Below are positions 1-64,000 of a DNA stretch of 64,000 nucleotides, one piece after another; position 1 is the stretch's first letter, and each line of letters opens with the position of its first letter. The stretch is from the NCBI GenBank assembly GCA_002189035.1, contig CM007992.1, forward strand, positions 1,426,001-1,490,000, read 5' to 3'. The notes beneath the pieces were generated by a model. That model searched no databases. It saw nothing but the letters and a program-made list of their open reading frames with translations, and was not told where the DNA came from. This DNA comes from Utricularia gibba (lineage: Eukaryota > Streptophyta > Magnoliopsida > Lamiales > Lentibulariaceae). A program made the position numbers and the translations under genes.

Positions 1-649
1 CTATAATCTGAGTGCATTTTCATGCTAACTTGGATTACTGATTGCGGCATTGCATGTATTTCCTAGGTGTGGTGGGGTGCATATGCCTTGTACTTCTCTT
101 CCTTTAATGTCGTTATCATATAATGGTATGCTGCCTCATTCTATATAAAGTGACTAAACATGGGGACATATTGCAAGGAACTTTTTTTGTTGAGTAATTA
201 TGCTTTTGCTAGTTTAAGTTGAACATGAGAAGCTTCTGGTCTGTTGCCTGATCATAAGTTGTGTTACTGACTGATTAACATTTGATGAAGCAGCTTCCCA
301 GATTGTCGTCCAAGCGTTTGAGTTTCACTTTTGTGGTTCTTGTATGCTAGTGACTAACTCCACACACACCTTCAAGGAGAAGTATTCTTCCCTTCTTGTG
401 GTTTTCCATAAGTTTTGGGCTTTCATACACCAAAACTACATGCTTTCCAACTGAAGATTCCCTTTGTTGCTTGAAATATGCTGTCTTTTGTACTTGCTTG
501 AAGGCTGATATTCGTCTGGTAGTACCTTCTGATCATGCTCTTAGTAACAGCTACCTATCTCCTTTTGGTTCCCAGGCTGCTGATATGACTTCTGAAGCCA
601 ACCAATTCGAGACTTAGAGCACATGGTCTAGGTACACGAACCAATCCTG
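1..649 (+). other. 5' region of the TGA bZIP gene with a relic N-terminus
   Basis: No complete gene is visible here. At 583-612 a short frame starts MTSEANQFET, resembling the usual N-terminus of clade I TGA factors. It ends at a TAG, and the next family-like stretch (HEPILMW, 635-655) is in another frame. I read this as the old N-terminal coding end, now broken, lying in the leader of the gene that follows. The rest is probably 5' UTR, intron or promoter. Confidence 0.4.
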
Positions 650-2129
650 ATGTGGGACGGAGCTTCTGATAGCAGCACCAGCCTAGGGTGTGCTCCCTGC
701 ATAGAAGAAGAGGTAACAAATTCTGATAGTTACATCCACAAACCAGGCTGTCAATCCAGAAATGAGGTGGTTTAACTTGAATGGCAGCCAAAGTCACTGG
801 AGAAGACTAAAGATTGTCAAGCATCACAAAGTGCTTCAGAGAAGGTAAACACATCTCCACTTGCTTGTGCGAGCTCAGATCTGTGTTTGTAATTCATCAT
901 TTGTGGCAGATACAACGAAAGCTTGCTCAGAATCGTCAAGCTGCGAAGAAATGCAGGATGAGAAAGAAGGTTCTTCATGTTTTGCTACCTTTCATTTACT
1001 GCAGCTCTGCAACCTGAACTGCTCTTTGGATAGGCGTATGTTCAAGAATTAGAAATGGATTGGCTGAAACTTGCCCAGCTTGAGCTGGAACTGAAAAGAG
1101 TTAGGCAAAATGTAAGGAAAAATGAGCCAGCCATTCATGGCTGTCTGTGATTCGCTCCTGTCCCCAAAAACATTCACTTGATTTAGATGAATCCGCAGGG
1201 TATGACTGTTCCGGTTTCAACTTCAAATACGTGTCTTATGTACAGAACTGTGAGCTCAGGTACGCAGCAACTGCATTCTGCTTTCAATGAGAACGATGCT
1301 GTGACACATCCTCATTCATAGCAGGTGTTTCTGCGTTTGAGATGGCATTTGGACAATGGAAAGATGGGAGAGATCGAGCAGTGTCAGATCTTCGAAACGT
1401 ACTTGAGAGTTCTAGAAGTGAAGCAGAGCTGCACCTTGTGATTGACAGTATGCTGGAACACTACCAACATCTGTTCCAAATGAAAAGAGATGCTGCAAGA
1501 ATCGACGCCTTCTACGTGGTCTCAGGCATGTGGGCGACCTCCGTGGAACGTTTCTTCCTCTGGATTGGAGGCTTCCGGCCATCAGAGCTCCTAAGCGTAT
1601 GTACGAACTTAATACCAGTTTCAGAACTTGTTCCAGAGAGCAGGTAAACAAGGCCATAGTTTCTTCCTGCAGTTTGTGAAGCCACACCTTGAGCCGTTAA
1701 CAGAGCAGCAAACGACGAATGTGAGCAACCTGAAGCGCTCATGTACACAAGCAGAGGACGCTCTGTCACAGGGCGTGGAAAGACTTCAACAGACGATGGT
1801 GGATAGCATTGCATTTCTTGCTGAAGAAGCGGGAAGCTACAGCTCTCAGACAGCTTCAGCTTTGGACAAGATGGAGTCTTTAGAAGGCTTCGTGAACCAG
1901 GTCAGAACAACAACAACTCCCTCTTGCCTTCACTCCTCCTCCAAGCTCTGATTCCCATCCGCATTGCACTCAGGCCGATCATCTACGAGAGCAAACCTTG
2001 CGCCACATGTCCCGCATCTTGTCCGCCCACCAAACTGCAAGAGGATTACTCGCGTTCCATGATTACTTCCACTATCTCCGTGCTCTCAGCGAGCTCTGGA
2101 CTGCTCGTTGTCCTCAAGAGCCACAGTGA
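650..2129 (+). CDS. TGA-type bZIP transcription factor (clade I, TGA1/TGA4-like)
   Basis: Eight exons keep one frame: 650-712, 788-844, 910-969, 1034-1111, 1199-1259, 1325-1596, 1673-1900 and 1974-2129 (about 324 aa). Exons 3-4 encode the bZIP: basic region QNRQAAKKCRMRKK, then AYVQELE and a leucine-type heptad. Exons 6-8 encode the DOG1/TGA domain (SGMW, ERFFLWIGGFRPSELL, AEDALSQG, FVNQADHLR). TGA factors bind TGACG/as-1 elements in the nucleus and work with NPR1-type co-regulators. The core Asn and Arg of the basic region are kept, but the usual NREAARKSR has Glu to Gln and Ser to Cys changes. The first intron (713-787) removes an in-frame TAA. I chose ATG 650 because it is the first Met in an open frame; the family-like N-terminus upstream is broken, so the protein is shorter at the start than TGA1. 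It could be a diverged or weakened copy. Confidence 0.8.
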
Positions 2130-3735
2130 TTCCTCCCTCTGCAAAAGGATCAGCTTACCTGGTCCGGTACACGTCCTCCTGGTTACTGTTTATCGGGAGT
2201 AGCAGCAACTTGTACGCAGGAAGCAAGGCGAGCAATACACTGTTGATATTCATGCAAATGACCAGAATTCAGTTGTAAAACTCCCCTATTTTTTAAAGTT
2301 TTATATTTTACTTGAATTTAATTATGTATTTGCATACTTCTGTGACCACGTTTGGTTCCAGAGTTTAGCCAATTTTATAGTTAGGTTTAATATTTTAGAA
2401 TGTTTGATACATAAGTTATTATCGAATATAAACTCATCACTCATCAATAACTTATACATATGGATTTATATGCTCACCTAGGGGTGGGTTTAAATATAAC
2501 TATTTTATAATATAATTTATTTTTCAATTTTACTTCTGCTTTAAAGGGTATTTAAATAATTTTATACATAAATAACCTAAACATATATTTTATAAATCAA
2601 TATACCAGACGCATATAATAACAAACCTACATAATATTAACCCGATAACCAAACACATTTTCTCACAAAACCCATAGTTATAAGTTTAAAAATACCTAAA
2701 TAATTCATACCCAATTTAAACTCTAACTCACAAATCAAATGAAGAGATTAGGTTACCGTTACCCAATGGACGATTGCTCTTATTTTGGGTGTGCTCTCTA
2801 AACCCAAATTTAAGCTTAATATTGTAAATGTATGCATAATCTTTCTTCAATTGAAGAGATCCATTCTTTTTAATCCAATTCATTTCTGTCTTATTCCTAA
2901 GTAATACAACAAATGAGACATGAAGAATGAAGGTATAAGCCTATGGTCATACAAATATAGTCTGTATCATTTTTTTTCTCACATATGAAAATAAAATTAA
3001 ATTACATTACAGCTAATCAATTTTTTCATGCAAATCATATTTCTAAACAATTTTAGTAAGTCCCTGTCCAAAAAGAAAAACTAAATATAGACAGGGGAGA
3101 TAATAAGGCGAAAAATTTTCATAGGTTTAAATTATTTAATTTTATAATAACAATATTTTTTTAATTCATTTGATAGCAGGGGCGGAGCTTGGGGAGTGCC
3201 CATAAAAAATTTTGATGTTACTTTTTAATTATATTTATATATTATTTAAAAAATTTCTTCAGTTTCATGAATTCGATCACCTTCAAAACTTCCTCAATCT
3301 TTGGTAGTATAATAACTTTGTGCTTGATATGTTTAATGTTATTGGATTTATAATAAATTTCAAATCGCCCCCATAAGTTTAGGTTTTGTTCTGTTTATAC
3401 AATTTCATCAAGTGATTTTTTTAATTTTAACTGTTATGTAATAAAATTAAAAATTCAAATTATATGATAAAACTTTAAAATTTTTGAATATATGATTTAT
3501 TAATTAAATAATAGATTAATTATAAGAATTATATGATTTATTTTTTATATATTCCAACAATCTATTTATATAATAATATTAAATCATACGATAAATCAAA
3601 AATCTCGTCACTATTAAATTAACCCTGATCTTAGTTAAAGTAGGTGGATAAAATCATTGAGAAAATATTATGTAATTAATATTTTCCCTTTAAAAAAAGA
3701 TATTTTAAAAATATTGACACTGAGAACATGAAGCG
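2130..3735. other. AT-rich intergenic DNA between TGA and PMEI 1
   Basis: About 1.6 kb of AT-rich sequence with stops in all frames. It would hold the TGA 3' UTR at its left end and the PMEI 1 promoter at its right end. I see no gene or clear repeat structure. Confidence 0.6.
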
Positions 3736-3744
3736 TATAAATAG
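3736..3744 (+). promoter_or_regulatory. TATA box of PMEI-like gene 1
   Basis: TATAAATAG lies exactly 42 bp before the ATG at 3778. The same box at the same spacing precedes the other two copies (6402 and 7825), and the bases between box and ATG are nearly identical, which supports a functional core promoter. Confidence 0.75.
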
Positions 3745-3777
3745 GGGACCGAGGGTGAGACATCTGCATCTACTGCA

Positions 3778-4278
3778 ATGGCTACTAGAGTTGTGGTTTG
3801 GTTGATTTTAGGGTTCGCCGCCTTCTGCCCTTCTCAGTCGGACTTGATCGGCGACGTTTGCTGGAAGACTCGGAACCCCTCACTTTGCAACAGCAAGCTC
3901 CGATCCGACCCGAGATCCCGAACGGCGGATCTCGCCGGCCTCGGAAGGATCGCACTGGACAAATCTATTGCCGCCACGCAAGCAACGATCGCGGTGGCTA
4001 AGTCTCTCAGAGGCGGCGGAATCTGGGGTAAGATCGATACTTGTGTGGACGCATGCAGCGACGCAATGGATGAACTCAATGACTGCGTTAAACTGCTTCC
4101 CCCTCGCAAGAGCAGCGACATTTACGATCTGCAGACGTATGCGACGGCGGCCCAGACGGATGTCGGAACTTGCGACGATGACTTCGGCCGCGGCGAGCCG
4201 CCAAGGCTTCAGTACGCGAGCGGCCGTGCGCAGGATCTCATCGGCGTGCTTCTCGTCATCGCTAATAGACTGGCTTAG
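3778..4278 (+). CDS. Plant invertase/pectin methylesterase inhibitor (PMEI-like), copy 1
   Basis: Intronless, 166 aa. A hydrophobic signal peptide (about residues 1-22) precedes a PMEI domain. The start motif DVCWKTRNPSLC has the first Cys pair (C28, C37), and C89 and C132 match the second pair; C93 and C103 are extra. It resembles kiwi-type PMEI in length and in motifs such as LRSDPRSRTADLAGLG and the C-terminal LLVIANRL. Family members bind pectin methylesterase or invertase in the cell wall and block activity; sequence alone cannot say which enzyme this one targets. It is the first of three tandem copies and has the most complete context (TATA box, intact frame). Confidence 0.88.
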   Translation: MATRVVVWLILGFAAFCPSQSDLIGDVCWKTRNPSLCNSKLRSDPRSRTADLAGLGRIALDKSIAATQATIAVAKSLRGGGIWGKIDTCVDACSDAMDELNDCVKLLPPRKSSDIYDLQTYATAAQTDVGTCDDDFGRGEPPRLQYASGRAQDLIGVLLVIANRLA

Positions 4279-4899
4279 ATTGCTTAAAAAGTAGAATGAT
4301 GCTGGAGTTTGTTTTTTTAGCCTTCAAGTATTTAAGTTTGGGTTTGTTCTACATACCTTATTAGATGATAAAATTTATTCATATGAAATGAAAGAATATT
4401 GAAAATTATTCTATAATTATATTGAGTTTTGAGAAATGATTATTACTCAATGTATGTTAGCAAATTCTATTTCTTTAGGTGATAATGAAAATTTATTATT
4501 AGAGAACATGTGGCTAGTAATGTTATAACAAACAAATGAATACGAATAATCATTATTTTGTGTTTATTTATTTACATTTATTGAAAAAAATTGTTTATTT
4601 TTATTTATTTAATATTTTCAAACATTTACAAAACATTCATAATAGTTCGAGTTTAAATTTAAAGAATTATTATTATTCACGTTTCTAATAAAATAAATTA
4701 ATATTTTATTCTCAAAATAAAACATATATATTATACTCGATCTACACAAATCAATCGAACAAATCAAATCCTACAGACATGTAATACTCGGCTCATTCTC
4801 AAGTTTACGAAAACTAAAGTAGTGACATCCAATATAAATTAATTAGAATGTATTTCAACAAACTATGTGGGATTTCACAATTCTTATTCAGAGCAGCCG
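4279..4899. other. AT-rich intergenic DNA
   Basis: About 620 bp, AT-rich, no ORF of interest. The part around 4540-4640 has the T/A-rich tetranucleotide style (tttatttattta) seen again near 18.4-18.8, 36.3, 49.7 and 60.0 kb. Confidence 0.5.
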
Positions 4900-5890
4900 C
4901 CAGCCAAAGTCACAGGAAGAAGACTAAAGATTGCCAAGCATCATTAAGTGGTTCAGAGAAGGTAAACACATCTCCAGTTGCGTGTGCGAGCTCAGATCTG
5001 TGTTTGTAATTCATCATTTGTGGCAGATACAACGGCAACTGCATCAGAATGTGAACAACCTGAAGCGTTCATGTACTGACGCTCTGTCGCAGGGCGTGAA
5101 AAGACAGACTTCAACAGGCGATGGTGGATGGCATTGCATTTCTTGCTGAAGGAGCTGGAAGCTACTGATCTCAGACTGCTTCTCCTTTGGACAAGATGGA
5201 GTCTTTAGAAGGATTATTGAACCAAGTCAAAACTATTAGAATACACAATAATGCATCCTAATCAAATTGGAATTATCGAGTATATAATAGATTATGAATC
5301 ATTAATAATCGATTGGATTTAATCTTTTCTAATATAATTTAAGTTTGTTATATACTTAGATTTCACATGTGCTTGTCTGATTTATTGGATCCTGAATTTC
5401 AATATAGTATAAGAATGTTTGACTTACAACATAGTTTGGGTTGTCAAAATGGATTTCATTCAAGACATGGTTAACAAAAAAAAGAACAAGAAAATATATT
5501 GGAGTTAGACAACAAAAATTAGATCGATTTATGACTTGATAACTATTTATAATTATATAAAAAAACAAGTATTAATCGGATAAAAAATACTAATTCAACT
5601 TGAAGGTAAATTATATAAAAGACTATGTAATAATCATTTGTATGTAATCTTTTCTAATGTTATTTATATTTCTCATATACTTGAATTTTAAGTACATCCG
5701 ATCAATCTGATCTTGAATTTCAGCAATAACAACAACAGCTCCCGCTTGCCTTCACTTCTTCTCCAAGCTCATCTGCTTCTGTCTGATTCGCATCCACATT
5801 GCACACACGCCGATCATCTACTTGAGCAAACCTTGCGCCACACGTCCCGCATCTTGACCCACCGCCCACCAAACTGCAAGAGGATTACTC
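4900..5890 (+). pseudogene. Partial duplicate of the TGA bZIP gene
   Basis: From the CCAAAG that opens exon 2 of the TGA gene, this stretch follows that gene's exon 2, intron 2 and first bases of exon 3, then jumps at about 5033 into exon 7 (NVNNLKRSC), so exons 4-6 and most of exon 3 are missing. Exon 7 carries small deletions and a stop. The copy then breaks in the last intron (about 5232) and resumes at about 5723 with the rest of that intron and the start of exon 8 (ADHLLEQTLRHTSRI), ending near 5890. Key bZIP sequence is lost, so it cannot encode a working factor. Confidence 0.85.
5233..5722. repeat. About 490-bp insertion in the TGA pseudogene, with a direct repeat at its ends
   Basis: This AT-rich block sits between two pieces that are contiguous in the parent gene's last intron. 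Near each end is a related segment of about 80 bp (5322-5402 and 5647-5725), both running from AATCTTTTCTAAT to CTGAATTTCA or CTTGAATTTCAG. It may be a small non-autonomous element or an expanded intron. I could not define a target duplication. Confidence 0.5.
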
Positions 5891-6401
5891 GTATATCAAA
5901 GTTTCAAATTTTTAAAAGTATATTATAAAAAATGTCTTCCAAATGAGATAAAAATGTAATCTTTGCATAAAATTTTCTCGGAGGAAAATGTAAAAACATG
6001 AAGATTTGATTATATGAGATACGAAACAAACAAGGAATAAATGTCATAATATATATGATGAAATTATTAATTATATATTTCAAATTTTTATGTCAGTATT
6101 TAAACATTGTTCAAATGCATAAAATACACTTTATTTTTATAAAAAAGTAATCCTAAGTCAATAAAGAATAATGAAAAAAGTCATACAAAAGGCACAGTAA
6201 TGAGAAGTAAATATAAAAACTGATTTTTTTTTTTAAAAAAAAAACGTTAATCTAATCAATGTGTTGTTTGGTTTTTTTCTCTTTTCTTTTTACAATAAAC
6301 CGATTAAATCCAAAATCCCGTCACTAATAAATTATGTAATTATTATTTTCCCTTTTAAAAAAAGAATATTTTGAAAACGTTGAATCTGAGACCATGCAGT
6401 G
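5891..6401. other. AT-rich DNA upstream of PMEI copy 2
   Basis: No gene visible. The last 120 bp resemble the DNA upstream of PMEI 1 (an A-rich tract, then AATATTTT, then the TATA box), as expected for a duplicated promoter. Confidence 0.5.
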
Positions 6402-6410
6402 TATAAATAG
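6402..6410 (+). promoter_or_regulatory. TATA box of PMEI-like copy 2
   Basis: TATAAATAG, 42 bp before the ATG at 6444, with the same downstream bases as the other copies. The promoter looks intact although the coding region is frameshifted. Confidence 0.7.
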
Positions 6411-6443
6411 GAGACCGAGGGCGAGACATCTGCATCCACTGCA

Positions 6444-6946
6444 ATGGCTATTAAGCTTCTAGTTCTCGTTTCGTTGATTTTCGGGTTCGCCACCCTTTGC
6501 CCTTCTCAGGCGGACCTCATCGGCGACGTTTGCGGGAAGGCTGAGAACCCCTCACTTTGCAACCGCGAGCTCCGCTCCGACCCGAGATCCCGAACAGCGG
6601 ATCTTGCCGGCCTCGGAAGAATCGCACTGGACAAATCTATCGCCGCCGCGCAGGCGATGATCGTGGTGGCAAAGTCTGTCAGAAGCGGCGACAACGCGAA
6701 AAAAATCGATACTTGTGTGGAAGCATGCGGCGACGGAATTGATGATCTCAAAGACTGCATTAATTTCCTTCCCCTCGCAAGAGCACCGACGTTGGTGATC
6801 TGCAGACTTATGCTTCCTCCGCCGACACGAATGTCGGAACTTGCGACGATGAGTTCGGCAGCGGCGAGCCGCCAAGGCTTCAGTACGCTAGCACCCGTGC
6901 GCAGGATCTCATCGACGTGCTTCTCGTCATCGCCAACAGACTGTGA
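6444..6946 (+). pseudogene. PMEI-like copy 2, frameshifted
   Basis: Residues 1 to about 109 match copies 1 and 3 closely (signal peptide; DVCGKAENPSLC; DTCVEACGDG). At 6771-6774 there are four Cs where both other copies have five, and the frame is lost after INFLP. In the +1 frame the remaining PMEI sequence is completely open and well conserved to a TGA at 6944-6946, including the second half Cys (GTCDDEFG) and LLVIANRL. As written, the frame runs on to a 171-aa protein with an unrelated tail. Either a very recent pseudogene or a base-calling error. Confidence 0.85.
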
Positions 6947-7824
6947 CTGCAAGTTTTGAAGTTTATGCTGCTTATCTTATTAGATAATAAATTACTAAAA
7001 ATAAAGGGGAATGATAAAGAATATTGAAGGTACTTATATAATTATATTGAGTCTTGATAAATGAGTATTGCTAGATATATGGTATCTATTTGTATTTTTT
7101 TTAATATGATAATGCAAAATTATTATTAAAAAATCTTACAAATCAAGTCATTTACTTTTTGTGTTATCAAAAAATTGGACGCATATCTTAAGTATGTGAG
7201 AAAAATAATCATTATATATATAAAAAATTAATCGTAATATATGAAAAATGAAGATAAGATATTCAATTTTCTAAATAACCCGTCATTTGTATCAATGGTA
7301 ACTTGATCTATTTCAAATTGGATTCTAACAACAATCTTTCAAGGGTTTGTACTTAGTTTTATTTCGACATTCAAAATACCCTTTAAAACGATACATGTCG
7401 ATATGAATGTTTTAAATCATGAAAAAAAAACCAGGTTTGAATCGTTCTGTGGTTCTTTTTTTTTTTTTTTTGAAATATTTCAAATTTAATGCAAACTTTA
7501 TTATATACCATTTGAAGTTGAAACCGGTTTTTAAAGTACTAGCTAATTGGGAATTTTCATATCTCCCGTTAAATGTGGTTTATGGTGTGTGCACCACTTT
7601 TTTGAAAAGGAATTCTGAGGGAGTAACGTAATTATGTAATTAAGAAACTCCAGCACTATTCAACTAACCTTTTTGACTAATCTTAATTAAGGTAGGTAAA
7701 AGCAATGAGAAAGTATTATGTAATTATTAATTTCATTTTTTAAAAAATAAATAATATTTTCAAAACTACGGTAATTACATGATTATGTGCACTAATTGCG
7801 TGTTAACACTGAGAACGTGTAGTG
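6947..7824. other. AT-rich DNA between PMEI copies 2 and 3
   Basis: No gene visible. It contains a 22-bp stretch (ACAATCTTTCAAGGGTTTGT at its core, from about 7330) that recurs at about 9179 downstream of copy 3, probably the duplicated 3' flank of the PMEI unit. Confidence 0.5.
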
Positions 7825-7831
7825 TATAAAG
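7825..7831 (+). promoter_or_regulatory. TATA box of PMEI-like copy 3
   Basis: TATAAAG, one base different from the other two copies, again 42 bp before the chosen ATG (7867). A longer frame opens at 7822, but it begins inside the TATA region and is not used by the other copies. Confidence 0.65.
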
Positions 7832-7866
7832 AGGAGACCGAGGGCGAGACGCCTGCATCCACTGCA

Positions 7867-8364
7867 ATGGCTACTCACCTTTTCGTTTCGTTGATTTTAA
7901 CGTTCGCCGCCTTCTGTCCTTCTCAGGCAGACTTAATCGGCGACGTGTGCGGGAAGTCTCGGAACTCCTCACTCTGCAACCGCGAGCTCCGATCCGATCC
8001 GAGATCCCGAACAGCGGATCTCGTCGGCCTCGGAAGAATCGCGGTGGACAAATCTATTGCCGCCTCGAAGGCGACGATCGTGGCGGCGAATTCTGTCAGA
8101 AGCGGCGACATTGGGATTCTGATCGACTCTTGTGTGAAAGTATGTGGCCAGGCAATTGGTGAACTCAACGAATGCGCTAAATTGCTTCCCCCAAGGAAAC
8201 GCAGCGACGTCGGTGATCTGCAGACGCGGGCTACGGCGGCCGGATCGGATGTCGAATTTTGCGACGATCAGTTCGACGGCGGCGAGCCGGATAGGCTTCA
8301 GGACGCCAGCGGCCGGGCGCAGGATCTTATCAACGTGCTTCTCGTTATCGCTAATAGGCTATGA
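7867..8364 (+). CDS. Plant invertase/pectin methylesterase inhibitor (PMEI-like), copy 3
   Basis: Intronless, 165 aa, intact. Signal peptide about residues 1-22, then DVCGKSRNSSLC with the first Cys pair, and DSCVKVCG and EFCDDQF carrying the second pair; the protein ends LLVIANRL. The usual Pro of the RNPSLC motif is Ser here. The start was set by alignment with copies 1 and 2, although the same frame is open 15 codons further upstream. Predicted to be secreted to the wall and to inhibit a pectin methylesterase or invertase. Copies 1 and 3 are the two likely working members of this cluster. Confidence 0.87.
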   Translation: MATHLFVSLILTFAAFCPSQADLIGDVCGKSRNSSLCNRELRSDPRSRTADLVGLGRIAVDKSIAASKATIVAANSVRSGDIGILIDSCVKVCGQAIGELNECAKLLPPRKRSDVGDLQTRATAAGSDVEFCDDQFDGGEPDRLQDASGRAQDLINVLLVIANRL

Positions 8365-10125
8365 CTACTAAACTTTGAATAAGCGTTTCTATTAATAAAA
8401 GTATAAATCAAATCTTTCATAATGATAAGTTACAATATATCTCCATTTTTAAAATTCTAGTTTTTATTATTTGGTTTTAAAAAATTAAATTTTGAACTTA
8501 AAAAATTTACACTCAACCGAAAATTGAACATTGACAACGTTTGAAAAAATCAATCCAAAATTAATTTTAACATAATCAAAAATTCTAAGAAAATCAGAAT
8601 TTATATATTTCGAATTTTTTTTTGAGAATAATTAGTATAGAATTGATGTTTGAAGTGTAAAAGAATAAGAAGTGATTTTTATAAATAAATTATATATTTA
8701 CTAGCAATCATATTTTATAAATTTATTTAAATAAAACATATTACATAAATCAATATTTATCAAATTATTTAAAATTTTTCAAATCAATGATTCTTATACT
8801 GTTGATTGAAAATTTATAAAACTCTAGCCCATATAAGTAGAATAAATTTTTGTAAGAAATACAAATTAGTATTTACTATAAAAAAATGCTATTATTTGTA
8901 ATTTTTTATTAATAAATAAATATAATAAAAAACTAATTTATTAAACTCAATTCTGAAAATAATTACATATAAAAACTATGCATCCATGATTCTTTTAAAA
9001 TTAAATTGATTCTCCAAAATCAATTCTCATAGAAGAGAATCAAATAAATATTTGGAAGGTAGAATCAATCTTAAATGAATAGAATTGAATTTAATAAAAT
9101 AGAAGTAGTTTCCAAATGAAGCCTCAGTTAATTGATAAATTACCGAAAACATGTGAATTGCAAACATAGCTTTGGACAACAATCTTTCAAGGGTTTGTGC
9201 TTCATTTTTGTTCGATTTCGTTTTGTTTAATAAATTAATATTGTTTATAAATTACCAATAACCTATTATTAACATTTGGATAAATTGATATATGTATAAA
9301 TATGGTTTTCCTGAATACTATTTTATTAAAAATATGTTTCACATACTTCTTTAAAATAAGAATAAGAAGCTTCATAAGTATACAAAATTGCAAAACAAAA
9401 AATATGTTCTATTGCAAAAAATAATGTGAATAAAATTTTTACTTCTTAATCATATTTAGATAAAAAAAAATAGAATTTATATAAATTAATCATCAACAAC
9501 TAAAATAATTCAAGAGAAAGATTAATTTTTCTATTGAAATTTATTTTTATGAATAAAAATAAAAACTTGAATGTTTGTCGTCAATGGTCTATTGGATTCC
9601 TTGAAGCTTTGAGGCGTTCAGATTTGATTCCGGTTATCTGGACTTCTGGGTTTTCATGTTTTGATTCTAATAGTGGAAAAATTGCGTCACCCCCGATCGG
9701 GGAGATGTCGTCACTGCTTCCTTATGATCCATAAATGGTGCCATCGGAGCCCAGTTGGTAGTGCTGCCTGACAAAAGGGGAAAATTGCAAGTAATCATCG
9801 AAAGCATGTGCATGCCTTCTGGTAGAATATCCTCGCCCACTGCTTTCCTTGGATTGCGGCAAGGAATGAATGTCTCCCACCGCCTTTTTCAGAACGACAA
9901 AGGATGAGGAAGAGTCGTCAATCCATCGTCTTGGGATTTGCAGCACTTTCTTTTTTTGTTTTTTGTTAGTGCACTGGTATGATTCCACGGGAAAGAGAAA
10001 TGTAGACTACTTTTCCCAGTTTCATTGCCTTGTTTGATATGGGATTAGGGAAGTTGGGAGAGTTACAGAAGGACCCCGAATCCTGTTTTCCTACACCCGT
10101 TTCATAGAAGTTGAGTTCAGTGGTT
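8365..10125. other. Intergenic DNA between PMEI 3 and the 3' end of AINTEGUMENTA
   Basis: 8365 to about 9530 is AT-rich with no gene. About 9530-10125 is less AT-rich and probably includes the 3' UTR of the minus-strand ANT gene. The short ORFs here resemble nothing I know. Confidence 0.5.
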
Positions 10126-12733
10126 CTAAGTGTCGTTCCAGGCAGCGAAGAAAGGGAGGTTAAGTGTGGTTAGTGGCTCGTGCCTCAGCTCTGGAGGTGA
10201 AATCCATGCATTTGCTGCTGCAGCAGCGTTTGAGTTGAGTAACAGCATGTTGCTACTTCCCACTGCTTCTGCTTCAGTCTTCAAATTCTGATGGCCGCCA
10301 CCACGGTATCCTTCCGGGCTGCCTTCCCTTGAGCTGTTCAAGCTCGTGACCAACGACGAGGGATTGGAGAAATGCGGAGGAGCACCGCCATTGCTGCAGT
10401 GATGAGCACCGACGAGGTCATGGAGACCAACTGCAAATGCAGGGGGATTCGGATACTGATGGCTGCTGCTTTCCCTGATCGGCGGTGGCTCCAGGATCGC
10501 GTCATTTGGCTGATCACCGAGCACTATTTTCCAGTCAGTAGAGTTGGGTTGGGGACAGTTATCCATCTTGTTCCTTCGCACTACTTCTCCTCCAGAAGGA
10601 AGGCTGCTGCTGGACATGATCTTGTCCACCTCGTACCGTGAAATGTCGAAGTTGGTAACGGCGTTCACTCCCCGGAATTTGATTGCGGCGATGTCGTAAG
10701 CCTCGGCTGCCTCCTCCTGCGTACCTGAAAGCGAACAAGAATCACAGCAAAGTGAAAACCGATTGGAGAAAAGCTACTCCTCCCCCCGCAGTGCTTCTTT
10801 TCACATTGTTGGTTGGTGCCTTTAAAAAAGCTTCATCCAGATGAACACAATCCAATTTTGACACACAGTCAAAGCTGGCTGCTGATCAGCCTTATAAAAG
10901 CTTTGAAAAAGAGATAGGATAAAGTGTTCGCCTACTGCCTTTCCTCAAAGGAGAAACCAGAGCAAAGAATCCAATAAAACTAGCTTGCAAATCATGATCC
11001 TTGCTCTTTGAAATAGTAATTCATCTTACTGAAGGTTCCAAGGTAGAGATCTTTGTTCCCAGCCACACGGCCGATCCTTGCTTGCCATCTTCCATGCTGA
11101 TGATGCCTGAAAACGAACAGACAACCCCTTTGTTTGAATGCAACTCCTAAAATCTGGTTTGTTTGTAGTAAAAGAAGTGGGGAATGACCTCGTCACACCC
11201 CGGTAAATCGAGGCACCCCTTGAGAATCCACTGCTTTTCCTGAAACAAATGAGGATTAAGGTTCAAGATGGTGACATCGCTGGCTAAAAACATCAAGGAT
11301 TCGTGAATAATATATACCTCCTCAGATGAGCAACGTATTCCTGCCTGGTCATGTTCTTCATTTCCTCTAGTTCTTGATGGTAGTTCTCCAACTGTACCAA
11401 CACATCAAACACTTCAGGAAATTCCACGAAAAATCCAATCGTGAATGACAATTTCACACGTACAGCAAAGTTTATGTGCGTAGAAGGACCCCAGTACTTG
11501 AGGGCAGCAAGATCATAAGCTCTAGCTGCCTTCTCTTCCATATCATAGCCTCCTGGGAAGTAGATTCTCAAGTTAGTGATGATCCAAGTTCAAAAACACT
11601 GCTGATATTCCGTTTATTACGGCAATGTTTTTACTCACCAAGGTAAACTGAGGATCCGCATGTTTTGTAGGGGGGAGATTGGGCACCATGATGCACAAAA
11701 TGATGAGTGAGGACATCCTTTGTACAAGATAAACTGAAAGTTTCGTTTTTGCTAACCTTGTCTTCCTTTCCTTGTTTGTCCTTCTTTCTTGCAGCTGTTA
11801 TCCCACAAGTGAGCTTCATACCTTCCAGTCCATCTATGTCTGTTTAATAAATGAAAACCTAAACTCACGTCTTAATCAAAAACTTGTGAGAAAAACTACG
11901 AAAATCAGACCTTGTAACTCCTCTATACTGAGAAGTTCTTTGCCCGAATGTGTCAATAGATTTTCTATGAACTGTTTGTTTCTGGGCTAACTTCTCAGAG
12001 CCTCTTTTCTTGGGCATACATTCAGTGGGAGAGATCTGTCTTGTGGCAGTAACACAGCTTGATTGTGAACCAGGGCTCATAGACAAGCTTAAAGACTGTT
12101 GTATGTCTCTCGAAGGACCTCCATTGGGAACCATCATGGTGCTGCTGTCGCTGTTATTGTTGCTGGTAATGGTAATGGGAAGGGGAAAAGCTGATGCTGA
12201 TCGCTCCAGGTTTTGTGAAACTGCATTTCATCAACAGTGATTGCGGGAATCCGACCAACGAGGTGGGGTTGCCCAGAAAACGCTTCATGTCCATAGAAAA
12301 CACTGTCTAAACTCAGAACCATTCCATAGAAAACTGTCTAAACTCAGAACCATTGCTTCATGAGCCGCCATTGTTGCACCTCCCAGGAAGTCTTCAAGTT
12401 TGGGGGAACTGGGAACCATTCCTTCACAAAAGGATGAAACCTTAGAAACACAAGAAAATGAAATGCGTGGCGGAAGAAAAGGAGAAGAAGAAGGAAACCT
12501 CCAAGGAGACATAAAGACCCATCTGACTTGAGAGGCAGCATAGAGAGAGAGGACGAAGAAGTAGAAGGAAAGTCAGAATTTTGAGGGTTACTGAAAGAAG
12601 AAAGATAAGCCATTGCAGAAGCGGAAGAAGCTTCAGTCAACCGGGATTCAAGATTAGGATTCGCAGCTTCCATATTCATGTGGGGAGAAAGGGAAAATCC
12701 CAACCAGCCATTTTCTTCACTCATGGGCTTCAT
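10126..12733 (-). CDS. AINTEGUMENTA (ANT) AP2-domain transcription factor, with frame breaks in exon 2
   Basis: Exons on the minus strand: 12499-12733, 11911-12421, 11757-11839, 11639-11647, 11464-11552, 11318-11391, 11189-11239, 11030-11106 and 10126-10724. Exon 1 begins with [10 protein letters not shown]. Exon 2 has [26 protein letters not shown] and [17 protein letters not shown]. Exons 3-6 complete AP2 repeat 1 ([23 protein letters not shown] from the 9-nt exon 4; [21 protein letters not shown]) and the linker. Exons 7-9 give repeat 2 ([35 protein letters not shown]). The C-terminus FFAAWNDT is ANT-like. ANT is a nuclear factor promoting cell proliferation in ovules and lateral organs. 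Phases agree from exon 3 onward. Exon 2 is broken: a 31-bp tandem duplication at 12291-12354 shifts the frame, and one more shift is needed between about 12230 and 12137. The exon 1/2 junction is inferred. Confidence 0.85.
12291..12354. repeat. Short tandem duplication inside ANT exon 2
   Basis: Two near-identical units lie end to end: 12291-12323 (33 bp) and 12324-12354 (31 bp, lacking two bases). The 33-bp unit alone keeps the family motif [11 protein letters not shown] in frame. The extra 31-bp unit is not a multiple of three and leads to a stop at 12285-12287 on the minus strand. Confidence 0.85.
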
Positions 12734-14640
12734 TCTTTCTTTCTTTTTTTACACAGAGAAAGCAGAAATCAAAGAGGAAGAGAAGTAGCAATCATTGACT
12801 TCCAAATGAAAACTGCAATGATTTTGAAATGCTGGCTCCAGGGGCAGTGAGTGATCTTGCCTTTCGTTTTCAGAAACTCATCGCCACGAAGAGCTCTCTC
12901 TCTCTCTCTCTCACTTTCAGACGCACAAGGAATGAACAGAGGGGGGGCCTTTAAAGAAAACAAAAGGGAGTAAAAGAACAAGTCTCAGCAAAGGGAACGA
13001 TGCTGCTGGCAAGCAGGTAGCATTTCTTTAACTAAAACTACAATCCCTTCATTAGTTTAACGATCCCAAATCCTTGGCTTTAGCAACTCCACACACTCAA
13101 GATTTTTACTTTCCTGAAAAAACACACCTCAGACACCTTTACAGTCCACTTCAGATTCCCAGTGTTGGATTTTCAAGGCGGAATGATTGACTTCTTCTTG
13201 TTCTTGTTCGATCAAAAGTTTCAAAAATCAAAATCAAACCACCCATCACTGAGTTTCGCAGTAAACTCATTATCCTGGTTACTGGATCGTGGGTCTCATT
13301 GTATCGGCCTCCAATTTGTGACGGTGAGGGCTTCATGAACAGAGCGGCGAAATCAGGGTGCGTTGACGGAATCTATCGCACAACTCGCCCTCACCTGGGC
13401 GCCCTGTGACTGCTCATGCCTGCTGCGGCTGCCCACCACCCTACTCTACTCCCTCTTTTCTCTTCCGCCTGCGTCTCTGTCTTTTTCCGCAATATAATAT
13501 AATATAATTTTAAATACAAACGCCAAATAATAATTTAATATATCCCAAATATACAACTAATATAAAAACGTGATTCGAATCATGATTAAATAAATCGTTC
13601 GTTTCTTTTAAAAAAACCTTTTTAATGTTTAAATCATAAATCACAACTAAGTCGTAGTTAAAGTGCAATTAGAATAGAATTCATTTCTTTTTTTATTTTA
13701 AATATATTCAAATTTAATTCCGTTTAATCGATGGTTAATGGTTATTTGATATTGATTTTTCGGCCAACTAAACATGCTCCAATATTTTTATATAATAAAA
13801 TATAAATTAACAAAAAAATGATACTCCCAATTTTATTGATGGAGATGGAGCAACCAATGGAATATGTGGTATCTTATTTATTTATTTGACATTTTCATTA
13901 TTATTTTTATATCTTCACGCATCCCGACAAATACAAAAATTCCCTCACAAAAAAACAACACCAGGTTGCTTTATAAGTGTGACAACAAATAATGCTGCAT
14001 AAAAATGAGGGAAATTGGACAAAATATGTTGTATTTTATTTATAAATTATTGATTTGTGGTAATTTCAAAGTACCAAGCGATATTTAACATTTCGCTATA
14101 TTTTTATTTAACTACGAGATATTGTGTAAAAAATCTAAATATTTAAAATTTTGAAAAAAATTAATTTTTACTAATTAATATAAGTTACACATTTTGTTTC
14201 ATTAGTAAAATCTATTAGTTTTCTTATCGGACATAATTAATTTTTAAACTTTGACATATTGAACATAATTAATCCATAAAATTTTATATTTGAGACCTTT
14301 TAGGTTCTCTGGATATAATTAGTTTCTGTTATTGAAAGATTAGGTACAGTTAGTGATTAATTTTATCAAATTTTAAAATAATTTAAGACTACGAATATCA
14401 ATTATTAAGATTATTTATGTCAAACAGATTATGTAATAGTGAGTATTAAATTATGGAAAATCAATTTCTTCGATGTTTTGAAACAATGGACGCTAATTAC
14501 GTCAAATTAGAGATTATTTTTGTAATTTTCACAAATAATTAGAACAGACGAAACAAAGTTCTCATTATTTTAATCTAATTTCCATGTTTTTACGAATATA
14601 AGATATTGTTATTTAAATAATATTATTCGTAATTTATGTA
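12734..14640. other. ANT upstream region
   Basis: The first few hundred bases before the ANT start are probably leader and promoter and include a (CT)n run at about 12893-12912 (GAGA type on the coding strand). From about 13490 the DNA is AT-rich without a gene. About 14120-14520 resembles 63180-63820 in style (alternating ATAATTAATTTTTAAA-type segments) and may be the same decayed repeat. Confidence 0.45.
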
Positions 14641-15540
14641 TATTAAACCTAGAAAATGGAGGTGATTCTGAGGGCCGCGTTATCATGAATGAACAGAGCT
14701 ACTTCCGTTGGGGCGGCGGCGGCGGCGGCGATAATGAAAGGAAAGGAAAGGAGAAGGATGGAAGGGGTAGGGAGGGGGGTGAGAAGAATGGGATGAATAC
14801 CCTAAAGGAAAGGAAAGGAAAGGAAAGGAAAGCCTGCTGCGGCATCAGAGAAGTTAATTGGATTCAGTGGACAGACAAGTAAGTTACCGTCCCAGTTGTT
14901 AAAAAAAAAAAGAAAGAAAGAAAGAAAGAAAAGAGAGAAGAAGAGGAAGAGGAAGAGGCGTTTTGTCTGTAGAAGTAGGCTCGATGTCGCTATCCAACAT
15001 GCGGAGGCTTGCGTGTGGTGTCGCCATCGCCTTAGATTGGAGTTACCCCATTGACCTGACCTGACCTGGTTGTGCCTAACTAAAAACAAAGAGCGAGGGG
15101 AGGGGAGGGGCGGATATCCAGCCACCCACTTCATGCATCCCATCCAAGAGGGAGGAGGAGGGGGCGGACAGGTGGGGAAGCCTCTGCGGCATCGTCTGCC
15201 CCTCCTGCTGCGTCTGCTGTTGGCGCACCAGATACTGAATCAGGACGAAGAAGCGGAGAAATGAAGAGACTTCTTTATTGTGTGGGGTGATGCAGCATTG
15301 CATTGGATAACTATGCACGCACAGAGGAGGGAGAGAGGGAGGGAGGGAGGGAGCATCTGCTTCTGCTTCTGCTTCTGCTTCTGCGTCTGCATCGGCCTGG
15401 CCTTAAATGGGCTGCCACGCTACCAAATTTGCAGACCTCCTCCTCTCCTCCGCTCCGCCTCCTCTCCTCCCATCCCATTAAATTCAGACTGGATTGCATT
15501 GCAGTACCAGAACAATGGATTTGTAGCAGATGCTTCTTTT
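14641..15540. other. GC-rich low-complexity island
   Basis: About 0.9 kb of purine- and GC-rich DNA inside long AT-rich tracts. It holds a (GGC)n run (14711-14729), GGAAA and GAAA repeats (about 14738-14830 and 14915-14940), direct CTGAC repeats near 15056, GGAG-rich tracts and a (TTCTGC)n run (about 15359-15385). ORFs are open only because of the repeats and match nothing I know. It could be a promoter/5' end of a transcript not visible here, or simply microsatellite DNA. Confidence 0.45.
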
Positions 15541-15674
15541 CTTCTTCTTCATCTGTATACCTTTTCACTTCTGATGTTGGAATACATGTTCTGGGTGAAT
15601 TGCCAAGTAGGCTTGTCAAAAATATGTTTGCTATATGGTACTATTTCACAAACTTTTGTACTATAGTCCTATTT

Positions 15675-16855
15675 TTTTTTTTTTTAAATATAATATATTT
15701 AATATAACAAAAAATATTTTTTATTAGAAAATTGTAAAACACTAATAAATATATACATATATATGTAACATTTAGATTTTATAATGCATAACATATATAA
15801 TTAATCGTTTTTAGTGAGAAACGTTTATATATATTTTAATTAATTTTAATTTTATAAAAATATACAATTTGTAATGAATTGTAATTGAATTCTTACTTAT
15901 AGGTTTAACAAAGATAAAAAAAAAATGCCAATTAATCTAAATACGTAAAAAAGTCATATTAACGTAATTATGTATAAACCACGATCATATAACTAGCTTA
16001 CGCAGTAAAATCTTTTAAAGATCAAAAGTTTAATTCACGTTTGTCTCAAATAATATATCATTATTCATATAAAATTACAATTGAATAAATATTAAGTATT
16101 TTCAGTTTTTTAGTTAATTATTTTTAATATAATAATATTAATTTTATAAAAAAATAATTTAAAATGAAAATAATTCAAATCACCAATAAATCTATGTGAT
16201 CAACTATGCTATAAAAATAGGTTTTATATAAATCATATTTTGATGATTAATACTATAGAATTTAGGGTTTAGGGTTCTATATTTAAGGTTTAGAATAATA
16301 TTGACATATATACTAATGATTTACATTTGTTGTGAAGCAATGGGATGCTCGAATAATGCAGCGTGATCGAGGGTCTTCATTGTGACTCTAAAAGCATGGC
16401 TTCTGAAAGCAGTTGATGTACGTATGCCGATATTATCCTAAACCCTAAATATAAAACCCTAAACCCTAAACTCTATAACGTTAATCATCAAAACATGATT
16501 TATATAAAACTTGTTTTTATAGCATAGTTGACCACATTTTATGTTAAGATTTATTGGTGATTTTAATTATTTTCATTTCAAATTATACATTTTTATAAAA
16601 TTAATATTATTGCATTAAAAATAATTAATTCAATAACTGAGAATACTCAATATTTATTCAATTGTAATTTTATATGAATAATGATATATTATTTGAGACA
16701 AATGTAAATTAAACCTTTGATCTTTAAAATATTTAACTACCTAAGCTAGGTATATGGATGTGATTTATACATAATTACGTTAATATGACTTTTTTTCTAA
16801 TAAAAATTAATCTTTTTATTATATTAAATATAATATATATAAACATAAGGCTATT
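15675..16855. repeat. Long interrupted inverted repeat (foldback-like element)
   Basis: A left arm (main part about 15945-16290) reads as the reverse complement of a right arm (about 16435-16800) at roughly 85-90% identity by eye, with shared landmarks such as AAGTCATATTAACGTAATTA, CTCAAATAATATATCATTAT and CACCAATAAATCT. The match seems to resume further out (about 15680-15730 against 16805-16845), which would put a ~220-bp insertion inside the left arm. About 150 bp of non-repeated spacer separates the arms. No coding capacity. It looks like a foldback or MITE-type element; its transcript would form a long hairpin. Confidence 0.75.
16259..16472. repeat. Telomere-like motifs in inverted orientation around the foldback centre
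   Basis: TTTAGGGTTTAGGG at about 16260-16274 and CCCTAAACCCTAAA at about 16457-16470 (with another CCCTAAA at about 16443) face each other at the inner ends of the two arms. These match the plant telomere unit TTTAGGG but number only two to three copies per side, so they are telobox-like motifs rather than a telomere. Confidence 0.7.
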
Positions 16856-16859
16856 TAGC

Positions 16860-18941
16860 AAAAAAATAAATAAAGTAAACACAAATGACTCAAAAACTAC
16901 TCTGCATTAAAACCCTTTTTTGTTACCAATATCCAACTTATCCATTCATTTCTCAAAATTGTTTCCCGAGAGTAAATCAAATCAATTTAAATCAACGTTT
17001 GTAAGTTTCTAAAATCAATTATATTATGATATAATTGTTTTTATATTCCAAACCAGTGTTTTAACGGGTAAAATTCATTAAACCTTTTAATTATGGTTTT
17101 GGATTAAACTTTTTTTAGAATGGGTTGAAATGGGTTCATTAATTTTTAATTATATTTATAAAAATATTAAAACATAATTATAAAATCATATTTTAATGTA
17201 TCAAAATATTTAAAATATAGAAAATTAAATGTATATACATAAACAACTGATATAATTACATTAAAAAACTTTATTAAAATCATTTTTATTATTCAATATC
17301 ACATTCAATAATGTATAATCTAAATACAAATGAATATTTTATAGTATCAATACAAATACATATATAAAAATATAATTATTAAGATTTATTATATATATAT
17401 ATATCTCAATTATTTACAATATCTCTTATATTTACTATTAATAATCTCCATAAGATATACATTAAAAAAATTTTTAAAAAAAGAAAATAAAAGTAAAACA
17501 AAATAATTAGATCCAACCTATTAAAATATGGGTTTGGATCTAATCGAATCGAAACATTATTCTAAACAGTTATTAAATTTTATTTTATTAAAATTAATTT
17601 TTAAAAATCACTTAAATTCTATGAATCATGTGTTTTCGTTATAAAAATTGTTTTTTGAGATTTAATTTTAAAATTGAAATTATAATTATAATCATTTTTA
17701 TAAATAATTATAATTAATATTATTATAAATAATTTTATTATTAAACATGAATACTTTGAAATATGATGATATAAATGCTTCACAAAATTAAGTTGAATAG
17801 ATTAGTAATAAGATTGAATGGAAGCCCTCGCACTTCACATTAACCCTGGAGACCAGTTGATTCAATTTTTTGAACAAAATTTTAAGATCCGTGTCGGGCT
17901 GAATATAGGACGGGCCCAGACGATTCCAGAGGCAGCTATGGGCTCTTCTTATCGGTGATTGCCCATAATAAAAAGAAAAAAAAGCAATTTATTCAAAATA
18001 AAATTTTTTTAATAGAAATGGTTTGTATTTGATAATAAAATAGATATTTAGATTTGCTTGTTGCTGATTTCGCATGCAAGTTGTTTAGTTGACAAATATA
18101 TAATTTGAAGCATTAAAAAAGAGAAATAATTAGCCATTTATTAATACTATAGTTGTTATTACAAAATTTGATTATTTTTCTAATCCTATACCCTCAACTT
18201 GCGATTGAAGGTAAAAAAAAAAATAAAAAAAAATAGAAATCCTCCTCCCACGCATTGAGGGAAAAATTCAACAATTCTCTATTGATATGCTTATCTAAGG
18301 TTAATTAAAAATAATAATAAGAAGAAAAAGTAAATTTGAACCACCTCCGTCTTATCAGTATTAGGTATGTTATATTGAATGAAGTAACAAGAATACTTAT
18401 GTTTATATTTACTTATTTAGTTTTATTGAATAAAAAATTTATTTATATTCGTTTATTTAAAATTCAAAATAATTCACAAATATTAATGAAGAAATATATA
18501 TAATTAATTATTATATTTTTATTAATATTTTTAATTCAAATTAGCATTTAACATATTTTAATCAAGAAAAATGATTGAAAATTATTTATAATTTAACTAC
18601 TAACACAAAAATAATTTATAATACAAATAATTAAAATATGCTTTATAACATATTTTATATTAATATAAAATAATTAATTTTAATATAATATTGTATATTA
18701 TAATCTAACGTTAAACTTATTTATGTTCATTCATTAAATTAATTGAATATAAATTTTATTTGTATTTATTTATTTATATTATTCAAATAAAAATAAATAA
18801 TCTTAATCGAATTCATTCGAACATGAGTCATTTATTAGTTTTAACATAGTGATTTCATTTCCAAATATAGTTTTTTTTTGTAGAGTATGAAACATTAGGC
18901 GCAATCTGAATAAAAATTTGTAAAAATATACAACAAATCAA
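16860..18941. other. AT-rich intergenic DNA
   Basis: About 2 kb with no recognisable gene. It includes a short (TA)n run near 17392-17405 and, at about 18400-18830, a T/A-rich repeated style (tttatttatttatatt; attcgaac near its end) also seen near 36.3 and 60.0 kb. Confidence 0.5.
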
Positions 18942-19840
18942 TCAACAGCGCGTGGATAAGGCATTTGAGCTGTGGCAATGGACGCAGAGTCGGCCCACTG
19001 GGACGTCCAGCCGGCAACACAAGCAAGTGTCTGGTGCCGCCGGAGCCCCATTAAAAGGATCGTATATAGGCTTGGGCTTTTCCGACATCGGCGCCGGCGG
19101 CGGCAACCCTATCGACAACTCCAAATCGAGAAGGGGGTGCGGGGAGGAATCTCCGAGTCTGATGTCGACTGGGGGGGAATGGGGGGAACAGTTGATGTTG
19201 GTTTCCGGGAGATACGGCTTTGGGGTTTGTGGATTCGAATCCCCTGAATCCATTGAAGCATTGGAGGCGACGAGTGGGCGATGGGTTTGAGGATCTACGC
19301 CGCCGCCGCCGCCGTTAACGAGCTTGCGCTTGAGATGTGTGTTCCAGTAGTTTTTGATCTCGTTATCTGTTCGTCCGGGTAATCTCCCAGCTATCAAAGA
19401 CCATCTGTTGTGGTTCGAATTGAAGGGGTCGGGTCACTCCCAAATAGTGAATTCGCTAAAACTTCTGACAACTCCACTAGCAGGGGGGAAAAAGAAGCTG
19501 CTGCGTACCTGTTACCAAGAAGATTGTGAAGTTTGATGATCACATCGACTTCTTGCTCACTGAAGTTGCCCCTTTTGAGATCAGGTCTCAAGTAGTTGAT
19601 CCACCTGAGTCTGCAACTCTTGCCACATCTCAGCAATCCTGAATATTTAGCAGGAACCAATCAGACCCCATACCATCCAGATGAAAGCACAGAAACTAGA
19701 CAAGTACCCGCAGCTTTTGGGAGAGAGCGCCAGTTGCCCTCTCCATGAACTCTGATATAACTGGTGAGCCGCTGGTCCTCTTCCTTCGTCCACGCACCTC
19801 TGTTGGTGTGACCCTTTTCGCAGCAAGGGGACCTCCCCAT
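18942..19840 (-). CDS. R2R3-MYB transcriptional repressor, subgroup 4 (MYB4-like)
   Basis: Three exons with the classic R2R3-MYB structure: 19708-19840, 19509-19638 and 18942-19404 (241 aa). It starts [19 protein letters not shown]2 ends at [12 protein letters not shown]3 contains [18 protein letters not shown] and [20 protein letters not shown]. The C-terminus has an EAR repression motif LLDLELSIG (about residues 179-187) and a Cys cluster [17 protein letters not shown] (about 215-231) like the zinc-finger-type motif of subgroup 4. Members repress phenylpropanoid and lignin genes in the nucleus; that role is inferred from the family. A frame extends 11 codons upstream, but family alignment fixes the start at 19840. 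No defect seen. Confidence 0.92.
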
Positions 19841-20953
19841 CATCCAATCCCGGCCCCTTTCCTGTGCACTCAAGAGACGAGAGGAGACAAGATGACTGGT
19901 GGATCAGAATCGCATATGATGCGCACCAGAGAGGGGAGAGGTGGATAAATAGCTGGAGAGATGCATGCACCAGGCAAAGATATGGATGGAAGGAAGGTCG
20001 GTTGGTTGACCCCCTAACTCCAAAGAGACAACTGATGGGCAGGGATTTGGTGGGTAGGTACACTTTAACAGAGAACCTGGCTGGCGCTTGCCGTTCCTTG
20101 GCTTTGTGCGCTTTTAAAAATGATGCTGCCCGTCGTCTTGTTTGGTTCTATTCCATTTGGATATGATTTGGCACTCAGGATAGAATGCGCCCACATGGGC
20201 TTGCTTCCCTGCCTCCCCCCATCAACTCCAACTCCAAACCTTGTGCTTTTAAAAAAAAAATAAAACGGCACCCCACTTTTACTGCTGCTTAATCATTCAA
20301 GCATCTTTTCTAAAATTAGTAAAGAAGTCATGCACACAAGTTGCTCAAGGCACATATGATATGCATATAGCCCACGACCGATTCTAAAAATCTAAATAAA
20401 TAGATGAGCAGCATGATCTGTGGCGTTTGGAGAAATGGTCAGTTATTGGAGAACTTGGTTTTGGAAGGTATGGGATTGGAAAATGCAGGTTAAATGCGAA
20501 TACATGACAAGGTGTACGTACCACAGTGGGAGGCGCTGGAGGTCGGTCAAGGTCAATAGTGCACCTGCACCTTTCCCGCAGCTGTACGCAAACAAACAGG
20601 AGGTATGTAATAAAATCAAGGAGTTTGGGTGGGTGGTATACCAGAAATTCGGGTCTTTGACTCGTGTGGTTTGGCTCAGAACTCGGGTATCAGAGACACG
20701 ACAAAGTGGAAGGAGCCAGAGACTGGATGCAAACTTCTGCTTGTGTTCGTCCCAAGGGAGTGAAGGTATCAAGCAGGGAGGAAGGACTATCTATCCCTTT
20801 GAAGTAGTGAGTGGACGTGCGAACATCATCTTACTCAAAGGTCGCAAAGATTTCATCATCTGTAAGCGGTATCATATACCAAACCTTCTGATACTTGCAA
20901 CAAAGACAAGAGCTACTTACCCGCGTGGTTAGAGTATTTGGGAAGGGCTCGGC
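19841..20953. other. MYB promoter side and RanBPM 3' flank
   Basis: The first part is the upstream region of the minus-strand MYB gene. The part nearer 20953 would carry the 3' UTR of the RanBPM gene. A 170-codon plus-strand frame (20420-20932) has no ATG at its start and no family resemblance. Confidence 0.5.
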
Positions 20954-23900
20954 CTAGCCTTCCCTCAGAAATCTTCCAAAATGAAAAAGTTCGCCTTGAT
21001 GACCGGACAGGCAGAATTTCACACGAGAGCATCTCGTTGCCTGCCGTACGATCCTCTCAAGGGGTGAGTGCAGGCAAAGCTGAGGATCCCTCACAGTCGG
21101 ATTGGAATGCAGGATCACGGCATTTACGGCATCTGCCACTAGCTCCCTTTGATGCTGGTGAAGAAGATACTGACAGAGTGATTTGCTCGGTTCCTTGTAT
21201 GCAACTAATGTGGCGCAATCCTGTGAAATGCAGGTTCAAATATTCATCTTGAATAGCGAGCGACGCGACAATTTTGACTGCGAGAGATCTTCACCATACC
21301 TTGAGTAGCTCCTCAGCACCTGGGGGATACTTGAACTTGCAGAATTCACTTGAAAAATAGGCAACGGCTTCTTCTAGCTTGCTTTGCTGCAATACACACA
21401 ACACGGAGACGAGAAAAAAGGGAGTTTTTTTTAGTGCACCATTGCCAATTCCTATTAGCAAAAACTGCATTGTAAAAGTCAATACATGCACCAATGTTCT
21501 AAAACAAAACGTTGTAAGAAATTATTTATATGATTACCCGAATAAGCTCAATAAATTTTTGACAATGTAGAAGAAAACGTATGGTTGATGTGGAGTCCTA
21601 CATAAAAAAAAAAAAACAACAACAACAACAACAACCAATGACATAACGAGTTGATGCATTATGAAAATAGATTAGCAAATAGCAAGAAAAATTGGCGTAC
21701 TAGAGATCTAACACGTCTCATGTACACAACTCAATAATATGATAAACATACTTCTGTGTACACACCTCATCAATATGCTGTTGTTGACTAAGAATAGCCA
21801 ATGATTCGTCAATTTCACCGGAACTTATCATCTGCATGATTCAAGAAGAGAAACAATCAATATAGTATTTTCCTAATATAGACCGACAAATTCAACCATA
21901 ATAGAGAAAAATCACATTTATAGATCATAGTTAAGACCTCAAATAAGTTAAAGACCCGGTACATGATAACAAACAAGACATACGGGAAAAGATAAATAAT
22001 TTTCTTCAAGGATCTATTAAGGACCAGCTAGTATTTGGAAAAGGACAAAAGGAATTTAGCAACATTTGCAGCACCAATTCAAAAAAAAAAAAAAAAAAAG
22101 AGACCTCATGAAAATTCTTAACAGGAGCAGCAGCTTGAGAAATACCTGGCGAAGAGTTTTCCTGACATGCAATGCATACGAAGTGTAATGATCTACACTG
22201 TCATCTGGAATTAATGAAGCCAGATACAAGTCCTTCCTAAACGCATTGTTGAACAGCATCGCAGTTTCTTCGTATCCACAATGCTGAAAGTAGTATTGAA
22301 CTACTCTGGAATACAAAATAGCATACGGTTACACATGCTTCATGATCTGTTATATAAAGAATCTACTTCCTAGACAACATTAAGTAATAACCGTAGGCTC
22401 ACATAATAACATTTGTAACGAACGGACATGGGAATCGGATATGGGATCAAAATTCTCAAAAAGATGCATGTTTACCTGTGACTGTCTTTTGGTGTAATTG
22501 ATATATTGGTATGTTTTTGTGCTTCTTCATAAGCCTACTTGAAGGATGATTAATCAAGTTCATCAGAATTTCCTTAACCGGAAGAGATGAAACCGATGTA
22601 AACAAGACGCAAATGGATATAACATGGCAGAATGTTGGGGTACATGGAAACTAAAATAACAGCAAAAGTATGCTCTTTTTATGTTCAAAGTCCAGGTAGT
22701 GCTATTACAAATTGGAGCGAAACTAATCTAAAAAAGAGAATCTGGATGAAGAAATTAAAGAGCTTCTGCACAAGTAGGACTCACTTTTATATCAAAAAGA
22801 TATGGCTTTTTGCCAAAGTTCACGATCACCCTGCCGCAAGGAAATCAAAGTTAGAGCATTAATGAGGCGGATTGGCTTAAATCTCAAGGATACATGAGTT
22901 TAAAATTTGAGGCCGTGCCTGCTAGAATAGATTTTTAGGATTTCCAAAAAGGATAAATGATAAAAGGCCATCAGGAAATGAATGAAGAAGATGCTTACTC
23001 TTCCCCACTGCTAGCGACAGCAACAGTAGGAAACAATTTTCTCATGACTTCGTTTCTAACCCGGCTTACAATGAAACCATTTTTCCTGAAAATTTAAAGA
23101 AACATACTACCAGTTTGTAGAAATCATACTCCATATGAAATTTATTGTGCGGCCTAGCGTAAGCAACATAGGAGAGTGCATTAATATTTAAGACTAATTG
23201 CAATCCTACGTGAAAAATACTTCGTGTTTTGAATAGTTGATGCCTGCCCCAACCGTATCACCAGCTGCGTAGGTAGCACAAATGTCTCCCGGAGATCCAC
23301 AACAGCGTATCCCCTCTATCCCAGAATATCCATAGCCCTCTTCATCCCTGCAGTATACGAGTCCATCGGCTTGTGTTACCGCTCATTCATATCTAGAAAC
23401 CGACAAAAATGCTGGGTACAAAAAGGTTAAAGTTTAGCCCAACTAATTTATTACTGTACACTTCCGTCATCACGAGTCGCACTCCCGATTAAATTCTTAC
23501 CTTATCATCATTGCATCATTTCAGACATGAAAAGTCAACAATCAAAACACCTCTGCGACAATGCAAGGAACTAACCCAGGGTGGATCCGAAGACGGGCAT
23601 CAGAAGGGGCGAATCCGATAGTAATATTGCCCTCTTGACCGGCATTCTTGACAAACATCTCAAAGTAATAAACGATACATTGAGTTGGCGCCGGGTGATT
23701 CCCCTGAGCCGCTCCAACTTGGCCGGCATTCGAATCAGAATCACGATAGACAATCGAGAGCCTGTCAGGTCCTATTGTCGCGAACCTCTCTTCGACGCGC
23801 ATCGGATCTAACTCCGTCGGAACATCCTCTAAATCATACTCGTCGTTGATCAATGAATTTAGCGGTGCGTCGGGGTTTAAGAATACGGCTGTAGAAGTGT

Positions 23901-23970
23901 GAGACCAGATATCAAGAAAATAGCGTCCGATTACATCAACCGGCGACGCCGACGCCGACGCCGCCGCCAT
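20954..23970 (-). CDS. RanBPM/RanBP9-type SPRY-LisH-CTLH-CRA protein (GID1-like E3 ligase subunit)
   Basis: Nine exons (minus): 23576-23970, 23210-23347, 22999-23085, 22785-22830, 22476-22534, 22146-22305, 21766-21831, 21300-21386 and 20954-21220. They sum to 1305 nt, giving 434 aa with all phases consistent. Exons 1-4 form a SPRY domain (VYYFEMFVKNAGQEGNITIG; GIRCCGSPGD; AGDTVGAGINY; NGFIVSRVRNEV; VIVNFGKKPYLFD). A LisH motif follows (VVQYYFQHCGYEETAMLF, about residues 243-260), then CTLH (GEIDESLAIL) and CRA (QSKLEEAVAYFSSEF; LVAYKEPSKSLCQYL; LVADAVNAVIL). This order is that of RanBPM, a scaffold of the CTLH/GID ubiquitin ligase. The start sits in a GCC-repeat coding MAAASASASPVD. It looks intact. 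Confidence 0.9.
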
Positions 23971-24714
23971 CTTTACGATACAAACGAAACTTGAAATCCT
24001 CAGTCGACGAAGATGAAGACCCCGTCACCGTGTAACTGATTTACAACTTCAACTGATCTCTTCAATGCGAAATGGCGTCCATGTTAATTGCCTCATTGGG
24101 ATGGCGATCTTAACCGTTTCGAAATTTGTACACATCCGACTGCACGTTGCCTTCATATTTTTCTTTTTTAAAACATTTTTTTATTCAAGAATTTTTAAAT
24201 CAAATCCCACGTTTATATTTATAATTCAAAAAACCGTACCATAATTAAGTCAAGGTTTTTATGCGTGGTAATCACCGCCAACCAAAGAAGGCCACAATTT
24301 AGTAATTAGCAATCAATAGGCATCATTAAAGCAGGATTTAACCCAAGTCAAATGTTACCTTGAATTTTTAAAATATATTTGATAAATAATTTTATTAATA
24401 TGTCTATAAAATTGTATTAATTAATGAAAAAAATTCTTTTACTTTAACTTAGTGAAATAATTTTAGAGGAGATGGATGAATCATGACAATTTTAAGAAAA
24501 AATTAACTTGATATGAATATTCATCATTAAATAATTTGCACATTTGAAAAAGAAAATAAAAACATGTAAAGTATAATTAAAATAATCTAGAGAAACTTAA
24601 AGGTAATTAATTTAATAGTATTATTTCATAAAATATATAGTACTCACATTTAAATAAAACTATCGCATAGGGTAATGCTATTGTAGGAAAAAAAATAATT
24701 TCTATTAAACGAAG
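23971..24714. other. RanBPM leader/promoter and VHA-G 3' flank
   Basis: The region upstream of RanBPM is moderately GC-rich to about 24130, then AT-rich. No further gene is seen. Confidence 0.5.
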
Positions 24715-25181
24715 TTACGTTCTCACCGTTGTGATGCAATTGACTAGCAGAGAAACGACTTCAGGGGAGACTCTGGAGGCGGTTTCCTTCAAATCCCGAA
24801 TACTGGATTCCGTTTCTGCTTCAAGCCTCTTTAATGTTGAGTCGGAGCTTCCACTACTCTGTTCACCAATTAAAAAAATGAGATTCTGTCGCGCGGTGCA
24901 ATTGCTGATGATATAGGATCAAACCTCAGCGATGTGCTTTCGGTACTCGGATTCCTGATGCGATCGGTAGGCCGCTACTTCTTTCTCAGCCTCATCTTTC
25001 GCCTGTCTCAGTCTCGCGGTTTTCACTGAAAAAATTGAAATCAGTGCTAATGAAATTTTTTAGATGAATCGTGAGATGAGGAAGTGCGATTACGATCTCT
25101 AGCAGCTTTCACGATTTGCTGTGCCTCGCGCTCCGCCGTCAGTAGCATCTGGATCCCTCCTTGTCCGCGTATCGAATCCAT
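24715..25181 (-). CDS. V-type proton ATPase subunit G (VHA-G)
   Basis: Three exons (minus): 25094-25181, 24925-25025 and 24715-24858, giving 110 aa, the usual family length. It starts [17 protein letters not shown] (family: M-x-S-x-RGQGGIQxLLAAE), followed by [11 protein letters not shown]. Exon 2 is charged and helical ([20 protein letters not shown]), and exon 3 ends [19 protein letters not shown]. Subunit G forms the peripheral stalk with subunit E and links V1 to V0 in the vacuolar and endomembrane proton pump. The in-frame Met 21 codons upstream is outside the family alignment, so I used 25181. Divergent to the SAC gene. Confidence 0.93.
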
Positions 25182-25929
25182 TTCTTGCGGCGTTGTTCGA
25201 TCGCAAAAAATTGAAATGTTGATCGATTTAGCGTCAGCGTCCACACTGAATTCATAAAAAAAGAAGCTATGAAGGAGATATTGCGAATGAATTGATAAAT
25301 TTGTGGAATCCGATTCGCAGAGGACTCCGAAGAACGATGATTACCTCGATGGATTGAATAATGCTTACTTCGCGAACATGAGGAAGAAGGTTTCCCACGA
25401 TATGCAAAATAGAGCTCCAACGCCATTATCGGATCTCACCCCATTTTTTAGGCTCATGTGTTTGAATATTGCTTTATCAACTCATTTTCAGCATTTTCAT
25501 TAAATTTGATGATTATGATTAAAAATTATGATTGGTGCACATTTTCATTTTTGATCAGGTACGTGTTTGTTATGTATGTTTAAACAAAATCGCTGAAATT
25601 AAATTTAATATAAAAAATAATATTTAGAATAAAAATTGCGTGCTGAAACTTTTCAAGTAGCAAGCCTGCAATGGGTGGCCTAATAGACTGTTGAAGAAGG
25701 CCCATTTTGCAAAAGGGGGGGCCGTATGGAGTTCGTTAGAGAGCGGCACGGTGGCAATCCAAATATTTTAGACCGTTCTAAGCGACGGGGGCAGTTGTAG
25801 AAGGGGAAAATGGAGACGGAAATGGCGGAGAGGGAAGTAGTTATCAGAGGCTGCTTCGTTCGACTGAACGAGATGTCATCATTTTGGGATCAAGGTTTCT
25901 CTTTCTCTCTCTAGATGTGTTATCTTAGG
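25182..25929. promoter_or_regulatory. Shared upstream region of VHA-G (minus) and the SAC phosphatase (plus)
   Basis: 748 bp separate the two start codons. The part nearest the SAC gene has an upstream ATG at 25810 that opens a 40-codon frame (start METEMAEREVV) not continuous with the SAC frame without splicing, so it is either a uORF or an alternative first exon. Core promoter elements could not be fixed by eye. Confidence 0.5.
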
Positions 25930-28900
25930 ATGGCTAAATTAGAGGGCGTGAAGTCAAATTCGATGAATTTACCGCCGGCGTTCGGTTTGGGTTCTTCCGT
26001 GGTCCAAAACGTGAAAGATTTGGATGGTTCCTCGGATCCGAAATCCTACTCTTTGGAGAAGTTTCGGCTGTTCGAAACTCGAGCTGTAAGTTTTATTTCT
26101 TTTTGTTTCGGAATTTGGTAGGGAAAAAATTGCTTCTGATTAGTTGTTCCGAATTCCAATGTATTTTTTTCAGTATGATTTATGAGTTGGGTGTCCGGAG
26201 GTGAATGATTCTTACTGAGTGCCGTCGTGGTTCGTTAACTCTTGCGTTTTCCAATTTTGTATTTTCAGAGGTTTTATTTAGTTGGGAGTGATAGAAACAA
26301 AAAGCACTTCCGGGTTTTAAAAATTGACCGAATGGAACCATCCGAGCTTAATATTAGCGAAGACCCAGTAACATATCCACCACAAGAAGCTGCCAACTTG
26401 CTAAATAGAATTTCTGAGGGCAATCGTGCTACTGGAGGATTGAATCTTGTGGCAAAGGTGTATGGCATTGTAGGTGAGTTTGATAATCTGATTCTTAGCG
26501 AGTACACATGATCAGAATATCTACCTTTCGTAACGGGATCATCTCTTTGCATCTTTGCACATTTCAAATCACATTATTTGCTTCTTACTCCTCTTTTCAG
26601 TTTTCCAATAGGTTGCATTAAATTCATGGAGTCATACTATATTATATTGGTGACAAAGCGGCGGCAAGTTGGATCTATTTGTGGGCATGCGATATATAGT
26701 ATTGATGAGACCCAAATGATCACCATTCCACATGTTACTGTTCAGACTGATGTTGCGCAGTCTAAAACTGAGCTACGGTAGTCACATTAGTTTTTGTTGT
26801 TTCCTTCGCTTCCTATGTTTCAGTTTATACTTTTTTGTCTCCTGATGGTATATTGCTGAAATTATTAACATGCTATCTTTGTGTATGCAGGTATAAGAAG
26901 CTTTTATCCAGTCTTGATTTGACCAAGGACTTCTTTTACAGCTACACCTATCCCATAATGCGAAGTTTGCAGAAAAACGTTCTATCCGTTGGTGAAGAAA
27001 AAATGCCATATGATAACATGTTTGTTTGGAATGCTTTTCTGACAAGGCCTATTCGATCCAGATGCAGGAATTCCATTTGGACAATAGCGCTTGTTCATGG
27101 GAACTTCAAACAGGTTTCTCTTTTGCAGAAATAAATGTCCGTAAACTGTGTCCATTTTGATACACAGTGTTTCATTTAATATGCAAATCCATATTGAAAA
27201 CCATATTATATTTTCTACTAAATTAAATCCATGTTCTCAAATCATATTATGTTTCATTATTAGGCGATGCAGATTTTTAATATCATGTGTTTTCTTAATG
27301 TGGTTTAAATGTGATGATTGATAATGATATCCAATTAATCCTTATTTCGTTTTGCTACAGGTTAGATTATCATTTTTTGGTAGAGATTTTAGTCTTGCTG
27401 TGGTTTCCAGACGCTCTCGTCATTTTGCTGGTACACGGTAATATTACATGATTTTTTATCGTTTTTTGTAATGTGTCTTTCTTGTCATCTTCCTGCCTAC
27501 TTATTGCTCTCTTGTTGTGCAGTTATCTAAAAAGAGGGGTTAATGATCATGGGCGGGTAGCGAATGATGTGGAAACTGAACAGATCGTCCTTGATGATGA
27601 AGCTGGGTCATACAAGGGAAAAATGAGTTCCGTTGTACAAATGAGAGGCTCTATCCCACTTTTCTGGTCACAAGAAGCATCAAGATTCAGTCCTAAACCT
27701 GATATTATATGTGAGGAAAATGTTTTTATCTTCTAATTCCTAATATTCATGATCTTCCCATGCCATGTCACTTCGTGTTCTACTCAACCATGTCATTGGT
27801 TCGTGAAGTGCAAAGATATGATCCTACATACGAGGCAACTAGACTGCATTTTGAGAACCTCGCTGAAAGATATGGAAATCCAATCATTGTTCTTAATTTG
27901 ATTAAGGTGTGTGCAAACATCAGTCGTGGGAAGTCTAAATCATCATTGCTATTTGGTTTCCTGATTTCTGAATTTGCCCTCGCGTGCTATTTCTATTCCA
28001 GACAGTTGAGAAAAGGCCTCGGGAAATGATGCTAAGGCGAGAGTTCTACAGTGCTGTGAGCTATCTAAACCAAATTCTTCCCGAGGAAAGTCAAATCAAG
28101 TTTATACATTGGGACTTTCACAAGTTTGCAAAGAGGTCTACAACGAATTTCTAAATTATCATCCATGCCCTTTCTCACTAATATTTTGTACTTGTTCCCA
28201 GCAAATCAGCAAATGTTTTGGCCGTTTTGGGAGGAGTTGCAAGTGAAGCACTTGATTTGACTGGACTTTATTGTAGTGGAAAACGGTCAAATGTGAAGAG
28301 AATGGGTGGCCAGCTTTCTAGGACTAGCACAGGAAGGTTTGTTGTCATTTGATTAATTTATACCTTTTCATCTTTGTTTCTCTCCATCGTCTGATCGGTC
28401 CTCCTTGTTCCTGCTCAGTTTGACAATGCTTTCGCATGTCCTGAACCATCAGCCAAATTTCATCTCCAGTCTCCTCTTTTTCAGTTGTCTGTCCTATTGC
28501 CAATAACACACAAATCTTTTGTCCTTTTTATCTAATAAGGATAGAATGCATGCATCGAAGTGACTACAATATACTTGGATACCTTCTTCTGCATTTTGAC
28601 TCTAAATGTTTTGAAATTGATGTTCAAATTATTGCTTATTTATTTGAAATTAGTTCAGCTATCCTATTGCAGTTTAATTTATGCAGTAACTGGCATGTTA
28701 TTGCTCCTGTGTGCATTCTTTTCTTGTGAGTGAGAGTTAATTCTAATGTACTTTTTATGCGCTGATTTCAGTGCTATCACGTTGACTAAGCAACACAAGG
28801 AGCCTGAAATCAGTCAAGGCAGTAACGTAGCACCACAATTTCAAAGTGGTGTTCTGCGTACAAACTGCATAGACTGCTTAGATCGGACAAATGTTGCACA

Positions 28901-30618
28901 ATATGCTTATGGCTTGGCTGCTCTTGGGCGCCAACTTCATTCACTGGGTTTGACAGATGATCCTAAAGTGGATCCTGACAGCAGCATTGCAGCTGCTGTT
29001 ATGGATATGTACCTGAGCATGGGTGACGCCTTAGCACATCAGTACGGTGGCTCAGCTGCACACAATACAGTATTGGTTTTATCAACATGCTTATTTTTGT
29101 TGGGGTCGTATTTTTCTTGGTAAACGGAGGTTGACAAAACTCCTTTGTTCCTCTTGAACTGTAGGTGTTTCCAGAGAGGCAAGGAAAATGGAAAGCTACA
29201 ACTCAGTCTAGGGAATTCTTAAAGTCTATAAAACGATACTATAGCAACACTTGCACGGATGGGGAAAAGCAAGATGCAATCAATTTGTGAGATGATTTCT
29301 GCCACATGTCTATAGTATCACAACCGTGCCATGTTGTAAACAGACCTCATTTCATGCAGATTCTTGGGTTACTTCCAACCCAAGATGGAAAACCAGCTAT
29401 ATGGGATTTGGATTCAGATTATTATCTTCATTTATCTGGAATTGGAGGTGACTTTGTGCCTATGAGGTAAAATATAAAGTACTGAAACTTTTTCTCAGCA
29501 CTTCCATGGAGGAATTGCAACTGCATGCTGCTCACAGCGATTGTTGGGTCTGTTCTATTGTTTGAGTGACAGCCCTACAGATGAATCCCCTACTCCACTG
29601 GCAGGAATTTCATTGGCACCAATTCCTGCTTGTCAAGAAGACTTCTCGCGAATGAAGCTGACATCATTTGATAAGTTAATAGAAAGAACATGCAGTTTGA
29701 TCAAGAACGTAAGACTTTGCTGCGAGCCTGATCAAAAATCAGGAAATTCTGGGGTGGCGCCTGATGCTGCGTAAGTGACTATTCATACTCCTTGTTTTAT
29801 TGCGAAGAATATGATCAATTCAATTTCGTTTTTATTTTTTTTGGTGGATTTTGTCAGAGAGATACAGCTGAAGAGTCCAAATTGGCTATTTGGCCAGAGG
29901 AAGTTTGAGAATGGCAGCTCTGCATCGAAAATTGGTACCAATGGAACTTCAGATGGTGCTCTGGATGACGAGAAGAAAATCATTGACCTATCAGACCTTG
30001 GCTTATTTTCTCCCGTTGTTGAGAGCAGTGAAAACGATATCTCAAACCAGTTATTCCCTGGCCTCTTAATTTCTCCCCTGCAGCACTTGGGCTGCCAATT
30101 TCCTGCTAAGAAGCTGCTGTCTTTCTACAGATACCATGCAATGACAACAGCATTCACTGAGGCAAACGAATGGTATGGAGGCACTCTAGTCGCTGACTGT
30201 GATGAAAACACTGCAGTTTATCAGCACTATGCTCAGCTCATTCAGGTAAACTGTTTAACGCACCCGATCCAGCCATCATCAGACGCTGCAGCATTCCCGA
30301 TTAACACTACTTTACGCCTTGTTTTTGTTCTTGGGCGTGCAGGGAGCATCCCTGGAGCCCTTCGGGAGTGACCCGGAGAAGGAAAAGTATTACAGTGACC
30401 TTCTTGCCATGAACGAGGTGGATTACTGCATGGATGACGCCGCTGCAGAAGCAAAGATGGATGCCGCCCTCAGGGAGTACGACCGCGCCAGCGCCGATCT
30501 CGGGATTTTCCCCAAGTCGTGCCGCGCGCAGGTTCAGGATCCGAGCCAATTGACGCGATGGATCCTGGGGACAGCAGGCTCCACAAACCCTAGACGCTGC
30601 AAGGGGGGACGAAGCTGA
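25930..30618 (+). CDS. SAC-domain phosphoinositide phosphatase (plant SAC1-5 clade, FIG4-related)
   Basis: Fifteen exons: 25930-26085, 26269-26473, 26612-26777, 26891-27113, 27361-27437, 27523-27710, 27809-27906, 28002-28135, 28202-28336, 28772-29069, 29165-29286, 29360-29466, 29573-29770, 29858-30245 and 30343-30618, about 923 aa. The SAC domain includes [43 protein letters not shown] and [12 protein letters not shown], then the catalytic CX5R motif [12 protein letters not shown] near residue 490 and [17 protein letters not shown]. The clade hydrolyses PtdIns(3,5)P2 and related lipids at endomembranes and affects vacuole and wall traffic. Exon 12 is out of phase by one base: it starts with the family's FLGYFQP in one frame and continues [13 protein letters not shown] in another, as if one C were missing at 29379-29381. 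An alternative acceptor at 29343 would keep a frame but loses the conserved residues. ATG 25915, five codons earlier, is an alternative start. Confidence 0.9.
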
Positions 30619-31444
30619 GTTTTTTTTTTTTTTTTTTTCCTTGTTAATGTTTGCGCGATCCCGGCCCCTCAATTCGGAATAAGTAGTTTCGGGCTGGATT
30701 TAATTATTTGAAAATGTTTTGTAATTGATTTGTGTAGAATATAATGTATCAAATCGTGTTGTACTAAGATAGGAGTTCATGAAAAGATATAGTTTAAAAA
30801 AATCATTACCAAGCATGTCAAATCTTATAATGTATTTGTTATACAATTTGAAGTTGCGTTTATTATGTAAAATATATTTAATTTCGAAAATATATGGATA
30901 GAAGCAATTTAATATTTTAAAACTGTTTTGTATAGGATAAAATTATATTATAAAACTTAATAAAATAAATCATATATTATAAAGTTCAATTATTAAATTA
31001 TTGTATCATAATTTTTCTCATTAATATATTATTTAATCATTAAAATAGAAAGTAAAGAAATTTAATAATTTTTAAATTAATAACATAGTATAAATTTATA
31101 ATTATATTATATAACGATTAAAAATTAGAATTTTCAAAAATAAAAAAAAATTATTTCAGTAAATTATTGAAAAAAATAGCCCCAATATGTGACTTAAGTA
31201 GAAATGATGAGATTAAATTCAAAATTAAGAGTATTAAAAAGAGTTTGATTCATGTATTTTCATACTTGTACTCGAATCGAATCAAAATATAACTCGTGAT
31301 GAATTGATTCGTTGGCTAGCCCAACGGATCAGATTACTGAAATCATCGGGCCCGGTCCATAAGTGCGGGGCCCATTTGTTGAGCCCAAACACGGTTCGCT
31401 TTTGTGATGCTCCTCTCGCGGGGTTTGGTTTTTTCGTCCAGGTA
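30619..31444. other. Intergenic DNA between SAC and CDKAL1-type genes
   Basis: A T-run follows the SAC stop, then about 600 bp of AT-rich DNA, then a GC-richer 5' region of the next gene from about 31310. No other gene. Confidence 0.5.
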
Positions 31445-34400
31445 ATGGGAGATATAGAGGATCTGTTAGTGAACCGAAGTGACGGGCTGCCGGCGGGGTT
31501 TCGGCTGCCGGTGCCGGCTGCGGTCGGAATAAAACCCAGAAATAAGAAGTTAAATGGGTCACTCCAGGAATATCTTAAGAGTTCCGACGGTGTCGTTAAA
31601 ATCCCCGGTACTCAGGTGCTTTTCTTTCTTTTGGTGTCCTTTACATTGCCGTGATGTTGTTTTGAGTATAGGAAAACTCATGCTTTGATTGCTTGTATCT
31701 TTTTCCAGACAATCTACATTAAGACTTTTGGGTGCTCGCATAATCAGGTAAAAAGTTATTGTCCTTTCAAGTATTGGAATTACGTTTGTTAAGGATGATC
31801 TGAGGATTTGTATGGGACACCGTTAATCCATTAATGACTTGAAAAGAAAGATGCTGTACTTATACCGGTGTGAATGTGATCTATGTTGAACTTGGGGGGA
31901 GTGTAATTTCTGATTCATTTAGACGTTCAAATTGCCGATTAACTTGTCCACCTCTAAGAACTTAATAGGGTGTATGCATAAAGTGATACCTGATTTTTCA
32001 AATAAGTGTCTTCACTGGATTTAGTAATAATCTTTTTTTATCTTCGTATTTTTTTTTTTTTTTGTCTCAGAGCGACAGTGAATATATGGCTGGTCAGCTT
32101 TCGGCATTTGGTTATAATTTGAGTGAAAACCCAGATGAAGCAGACCTGTGGCTGATAAACACGTAAGTGTTATATTTGAACTTTTATTTCAGAGTGAAAG
32201 TTTTATATTCTTTTCTTTGCAGGGAATTATTTTGCGTAGCTCCTTTTTTTCTAGTGGATTTTCCAGTTCTCCCTTTCTTCTTGATGGCTGTCCCTTTTTT
32301 TTTTTTTATCACTGAGTTTTTTTGGGTTATCTGGCACAAATAGTCGTCATGATTGTATTCTTTTGGTCCAGCATATTTTAATATCTTCAGATGTACCATT
32401 TTCCTTGTGCAGCTGCACCGTTAAGTCTCCTAGTCAATCAGCAATGGAGACGCTTATATCAAAATGTAGAAGTGCAAAAAAGCCTTTGGTAGTTGCTGGA
32501 TGTGTTCCTCAAGGGAGCCGTGATCTGAAAGAGCTCGAAGGCGTAAGTATAGTTGGAGTACAGCAAATTGATAGAGTTGTTGAAGTTGTTGAAGAGACCC
32601 TTAAAGGTCATGAAGTGCGGCTTTTAACACGAAAGTTATTGCCTGCTCTTGACCTCCCAAAGGTGCATCAATTCAGTGTTGAATAATTCTCAGTTTTGAT
32701 AGTTGTGGGTTCCTTATGTACCTGCTTCTTGATTTTCGGACATGTAAGAAACTCTTTTTTTCTACTCAGGTCAGAAAAAACAAGTTTGTTGAGATTCTTC
32801 CTATTAATGTCGGTTGCTTAGGTGCATGCACATATTGCAAGACGAAGCATGCTCGTGGTCATCTTGGAAGCTACACAGTTGATAGCCTTGTAAGCTACAT
32901 GATGGACAGAATTCTCCTCCTGTAGCAAATCCTTCCTGAGAATTCCAAGCCCATGAATTTTCAGGTTGATCGTGTCCGAAGTGTGATTGCTGATGGTGTC
33001 AAGGATATCTGGTTAAGTAGTGAAGACACTGGTGCATATGGTAATTGATAAATCTACTCCACTCCTTTGCGATTCTTGTGGCCAAACAGCTGTTCGATTT
33101 AGATACTTATTCAACAACTTATGGTGTTCGTGTTCAATTTTCAGGCCGTGATATTGGAGTTAACCTTCCGATTTTGCTGAATTCTTTAGTAGCAGAGCTC
33201 CCTCCTGATGGAAGCACCATGCTAAGAATTGGAATGACCAACCCCCCATACATTCTTGAGCATTTGGAACAGATAGCTGATGTGCTGCGACATCCTTGCG
33301 TGTATACTTTTCTTCACGTGCCAGTTCAGTCAGGGAGTGACACTATCTTGACTGTGAGAACTTGGCTTCCTTCACACCATATGGAGTACCTTCTGTACAA
33401 TAGAACTTGTAGGATATAAGTGATCTTTGATTCTTGTATTCAGGCTATGAACCGTGAGTATACTGTCAGTGAGTTTAGAAAGGTGGTTGATACATTGATA
33501 CAACTAGTTCCTGGAATGCAGATAGCTACTGATATCATTTGTGGATTCCCTGGTATTCACATTTGTAGCTAATCCTGGTGTGCCTGATATGATTAAGATG
33601 GATTTCATTAATTTACTTTCAACATACTCCAATTTACGATTAGCTGTTTGTGTTCCAGGGGAAACTGATGAAGATTTCGAACAAACGGTAAATCTCATCA
33701 AGGAATACAAGTTCCCTCAAGTGCATATCTCACAGTTCTATCCTCGCCCTGGTTGGTTTTCACCTTTTGGCTGGATTGACAAATGATATTTTGTTTCTCA
33801 GTGATGTTAATATTCAACCTGATATAGGCACACCGGCTGCAAGGATGAAGAAGGTCCCAAGTAATGTGGTGAAGCAACGTAGCCGTGAGTTGACTGCCAT
33901 ATTCGAATCATTTACACCATACCTGGGATATGAAGGAAAAGTCGAAAGGATATGGATTACAGACGTTGCCACAGATGGAACTCACTTGGTAATTATCTTT
34001 TATAGCTGGCAAATATGCAACATCATGAACAAAACTTATATTTGGTTAAAGATGGTCGTAGTCCCTGTAAAAACTTTTAAGAACCGCATTCTGAGCGACC
34101 TTGGTTGAATATGAAAAAGAAACCAGATTCTTAGACAGCCAAATGGGAGTGCATATACCATCATGTTTTTTGCAGTTATCTCAAAATGTGATCGATCATC
34201 TGTGTTCCTTTAGGTTGGTCACACCAAGGGGTACGTTCAGGTTCTTGTGGATGGTTCCAAAAGCTTGCTTGGGACATCAGCAATGGTGAAGATAACATCC
34301 GTCGGAAGGTGGTCCGTTTTTGGAGAGGTGCTCGAAGTCCTCGACAAACAAATAGTCACAAATGCATCCGCAAGGGAAGAAGGATGCGCATGCTCCGCAG

Positions 34401-34675
34401 CAAAGGAGACCTGTTGTTCATCCCAGACAGGGATTTGTGAAGACAGAGCAGATACACAATCAAAGTCAGTTGAAGACAACAGAAACCAGAAGTCCAGTGA
34501 ATTGTTGCTTCGAAAGGGGAAAAAACCCGTGCAAAATGAGGCAGTGGAAGTAAATGAAAAGCAAGAAACATCTCTTCAGATCCAAAGGTGGGGCTTCGTT
34601 GATGTAGCTCTAGTTACTGGTCTTGTCTGCAGCTTGTTGATTATCATGGCTATTGTCTTCTTCCATTTGGACTAA
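31445..34675 (+). CDS. CDKAL1-type tRNA threonylcarbamoyladenosine methylthiotransferase
   Basis: Eleven exons (31445-31615, 31709-31747, 32071-32162, 32413-32662, 32770-32889, 32965-33040, 33145-33353, 33444-33552, 33659-33751, 33828-33988, 34214-34675), 593 aa, all phases consistent. The MTTase N-domain carries three cluster Cys ([13 protein letters not shown]66; [11 protein letters not shown]102; VAGCVPQG C131). The radical SAM domain has [15 protein letters not shown] (C200, C204, C207). [33 protein letters not shown] and [14 protein letters not shown] are family motifs. A TRAM-like region follows (about [12 protein letters not shown] to [13 protein letters not shown]). The C-terminus ends in one membrane helix ([20 protein letters not shown]), as in animal CDKAL1. 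The enzyme makes ms2t6A37 in tRNAs reading ANN codons, using SAM and Fe-S clusters; the tail suggests ER anchoring. A Mutator-like element starts 38 bp after the stop. Confidence 0.94.
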
Positions 34676-34712
34676 CAACCGTCAGTGTCCCAGTGTTTTG
34701 ATGCTGCTTTGG

Positions 34713-35425
34713 GGGTTAATTGGGGTTATAGTTCTCTCCAAAACATTAATTTGCTGAATATCTCTATTTCAGATTTATTAGACAAATAGCCCTATTTTAT
34801 GTAGTTATGAGCTAAATGTCTTGTTTTTTACATTAAATAAAAAATTAACAAATTTTTATTTACAAAAAATAATGAAATATGAATAAATATATAATATATA
34901 TTTATATATGAATTTATTAAAATTTTATATAACTAATATTTTCATTTTATAATTTTATTTTTACTAAAAATAAATATATTAATGATCTAATTTTAAAAAT
35001 ATAAAAATAATTAATTATATTCAAAAAAATGTAAATACAATTATGTATTATATAAAATAATTCATTATTTATAAAATATTCATTATACTTATATATTTAC
35101 TTAAATAATGTATTAGTTATAGATATATTTATTACATTACTATATTTTCTAAATAATGAATTTGTTATATATTATTCATTCTATTGATATATTTTCATAC
35201 TTAAATAATGAATTAGTTATATCTATATAATTATACATATATTTATTGCATTAATATATATATGTAAATAATGTATTAATTATATATATATATATATATT
35301 ATTTGTATATATTCATATTTTCTTAAATAATGAATTAGTTACACTTATATTATTTGCACATATTTATATTTTCTTAAATAATGAATTAGTTATACATATA
35401 TTAATTATACTTATTTTATATTATT
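34713..35425 (+). repeat. Left terminal inverted repeat of the MULE
   Basis: About 0.7 kb, matching the reverse complement of 38925-39633. Its inner half is made of irregular subrepeats of about 50-80 bp around the core AAATAATGAATTAGTTA. The inner border is approximate. Confidence 0.8.
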
Positions 35426-36039
35426 AAACCCCCTTCAATTTATTTATAAATATACTTACATTTTCCTCAAATTCCTCACTCCTCAATTCATATTTTCTCT
35501 TTCTCTTTATAATGTCAAATTTTAGTTCGTTTGTCGAGGTACATGTATTTTATAATGAGAACACAATACAATCAATTTATGCTCACATAGAATATTTTAA
35601 ACAATTAGCTTAATCGACACGACGCATGCATGCAATAACCGACACGAATCTAATATATTCTCGAATAGTGATGTTCACCCAATACTACGAAGGTCCTATA
35701 CAGAAGTCTAATTACATGACTCTCCTAGATGAACCAGCGTTACGATTTATATTTCATCCGAGTAATACGATTGCAAATTTTCAATATCTATATCTAATAA
35801 TATTGGACCACATTTCGACATTCAGATGTTCGGGTCTTTGAACTCCTAAGAATATGGCTTTCTCATTAATATCATTAACACTTACGATTTACATAGGTAT
35901 AACTTCTCATAAATGTGTGGTTATTTCGTTTTGTAGATCTACTTTTTGTACTAATTATACAAAATACAAGAATTTTTTATTAGACTGGGTACTCATATGA
36001 TGATAGTAATTATTGTGATACAATGCTATCAATTATAAT

Positions 36040-36370
36040 ATATAATATTATATTAAAATTATGTATTTTGATATAAAATATATTATGTTAATTAATATAT
36101 AAATATAATATAATTATTCTATGATATATATAATATTAGAAATTATTTTTTATATTAGTATTTAGGTTATTCATGATTTTAAATCATTTTTCTCAATTAA
36201 AATATATAAAATACTAATTTACATTAAAAATATTATGTTTATATTTATGTTAAAATAATAATCTTAAATAAACGAACACAAACAATTTTTTGTTCAATAA
36301 AATTAAACAAACGAACACAAAAATAGGTGTCTGTGTTCGTTCGTTCGATATAATATTTCTGCCAGAAACA
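36040..36370. repeat. AT-rich repeat nested in the MULE, related to 59470-60010
   Basis: About 36040-36250 aligns by eye with 59470-59700 (shared blocks such as GATTTTAAATCATTTTT against GATTTTAAGTCATTTTT). Both are followed by a segment of GAAC/AAT-type repeats ending TTCGATATAA. Probably a dispersed non-coding repeat that inserted in the MULE. Confidence 0.5.
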
Positions 36371-36397
36371 CTTTAGAGTGGTAATAATATCATACCC

Positions 36398-38590
36398 TTG
36401 ATTGATCATAGAGGCAAACAATACGAAGAATATGGTCCAAGTGAACATAACCCATCGATGTGGCAGGACTTTATGGATTGTCTTGAGTTTACTATGATAT
36501 ATAATACATGTAATTTAGAATTGCTTTATGGGTTCACATTACTAACGAAAGCTGAGGTTGTCGCTGCCATTACTAATTACTCGGTGTTCATTGCAAGACG
36601 AGAATTTGCTGTGCAACATAGTAGCAACTCTCGATATGAGCTAATTTGTCGTGAATCCTCTCAAGGTAGATCACACTATTCATGGAAGATGTATTGCATA
36701 TACAGTAGTATGAAGGGCATATGAAAGATCATGGAGCTAATATAGTCTCATACATATGATACACCTGATACTCTTGCAACAAAATATGTGAATTTGAGAA
36801 AGGAATTTATAGCCCATAGCTCGATTAAAATAATAAAGGATCGATTGCGAATTAAGGCATCTATGGTGCAAGGATTCATCGAAACGCAATTCAAATTCAA
36901 GATATCATACTGGAAAGTATGGTCTATTCTGATACGAGCATAAGAGCTAGTTTATGGTACGTGGAATCAATCTACGGCTGAGTTGTTTGGATATCTCCTT
37001 AAAGTGCAAAAAGAAAATCCAGAAAAAATTTTTATATTGAAAAAACGCTCGTGGAAGATAAGGCGAATATATATTGTATTATGCTTTTTGGGCATTTAGA
37101 TCGTGTATTGAAAGTTATAAGCATTGTCGTTTGATGATACATGTAGACATGACATACTTGTACGCCAAGTATGACTATAAGTTAGTTGTTGTTATGACCA
37201 TGAATGTTTGAGATCAATGTTTCTCTTTGTCATATGCTATTGTAGACAAAAAGATGAAATCTGCATGGACATGGTTCCATAAACTACTAGATATGTATGT
37301 TGTTCACGATCGTCATCTAACATGCATAATTAGTGATCGGGGAGCCGAATTACTAGCAGCCTTAAATACGGTACCTTCAATTTGACCATCTAATATGATT
37401 CATCGCTTCTATTTATGATATGTGTGATCGAATTATCTTACGCATAATTGGAGCAAAAATCTACATGCTCTAGTGTGGGTGGTTGTATCAACACCACGTG
37501 TCAAAGGAATTCAACCGTATGATGGAGATGATACATCACACATATTCGGAAGCATATCAATATCTAATGAACATACCAGTGGAAATGTGGACATTATCAG
37601 ATGATGGAGGTGCAAGATACAATTATTTTATTTTCCGCAAACAACATTGTCAATTAATTTTTAACTTTCCTTCTATATATTACTTCCACTTCTTGATTTC
37701 TAGATTTGGTATTATGACTACAAATGAAGCTGAAACGATGAATAGAGTTTTTTAAGGAGAGCGTCGACTGCCACTTACGTCTATTACCAAGGTATGACGT
37801 TCACACATTTCAATTGTCTTGAAATATCTTATTTTACTACTTTTTTGATAACTGCAGAGAGCATTCAACAAGGCAAAAGAATGCTTTACAGATAGGGTGG
37901 CCGCTACTCGTCGAATGGTTCGAAAACGAATTAAGTTTGCAGAAAAGTGTGAAAACTTTTTTCAGAAAGATTCTAATAATCTTTTTAGTTTATAAGTTTG
38001 AAGACTATAGTAGAGCCACGATGACATCTTTTGTATTCAAGATGAATCCTATTCGCAAGGTTATTTATATTGACAACATTTGTAATAGAACATTTAGCTG
38101 CGATTTTTGGTAAACTTATTGAGTTCCATGCAATCATGCATAATAGATACATCTCTATTTCAAATATGATGTTATAATAATATATCTCAACGTAAGATTA
38201 TTAATAGGTTGTACTTGGTGAAGACAGTTGTTGCTATATACTCAAATGACTTTAATTCCATACGAGATGAAGTTAAGTGGGATGATGCTCCCTTCTTGTT
38301 GGTACCAGATCCAACCAGACTAAGTAAATGTTGTCATTTTGAGCGAGTTACAATAACTTGAACACATGGACACATGGACGGGGAAGTTGGTTCATCACAC
38401 AATAGAACATCATCTCAATCTCGTAACTCAAAACAATCAGCATCGAACCAATGGGTGAGAGATAGTATAGTGTCTCAGAGAGCACGACATTCCTCATATG
38501 CATTGAGACCCCCTTCAATGCTGAATATGATGGATGCATTGAGTGCACACTCTAGGCATTCATTTGATAATACAACATTTATGGTGTGAT
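36398..38590 (+). pseudogene. MuDR-type transposase remnants
   Basis: Pieces in several frames: a MuDR DNA-binding-like part (36398-36720, DFMDCLEF... YELICRESSQG), a transposase core read through stops at about 37060-37370 (HCRLMIHVDMTYLYAKYDYKL, ISDRGAELLAAL), and the family's C-terminal signature at 37700-37755 (FGIMTTNEAETMNRVF). Stops and shifts between the pieces make it inactive. The 38374-38589 frame may be the tail. Confidence 0.7.
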
Positions 38591-38924
38591 TATCATCATA
38601 GGATATCTAAAGTATACTGAATCCACTTCATCCTCATAAATCAACATTCGGAATAAGAAGTATGTTCGGGAATATTTTCCAAAAATTGACATTAATATTT
38701 CAATTAAAGTGCATTATGTGTTTCTCAATTTATCTTTAAGATGTATGCATTTTACTTATTAGTATTGTTCAAGCATATGTACTATGTATATTTTTCATAT
38801 CTGTATTAAACAAAAACATATATAAATAAGTTTATTAGTTTAATTAGAAAATTTTTTGGAGATACATAATCAATAATTTATATACAATTTTTTACATCTA
38901 TTGTATAGATAAATATATTAATAT

Positions 38925-39633
38925 AATAACTAATTCATTATTTTGGAAAATATAAATACATGCAAATAATAAGATGTAACCAATCCGTTATTTGGATAAA
39001 TATATTAATACAATGAATAAATGAGAAAATAATATAGGTGTAATTAATTCATTATTTTGGAAAATGTAAATATATATAATAGGTGTAACTAATATATTAT
39101 TTATGGAAATAGAAATATGTGCAAATGATATATGTGTAATTAATTTATTATTTAGTGAAATATACTAATAGAATGAATAATGTGTAACAAATTCGTTATT
39201 TAGAAAAGTATAATTGTGTAATGAATATACGTATAACTAATCCATTATTTAATGAAATATATAAATATAATGAATATTTTATAATAATCAATTATGTTAT
39301 ATAATACATAATTTTGTATTTATATTTTTTTGAATATAATTAATTATTTTTATATTTTAAAATTAGATAATTAAATATATTTATTTTTCGTAAAAATAAA
39401 AGCATAAAATCGAAATATTAATAATATAAGTTTTCAATAAATGCATATATAGATATATATTATATATTTATTCATATTTGGTTATTTTTTATAAATAACA
39501 ATTTGTTTATTTTTATTTAGTGTAAAAAACAGGCCATTTACTCTATACCTACATAAAGTATGATTATTTGACCAATAAAATTGAAAATTCAGCAAATTAG
39601 TATTTTACAGAGGTTTATAACCCCAATTAACCA
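38925..39633 (-). repeat. Right terminal inverted repeat of the MULE
   Basis: Reverse complement of the left repeat with many substitutions and small indels, again with the TAACTAATTCATTATTT subrepeats. The divergence between the repeats suggests an old insertion. Confidence 0.8.
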
Positions 39634-39643
39634 GCTGCTTTGG

Positions 39644-40160
39644 TTTTCTTTTCCATTTTAATTTTATTTTGATATTTGGGGAAGGTATATATATGGATTT
39701 CAAATTTCAAAATCAATTAAAAATTATGAATTTCAAATTAGGAGATGTCAGAAATTTTATAATATTTAACAAATTATGATGATCCTTACTAACCATGACA
39801 TAGTATGTCGTGGTGAAGCTCATTTCGAGCCAATTGTCATGAAAGTTTAGTGACAATGAAATTTGGTATTTGAAAGATGATTTTATGTTATACGACGTCG
39901 TCTGTGGTAAAGATGGTAAAGTTATTATGATATCTAATGTAATTTGTTTTGAAAGTAGGAATTCATAACTAATAAATATTGATAAAATAAATTTAAAACA
40001 CTCAAAATTTCGATTGAAATTATTTTATTTTGGATTAGGATAAATTATGCTGAAATTTTCAGTGAAATTTAAAACCTTGTTATAGTACTAAAGATTTTTT
40101 TTATCACAAAAATATTAAATTAGAATGTTTTTCTAAGGACAAGCTGCAAATTGCGTGTTA
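39644..40160. other. DNA between the MULE and the LEA/TMEM205-like gene
   Basis: AT-rich, no gene. It may hold the displaced 3' UTR of the CDKAL1-type gene on its left and distal promoter on its right. Confidence 0.45.
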
Positions 40161-40163
40161 ATG

Positions 40164-40182
40164 TTCTAGAGAGTTCTAGAAA
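40164..40182 (+). promoter_or_regulatory. Heat-shock element-like site
   Basis: TTCTAGAGAGTTCTAGAA contains alternating TTC and GAA units at heat-shock spacing, about 215 bp before the ATG of a stress-type gene. Prediction by pattern only. Confidence 0.55.
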
Positions 40183-40267
40183 GATGACAAACAAAATTTG
40201 AGGGGAAGCGCGCTGATTCATCCAGAGCTGCGCCGCGAGTAGCCGCCGCGTGCCAACATGCGAGACG

Positions 40268-40276
40268 CCACGTGTC
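40268..40276 (+). promoter_or_regulatory. ABRE / G-box site
   Basis: CCACGTGTC combines a G-box core with the ACGTGTC abscisic-acid response element, about 120 bp before the ATG at 40397. Consistent with ABA or seed/drought control of a LEA-type gene. Confidence 0.65.
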
Positions 40277-40396
40277 CGGCGATGGCGAAGTCGTCGTGCC
40301 CAATGCCAAGATTAATGGCGGCTGCAGCAGCGGTTCGGCCGCCGTTGCTACCGATCGCTCCATCCCGTTTCCTTCCTTTCGCAAGACACAAAAACG

Positions 40397-41496
40397 ATGA
40401 ACATTGCAGCGCTCTTTGTTGTCCTGTCCTCTGTTCTAGCTGCAGGGATTCTCACGCCCGCAGACACAGATGCCGATGACGGCGTCGTCGTCAAGCACGG
40501 CCACAGAGTTGTCGTCATCGAGTATGAAAACGATGAGCCGGCAACCACAATATCCATCTCTCCGCACGAAACCCAGAAACAAGATCATCATTCTCGTCAC
40601 ACGTTGTCGTCGATTAATCCGAAAGAACTGGTGTGTGATGCGTACGGCAAATGCAGAGCTGCCTTCTCCTCCGTCGTGGAAAAGACCAAGTCGGGAGTCA
40701 AGGACAAGGTCTCCGACGCAGTTGACGGAGTCTCTGAAGCTGCAAACAATGCCAGAGAAATGAAGGATCAAGTCCAAGAAAAGGTAGAGGAAACAGCGAA
40801 AGCGGTGAAGAAACAGGGGAAAAAGGAACTGAAGCATCTTCTTCAACGATCTAAAGAGCTAGCAGTAGACGTTTACGAGTACACTGCGGAGAGGACAGAT
40901 TCCTTCGTTGCGGCCATGAATTTGATGGGGTTCTCAGCAGCATATGGAATGTGCATCTGGATCACATTTGCTTCAAGGTATGTGCTAGCGAAAGCACTAC
41001 CAAGACAGCAGTTTGCTCAAGTTCAGACAAAGATTTACCCTGTTTATTTCAAGGCCATGTGTTACACTGTGGCATTGACCTTGTTTAGTCACCTGATGAA
41101 CCAGAGAATCAGAAACAAGCTCCAGGCTTTCAACCTCTTGGCTTCATTTGCAATGATATTGACCAACTTGCTTCTCTTTGAGCCTCTTGCGGCAAAGGTT
41201 TGATCTTCGAATCCTGTTTCTTCTTCAGTAGGCCTCATTTGTGAGGATCCGAATCAGAATTTGACTTCCTTTTCCTGTACTTGAAGGCAATGGTGGAGAG
41301 ACTGAGGAAGGAGAAGGAAGAAAGCAATGGTGAAACTGCAGGTAGAGTTTCAAGAGGGCAGGTGATGAAACAGAGTGAAGATTTAAGGACACTGAATACT
41401 TACTCCGCAATCCTGAATCTCGTGACTCTTGTATCACTGTCTTGGTATCTCGTGTATCTGTCTCAGCAGCTCAACTCCACAGCTTCATCTTGCTGA
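40397..41496 (+). CDS. LEA-like protein with TMEM205-like (DUF4149) membrane domain
   Basis: Two exons, 40397-41197 and 41287-41496, 336 aa. An N-terminal signal-like helix (about 1-20) is followed by an acidic region and then a LEA-like amphipathic segment rich in Lys, Ala, Glu and Val (about 90-155: KTKSGVKDKVSDAVDGVSEA and VQEKVEETAKAVKKQGKKEL). The rest is a four-helix membrane domain of the TMEM205/DUF4149 type: MNLMGFSAAYGMCIWITF, YFKAMCYTVALTLFSHLM, AFNLLASFAMILTNLLLFEP and, in exon 2, AILNLVTLVSLSWYLVYLS. Plant proteins with this LEA+DUF4149 layout are known but poorly characterised. The HSE- and ABRE-like sites upstream fit a stress role. Start set at the first ATG, giving a signal sequence. 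Confidence 0.85.
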
Positions 41497-41934
41497 AGAT
41501 GAGCAAAACATTCTCCCCTTTTCTTCTCTGTATGTAGTAGTCATATCAGTGAATCCAGTAAGCAGTCTAATCTAGTTAGGAATCAGTGTATGCTTCTGTT
41601 GAGTTTGGTCATTAGTATTTGCATATGTTTCTAGATCTGTAGACAACAAACTCTAGAGGATATGAGCGCTATTTTGTCACCTGAAACTAAAACTGAAATT
41701 GAACCATGGCCATCATCCAAGAAACCAGAAGGAAGTGGTTTTACCAACAATAAGGTACAGGGATCAAGTGACCGGAACAAAATATTAATTGAGAATACAA
41801 CACCGTAAACCAACTCTCAGAAGTCTCCCAAGGTGGGGAGTAGCACAAAGCACAACTCCATGTAAACACATTACACTACAAAAAGGGAAGGTTCTGCCAG
41901 CGAGCAGGTGAGTAGGAGGATATTACCAAGAGGT
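41497..41934. other. Convergent 3' flanks
   Basis: 438 bp between the stops of the LEA-like gene (plus) and GSA aminomutase (minus). Likely both 3' UTRs; no other feature. Confidence 0.6.
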
Positions 41935-43859
41935 TTATAGCGTGCGAAACACCTTTTCAGCTGCAGCAATTGTCTGTTTGATGTCTTCAGGCGTATGCGC
42001 CAAACTTGTAAAGCCAGCCTCAAACTGAGAAGGCGCCAAGTAAACTCCTTCCTCCAACATTCCTCTGTGAAACCTGCCAAATTTTGCAGTGTCGCTCTTC
42101 TTTGCATCTTCATAATTGTAAACAGGGCCTTCAGTGAAAAAGAAGCCAAACATCCCGTTTATATAGCCACCGCAGATCGAATGTCCAGCCTTCTTGCCGG
42201 CATTCAAAATACCCTCGACAAGTTGAGAGGTTATCTTGTCCAAGTATTCGTATGTGCCTGGTTGCTTGAGCCTCTTCAAGGTGTGGATACCGGCGGTCAT
42301 TGCTAGCGGATTTCCGCTAAGTGTACCAGCCTGATACATTGGTCCTGCTGGAGCTACCATCTGCATTATATCACGTCTACCTCCGTATGCGCCAACTGGA
42401 AGACCACCACCTATAATCTTCCCTAGTGTTGTTAAATCAGGCGTTAATCCGAAATACTCTTGAGCGCCACCATAAGATAGACGAAACCCAGTCATCACTT
42501 CGTCAAATATAAGTAGAGCACCATTATCCTTCGTGAGACGACGTATGGCAGCAAGGAATTCAGGTGTGGGTGGAATGAAGCCTGCATTTCCTACAACAGG
42601 TTCTAGAATCACCGCTGCAACTTCTCCTTTGTTAGTCTCAAAAAGATTCTCAACCGCGGATATATCGTTATATGGTGCAGTCAAAGTCCCAGTTGTGGCT
42701 GCTTTAGGAACACCAGGAGAGTCAGGAAGTCCGAGTGTGGCAACCCCGCTCCCAGCCTTAACCAAGAAGGGATCAGCGTGACCATGGTAGCAACCTTCAA
42801 ACTTGATGATCTTTTCACGACCGGTAAATGCACGAGCCAATCTAAGTACACCCATACACGCTTCTGTCCCAGAGTTGACAAACCTAACCATCTCAATACT
42901 TGGTACAGCAGAGATTACCATCTCAGCAAGGACGTTTTCAAGGACACAAGGAGCACCGAAACTGGTTCCTTTCTTCATGGTTTCAGTCAATGCTGCAAGA
43001 ACCTGCAGATTTCAAGGACTCATGATCTCAAACTAAGGCAGTCTCTTCAACTATTCAAAATTACCAAAAATTCCAAAAGAATAAGCGTGTAAAACATGCA
43101 AACCACATCATTTAATGACAAGCATCACCTGAACTCAAGGCAAGCTCACTAAACACACACTATGCGCTTGCTAAACAACCCCTAGTAGCAAGCAGTAGCC
43201 TACCTCATCATCTGCATGGCCAATAATGGCTGGTCCCCATGAACCGACATAATCGATGTACTCATTACCATCAATATCCCACATTCGGGAGCCCTTGACT
43301 GAATCAATCACCACAGGTTGACCGCCAACAGATTTGAAGGCTCGCACTGGAGAATTCACACCTCCGGGCATTAACTCCTGTCAAAATTACATGAAAAAAA
43401 GTCATAAATTGCACCAAATATGAAGGAGAAACAAGGATCAAGTCAACCACAGCAACTCGCCGCATCACTATCAGGCTGCATTACAATCACTCAACAACCA
43501 TTTCGAACGCGCACAAACCTCAAACCTCAAATCAAAGAGATAGGTAAATACATCAAGCGAATTAATTGAACAGCCTTGGTACAGAATGCCACCCAAGTGG
43601 AGCTCAAAATCCAGAAAGGCATAAGCAAGGAAAAATAAAATTAGAACTACAGAATTCAAAAATATTCCACTTTGAGAACCCATCACGGTACCTTAGCGGC
43701 GTTAAAAGCCTCTTCAGACTTCTTTAGAGTGTAATTCTTCTTCTTCTCCTCGAGCAACGTCATTTGGACGACCGAAGCACTCGAACTCCGGAGAGAGGTC
43801 CGGCTGAATTTCGACACCCGAGGAACACCAAAAGCTGTGCCTGTTACAGTAGACGCCAT
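41935..43859 (-). CDS. Glutamate-1-semialdehyde 2,1-aminomutase, chloroplast
   Basis: Three exons (minus): 43692-43859, 43204-43377 and 41935-43002, 469 aa, phases consistent. A Ser/Thr-rich plastid transit peptide (about 1-38, [20 protein letters not shown]) precedes the enzyme. Motifs include [69 protein letters not shown] and the PLP-binding lysine in [18 protein letters not shown] (about K309). It converts glutamate 1-semialdehyde to 5-aminolevulinate, the last step of the C5 route that supplies chlorophyll and haem. Divergent from TAF12. Confidence 0.97.
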
Positions 43860-44947
43860 CTCGGAGTCACGACGAGGGAGATGATGACGCTGTTTGGTCG
43901 AAGATTCAATCCCCCGTTGAAAAGGGATAAGATATCAGGATAGGAAGATGAATCTTGTGAATTGCCTGTTTTATCCCGAAAGTCCTAACCTCGGGTCGGG
44001 TTGATCCATGAGTGCAATGGGTACCTGTCTAACCCGGCTAAACTTATTTGGGCCTACGGCCCATCTTTCCAATTAGAAGGTTACAGTGAAGGCTGATCCA
44101 AACCAAGAGCAATTCAAAATTCCGAGGCCTGCTCTGCTACGAGAATATCAATCATCGTATGGCGCCAGATCGTCCGTCCCTTCTTTCCTTTTGCTTGAAC
44201 TTGAACGAACTCAGTTAAAACCTCCTACACCGAATTCTTTTTTTCCGTTCATCACTTGATTCGTATTTGAGTAGTTGGATTTTGGGTCTTCTTTCTTTCG
44301 GTTTAGCAGGTAAAGTTTTGCACTTTGAATTGAATTCTGTTTTACAGTATTGGAATCTTGATGTAATAGGTTTTGTTTTTGTAGGATATAGAACTGGAGG
44401 TTCACAATTTTGACCCAGGAAGTGATTTTCAGGTTTGTAACTGGAGTAATTTTCGGTGTTCTGCTGCTAATTGGTTTAGGGTTTTGGGGTGATAGTTGCG
44501 TAGTGTATGATCCGTATGTGTGTGCTAATTTTATCTTTCTGTGATTTTATGGCTATTGAACCTGGAGCGTTCTTCGCTTGCTTTCCTAGAGAGATTGCCT
44601 TTCCAAAATGTTTCATTGTCGATTTGTGCACTTATCAAATGACATGTTTTTTAACTGAAACGCGTGCAATTATAAAGCTTTTCTGCGGAATACTGATCTT
44701 GTATTGGTTTTGCCTTGATCTTTGATTGAATCCGTTATTTTCATTTTGTCATCTATTCACTGTCTATATACATATTCATCTGGATTATGTTTCGCTTCTT
44801 TAAGGACAGTAGAAAAGTTGTCTACCTACTTATTCGTTTTCACTTGATCTTTTGTTGAAAATTGATCATTTGTCCCTTATTAAGGGCAATTGAAGTTTCT
44901 TGATTTTTTTTTTTTAACTTTTGAAGTAGGAGAATCAGCTACATCAC
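43860..44947. promoter_or_regulatory. Shared upstream region of GSA (minus) and TAF12 (plus)
   Basis: Just under 1.1 kb between the two start codons. About 44100-44430 looks like transcribed leader of TAF12, with a probable intron starting GTTTGTAACTGG near 44433 and ending at the TAG before 44930. No coding first exon for TAF12 could be identified. Confidence 0.5.
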
Positions 44948-47900
44948 ATGTCTCAGCAGAATCATCCGCAACAGCAATTGGGACAGCAGAATCATCCGCA
45001 ACAGCAAATAGGCATGCAGAATCAGCAACACCAGCAAATGGGACAGCAGAATAATCTGCAACAGCAAATGGGACAGCAGAACAATCTGCAACAGCAAATA
45101 GGACAGCAGAATCAGATGCAGCAACAAATGAGCCAGCAGAATCAATTGCATCATCAAATAGAGCAGCAAGGTCAATTGAATCAGCAGCAACAGAGTCAGA
45201 TGCAGCAGCAAATAGCGCAGCAGAATCAATTACAACAACACTCTGGCCAACCAGGGCAGTTGCAGCAGCCAACGGTGCAGCAGAATCAGCTTCAACAGCA
45301 AATGGGTCAGCCGAATCAACTGCAACAACAATTGGGGCAGCAGAATCAATTGCAGCAACAAATGGCGCAGCAGAATCAGTTGCAACAACAACAAATTTCT
45401 CAGCCAAATCAATTGCAACAACAGCAAATAGTCCATACGAATCAATTGCAACAGCAACATATGGGCCAGCAGAATCAGTTGCAGCAGCCACAAATTGGGC
45501 AAATTCCAGGTGGGAACATGTCACGATCTGTGCTGATGGGGCAAACTGGTCACTTGCCTATGTTGTCTGGTCAAGTAGCTGCGGCAGCTGCAGCTGCCCA
45601 GATGAACTTGCCAAATCAGTTTCTGTCATCGGTATGCAATCTTCTTATTTTTTCATCGTTTTATTGCCAAAATAAAGCAGTGAAACCATTCCAACCTGTA
45701 TTTTTACAGTTTTTTAATATCTGGCTTTGTATAATGTTGTAAGCCTTAGAGGAAGGCTACTGAATCAGTATTATCACTGTATGAATTTCTTTCTAGTTTG
45801 ATTCTGATTAACTCAGTGTGCCAACTTAATCTTGACTTTTTTGCAAGTGACTTTTTTTACAATGCAGAAGATTTACTTAGGAAAAATTTACATTGGACGC
45901 TCTAAAAGTAGCTTTGGGTTTGATATTTGGATAATTTGGATGCTAGGAAAATGGGTTTTTTGTGCGAGTTCGTATTTATTGTGATAGCTTTATGTTTGCA
46001 CAACACCTTTTGGCTTATTGAGTAATAAATCATCGACATTGCAGCCTCGACAGAAGGCAGGATTTATGCAAGGGACTCAGTTCCACCCTGGAAACTCTCC
46101 TGGACAGTCATTGCCTGGAATGCCTACAGTAGGAATGATGGGGTCTGTGAATCTGAATTCTCAACTCAGAACAAGTGGTGCTCTTGCCTACGCCCAGCAG
46201 AGGATGACCCCTGGCCAGATCAGGCAAAATGCATTAACTGCTAATCAGGTGTGTGTTTATTTGTTCGTATTTCTCCATTATGTGTAGAGCTTATCTGTTT
46301 GCAGCTTCTTATTAAATATAGGATCGATGCAATAATGTCCCAAATTTGTGTTAAATTTTCCTTTCATGTTATGCAGTAGTTTAAGATCTCCCTTCCTTGA
46401 GTTATTCACCCTTTTTCATGATGATCATCTTCTCTTGTGGGACTATGCCATTTCCAAGTTGCATCATGAGGTCATAAAGTCTTCACTTGATCGTAGTCAA
46501 GATTGCATAATTCATTGTATTATGCTTTCAGATGGCGTGATGTTATCTGAATGATTTTTTTAAGACTCCGAGATACCTAGGGTCACCAATCCGTGTTTGT
46601 ATTTCTGATCAACAGTTATTGGTGCTCAACTGTGCTTCTTGTGAAACATGCTTTCAGTTGTCTTTCTTCAAGTGACGATTCTGTGGATTTAACAGATCCT
46701 CTTGAATCTTTTTTCTTTTTTATCTAAAACGGCGCTGCTTCTCTTATGGAAGCATATTAAACCTTAAAACCTAATGGAGAACGTCTTACCTCTGTATAGT
46801 GTTGTTCAATATACGGTTAATTTCACTAGGAAATAGATTAAGTCCCAGTTGCAGCGTCTATTGTTATTTTGCTCTTCATGTATTCCCCAGTAAATAATTT
46901 TGAGATGATAATTTTGCTTTAGACTAAAATGGATATATTTTATTTTGCTCTCGTTGGCTTCATTGCATGTGAACTAAAACTAAATTTGCAGGCACAAAAT
47001 ATGACAGATTTTTCTTATGAATGCTCAGCTTTCAGGGCTTGCTCAGAACGGGAAATCTGGTGTCATGCATAATGCTTTAGCTCAGCAGCAATGGCTTAAA
47101 CAAATGGCATCCATGTCATCCCCCAATTCTTCATTTCGTATTCCAAATCGGCAACAGTTGCTTATGCAGCAGCAAATTGTATCTTCCCAGTTGCATCAGA
47201 ATTCGGTTGCTTTGAATCCACAACAACTGTCTCAGTTAGCACACATGGGCCAGTTAAATCAGCAAAAACAGCAACAACAGCAATCACCAACCCAGCAATT
47301 TTTCCATCAACAGCAGTCTCCTGGAAGTGTTGTAGGTCAGAAATCTGTAAGTTTGACTGGATCACTTCCTGATGCAGCTGCATCTGGAACTACAACGCCA
47401 GGTGGAAGTTCAAGCCAAGGCACAGAAGCCAGCAATCAACTACTTGGGAAGAGAAAGATACAAGATCTTGCATCAGAGGTTTTTCTTTCTTAGTTTGTTT
47501 TTACAGGTCTTTTATTTTGAAGTCATGTTAACAAGATTTTTCAAATTGATATCCATTAAACTCGAATAACAGTTTTTTTAAAAAAAAAAATCGATGTCAT
47601 CCTTTATTTTGTTGGTAGATTTTCATGATTTCTTGACTTATTTTGAATTGAATGCAGTTGGATATAAATGTAAAGGTGGATCCAGATGTTGAAGACATCC
47701 TTCTAGATTTTGCTGATAGCTTTATTGATTCCGTAAGGATTTGTATTTTTTTCTGCAGCAACTAATCTGATTCGCTATGCTACTACAATTACTAAACCTT
47801 CTTTTAGTTGGAAAATGTAGTATCTATATGCCGCTACTAGTTAACTTAAGTTGCTTTCAATTTTTTTCTCCTTTATCATGGTTTGTGTTAGTGAGTATGG

Positions 47901-49026
47901 TCTAATTCATGGGTAGTTCATTGCAGCCACTCGCTATTTCCTTTTTTGGTAGTAAAAATACGCCTGGACCAAGTAGCACTATTTTGCTTTGGATCTTTCA
48001 AGTCATTCTCTAGTAGATCTGGGCCCATTTTTTGTCGGATCTAAAAGATTCACTCTTTTGACTCTTCATAAAACGTAGGATGTAGAACCAATAAAGAGGC
48101 TTCTTTTCACCTGATTTGCATCCATCTTGTAGTCATTTAAGACAGTTCACCTGAAATCTTACTAATGGATATTGCGTATATTTCCTGGCCATGGAAGTGC
48201 TAGTTAGTGATTTACTTTTGAGGAAGGGCATTTTCTACCATGATGTGGTTGCTGTAGTTATCATGGCCTCTGGATGCGCACGATCTTCCGTTTGTTCTCT
48301 TATCGGTACACTGTGTGTAGGTCACCACATTTGCCTGCTCACTGGCTAAGCATCGCAAATCAACAACCTTGGAAGCCAAAGACGTGTTGCTTCATTTAGG
48401 TCTTGGTGCAATTTGTAGATCCCCTTTTTGTATTCTGGTCTACAAATTTCATTGTTCTTACTTGTTGATGCATGCATCTACAGATAAAAATCTGAAACTG
48501 AAGATACCCGGATACTCAAGCGAACATAGGAATAAATCTGCAGGCCATGTAAGTTTACCATGTGCAATAGTTTTGGTATGCTATGTTTTTCGATTAAATT
48601 CAGTTAGAGAATCCCCATTCATGCCATTGGAACCCATGAACAAACCAAGACAGAGTACATCAGGTGATGAAAAGTTGCTTGGTTACTCATCTATCTCCAT
48701 GTATTTGTCTCGCAGCAAACAAGTGATGCCCATAAGAAGCGTCTGGATCTGGTAACCAATACTTGAAGCCCAGCAGCTTATTCCCACACGTTTCTCTAAA
48801 TTCATCTTGGCTTGTTGCATCCTTGTGTTGAAGTTGCTGCTGTCCTATTCAGTTATTAAACCACTCACTAGTGGCTTGATCTCAGATCCGGAACTTGATG
48901 GAGCAGTCTTGTGCTCCTAACCAGACGGCAAGGCAGGGACCCAGCTTCCAAGCGGTGCCGGAGAATGAGGTCTCCTCCTCACAACAAAATGGCCCTCAGA
49001 TGATGCAACACAACATCCGATCTTGA
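44948..49026 (+). CDS. TFIID subunit 12 (TAF12b / EER4-like)
   Basis: Eight exons: 44948-45631, 46045-46248, 47008-47478, 47658-47732, 48321-48399, 48484-48548, 48716-48751 and 48886-49026, about 584 aa. The N-terminal half is Gln-rich (QQ-N-QLQQQ repeats). Conserved blocks are [62 protein letters not shown] and [20 protein letters not shown], then the histone-fold domain ([59 protein letters not shown]). TAF12 pairs with TAF4 in TFIID and SAGA; the Arabidopsis TAF12b gene is EER4, tied to ethylene response. For exon 3, the upstream acceptor (46991) breaks the frame; the one at 47007 keeps it, so I used that. The N-terminus may be incomplete because no upstream coding exon was found. Confidence 0.9.
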
Positions 49027-49819
49027 GGCCACTAACATGGGCCTGCTGGAGTAGGAGCACATCAAATCCCTCCCTCCCTGTATCTATGTAATTATTTCAC
49101 ATGCCACCCCCCATCCCCATCCATTCAGATGCTGATTGATCTTGTAGGGTAGTTACATGGTCATATTCCTCGCTTCAAATTCTTATTCATTCGCATAAGC
49201 ATTCTTGACTTTCTACTTACTATAGCCAAGATATCAAATATATTTTTTAATTCTAATAATTTAAATACAACTTTAATTAAACTATTAATATTAGTTTAAT
49301 CATGGCGTGCAACCATCCATTCCTTGCCCCGTTCACTCACATCTCATCCTGTTTCATTGTCCATCTCCATTGACACAAATTTGTGAGATGACTGATAAAA
49401 GATTGAATAAATTATATTAATTAGATTCAGAAATTAATTATGTATTTATTATTGATTATAAAGTTTATACCAACTAATGATCACTTGTGTGTACAGCACT
49501 CTACAATAATTTTATGCGGCACACACACACACAAACACTCACACACAGAATTCAATATTTAATATCTTTTAAAAATTAAAACAACAAAATGAATTTCTTT
49601 AAATGATCATCTTTTTCACATGTGTCCGCTTTTATAATTCACCCCTCCTTGGCCATGTTATAACCAATGAATACCTCGTGTTTATATTGTTTTCATTTTG
49701 ATTAATATTATTTATTTTTATTTGAATAGTATAAATAAAAAAATACATATAAAATCTATTTTCAATTAATTTAATAAACAAATATAAACAAGATCAATGT
49801 TCAATTGTAATTGATTCTA
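49027..49819. other. TAF12 3' flank and AT-rich DNA
   Basis: Likely TAF12 3' UTR to about 49200, then AT-rich DNA with a (CA)n run at about 49520-49533. No gene. Confidence 0.55.
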
Positions 49820-49824
49820 ATATT

Positions 49825-50341
49825 GATGGGATATAAATCGGATGCAGTTAATCTGTCTTTGGAAAGCTGCCAAAAGGTGCTTTGATGGAATAGCGCAGGA
49901 TGACAGATCGATAATTGTCAGAATCTGTCAATAGCGGCTATGTTGCACAATCTGAAAAGTGGCCGAATTACGGAAAAGCAGACGGCGGTTATCTGAAAAG
50001 TAGGACCACAGTACATGCGTAGAAAGCAGCCGACATCTACATAATTCAGGATTCAGCCAGATCGACCTCTCCTATAAGCAAGAGTAATTCTGAAGGTGAA
50101 AGAGTTCGACTCTAAGCTCTCCAATTTGTATTTCTCTCCCCACCTCCATCTAGTGAAGATTTTTCTCCGGTGAGCTCTGATAGCTCTGTGGTTTTTTCGT
50201 CCTCCAGCGGTTTTCATGTAAAAAAAAACTTGTCTTTTCGAGTTCCTTATAGCACACGAACCTAAATCGGGTAGGCCGCGTCCGATCACGCCCATAACCT
50301 GAAAATCGGCCCAACCTTGACATAGATTTTTGCCTTCAACA
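49825..50341 (+). repeat. 5' LTR
   Basis: 517 bp, TG...CA ends, matching 58944-59459 along its length. A probable TATA-like CTATAAGC lies at about 50072 and T/C-rich leader sequence follows. Confidence 0.9.
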
Positions 50342-50344
50342 TTT

Positions 50345-50362
50345 TGGCGCCCACCATGGGGC
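50345..50362 (+). other. tRNA primer-binding site
   Basis: TGGCGCCCACCATGGGGC begins four bases after the LTR and matches, apart from one base, a primer site often seen in plant gypsy elements. Confidence 0.7.
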
Positions 50363-50409
50363 AAGATCTATTGTCCCACTCGAGAAATCCACAGAAAACT
50401 ACTCACCAA

Positions 50410-51749
50410 ATGCTCATCATGGCAGAAAACAGCATGACCACCAACTCTGGCAACAAAGGGAGTGTCGGCATACAAGACCCCGGCCTCATGGTTATCAATA
50501 AGGAACAACTCAAAGCCTTTATGACGGAAATCTTCTCCGACCTTAAAGCATCCTCGGGGCTGAACTCTAGTGCACAAGAAGGAACACCCAAAACCGCATG
50601 ACGAGCAAAAAAACAACCCCTAATTCCGGAGTACCTCCTGGACACAGAGACTGAGTTCAAACCGAGGAAGAGATGTTGCGAAGGAAGAGGCGCAACCAAG
50701 TCATTTATGAGCCAGGAACGGATAGGGGAAACATGATTGGCAAAATCTTAGAAAAAAGGAAAGAAGAGCTGAGGAGAGAACTGGACCAGATTTGTGAGAG
50801 GAAAAGACTTATCGGTAGACAAACGCCGCCCAGGGAGAGAGAGAGTAGGGGCTTCAGAGATGCCTTTGACCAGAACGTGTGCACTAGGAGAGGAGATGTT
50901 TTGGCCGATATCAACTTTGCTCTAAGAAGCAGTGTTGAAGGAGTAGTGGCTACCTTGGCATTGCGCTTTGACCCCTTCTCGGATGAATTAATCGGGGAAG
51001 AACCAGAGAGAGGATTCAGGATCCCCAACGGACTACCCACGTATGATGGAAAAGGGGACCTCGTATCCCATGTGACTGGCTTTGACATGAGGATGGCAAT
51101 AGTCCGACATTCTGAAGCCATGAAATGCAAGCTGTTTGCTTGCTCGCTCAAAAAGGGAGCAAAGACGTGGTTCAAGCAGTTAGAACCATGCACTGTTGGA
51201 TCTTATCGGGAGTTGGTGTTGCTCTTCACTACCCGATACACTGTCAAGATTGAGGCTCCACCTTCAAAGGTAGCGCTATATTTTATTTGGTATGACCATC
51301 AAAAAGAGAGCTTGAGAAGATTCATCGACCGATTCAACTACTTAGCACAGGATGTTCAGTTGGATTTGAAGGAGAGGGTGGAAATAATGAAGCGGGCCCT
51401 AAGAATGTCCAAACTGGGGCAGAGTCTGTCTAAGTCCCCACTGAAGAACCTCGGAGAATTTCTAAGGAAGATCATGAAGTACATCCGAGTTGATGATGAC
51501 CTCAAGGCCGAAATGAAGAGCTGCGTAGAAATTTGGCCGATTTCGCAGCAAGAAGTGCAGCCCAACCTGGCCCCCCGGTCGAATAAGCGCCGTGAAGTGT
51601 ATCAGGTGGAACCGACTAGAACGGATACCTATTGTGAGATACACAAGACAACATGGCACGATATTGTCGACTGTCGGATAATGAAAAGGATGATCGAACG
51701 ATATCATGCTAGCGGTGGGGCAAACAGCACGACGCGGAACCCCGCATGA
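50410..51749 (+). pseudogene. gag region of the retrotransposon
   Basis: Two frames (50410-50601 and 50673-51749) separated by a stop and frame change. The second holds the retrotransposon gag domain: GLPTYDGKGDLVSHVTGFDM, CKLFACSLKKGAKTWFKQLE and SLRRFIDRFNYLAQD. Structural protein that would form the virus-like particle; as written it is disrupted and ends without a protease. Confidence 0.8.
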
Positions 51750-51975
51750 ATGAGAGAACGAAAAAGGGGACGTAACCAATACCTGGGGAATGAAGGAAGT
51801 CGATATCCAAAATAGTTGAGACTAAATCGTAGATTTAGTCCCAACTAACACTAAAATAACACAATTGCGGTACTTAAAAGCAAAAAATATAAAACTAGGT
51901 AGTAAAACTAAATTTTTGTAGCACAATATGAATCTTTTCCATGCACTCAATCACTTAAAAATATGTGTTATCAGT
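51750..51975. other. Deletion junction with AT-rich filler
   Basis: Between gag and the RNase H tail, where protease and reverse transcriptase should be, lies about 200 bp. Much of it (about 51815-51960) is AT-rich and unlike the rest of the element, and it contains a perfect 9-bp inverted repeat GACTAAATC/GATTTAGTC at 51820-51840. Confidence 0.6.
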
Positions 51976-52600
51976 AGCCAAATGGGCGATCGAGTTAAGA
52001 AAAATGGATATCGAATTCAGATCGAGAACTGCGATCAAAGCCTAGCCTCTAGCCGATTTTGTGGTCGAAATGACCAGGCCTATCGACCGGTTCTTGGAAG
52101 CCAACGACCGATGGGCCATGTATGTCAATGATTCTACATATAACGGGGCTGGAAGTGGAATTGACATCCGAACTCGGGATAGGAAGTACATCCATATCAC
52201 GGTGAAATTCTTATTCCCCGCCTCCAATAACGTCGTTGAGTATGAGGCTTTGATTGAAGGAATGAAAATGGCCAAGGAACTTGGAGTTGCAGAGCTCGAC
52301 GTTTATACCGATTCACAGCTAGTGCAAGGACAATTTTCGGGTGAGTATGAAACCCATGACCCCCTAATGGCTCTGTATCATGTTAAGGTGAAGGAGTTGG
52401 TGAAGACTTTCAAGGAGTTTACCCTATCACATGTGGCATGCGAAGAAAATGGATCTGTGGACAGCCTCGCCCAGTTTGCCACAGGTTTTCTAGAGTTAAA
52501 AGAGGGGAGTGTGATGATCCGATTGCGGGATCAACCTTCATTAATCTTGCGGATAGTGAACCATATTACCCAGCAACCAGGAAATGACATCTCTTCGTAG
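51976..52600 (+). pseudogene. RNase H region of the retrotransposon
   Basis: About 51980-52040 resembles the tail of the standard RT-linked RNase H (RKMDIEFRSRTAIKA, then a stop). From about 52050 an RNase H-like domain follows: LADFVVEMTRP, DRWAMYVNDSTYNGAGSG, SNNVVEYEALIEGMKMAKEL and VYTDSQLVQGQFSGEYETHD. The first acidic residue of the usual YVDGS motif is Asn here (YVNDS), which would remove a catalytic Asp. Without RT it has no obvious use. Confidence 0.75.
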
Positions 52601-53845
52601 CTAAGTCTCCTCGAAGATTGGATGTCGGCTTATATCTAGTATCTGCAAAACGGAGAAACACCATCTGACAAATTGGAAGCCCGAAAGTTGGAGATTAGGG
52701 CAAAGAGTTATACACTAGTAAGCGGAATTCTCTATCGGAGATCCTTCGATGGACCCCTACTGAAGTGTATCACGAAAGAACATTCTCAAGACCTTATTAC
52801 CGATTTGCACGAGGGAAAGTGCGGCAGTCGTGTTGGGATACGATCGCTATGCAGAAAGGCAATGAGAAGCGGGCACTATTGGACAACTATGAAACAAGAT
52901 ATTATTGAAGTGGTGAGGAAATTCAAGATATGCCAATATCATGCGAACACACCGAGAAAACCGGTAAACAAACTGACTACTCTATTGCTCTCGTACCCGT
53001 TTGATCGTTGGGGGCTGGATATCATGGGACCTTTCCCTCAAACCTCCGGCCAAAGGAAGTTTGTTATCGTGGGGATTGAATATTTCTCTATATGGGTAGA
53101 AGTGGAAGCCGTGGCAAAAATATCGGAAGAAACCGTTATCTGGTTTCTGTGAAGGAACATCTTCATCCGGTTCGGGGTACCCCGAGAACTCGCAACCAAT
53201 AATGGAACCCAGTTTGCTGGGGGGAAGATGGACGCATTCCTGGATAAGTATTCCATCAAGCACAACTTCACTTCGGTCTACCATCCTCAGAGCAATGACC
53301 TCACGGAGGTAACAAACCGAACGCCCAGACAAGGTATGAAAACTAAACTTGAGGACTTTGGAGGGTCTTGGGCAAACTGGTTGGATGAGGTGCTATGGTC
53401 ATATTGCACCACCCCTCGAACCACTACAGAAGAATTCCCCTTCTTATTGGTTTACGGATCGGAAGCAGTATGCCCAATTGAATTAAAGCTAAAGAGCTAT
53501 AGGGTGGAACACTATAACGAAGAGGAAAATGCCGATCTACGAAAACTAGAGTTGGAGTTGTTGGAGGAAAAAAGATAGAGTATTTATAGTTGACTAGGGG
53601 CTTATCAAAGAAGAACGGAAAAGAATTACAACAAGTCTGTATCCCCAAGGGAATTTTCGGAAGGAGACTTGGTGCTTCGAAGCATCCACCCACAAAGACA
53701 TGTGGGAAAATTAGACCGCAACTGGGAAGGACCTTATTGGATTTCAAAGGTAATCGGAAAAGAAGCTTATCACCTAGAACAGCTAGATGATGTGGAATTT
53801 CGAAGGTCATGGAATGCATCACATCTGAGGAAATTCTATGCCTAA
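52601..53845 (+). pseudogene. Integrase region of the retrotransposon
   Basis: Zinc-binding region (LHEGKCGSRVG), core (FDRWGLDIMGPFPQ; KFVIVGIEYFSIWVE), a stop at 53150-53152, then FGVPRELATNNGTQF and YHPQSNDLTEVTN. A frame change near 53590 precedes the C-terminal part, which ends with a TAA at 53843-53845. The usual SDNGTQF reads TNNGTQF, so the second catalytic Asp is lost, and a zinc ligand His is Arg (CGSRVG). Inactive by several independent defects. Confidence 0.8.
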
Positions 53846-53954
53846 CCAGCCCAATATCAATCTCTATCACAAATTTTCACAAGTTTTGGTATTTTCTTCA
53901 TCAAAATAGTCAAGCAGCTATATATTCCTCCAAAGCGGAGATGAGTTGACAAAA

Positions 53955-54780
53955 TCGTAAGCCCTGGCAGTGCCACGTAAACCTTGACAAACCTTCTAAG
54001 TCTGCGCCCCTTGATGGGCAAAGCAAACAAACTCGGGGCTCCCCCCGAAATATGTGATCCCCTAAACTCAGGCTCCAGTGATAAGGGTAAGCCCTGGCAC
54101 AACTCGGGCACCGGTTTCCGCAACCTCACGTGTAAGCCCCGAAAAAGCCCTTAAGTACAAATCTTACTGCCAAATCTTAAGACAACAAGAGCACCCAAAG
54201 CAAATCTGCCTATGTTTTTAAAACAATGGAATCTTGACCAGAAGTTGGCCCAGTCGGATTGGGGAAGTCGTTCAACCCATGAGGGGTCCCGATCCACTTC
54301 CCTAGCAGCGGTTCAGCTTGCGTAAGGAAGAGACTATGGCAAAAGGCATAAAACTTCCGAGTCATGTAAGCCCATGCAAATCTTATATGTCTATACCCCT
54401 CGATGGGCATAGCAAAGCATCCCGAGGCTCTCCCCCGAAGTATTGAATCCCTCAAACCCAGACACTAATGGCAATGGTAAGCCCTGGTACGAATCGGGCA
54501 TTGGCTTCCAAAAGCCATTCGCGTAAGCCCCAAAAAATCCCTAAGTAAAGATCTTGCTACCGAATCTCGAGATGGTAAGTGCACCCGAAGCAGATCCGAC
54601 TATGCCTTGAAAGCATAGAGATTTGGCCAGAAGAGGGTTTATTCGGATTGAGGATGCAACTTGACCCAAGAGGGGTTCCGAGTTATGTCCTTAGCAACGG
54701 TCTTGCACACGTGAGAAAAAACTTAGGCAAAAAAGCCCAGCCTAGTGATTGGAAAACCACGCAACTTGCAAATTGGAATA
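53955..54780. repeat. Two tandem units of about 400 bp downstream of integrase
   Basis: Unit 1 (about 53955-54365) and unit 2 (about 54366-54780) share ordered landmarks: GTAAGCCC, CCCCT(T/C)GATGGGCA, CCCCCGAA, GGTAAGCCCTGG, GTAAGCCCC, GCACCC(A/G)AAGCA and GGCCAGAAG. Similarity is moderate and borders are approximate. Confidence 0.7.
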
Positions 54781-54907
54781 ATCGATAAAAAGCAGAGGCA
54801 ATATGCAAAAACTAAGTAAACTGAAAGAAGGAATCCCAAACCGGGATCTCAAAATATACAAAAACCCCAAATCAGGGGCAAAAACATCAGTTTCAAAAGA
54901 AAGGAAT

Positions 54908-57164
54908 TTAAGGTTCAGGAAGAGAATTAGTTGAGGGGCCGACATGTCCCTCCATCCTCGCTCTTAGCTTGGCTTCATTCTCCCACCCAATCCTAGCCCA
55001 AATAAGTGCTATTAGGCGCTCCCGATCCACTTCAAACCCGAATTCCGGGGCTTGGAACACATCCGTGATAACGTCCAACATGTTTTCATCCTTCGTCAGG
55101 GGGTTTATCCTTTCAAAGCGTGGATCCGTGATCGACGACCCGAATTCTCGACTGAACTGGTGCCTTTGCCGGTATAAGAGCAAGCCGATTTAGTCCCCTT
55201 CATAAATATCCGAGAGCTTAGAAGCAGGCTGAGTTAACGAAATCATCCAAAAGCCCCTCCGAGATGCCTCTTGATTCAGTAATTCGGCCTCCAAGGCCGA
55301 AACACGATCCCGAGCGTGCTTCAACTCCGCTTCTGCTTCCTCAAGCATCACTTTGAAACCCTCCTTTTCGGAATTGGCATCATCGATTGCCTTCCCCATT
55401 TCATCGACCACATTCTGAAACTCCTCTTCCCGACGAGAACGCTTCCCGAGAATCATCCTCCGCAAACTCCCTTCCTCATCTAATAATTTCACTATGGCAT
55501 CTTAAACACTATATGGGCTTGAAGCCGGGTAACCTCCTCCGAGTGTGACCCCATCTACTTGGCCATCCCCCATCCGAAAGTCAAAGCCTAGAAAAAAAAT
55601 CACTCAGTTAGAAACCGGCTTACACAATTACGAGAAGGAATAAGATGAATACCTGCCAGATTCCCTTAAGCATAACTTCCGGTTGAAAGTCCAGAGGACT
55701 TGGCACAGCTTCGTCCAGTAGTCTCCTTAATTCGACTGGAAACGAAGATAGAGGGAACGCCGGATTGCCCCGTGTCTCAATTAGAGCATAATCACTCCAT
55801 ATCTCATTCGAAGGGCCGACGTTGAGGCATCAACCGAATTGAACTCCATACCGAGAACTGGGGGTTCAACGATCATCGGAGAAGGGAAGAGCTTCCCTTT
55901 GCCCTTTCTGGTTGAGGAAGGAGGGGGAGTCGGTTCCTGGCTCCCAGACACCTCAATCACTTGATCCCCATCCGAGGAGTGATTGGCGGCATCCGATTGA
56001 ACTTCAAGAGAATCAGCCTAGAAGGAAAGATAAAGTCGGAATTAGAGACTCATAATGACGGATCGCAAAAACCAAATAGACCTGTACAGAGGGGGCTACA
56101 TCGGATTCTTGCATCCGACGCATCTCAGCAGAGAAGCGCGCCATCACTGAATCCTCCAAAGCATTTCTTCATGCCATCTCTTCAACTGCATACGAAAATT
56201 GGGAAAGCAGTGAAACACGATAAATATATTGCAATTCAAGGAGGCAGAACCCGGCTACGTCTATGCTTCTTAGAAGGTTTATGTGCGCAAACCTTAACCC
56301 TTTTTCTTTTCTTTCGAGCTGAGGGCCAAGTGGAGGACTCAGGAACCAGAATAGAGGGGAGAGGGGTTATCGGTTCAGAAGCAGGAGGTGCTGCCGAATC
56401 AGAGGGAGCATTGTGTGGAGATTTTAAGAGATGACGATACTCTAACTCAGAGCCTAGACGAATAATGAAATTAGGCCACTGTCCATCCCGGTTGCGACCA
56501 AGAATCCCACAGGCCGATAAGGAATCTTGTGAAAGCATCAAGGCCCGAGACTCGAATCTAACAGAACATCCACCCAATCTATGATATACCTCCCTACGGG
56601 GCTCGTTAGAGGGACGAAAATGACCGAAAAGTTTTATCTTGAAAGGAGTGGGGGGTTTAATCAAAAAATTCCACCTAGCCCCCAGCGGGGAGCAACCCAG
56701 ATGAAGGAAGACCACCAGTTGTGATGAGTATTGGGAGCTTTTAAAATGAAATTGGGATGGTCTTCAAACCGGTGAAATTGGAAGTGGGAGAAACCGTGCA
56801 TCGGACATTTTGCTTTGCGGACTGCAACTTTGAAGAGTTGGAAAAAATCTACTAGCATCATATTCGGATCCATGCCGACCGAATAGAAGAGAAATGTGGT
56901 GAAATAGAAGATTGAATTTGGGGCGAGGCAATGGAACGGGATGAAAAACATGTTGAGAAATTGAACAAGTAAAGGGTGGAGCGGAAATCGTAGGCCACTT
57001 TCTAAGTAGGTAATGGGGATGGGAAGGCCGAAACGGGGAAGAGGCCTTTCCTCGGATCCCCAAGGAATCTGGCCATCCCTAGCCTGGGAAATAATGTATC
57101 CCTCCGGGATCGAGTATTTGGACCGAATAGCGGAGATATTCAACTCACTAGATTTCCTACCCAT
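54908..57164 (-). pseudogene. Antisense ORF of the retrotransposon (putative gypsy-type transposon domain)
   Basis: On the strand opposite to gag/integrase. It begins MGRKSSELNISAIRSKYSI at 57164 and contains the PF04195-like block YLESGLRFPLHPLLVQFLNM, then, after a frame change near 56700, FLIKPPTPFKIKLFGHF, a basic nuclear-type stretch ARKKRKRVKVCAHKPSKKHR, a coiled-coil-like segment (about 55490-55190, EAEAELKHARDRVSALEAEL) and a final frame ending at 54908. Such antisense ORFs occur in Tat-type elements, role unknown. Several stops or unrecognised introns separate the parts. Confidence 0.65.
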
Positions 57165-57231
57165 CTCGCTCTCGGGAGTCGTAAAAGGAAGGAGTTTTGA
57201 AGGGCGTGAAGGAAAAGAGTGGAAACCCTAA

Positions 57232-58535
57232 GGGAGTGTTTGGTTACAGGGTTATGATAGAATATGTTTAACTTACTTGGGTTTATATAAAGGTGATATG
57301 GATTTATGTAGTGTTTAGTTAGTAGGATTAGAATTGTGTTTTATACCATGTTTAGTTGATAGGATTGGGAAATAATGGAATTGTAATATGTTAATTTACC
57401 ATTTTAACCTTCCAATTAGGGTTTATATTTTGGGAACCAAAAATATTCTCATGTTGTCTTGCAACCATGCGGCCAAAGAAGGAGGACCTGTGCGGCCAAT
57501 GACGAGGTGTGTCCTCTTAACTTCAATTCTAATATTTTTCTTCTCTAACACTTGTTTATTGCATTTATTTTAGGGAGTGTGAAGTGAAGAAAATGAAACG
57601 AGGATGGATTCCAGAAGAAGAACGCGTGCTTCTTAATGGCTAATTGACACTAGTAGCTAACGGATGGAGAAGCAAGAATGGGTTTAAGCCTGGATTTCAT
57701 GGTGCTTTGGAATCATTTATTAGACAACATCTTCCAACTACTAGTTTGAAGGCGAACCCTCATATTGAGTCTAGGTAAAAACTTGGAAACGAGAATATTA
57801 CAAATTGGTAGATCTGTTATCACGTTCTGGAACAGGCTTTAATTCCACTACTAAGATGGTTGAAGGAACTAATGAATTTTGGTTGGAATTGCAAAAGGTT
57901 TGTGACAACATATTTCTCATAAATTTATTTTTGATTTCTAGAAAAATTTAATTGTTTTTGTATGTGTTCAGCATTCACCTCAAACTTACAAGGCCATACG
58001 GTTCAAAATATTTCCACTCTATGAAGAATGGGTTGAAATTTTTGGAAGTGATCGTGCGACTGGTGAGGGAGCAATACCCATCGATGATGAATCAATAAAT
58101 GACATCGAAGGTGCAACTACAGGGCTAGAGGAAGACTCACGAAATGAAAATGGTGTTTATTCTAATCTGAAAAGCCAACACTCTAATGATGAGTCAAGTT
58201 CGTTTTTTGAGGATGTATCTGCATGTAGCAAACAAGAAAGGCCAAACAAGAGAGGAAAACGAAAAAGAATAGCATATGATGACCAAGATTTTACTACGGA
58301 GCTTCGAGAGATGACTCAAGAAACCAATGCTATGTAGCTGCAAATATCATCTAAGCTAACTACTGAAAGTGATTTCCAACGTCAAGCAGCTATAATGATA
58401 CGAAGCATGCCTCTTCATATGTCTCCAATTGAGTTTATGAATATTTTAGAGGTTATAATTAATAACCCTGAAAAGCTGCAAAGTTTTCTAGCAATGACAG
58501 ATTCTGAAAAATTTAGGAAGAAGAAAGATTCAAAG
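57232..58535 (+). mobile_element. PIF/Harbinger-like fragment nested in the retrotransposon
   Basis: Left end GGGAGTGTTTGGTTACAGGG follows a TAA (57229-57231), typical of Harbinger termini and target sites. Inside, plus-strand pieces match the Myb/SANT-like Harbinger protein: RGWIPEEERVLLNG, GFKPGFHGALESFIRQHLP, LKANPHIESR, and a later part (FKIFPLYEEWVEIFGSDRATG to the end near 58540) with at least one internal stop (58336). No transposase and no clear right terminus, so it is truncated or decayed. Confidence 0.65.
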
Positions 58536-58715
58536 ACCTAGTGGAGCGCTAAACCAATCTAGGAATGCGAAAAAAGATATGGGGAAGGTGCGGATACCTG
58601 AAAAATTTGCAGTTTCCAGTGGGTAACACGGCAGCGAACACGGCGGAGTACAAAGAGCGCGGAAATCTCACGGGAGATAGAGAATGCAAAGGGGAGGAAT
58701 GACGGGAGAAGCGTG

Positions 58716-58723
58716 TATTTATA
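58716..58723 (-). promoter_or_regulatory. TATA box for the antisense ORF
   Basis: TATAAATA on the minus strand (within CCTATAAATACACGC). Without the Harbinger-like insert it would lie about 250 bp upstream of the antisense start codon, a normal promoter distance. Inference from position only. Confidence 0.5.
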
Positions 58724-58943
58724 GGAGACGTATTTGGAAGATGAAACGATGCATCGTTTGAGGTACCCAAAATGAGCAGGAAAAAACGTGGAGCGCCCAA
58801 GAGACGACGTGTGGCGCAAAAGTCGATGTAAGTCGGGATGAGATTTGCTCATGAGAATCGGCACTCCCGATAGTGATATAGTAGTGATACTGATTCACCG
58901 ATTTATCCCGAGAGGCCAATATCAGTAAATCAGAGGGGTTGAA

Positions 58944-59459
58944 TGATGGGGTACAAATTGGATGCAGTTAATCGGTCCTTGAAAAGCTGTCAAAAGGTGC
59001 TTTGATGGGATAGCGCAGGACGACAGACTGATAATTGTCAAAATCTGTCAGCAGCGGCCGTGTTGCACAGTCTGAAAAGTGGCTGAATTACGGAAAAGTA
59101 GGTGGCGGTTATCTGAAAAGTAGGACCACAGTACAGGCACAGAAAACAACCGACATCTACAAAATTCAGGATTCGGCCAGATCGACCTTTGCTATAAGTA
59201 GAAGGAATTTTGAAGGTGAAAGGGTTCGACTCTAAGCTCTCCAATTTGTATTTCTCTCCCCACTTCCATTTAGTGAATTTTTTCTCCAATGAGCTCAAAC
59301 ATCTCCGTGGTTTTTCCATCCTTCGACAGTTTTCACGTAAAAAAACTTGTCTTTTTCGAGTTCCTTATAGCACACAAACCTAAATTGGGTAAGCCATGTC
59401 CGGCCACTCCCATAACCCGAAAATCGGCCCAACCTTGACACCGATTTTTGCCCTCAACA
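58944..59459 (+). repeat. 3' LTR
   Basis: 516 bp, TGATGGGG...CAACA, aligned throughout with the 5' LTR. A GA-rich tract (CAGAGGGGTTGAA) just before it could be the polypurine primer. Confidence 0.9.
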
Positions 59460-59464
59460 AATAT

Positions 59465-59853
59465 TAATATCTCATTAAAATTTATTATTTTGCATTAATA
59501 TAAAATAATAATGTAAAATATATTATTAATTGATATATCAAGCATGTTGTGGTTATTCCTATAATATATGTGATATTCTAAATTATTTTTTGTATTAGTA
59601 GTTGAGATATAAATGATTTTAAGTCATTTTTTTCGATTCAAACATATAAAATAATAATTTATATTCAAAATATTATATTTATGTTGAATTACACCAAGTT
59701 TTAACTATAAAATAAGAATTATGATAATAAAATAATAATTATTAAATAAATCAATATATTTTATTTTTAAAATTGATATTCAATTATTTTTTATTATATA
59801 TTATATCAACACTTACTAATACAAAATTTTTGTATTTAAATTTGAATTTTATA

Positions 59854-59896
<43 letters not shown>

Positions 59897-60781
59897 TTAT
59901 TTATTTATAAATATTCGTCAATGATTGTAAACATATATAAATTTTCATTTGGTAAAATTAAATAAATGAATACAAATATAAGTATTAGTATTCATTCATT
60001 CGATATAACTACAATAGCCAAAGATTTCTAGATGTGGAAGTACAACTTTTTACATGATTGAACACTTGTTATTTTTGACTGATAATTTATCTTAATTATA
60101 ATTAATTTTTATAAAGAAAAATATGACTCGATTGATTGATTAATCAATTTATTTCCAAATTTTTTGAGCCATCGATTAATTCGTTTTTTTAAAAAAAATT
60201 AATGGTTAAAAAATACGCGTTGAGAGCCGACACTCAACAATTAGAGGAATACGATGCTTATCCTTGTAATTAAGGTTCTTTATTTTATTTGGCCTAATAA
60301 CGTATAATATATATATTTTTAATATGAAATTCAACAGCATACGTCACCAAACAAAGACATGTCAGAGTTTCTTAATATAAAATCATTAAATTTATTATAT
60401 ATTAAAAACGGGAGAAAATAAATGTGTTTGTCAATTTTCAAGAATAATAAAATGGTTTGAGATATACAATTTTTATTTTTATAATTTATTAAATTATATC
60501 AAATAAACCCTTATAAAATATATTTATCATATCAATCATTTATGGAATACAACTCTAAAATTTATAAAATATGACAATAATAAATATGAATACATAAAAC
60601 TAGTTGACATTTTTTGTACTCAAACACCAATCAATAATACAATAATTATTCAAAAAATAAAAAAAACACTGCAAATATTGGAATTATCTGATACAACTAA
60701 TTCGACGTATATTGAATATTGGCAGAGGTTGTAGCGGTTGGAGTGGAGCCAAGTTTCGTCGTTGAGGGCGAGGCTGCACTG
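59465..60781. other. AT-rich DNA upstream of the NPF gene
   Basis: Includes the repeat shared with the MULE (about 59470-60010), an (AT)n run at about 59856-59891, and the NPF promoter. A non-ATG frame extends from 60719 into the gene, but the first in-frame ATG is 60782. Confidence 0.5.
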
Positions 60782-62925
60782 ATGACGGGAGAAAAAGTGG
60801 CGACTGCTTCAGTTGCCGTGGCTACGGGAAGCGAAGTCCCGGAGGGTGAGGTTCCTCTGCTGAACGACGTCGTACAGGGCTCCGTTGACTTCAAAGGCCG
60901 GCCGTCTTTGCGATCCAAGTCCGGGAGTTGGAAATCGGCGTCATTCATCACTTGTGGGAGCAGTGCATGCCTTGTGTTTGTTGTGGATCTGTTCTGATTC
61001 CGGTGTCTGTGTCTGTTGTTTCGTTGAAATTCGAAAGAGACGATGGTTTTTTTTGGGTGCAGGTGCGGGTGTGGCGGAGAGATTTGCGTATTATGGAATA
61101 AGTTTGAATTTGGTGAGTTATTTAACTCATAATTTGGGACAGCCCACCGCCTCCGCCGCCGCTAACTTGAATGCCTGGTATGGGACGTCGTCGCTTTTGC
61201 CGATTGTCGGTGCCTTTGTCGCTGATAGCTTCGCCGGCCGGTTTCGGACGATTATCATCTCCTCCGTCCTCTACATCTTGGTAACTTCCCCCCCTTTTTT
61301 GGATTGAGTTTAAATCTCAGTTTTTACTCTCAGTAAATCCATCGGAGAATATGTTTACGAGTTTCTTCAATATTACCTCCTATCTGGGTCTGTGTTTTCT
61401 ATCTTGTTCCCTTATTTTTGGCTTGGCAATTCAAGGGAGTGAATCCAAAAGGCGGATAATGAAGGTTTGGGATGTTTTTCCTGAGTGTTTTCGTGTTGTG
61501 AATTACAGGGACTCTGTTTCTTGGCTCTCTCAAGTAAACTCACCTCAATCGACATGTCTCATTGCATTCGCAGCAAACATACTCCCTGTTCTCCGAATAA
61601 GTTTCAGATCAATTTCTTCTTCTTCTCACTGTACCTGGTGTCATTAGCTCAAGGAGGACTCATTCCCTGCATTGAAGCTTTTGGCGCTGATCAGTTTGAT
61701 GAAGATGTTGAAAAGGAATCGAAGGCCAAAAGTTCATTCTTCAACTGGTGGTATTGCCTGAGTGTTGGAGGCATCCTCGTGCCTCTACTATGCTTGACTT
61801 ACATTCAAGAGAATGTGAGCTGGGAGCTCGGATTCGGCATCCCTGCTTTCGTCATGTTCCTGGCTCTCATTGTCTTCTTGATCGGAACTTTAACTTATCG
61901 GTTCCGAGTCAATTCCGATCATCGGAACCCATTGGCCAGGATCTTCCATGTTCTCGTCCGAACGGTGAGAAATCGGCTTGCTCCCAGTGTCACCCCTTCC
62001 CCTGAACTAGAAGGCCATCATCATCCCTCTTCCCCTAGAGCTTCCTCTCATACCATGTAAGCAGAGTGACTTCACTTCTCTAAGTTTGCAACAAGCTTCT
62101 GAAAACTGCTGTTTTTCGATAGGTTTCTGGACAAAGCATTAGCTGCTTCAGACGAGGAGAGAATTAGCACTGTCGATGTGGAAGATGCCAAGGGGCTTCT
62201 GCGTCTAGTCCCGATCTGGTTCTCTTGTTTAGGCTACTCGATTGTGTATGCGCAGCCCTCAACTCTGTTCACAAAGCAAGCAGCCACACTCGACCGTCAC
62301 TTAACCTCCACATTCGAAATCCCTGCTGCTTCCCTTCAACAATGCTTCATCACCGCCGTGATCATGATCGGCCTCCCTCTCTATGACCGTCTTTTCGTCC
62401 CCTTTGCTCGGTCCATCACTCAAAGACCCCCGGCATCACCGTTCTACATCGGATCACATTCGGGTTATTCCTCTCCCTCATCTCCATCGTCTTCGCAGCT
62501 GTCGTCGAAGCCAAACGCCTCGCGATTGCGGCGGAGTACGGTCTGGATAATGACCCGACAGCATTGATTCCTATGAGCGTTTGGTGGCTGGCTCCACAGT
62601 ATGTCTTATCTGCCATGGCGGACATTTTCGCTATGGTTGGTTTACAGGAGTTCTTCTACGATCAAGTTCCCAATGATCTCAAAAGCATCGGACTGTCGAT
62701 GTACCTCAGTATTCTCGGGATCGGCAGCCTGTTGAGCAGTCTTCTCGTGTCCACGATTCAGCAGGCCACAAGCGGCGGCGCAGCGGCGGGTGGTTCTCCG
62801 ACAACCTGAACCGCGCGCATCTTGACTACTTCTACTGGGTGCTTGCCGTAATCGGCGCCGTCGGATTGGGCATCTTCCTTTGTTCCACCAGGTCTTACGT
62901 TCTTCGGACAAGTAGCAGCTTCTGA
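60782..62925 (+). CDS. NRT1/PTR family (NPF5-type) transporter, with two frame breaks in the last exon
   Basis: Four exons: 60782-60953, 61063-61280, 61509-62056 and 62123-62925, about 580 aa if two breaks are ignored. The N-terminus [20 protein letters not shown] and [68 protein letters not shown] and [20 protein letters not shown] are NPF hallmarks, with about 12 membrane helices expected. The family moves nitrate, peptides or hormones with protons; the substrate cannot be told. Breaks: at 62427-62431 (five Cs where six would keep frame) and near 62778 (GGC(C)GC), each one base short. The frames on both sides are well conserved. The exon 1 donor is inferred. Confidence 0.85.
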
Positions 62926-63114
62926 GCAGCGATCTTCTTGCATAGCCACCTCTTAATATGCTGCATATTGAAATGTGTACGGATCAATCATCAGTCAATA
63001 TTTCCATGGTCGTTGTTTCCCAAATTTTCATTTACGCTTTTAATCATCGCTCTAATTATATATTATCCTCATTTACTAAAAATTCATTTTAAAAAATATA
63101 TATGAAACATAATC

Positions 63115-63173
<59 letters not shown>

Positions 63174-64000
63174 TAAGAAAATTACACAAAAAATCTTAAG
63201 GTTTAACATGGTAAAATTAATCACTAATATTGTAATATAAATCGTGTAATTCGTCTACACTGACAAAATTGATCTCTAAAATTTTGTATATCTGATATAA
63301 GTAGTTCCCAAAATTTGACATATCGGATATAATTAGTTATAAGGTTTTGTATTTTAGAGGTCGTTTAATAGTAAGATATTAATTATAAAATAATTAAAAA
63401 CATATATATATTTAATTATATATAATGTTTGATATTCAAAAATAGAATTCTGAATATGTAATTAGTATAGATATAATTAATCATCTTCTCTTACTTTATT
63501 TGGGTATACCATTCATATGTTTAAAAAATGAATTATATGAATGATATAATTATATAAGACTAGTATACATATATTTGTTACTTAAATAACGATTTACATG
63601 TAAATTTGAATATAAATATTATATATTATATTATGTACTTTTGCACATTTGTGATTCCCTAATATTTAAAGATAGAGCAAAATTAGTTCTCTACAATTTA
63701 AAAGTTAGACACCATTAGTGAGGAATTAATTTTATCAAATTTTTAAACAATTATAAATTAATAAAGAGAATTATTTATATCAAATTGATTATTATAAAAA
63801 TATTATGGATCAATTTTTTATGGTACATTCATTTTGCCATTGTATTGAAACAGTAAATTAAAATAATAGTAAAAATATTAAAATAATAAGTATCAATATT
63901 AAATCATAGATGCGGTTAAGTAGTTCAATTTGTCGGTGGAGAGGTCGATTTTGAAAGGGAGGAAGATGGGTTGTTTAGAAGTCTAGAAAAGAGCGCAGCG
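62926..64000. other. NPF 3' flank and AT-rich DNA
   Basis: After the NPF stop the sequence becomes AT-rich, with a (TA)n run at about 63119-63169. About 63180-63820 has loosely repeated segments (ATATAATTAGTT, ATTTTATCAAATTTTTAAA) resembling 14170-14420. The last 100 bp are less AT-rich, without a recognisable gene. Confidence 0.5.

Follow-up and report, generated by a model that had tools for sequence, protein, structure and literature searches.

The minus-strand reading frames that lie between pol and the 3' LTR of a retrotransposon in the window (the whole stretch of 64,000 nucleotides analysed here) are very probably the remains of a decayed accessory gene of a Tat/Retand-type Ty3/Gypsy element, predicted to have been spliced and TATA-driven and to encode a product that is likely nuclear and oligomerising. 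Antisense genes are widespread in plant LTR retrotransposons, and genes at this place are already known in Retand, Grande and RIRE2 elements, whose antisense ORFs have been reviewed (PMC7264820); the window gene is a new, dead member of this set. In the Retand lineage, ORFs with a TRP28 domain occur in 97% of recently active clusters, always in antisense, with unknown function and a predicted DNA-binding capacity, and they resemble the window gene in their position between pol and the 3' LTR, their orientation and their domain (Vicient 2025, PMC11963269).

The element that carries the gene is of Ty3/Gypsy type, with a pair of LTRs, a bordering target site duplication (AATAT) and gag and pol on the sense strand (Table 1). 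Between gag and RNase H there are only about 310 bp, and the protease and the reverse transcriptase (RT) are therefore missing from this copy, which is dead: besides this loss it has a frame change in exon 1 of the antisense gene, stops in exon 4 and an insert in the leader. From the end of pol to the 3' LTR there are about 5.1 kb, nested insert included, within which the antisense PF04195-like domain is found. Tandem-repeat arrays are common in Retand elements; none was found between pol and the antisense gene, where there is a single 78-nt pair of 74% identity. The divergence between the two LTRs (K2P 0.157) would place the insertion of the element, very roughly, at 6–12 My, with assumed, commonly used rates of 1.3e-8 to 6.5e-9 per site per year. 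An additional RNase H domain of the aRNH type is a trait of Tat elements (PMC5348765); the window copy has an RVT_3 (PF13456) domain and has lost the upstream part of pol, in which a "dual" RNase H arrangement would show. The window copy, which has no RT by which a phylogeny would place it in Retand, is likened to this lineage by its layout and its antisense TRP28 domain. Outside the element, a 30-nt repeat array at 44900–45460, glutamine- and asparagine-rich in a plus-strand frame (QQNQLQQQ...), is probably part of a host gene, and plus-strand ORFs at 60885–62567 likely belong to a transporter gene of the POT/NPF family (PF00854, E=3.7e-11, with a 59-residue query one residue off the ORF).

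Table 1. Features of the retrotransposon and of its antisense gene, in window coordinates.
Feature	Position	Strand	Remarks
5' LTR	49824..50341	+	87% identity to 3' LTR
gag ORF	50673..51749	+	PF03732, E=1.2e-7
pol remnants, RNase H (RVT_3 type) and integrase	52061..53850	+	PF13456, E=1.7e-16; PF17921, E=1.6e-5
Coding exon 4	54908..55587	-	predicted coiled coil and conserved C-terminal region, ends with TAA; pN/pS 0.31
Intron 3 (predicted)	55588..55652	-	65 nt, GT-AG, phase 0; splice-site columns 91-100% conserved
Coding exon 3 (linker)	55653..56017	-	pN/pS 0.51, against 0.57-1.05 in other registers
Intron 2 (predicted)	56018..56081	-	64 nt, GT-AG, phase 0; splice-site columns 86-100% conserved
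Coding exon 2	56082..56185	-	pN/pS 0.27 in gene frame
Intron 1 (predicted)	56186..56258	-	73 nt, GT-AG, phase 1; conservation 95-100% in splice-site columns, 70% in the interior
Coding exon 1	56259..57164	-	begins MGRKSSELNI; TRP28/PF04195 domain 57011-56826, basic stretch 56316-56260
PIF/Harbinger-like DNA transposon remnant (presumed class)	~57233..58514	.	GGGAGTGTTTGGTTAC end; in 5' leader, outside gene
TATA box, putative antisense core promoter, CCTATAAATA	58716..58725	-
Decayed E2F-type box (presumed), TTTCCTGC in window	58776..58783	-	60 bp upstream of TATA
3' LTR	58944..59459	+

The gene runs opposite to gag-pol, from an ATG at 57164 to a TAA stop at 54910–54908. Searched at the DNA level, the same genome yielded about 39 relatives of exon 1 (69–83% identity, window copy excluded), to which 20 further PF04195 loci were added; 35 copies with a homologous start were aligned to the window over exon 1, and 22 sequences entered the comparison of pN/pS over the whole gene. 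Codon positions 1, 2 and 3 differ at 0.17–0.23, 0.09–0.17 and 0.44–0.49, respectively, in the first 600 nt of the exon 1 alignment, and the gene frame has pN/pS values of 0.25, 0.27, 0.51 and 0.31 for exons 1 to 4, while four of the five other registers give 1.20–1.67 in exon 1 and 0.94–1.67 when exons 1 and 4 are taken together. Stop codons are rarest in the gene frame both in exon 1 (26 of 5190 codons, against 128–366 in the other registers) and in exon 4 (36 of 4279, against 132–264), and no such frame signal is seen in pN/pS by register inside the introns or beyond the stop codon. A dN/dS (NG86 with Jukes-Cantor correction) of about 0.11 for exon 1 and about 0.08 for the domain core is a rough value, dS being near saturation. 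Being related, the copies are not independent of one another, but the contrast between frames is drawn in the same columns and does not depend on the number of copies. By this comparison, the antisense frame is one that was under strong purifying selection in the past.

Selection on the sense strand, whether for an ORF or for a cis RNA signal there, could also have left a conserved antisense frame as a by-product, and the gag-pol-strand register that shares its third positions with the gene does have a low pN/pS (0.35 in exon 1 and 0.43 in exon 4). That register is, however, always weaker than the gene frame, it contains more stops in exon 1 (197 of 5124 codons), and the splice sites and the TATA box read correctly on the antisense strand only, all of which makes an origin on the sense strand extremely improbable. 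The frame, the splice sites and the TATA box are kept across dozens of copies, which is more than chance would give.

Within the selected stretch, the antisense ORFs look like one gene in four coding exons, because at three conserved GT-AG introns, whose phases match, the codon signal passes from one frame to another. When the phase test was slid along two reference copies, the signal was strong in exon 1, faded over the basic stretch, came back in another frame and ended past the stop codon. The donor GT is conserved in 19/21, 21/22 and 21/22 rows and the acceptor AG in 21/22, 19/22 and 20/22 rows for introns 1 to 3, so that the GT-AG columns are 86–100% identical, against averages of 70–77% for the intron interiors; in one of the reference copies (L046) the phases of the flanking frames agree at all three junctions (1, 0, 0). 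The initial annotation had described an antisense ORF at this place and had proposed purifying selection on its frame as a check: the coordinates of the gene and of CCTATAAATA (58725–58716, minus strand) hold and the selection is found, but the frame of the window copy is not open throughout: there are three predicted introns, which that annotation had not seen, a frame change near 56,700 in exon 1 and in-frame stops in exon 4. A scan for poly(A) signals was uninformative: AATAAA/ATTAAA occurs once in the window copy and is absent from six relatives.

The same segments might instead be several antisense ORFs that are independent of one another, one with the TRP28 domain and another of coiled-coil or "Smc-like" type. 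The published survey of Retand reports 104 antisense ORFs from 63 clusters, some clusters also having antisense ORFs that match models of coiled-coil type (Smc, TolA), and introns are not mentioned in its text, as judged by a word search (PMC11963269); these are separate ORFs in that text, as against four exons of one gene in the window family. Since the frame signal runs up to a conserved GT and resumes past a conserved AG with compatible phases at three of three junctions, and since the coiled-coil segment opens at a conserved acceptor and not at a conserved start codon, independent ORFs seem to us quite improbable. The other alternative, that the antisense unit works mainly as RNA, pairing with the sense genomic RNA, yielding siRNAs and damping the element, with the ORF secondary, has been raised for antisense ORFs generally (PMC7264820), and the whole unit does face the 3' part of the genomic RNA. 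A role as RNA only predicts, however, neither a bias by codon position, nor frame switching at introns, nor the near-absence of stops in the gene frame, and we regard it as unlikely. A single spliced gene is thus the preferred reading, in which the introns would persist because they are antisense and the sense genomic RNA, of the gag-pol strand, cannot splice them out.

The predicted protein begins with the TRP28 exon, for which the initial annotation had proposed a PF04195-like domain. A match to PF04195 (Transposase_28) is found at residues 52–113 from the ATG (E=5.4e-4), but its 20.6 bits are under the Pfam cutoff of 26.2 bits; scores of close relatives range over 15–24 bits, whereas some copies elsewhere in the genome exceed the cutoff. 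The two further parts named at that time, a nuclear-type basic stretch and a coiled coil, are both recovered. The former (RKKRKRVKVCAHKPSKKHR, towards the end of exon 1) resembles a nuclear signal, and the latter is well supported by the AlphaFold model of the last exon of a relative (L063), which has a helix over residues 2–118 with pLDDT mostly of 90–98, followed by a C-terminal part that is conserved and poorly modelled. Against solved structures, a profile search returned nothing but antibody matches at chance level (E 0.37 or worse). The AlphaFold model of the TRP28 exon (40 natural stretches), with a pLDDT of 41, was too poor to serve in fold searches or to lend structural support to DNA binding.

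The 5' leader of the window copy is interrupted by a nested insert, outside the gene, which from its end sequence we take to be a remnant of a PIF/Harbinger-like DNA transposon. Its kin elsewhere in the genome are 86–95% identical (L042–L045 among the close ones) and share its intact left end, GGGAGTGTTTGGTTAC, and its right end is truncated, because these relatives run on with other sequence; the relatives of the retrotransposon have no insert at this leader site. In copies free of the insert the TATA box is 251–298 bp upstream of the ATG, which bears out the earlier suggestion that the distance is promoter-like once the insert is discounted. The box is internal to the element, about 220 bp from the 3' LTR, and TATAAATA, or TATTAATA in one subfamily, is among the most conserved 8-mers from the LTR to the ATG. 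The mean identity of its 8-column window is 0.94, against 0.73 for the region (34 leader sequences), and these eight columns rank beside the ATG context and level with the polypurine-tract region that adjoins the LTR. Between TATA and ATG, a further motif, AGGTA (58595–58599 in the window, minus strand), is nearly invariant (A 32, G 31, G 33, T 33 and A 34 of 34 rows) and could be the splice donor of an intron in the 5' leader; no acceptor of equal conservation was found for it in the leader alignment.

Upstream of the TATA box there is a second conserved element, TTTCCCGC, located exactly 59–60 bp from it in 20 of 34 rows and at –39 in L034. Most other rows, the window among them with TTTCCTGC, are one base off, and a few copies have lost the region. 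Changes from CpG to TpG or CpA are expected of methylated DNA, and several of the one-base changes are of this kind. The sequence TTTSSCGC is, we assume, the consensus of an E2F site, and the TTTCCCGC box is of E2F type in this sense, by its sequence. In Markov-shuffled leaders any TTTSSCGC appears anywhere in 560 nt in about 11% of cases, and TATAAATA in 0.2%. Copies of shared ancestry are weaker proof than boxes of independent origin would be, although in these copies the columns on either side vary freely. A search for E2F-type boxes at 19 other PF04195 loci of the same genome gave a single upstream match, away from TATA, and because these loci have no TATA-linked box, the E2F-type box appears limited to the retrotransposon family of the window copy. 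Other PF04195 loci (L001–L010, L047, L054–L058, L061, L062, L065) did not align with the start region of exon 1 and do not have the TATA/E2F-type arrangement.

Past selection, splice sites with matching phases, and conservation of both the TATA box and the upstream box are established by comparing the copies; transcription, splicing, nuclear location and molecular role we infer. In intact ancestors, RNA polymerase II would have started about 25–30 bp downstream of the internal TATA box, heading away from the 3' LTR, and removal of the three short introns from the antisense transcript would have left an mRNA that encodes a protein of about 680 residues, with the TRP28 domain, the basic stretch, the linker and the long coiled coil in this order. 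The product is likely a nuclear, oligomerising accessory protein that would have served the element in its replication, its integration or its regulation; it may have aided integration, transcription or RNA handling. Action in the nucleus, as the initial annotation had suggested, fits the basic stretch and the precedent of Grande gene23, and control of the sense transcript, its other suggestion, may be an additional effect of the antisense RNA.

In layout, the proposed product is comparable to GENE23 of Grande and to HBZ of HTLV. For gene23 of maize Grande, which is also an antisense accessory gene and lies in a long 3' internal region, an own promoter and a nuclear protein are reported from experiment (Gomez-Orte 2013, cited in PMC7264820 and PMC11963269), whereas promoter and nuclear location of the window gene are predicted from sequence. 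HBZ of HTLV-1 and APH-2 of HTLV-2 are likewise antisense near the 3' LTR, with spliced transcripts as in the model for the window gene, and both proteins are nuclear; their transcripts start, however, in the 3' LTR and not at an internal TATA box (PMC10186651). The likeness to HBZ and APH-2 is one of layout and implies no claim of homology. The four-exon structure and the upstream box were not found in the literature covered, which includes PMC7264820 and PMC11963269.

The exon model offers a full-length protein to clone and test in place of ORF fragments, and it would let annotators merge ORFs that are now counted apart. The antisense orientation explains in a simple way how a gene with introns can be carried by a retrotransposon, and the conserved pair of TTTCCCGC and TATA makes a testable prediction on the timing of gene expression. 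Tentatively, the antisense ORFs that are annotated apart in Retand-type elements may, at least in this retrotransposon family, be parts of a single spliced gene under an internal TATA promoter with an E2F-type box at a fixed place, which would couple the expression of a probably nuclear protein to dividing cells.
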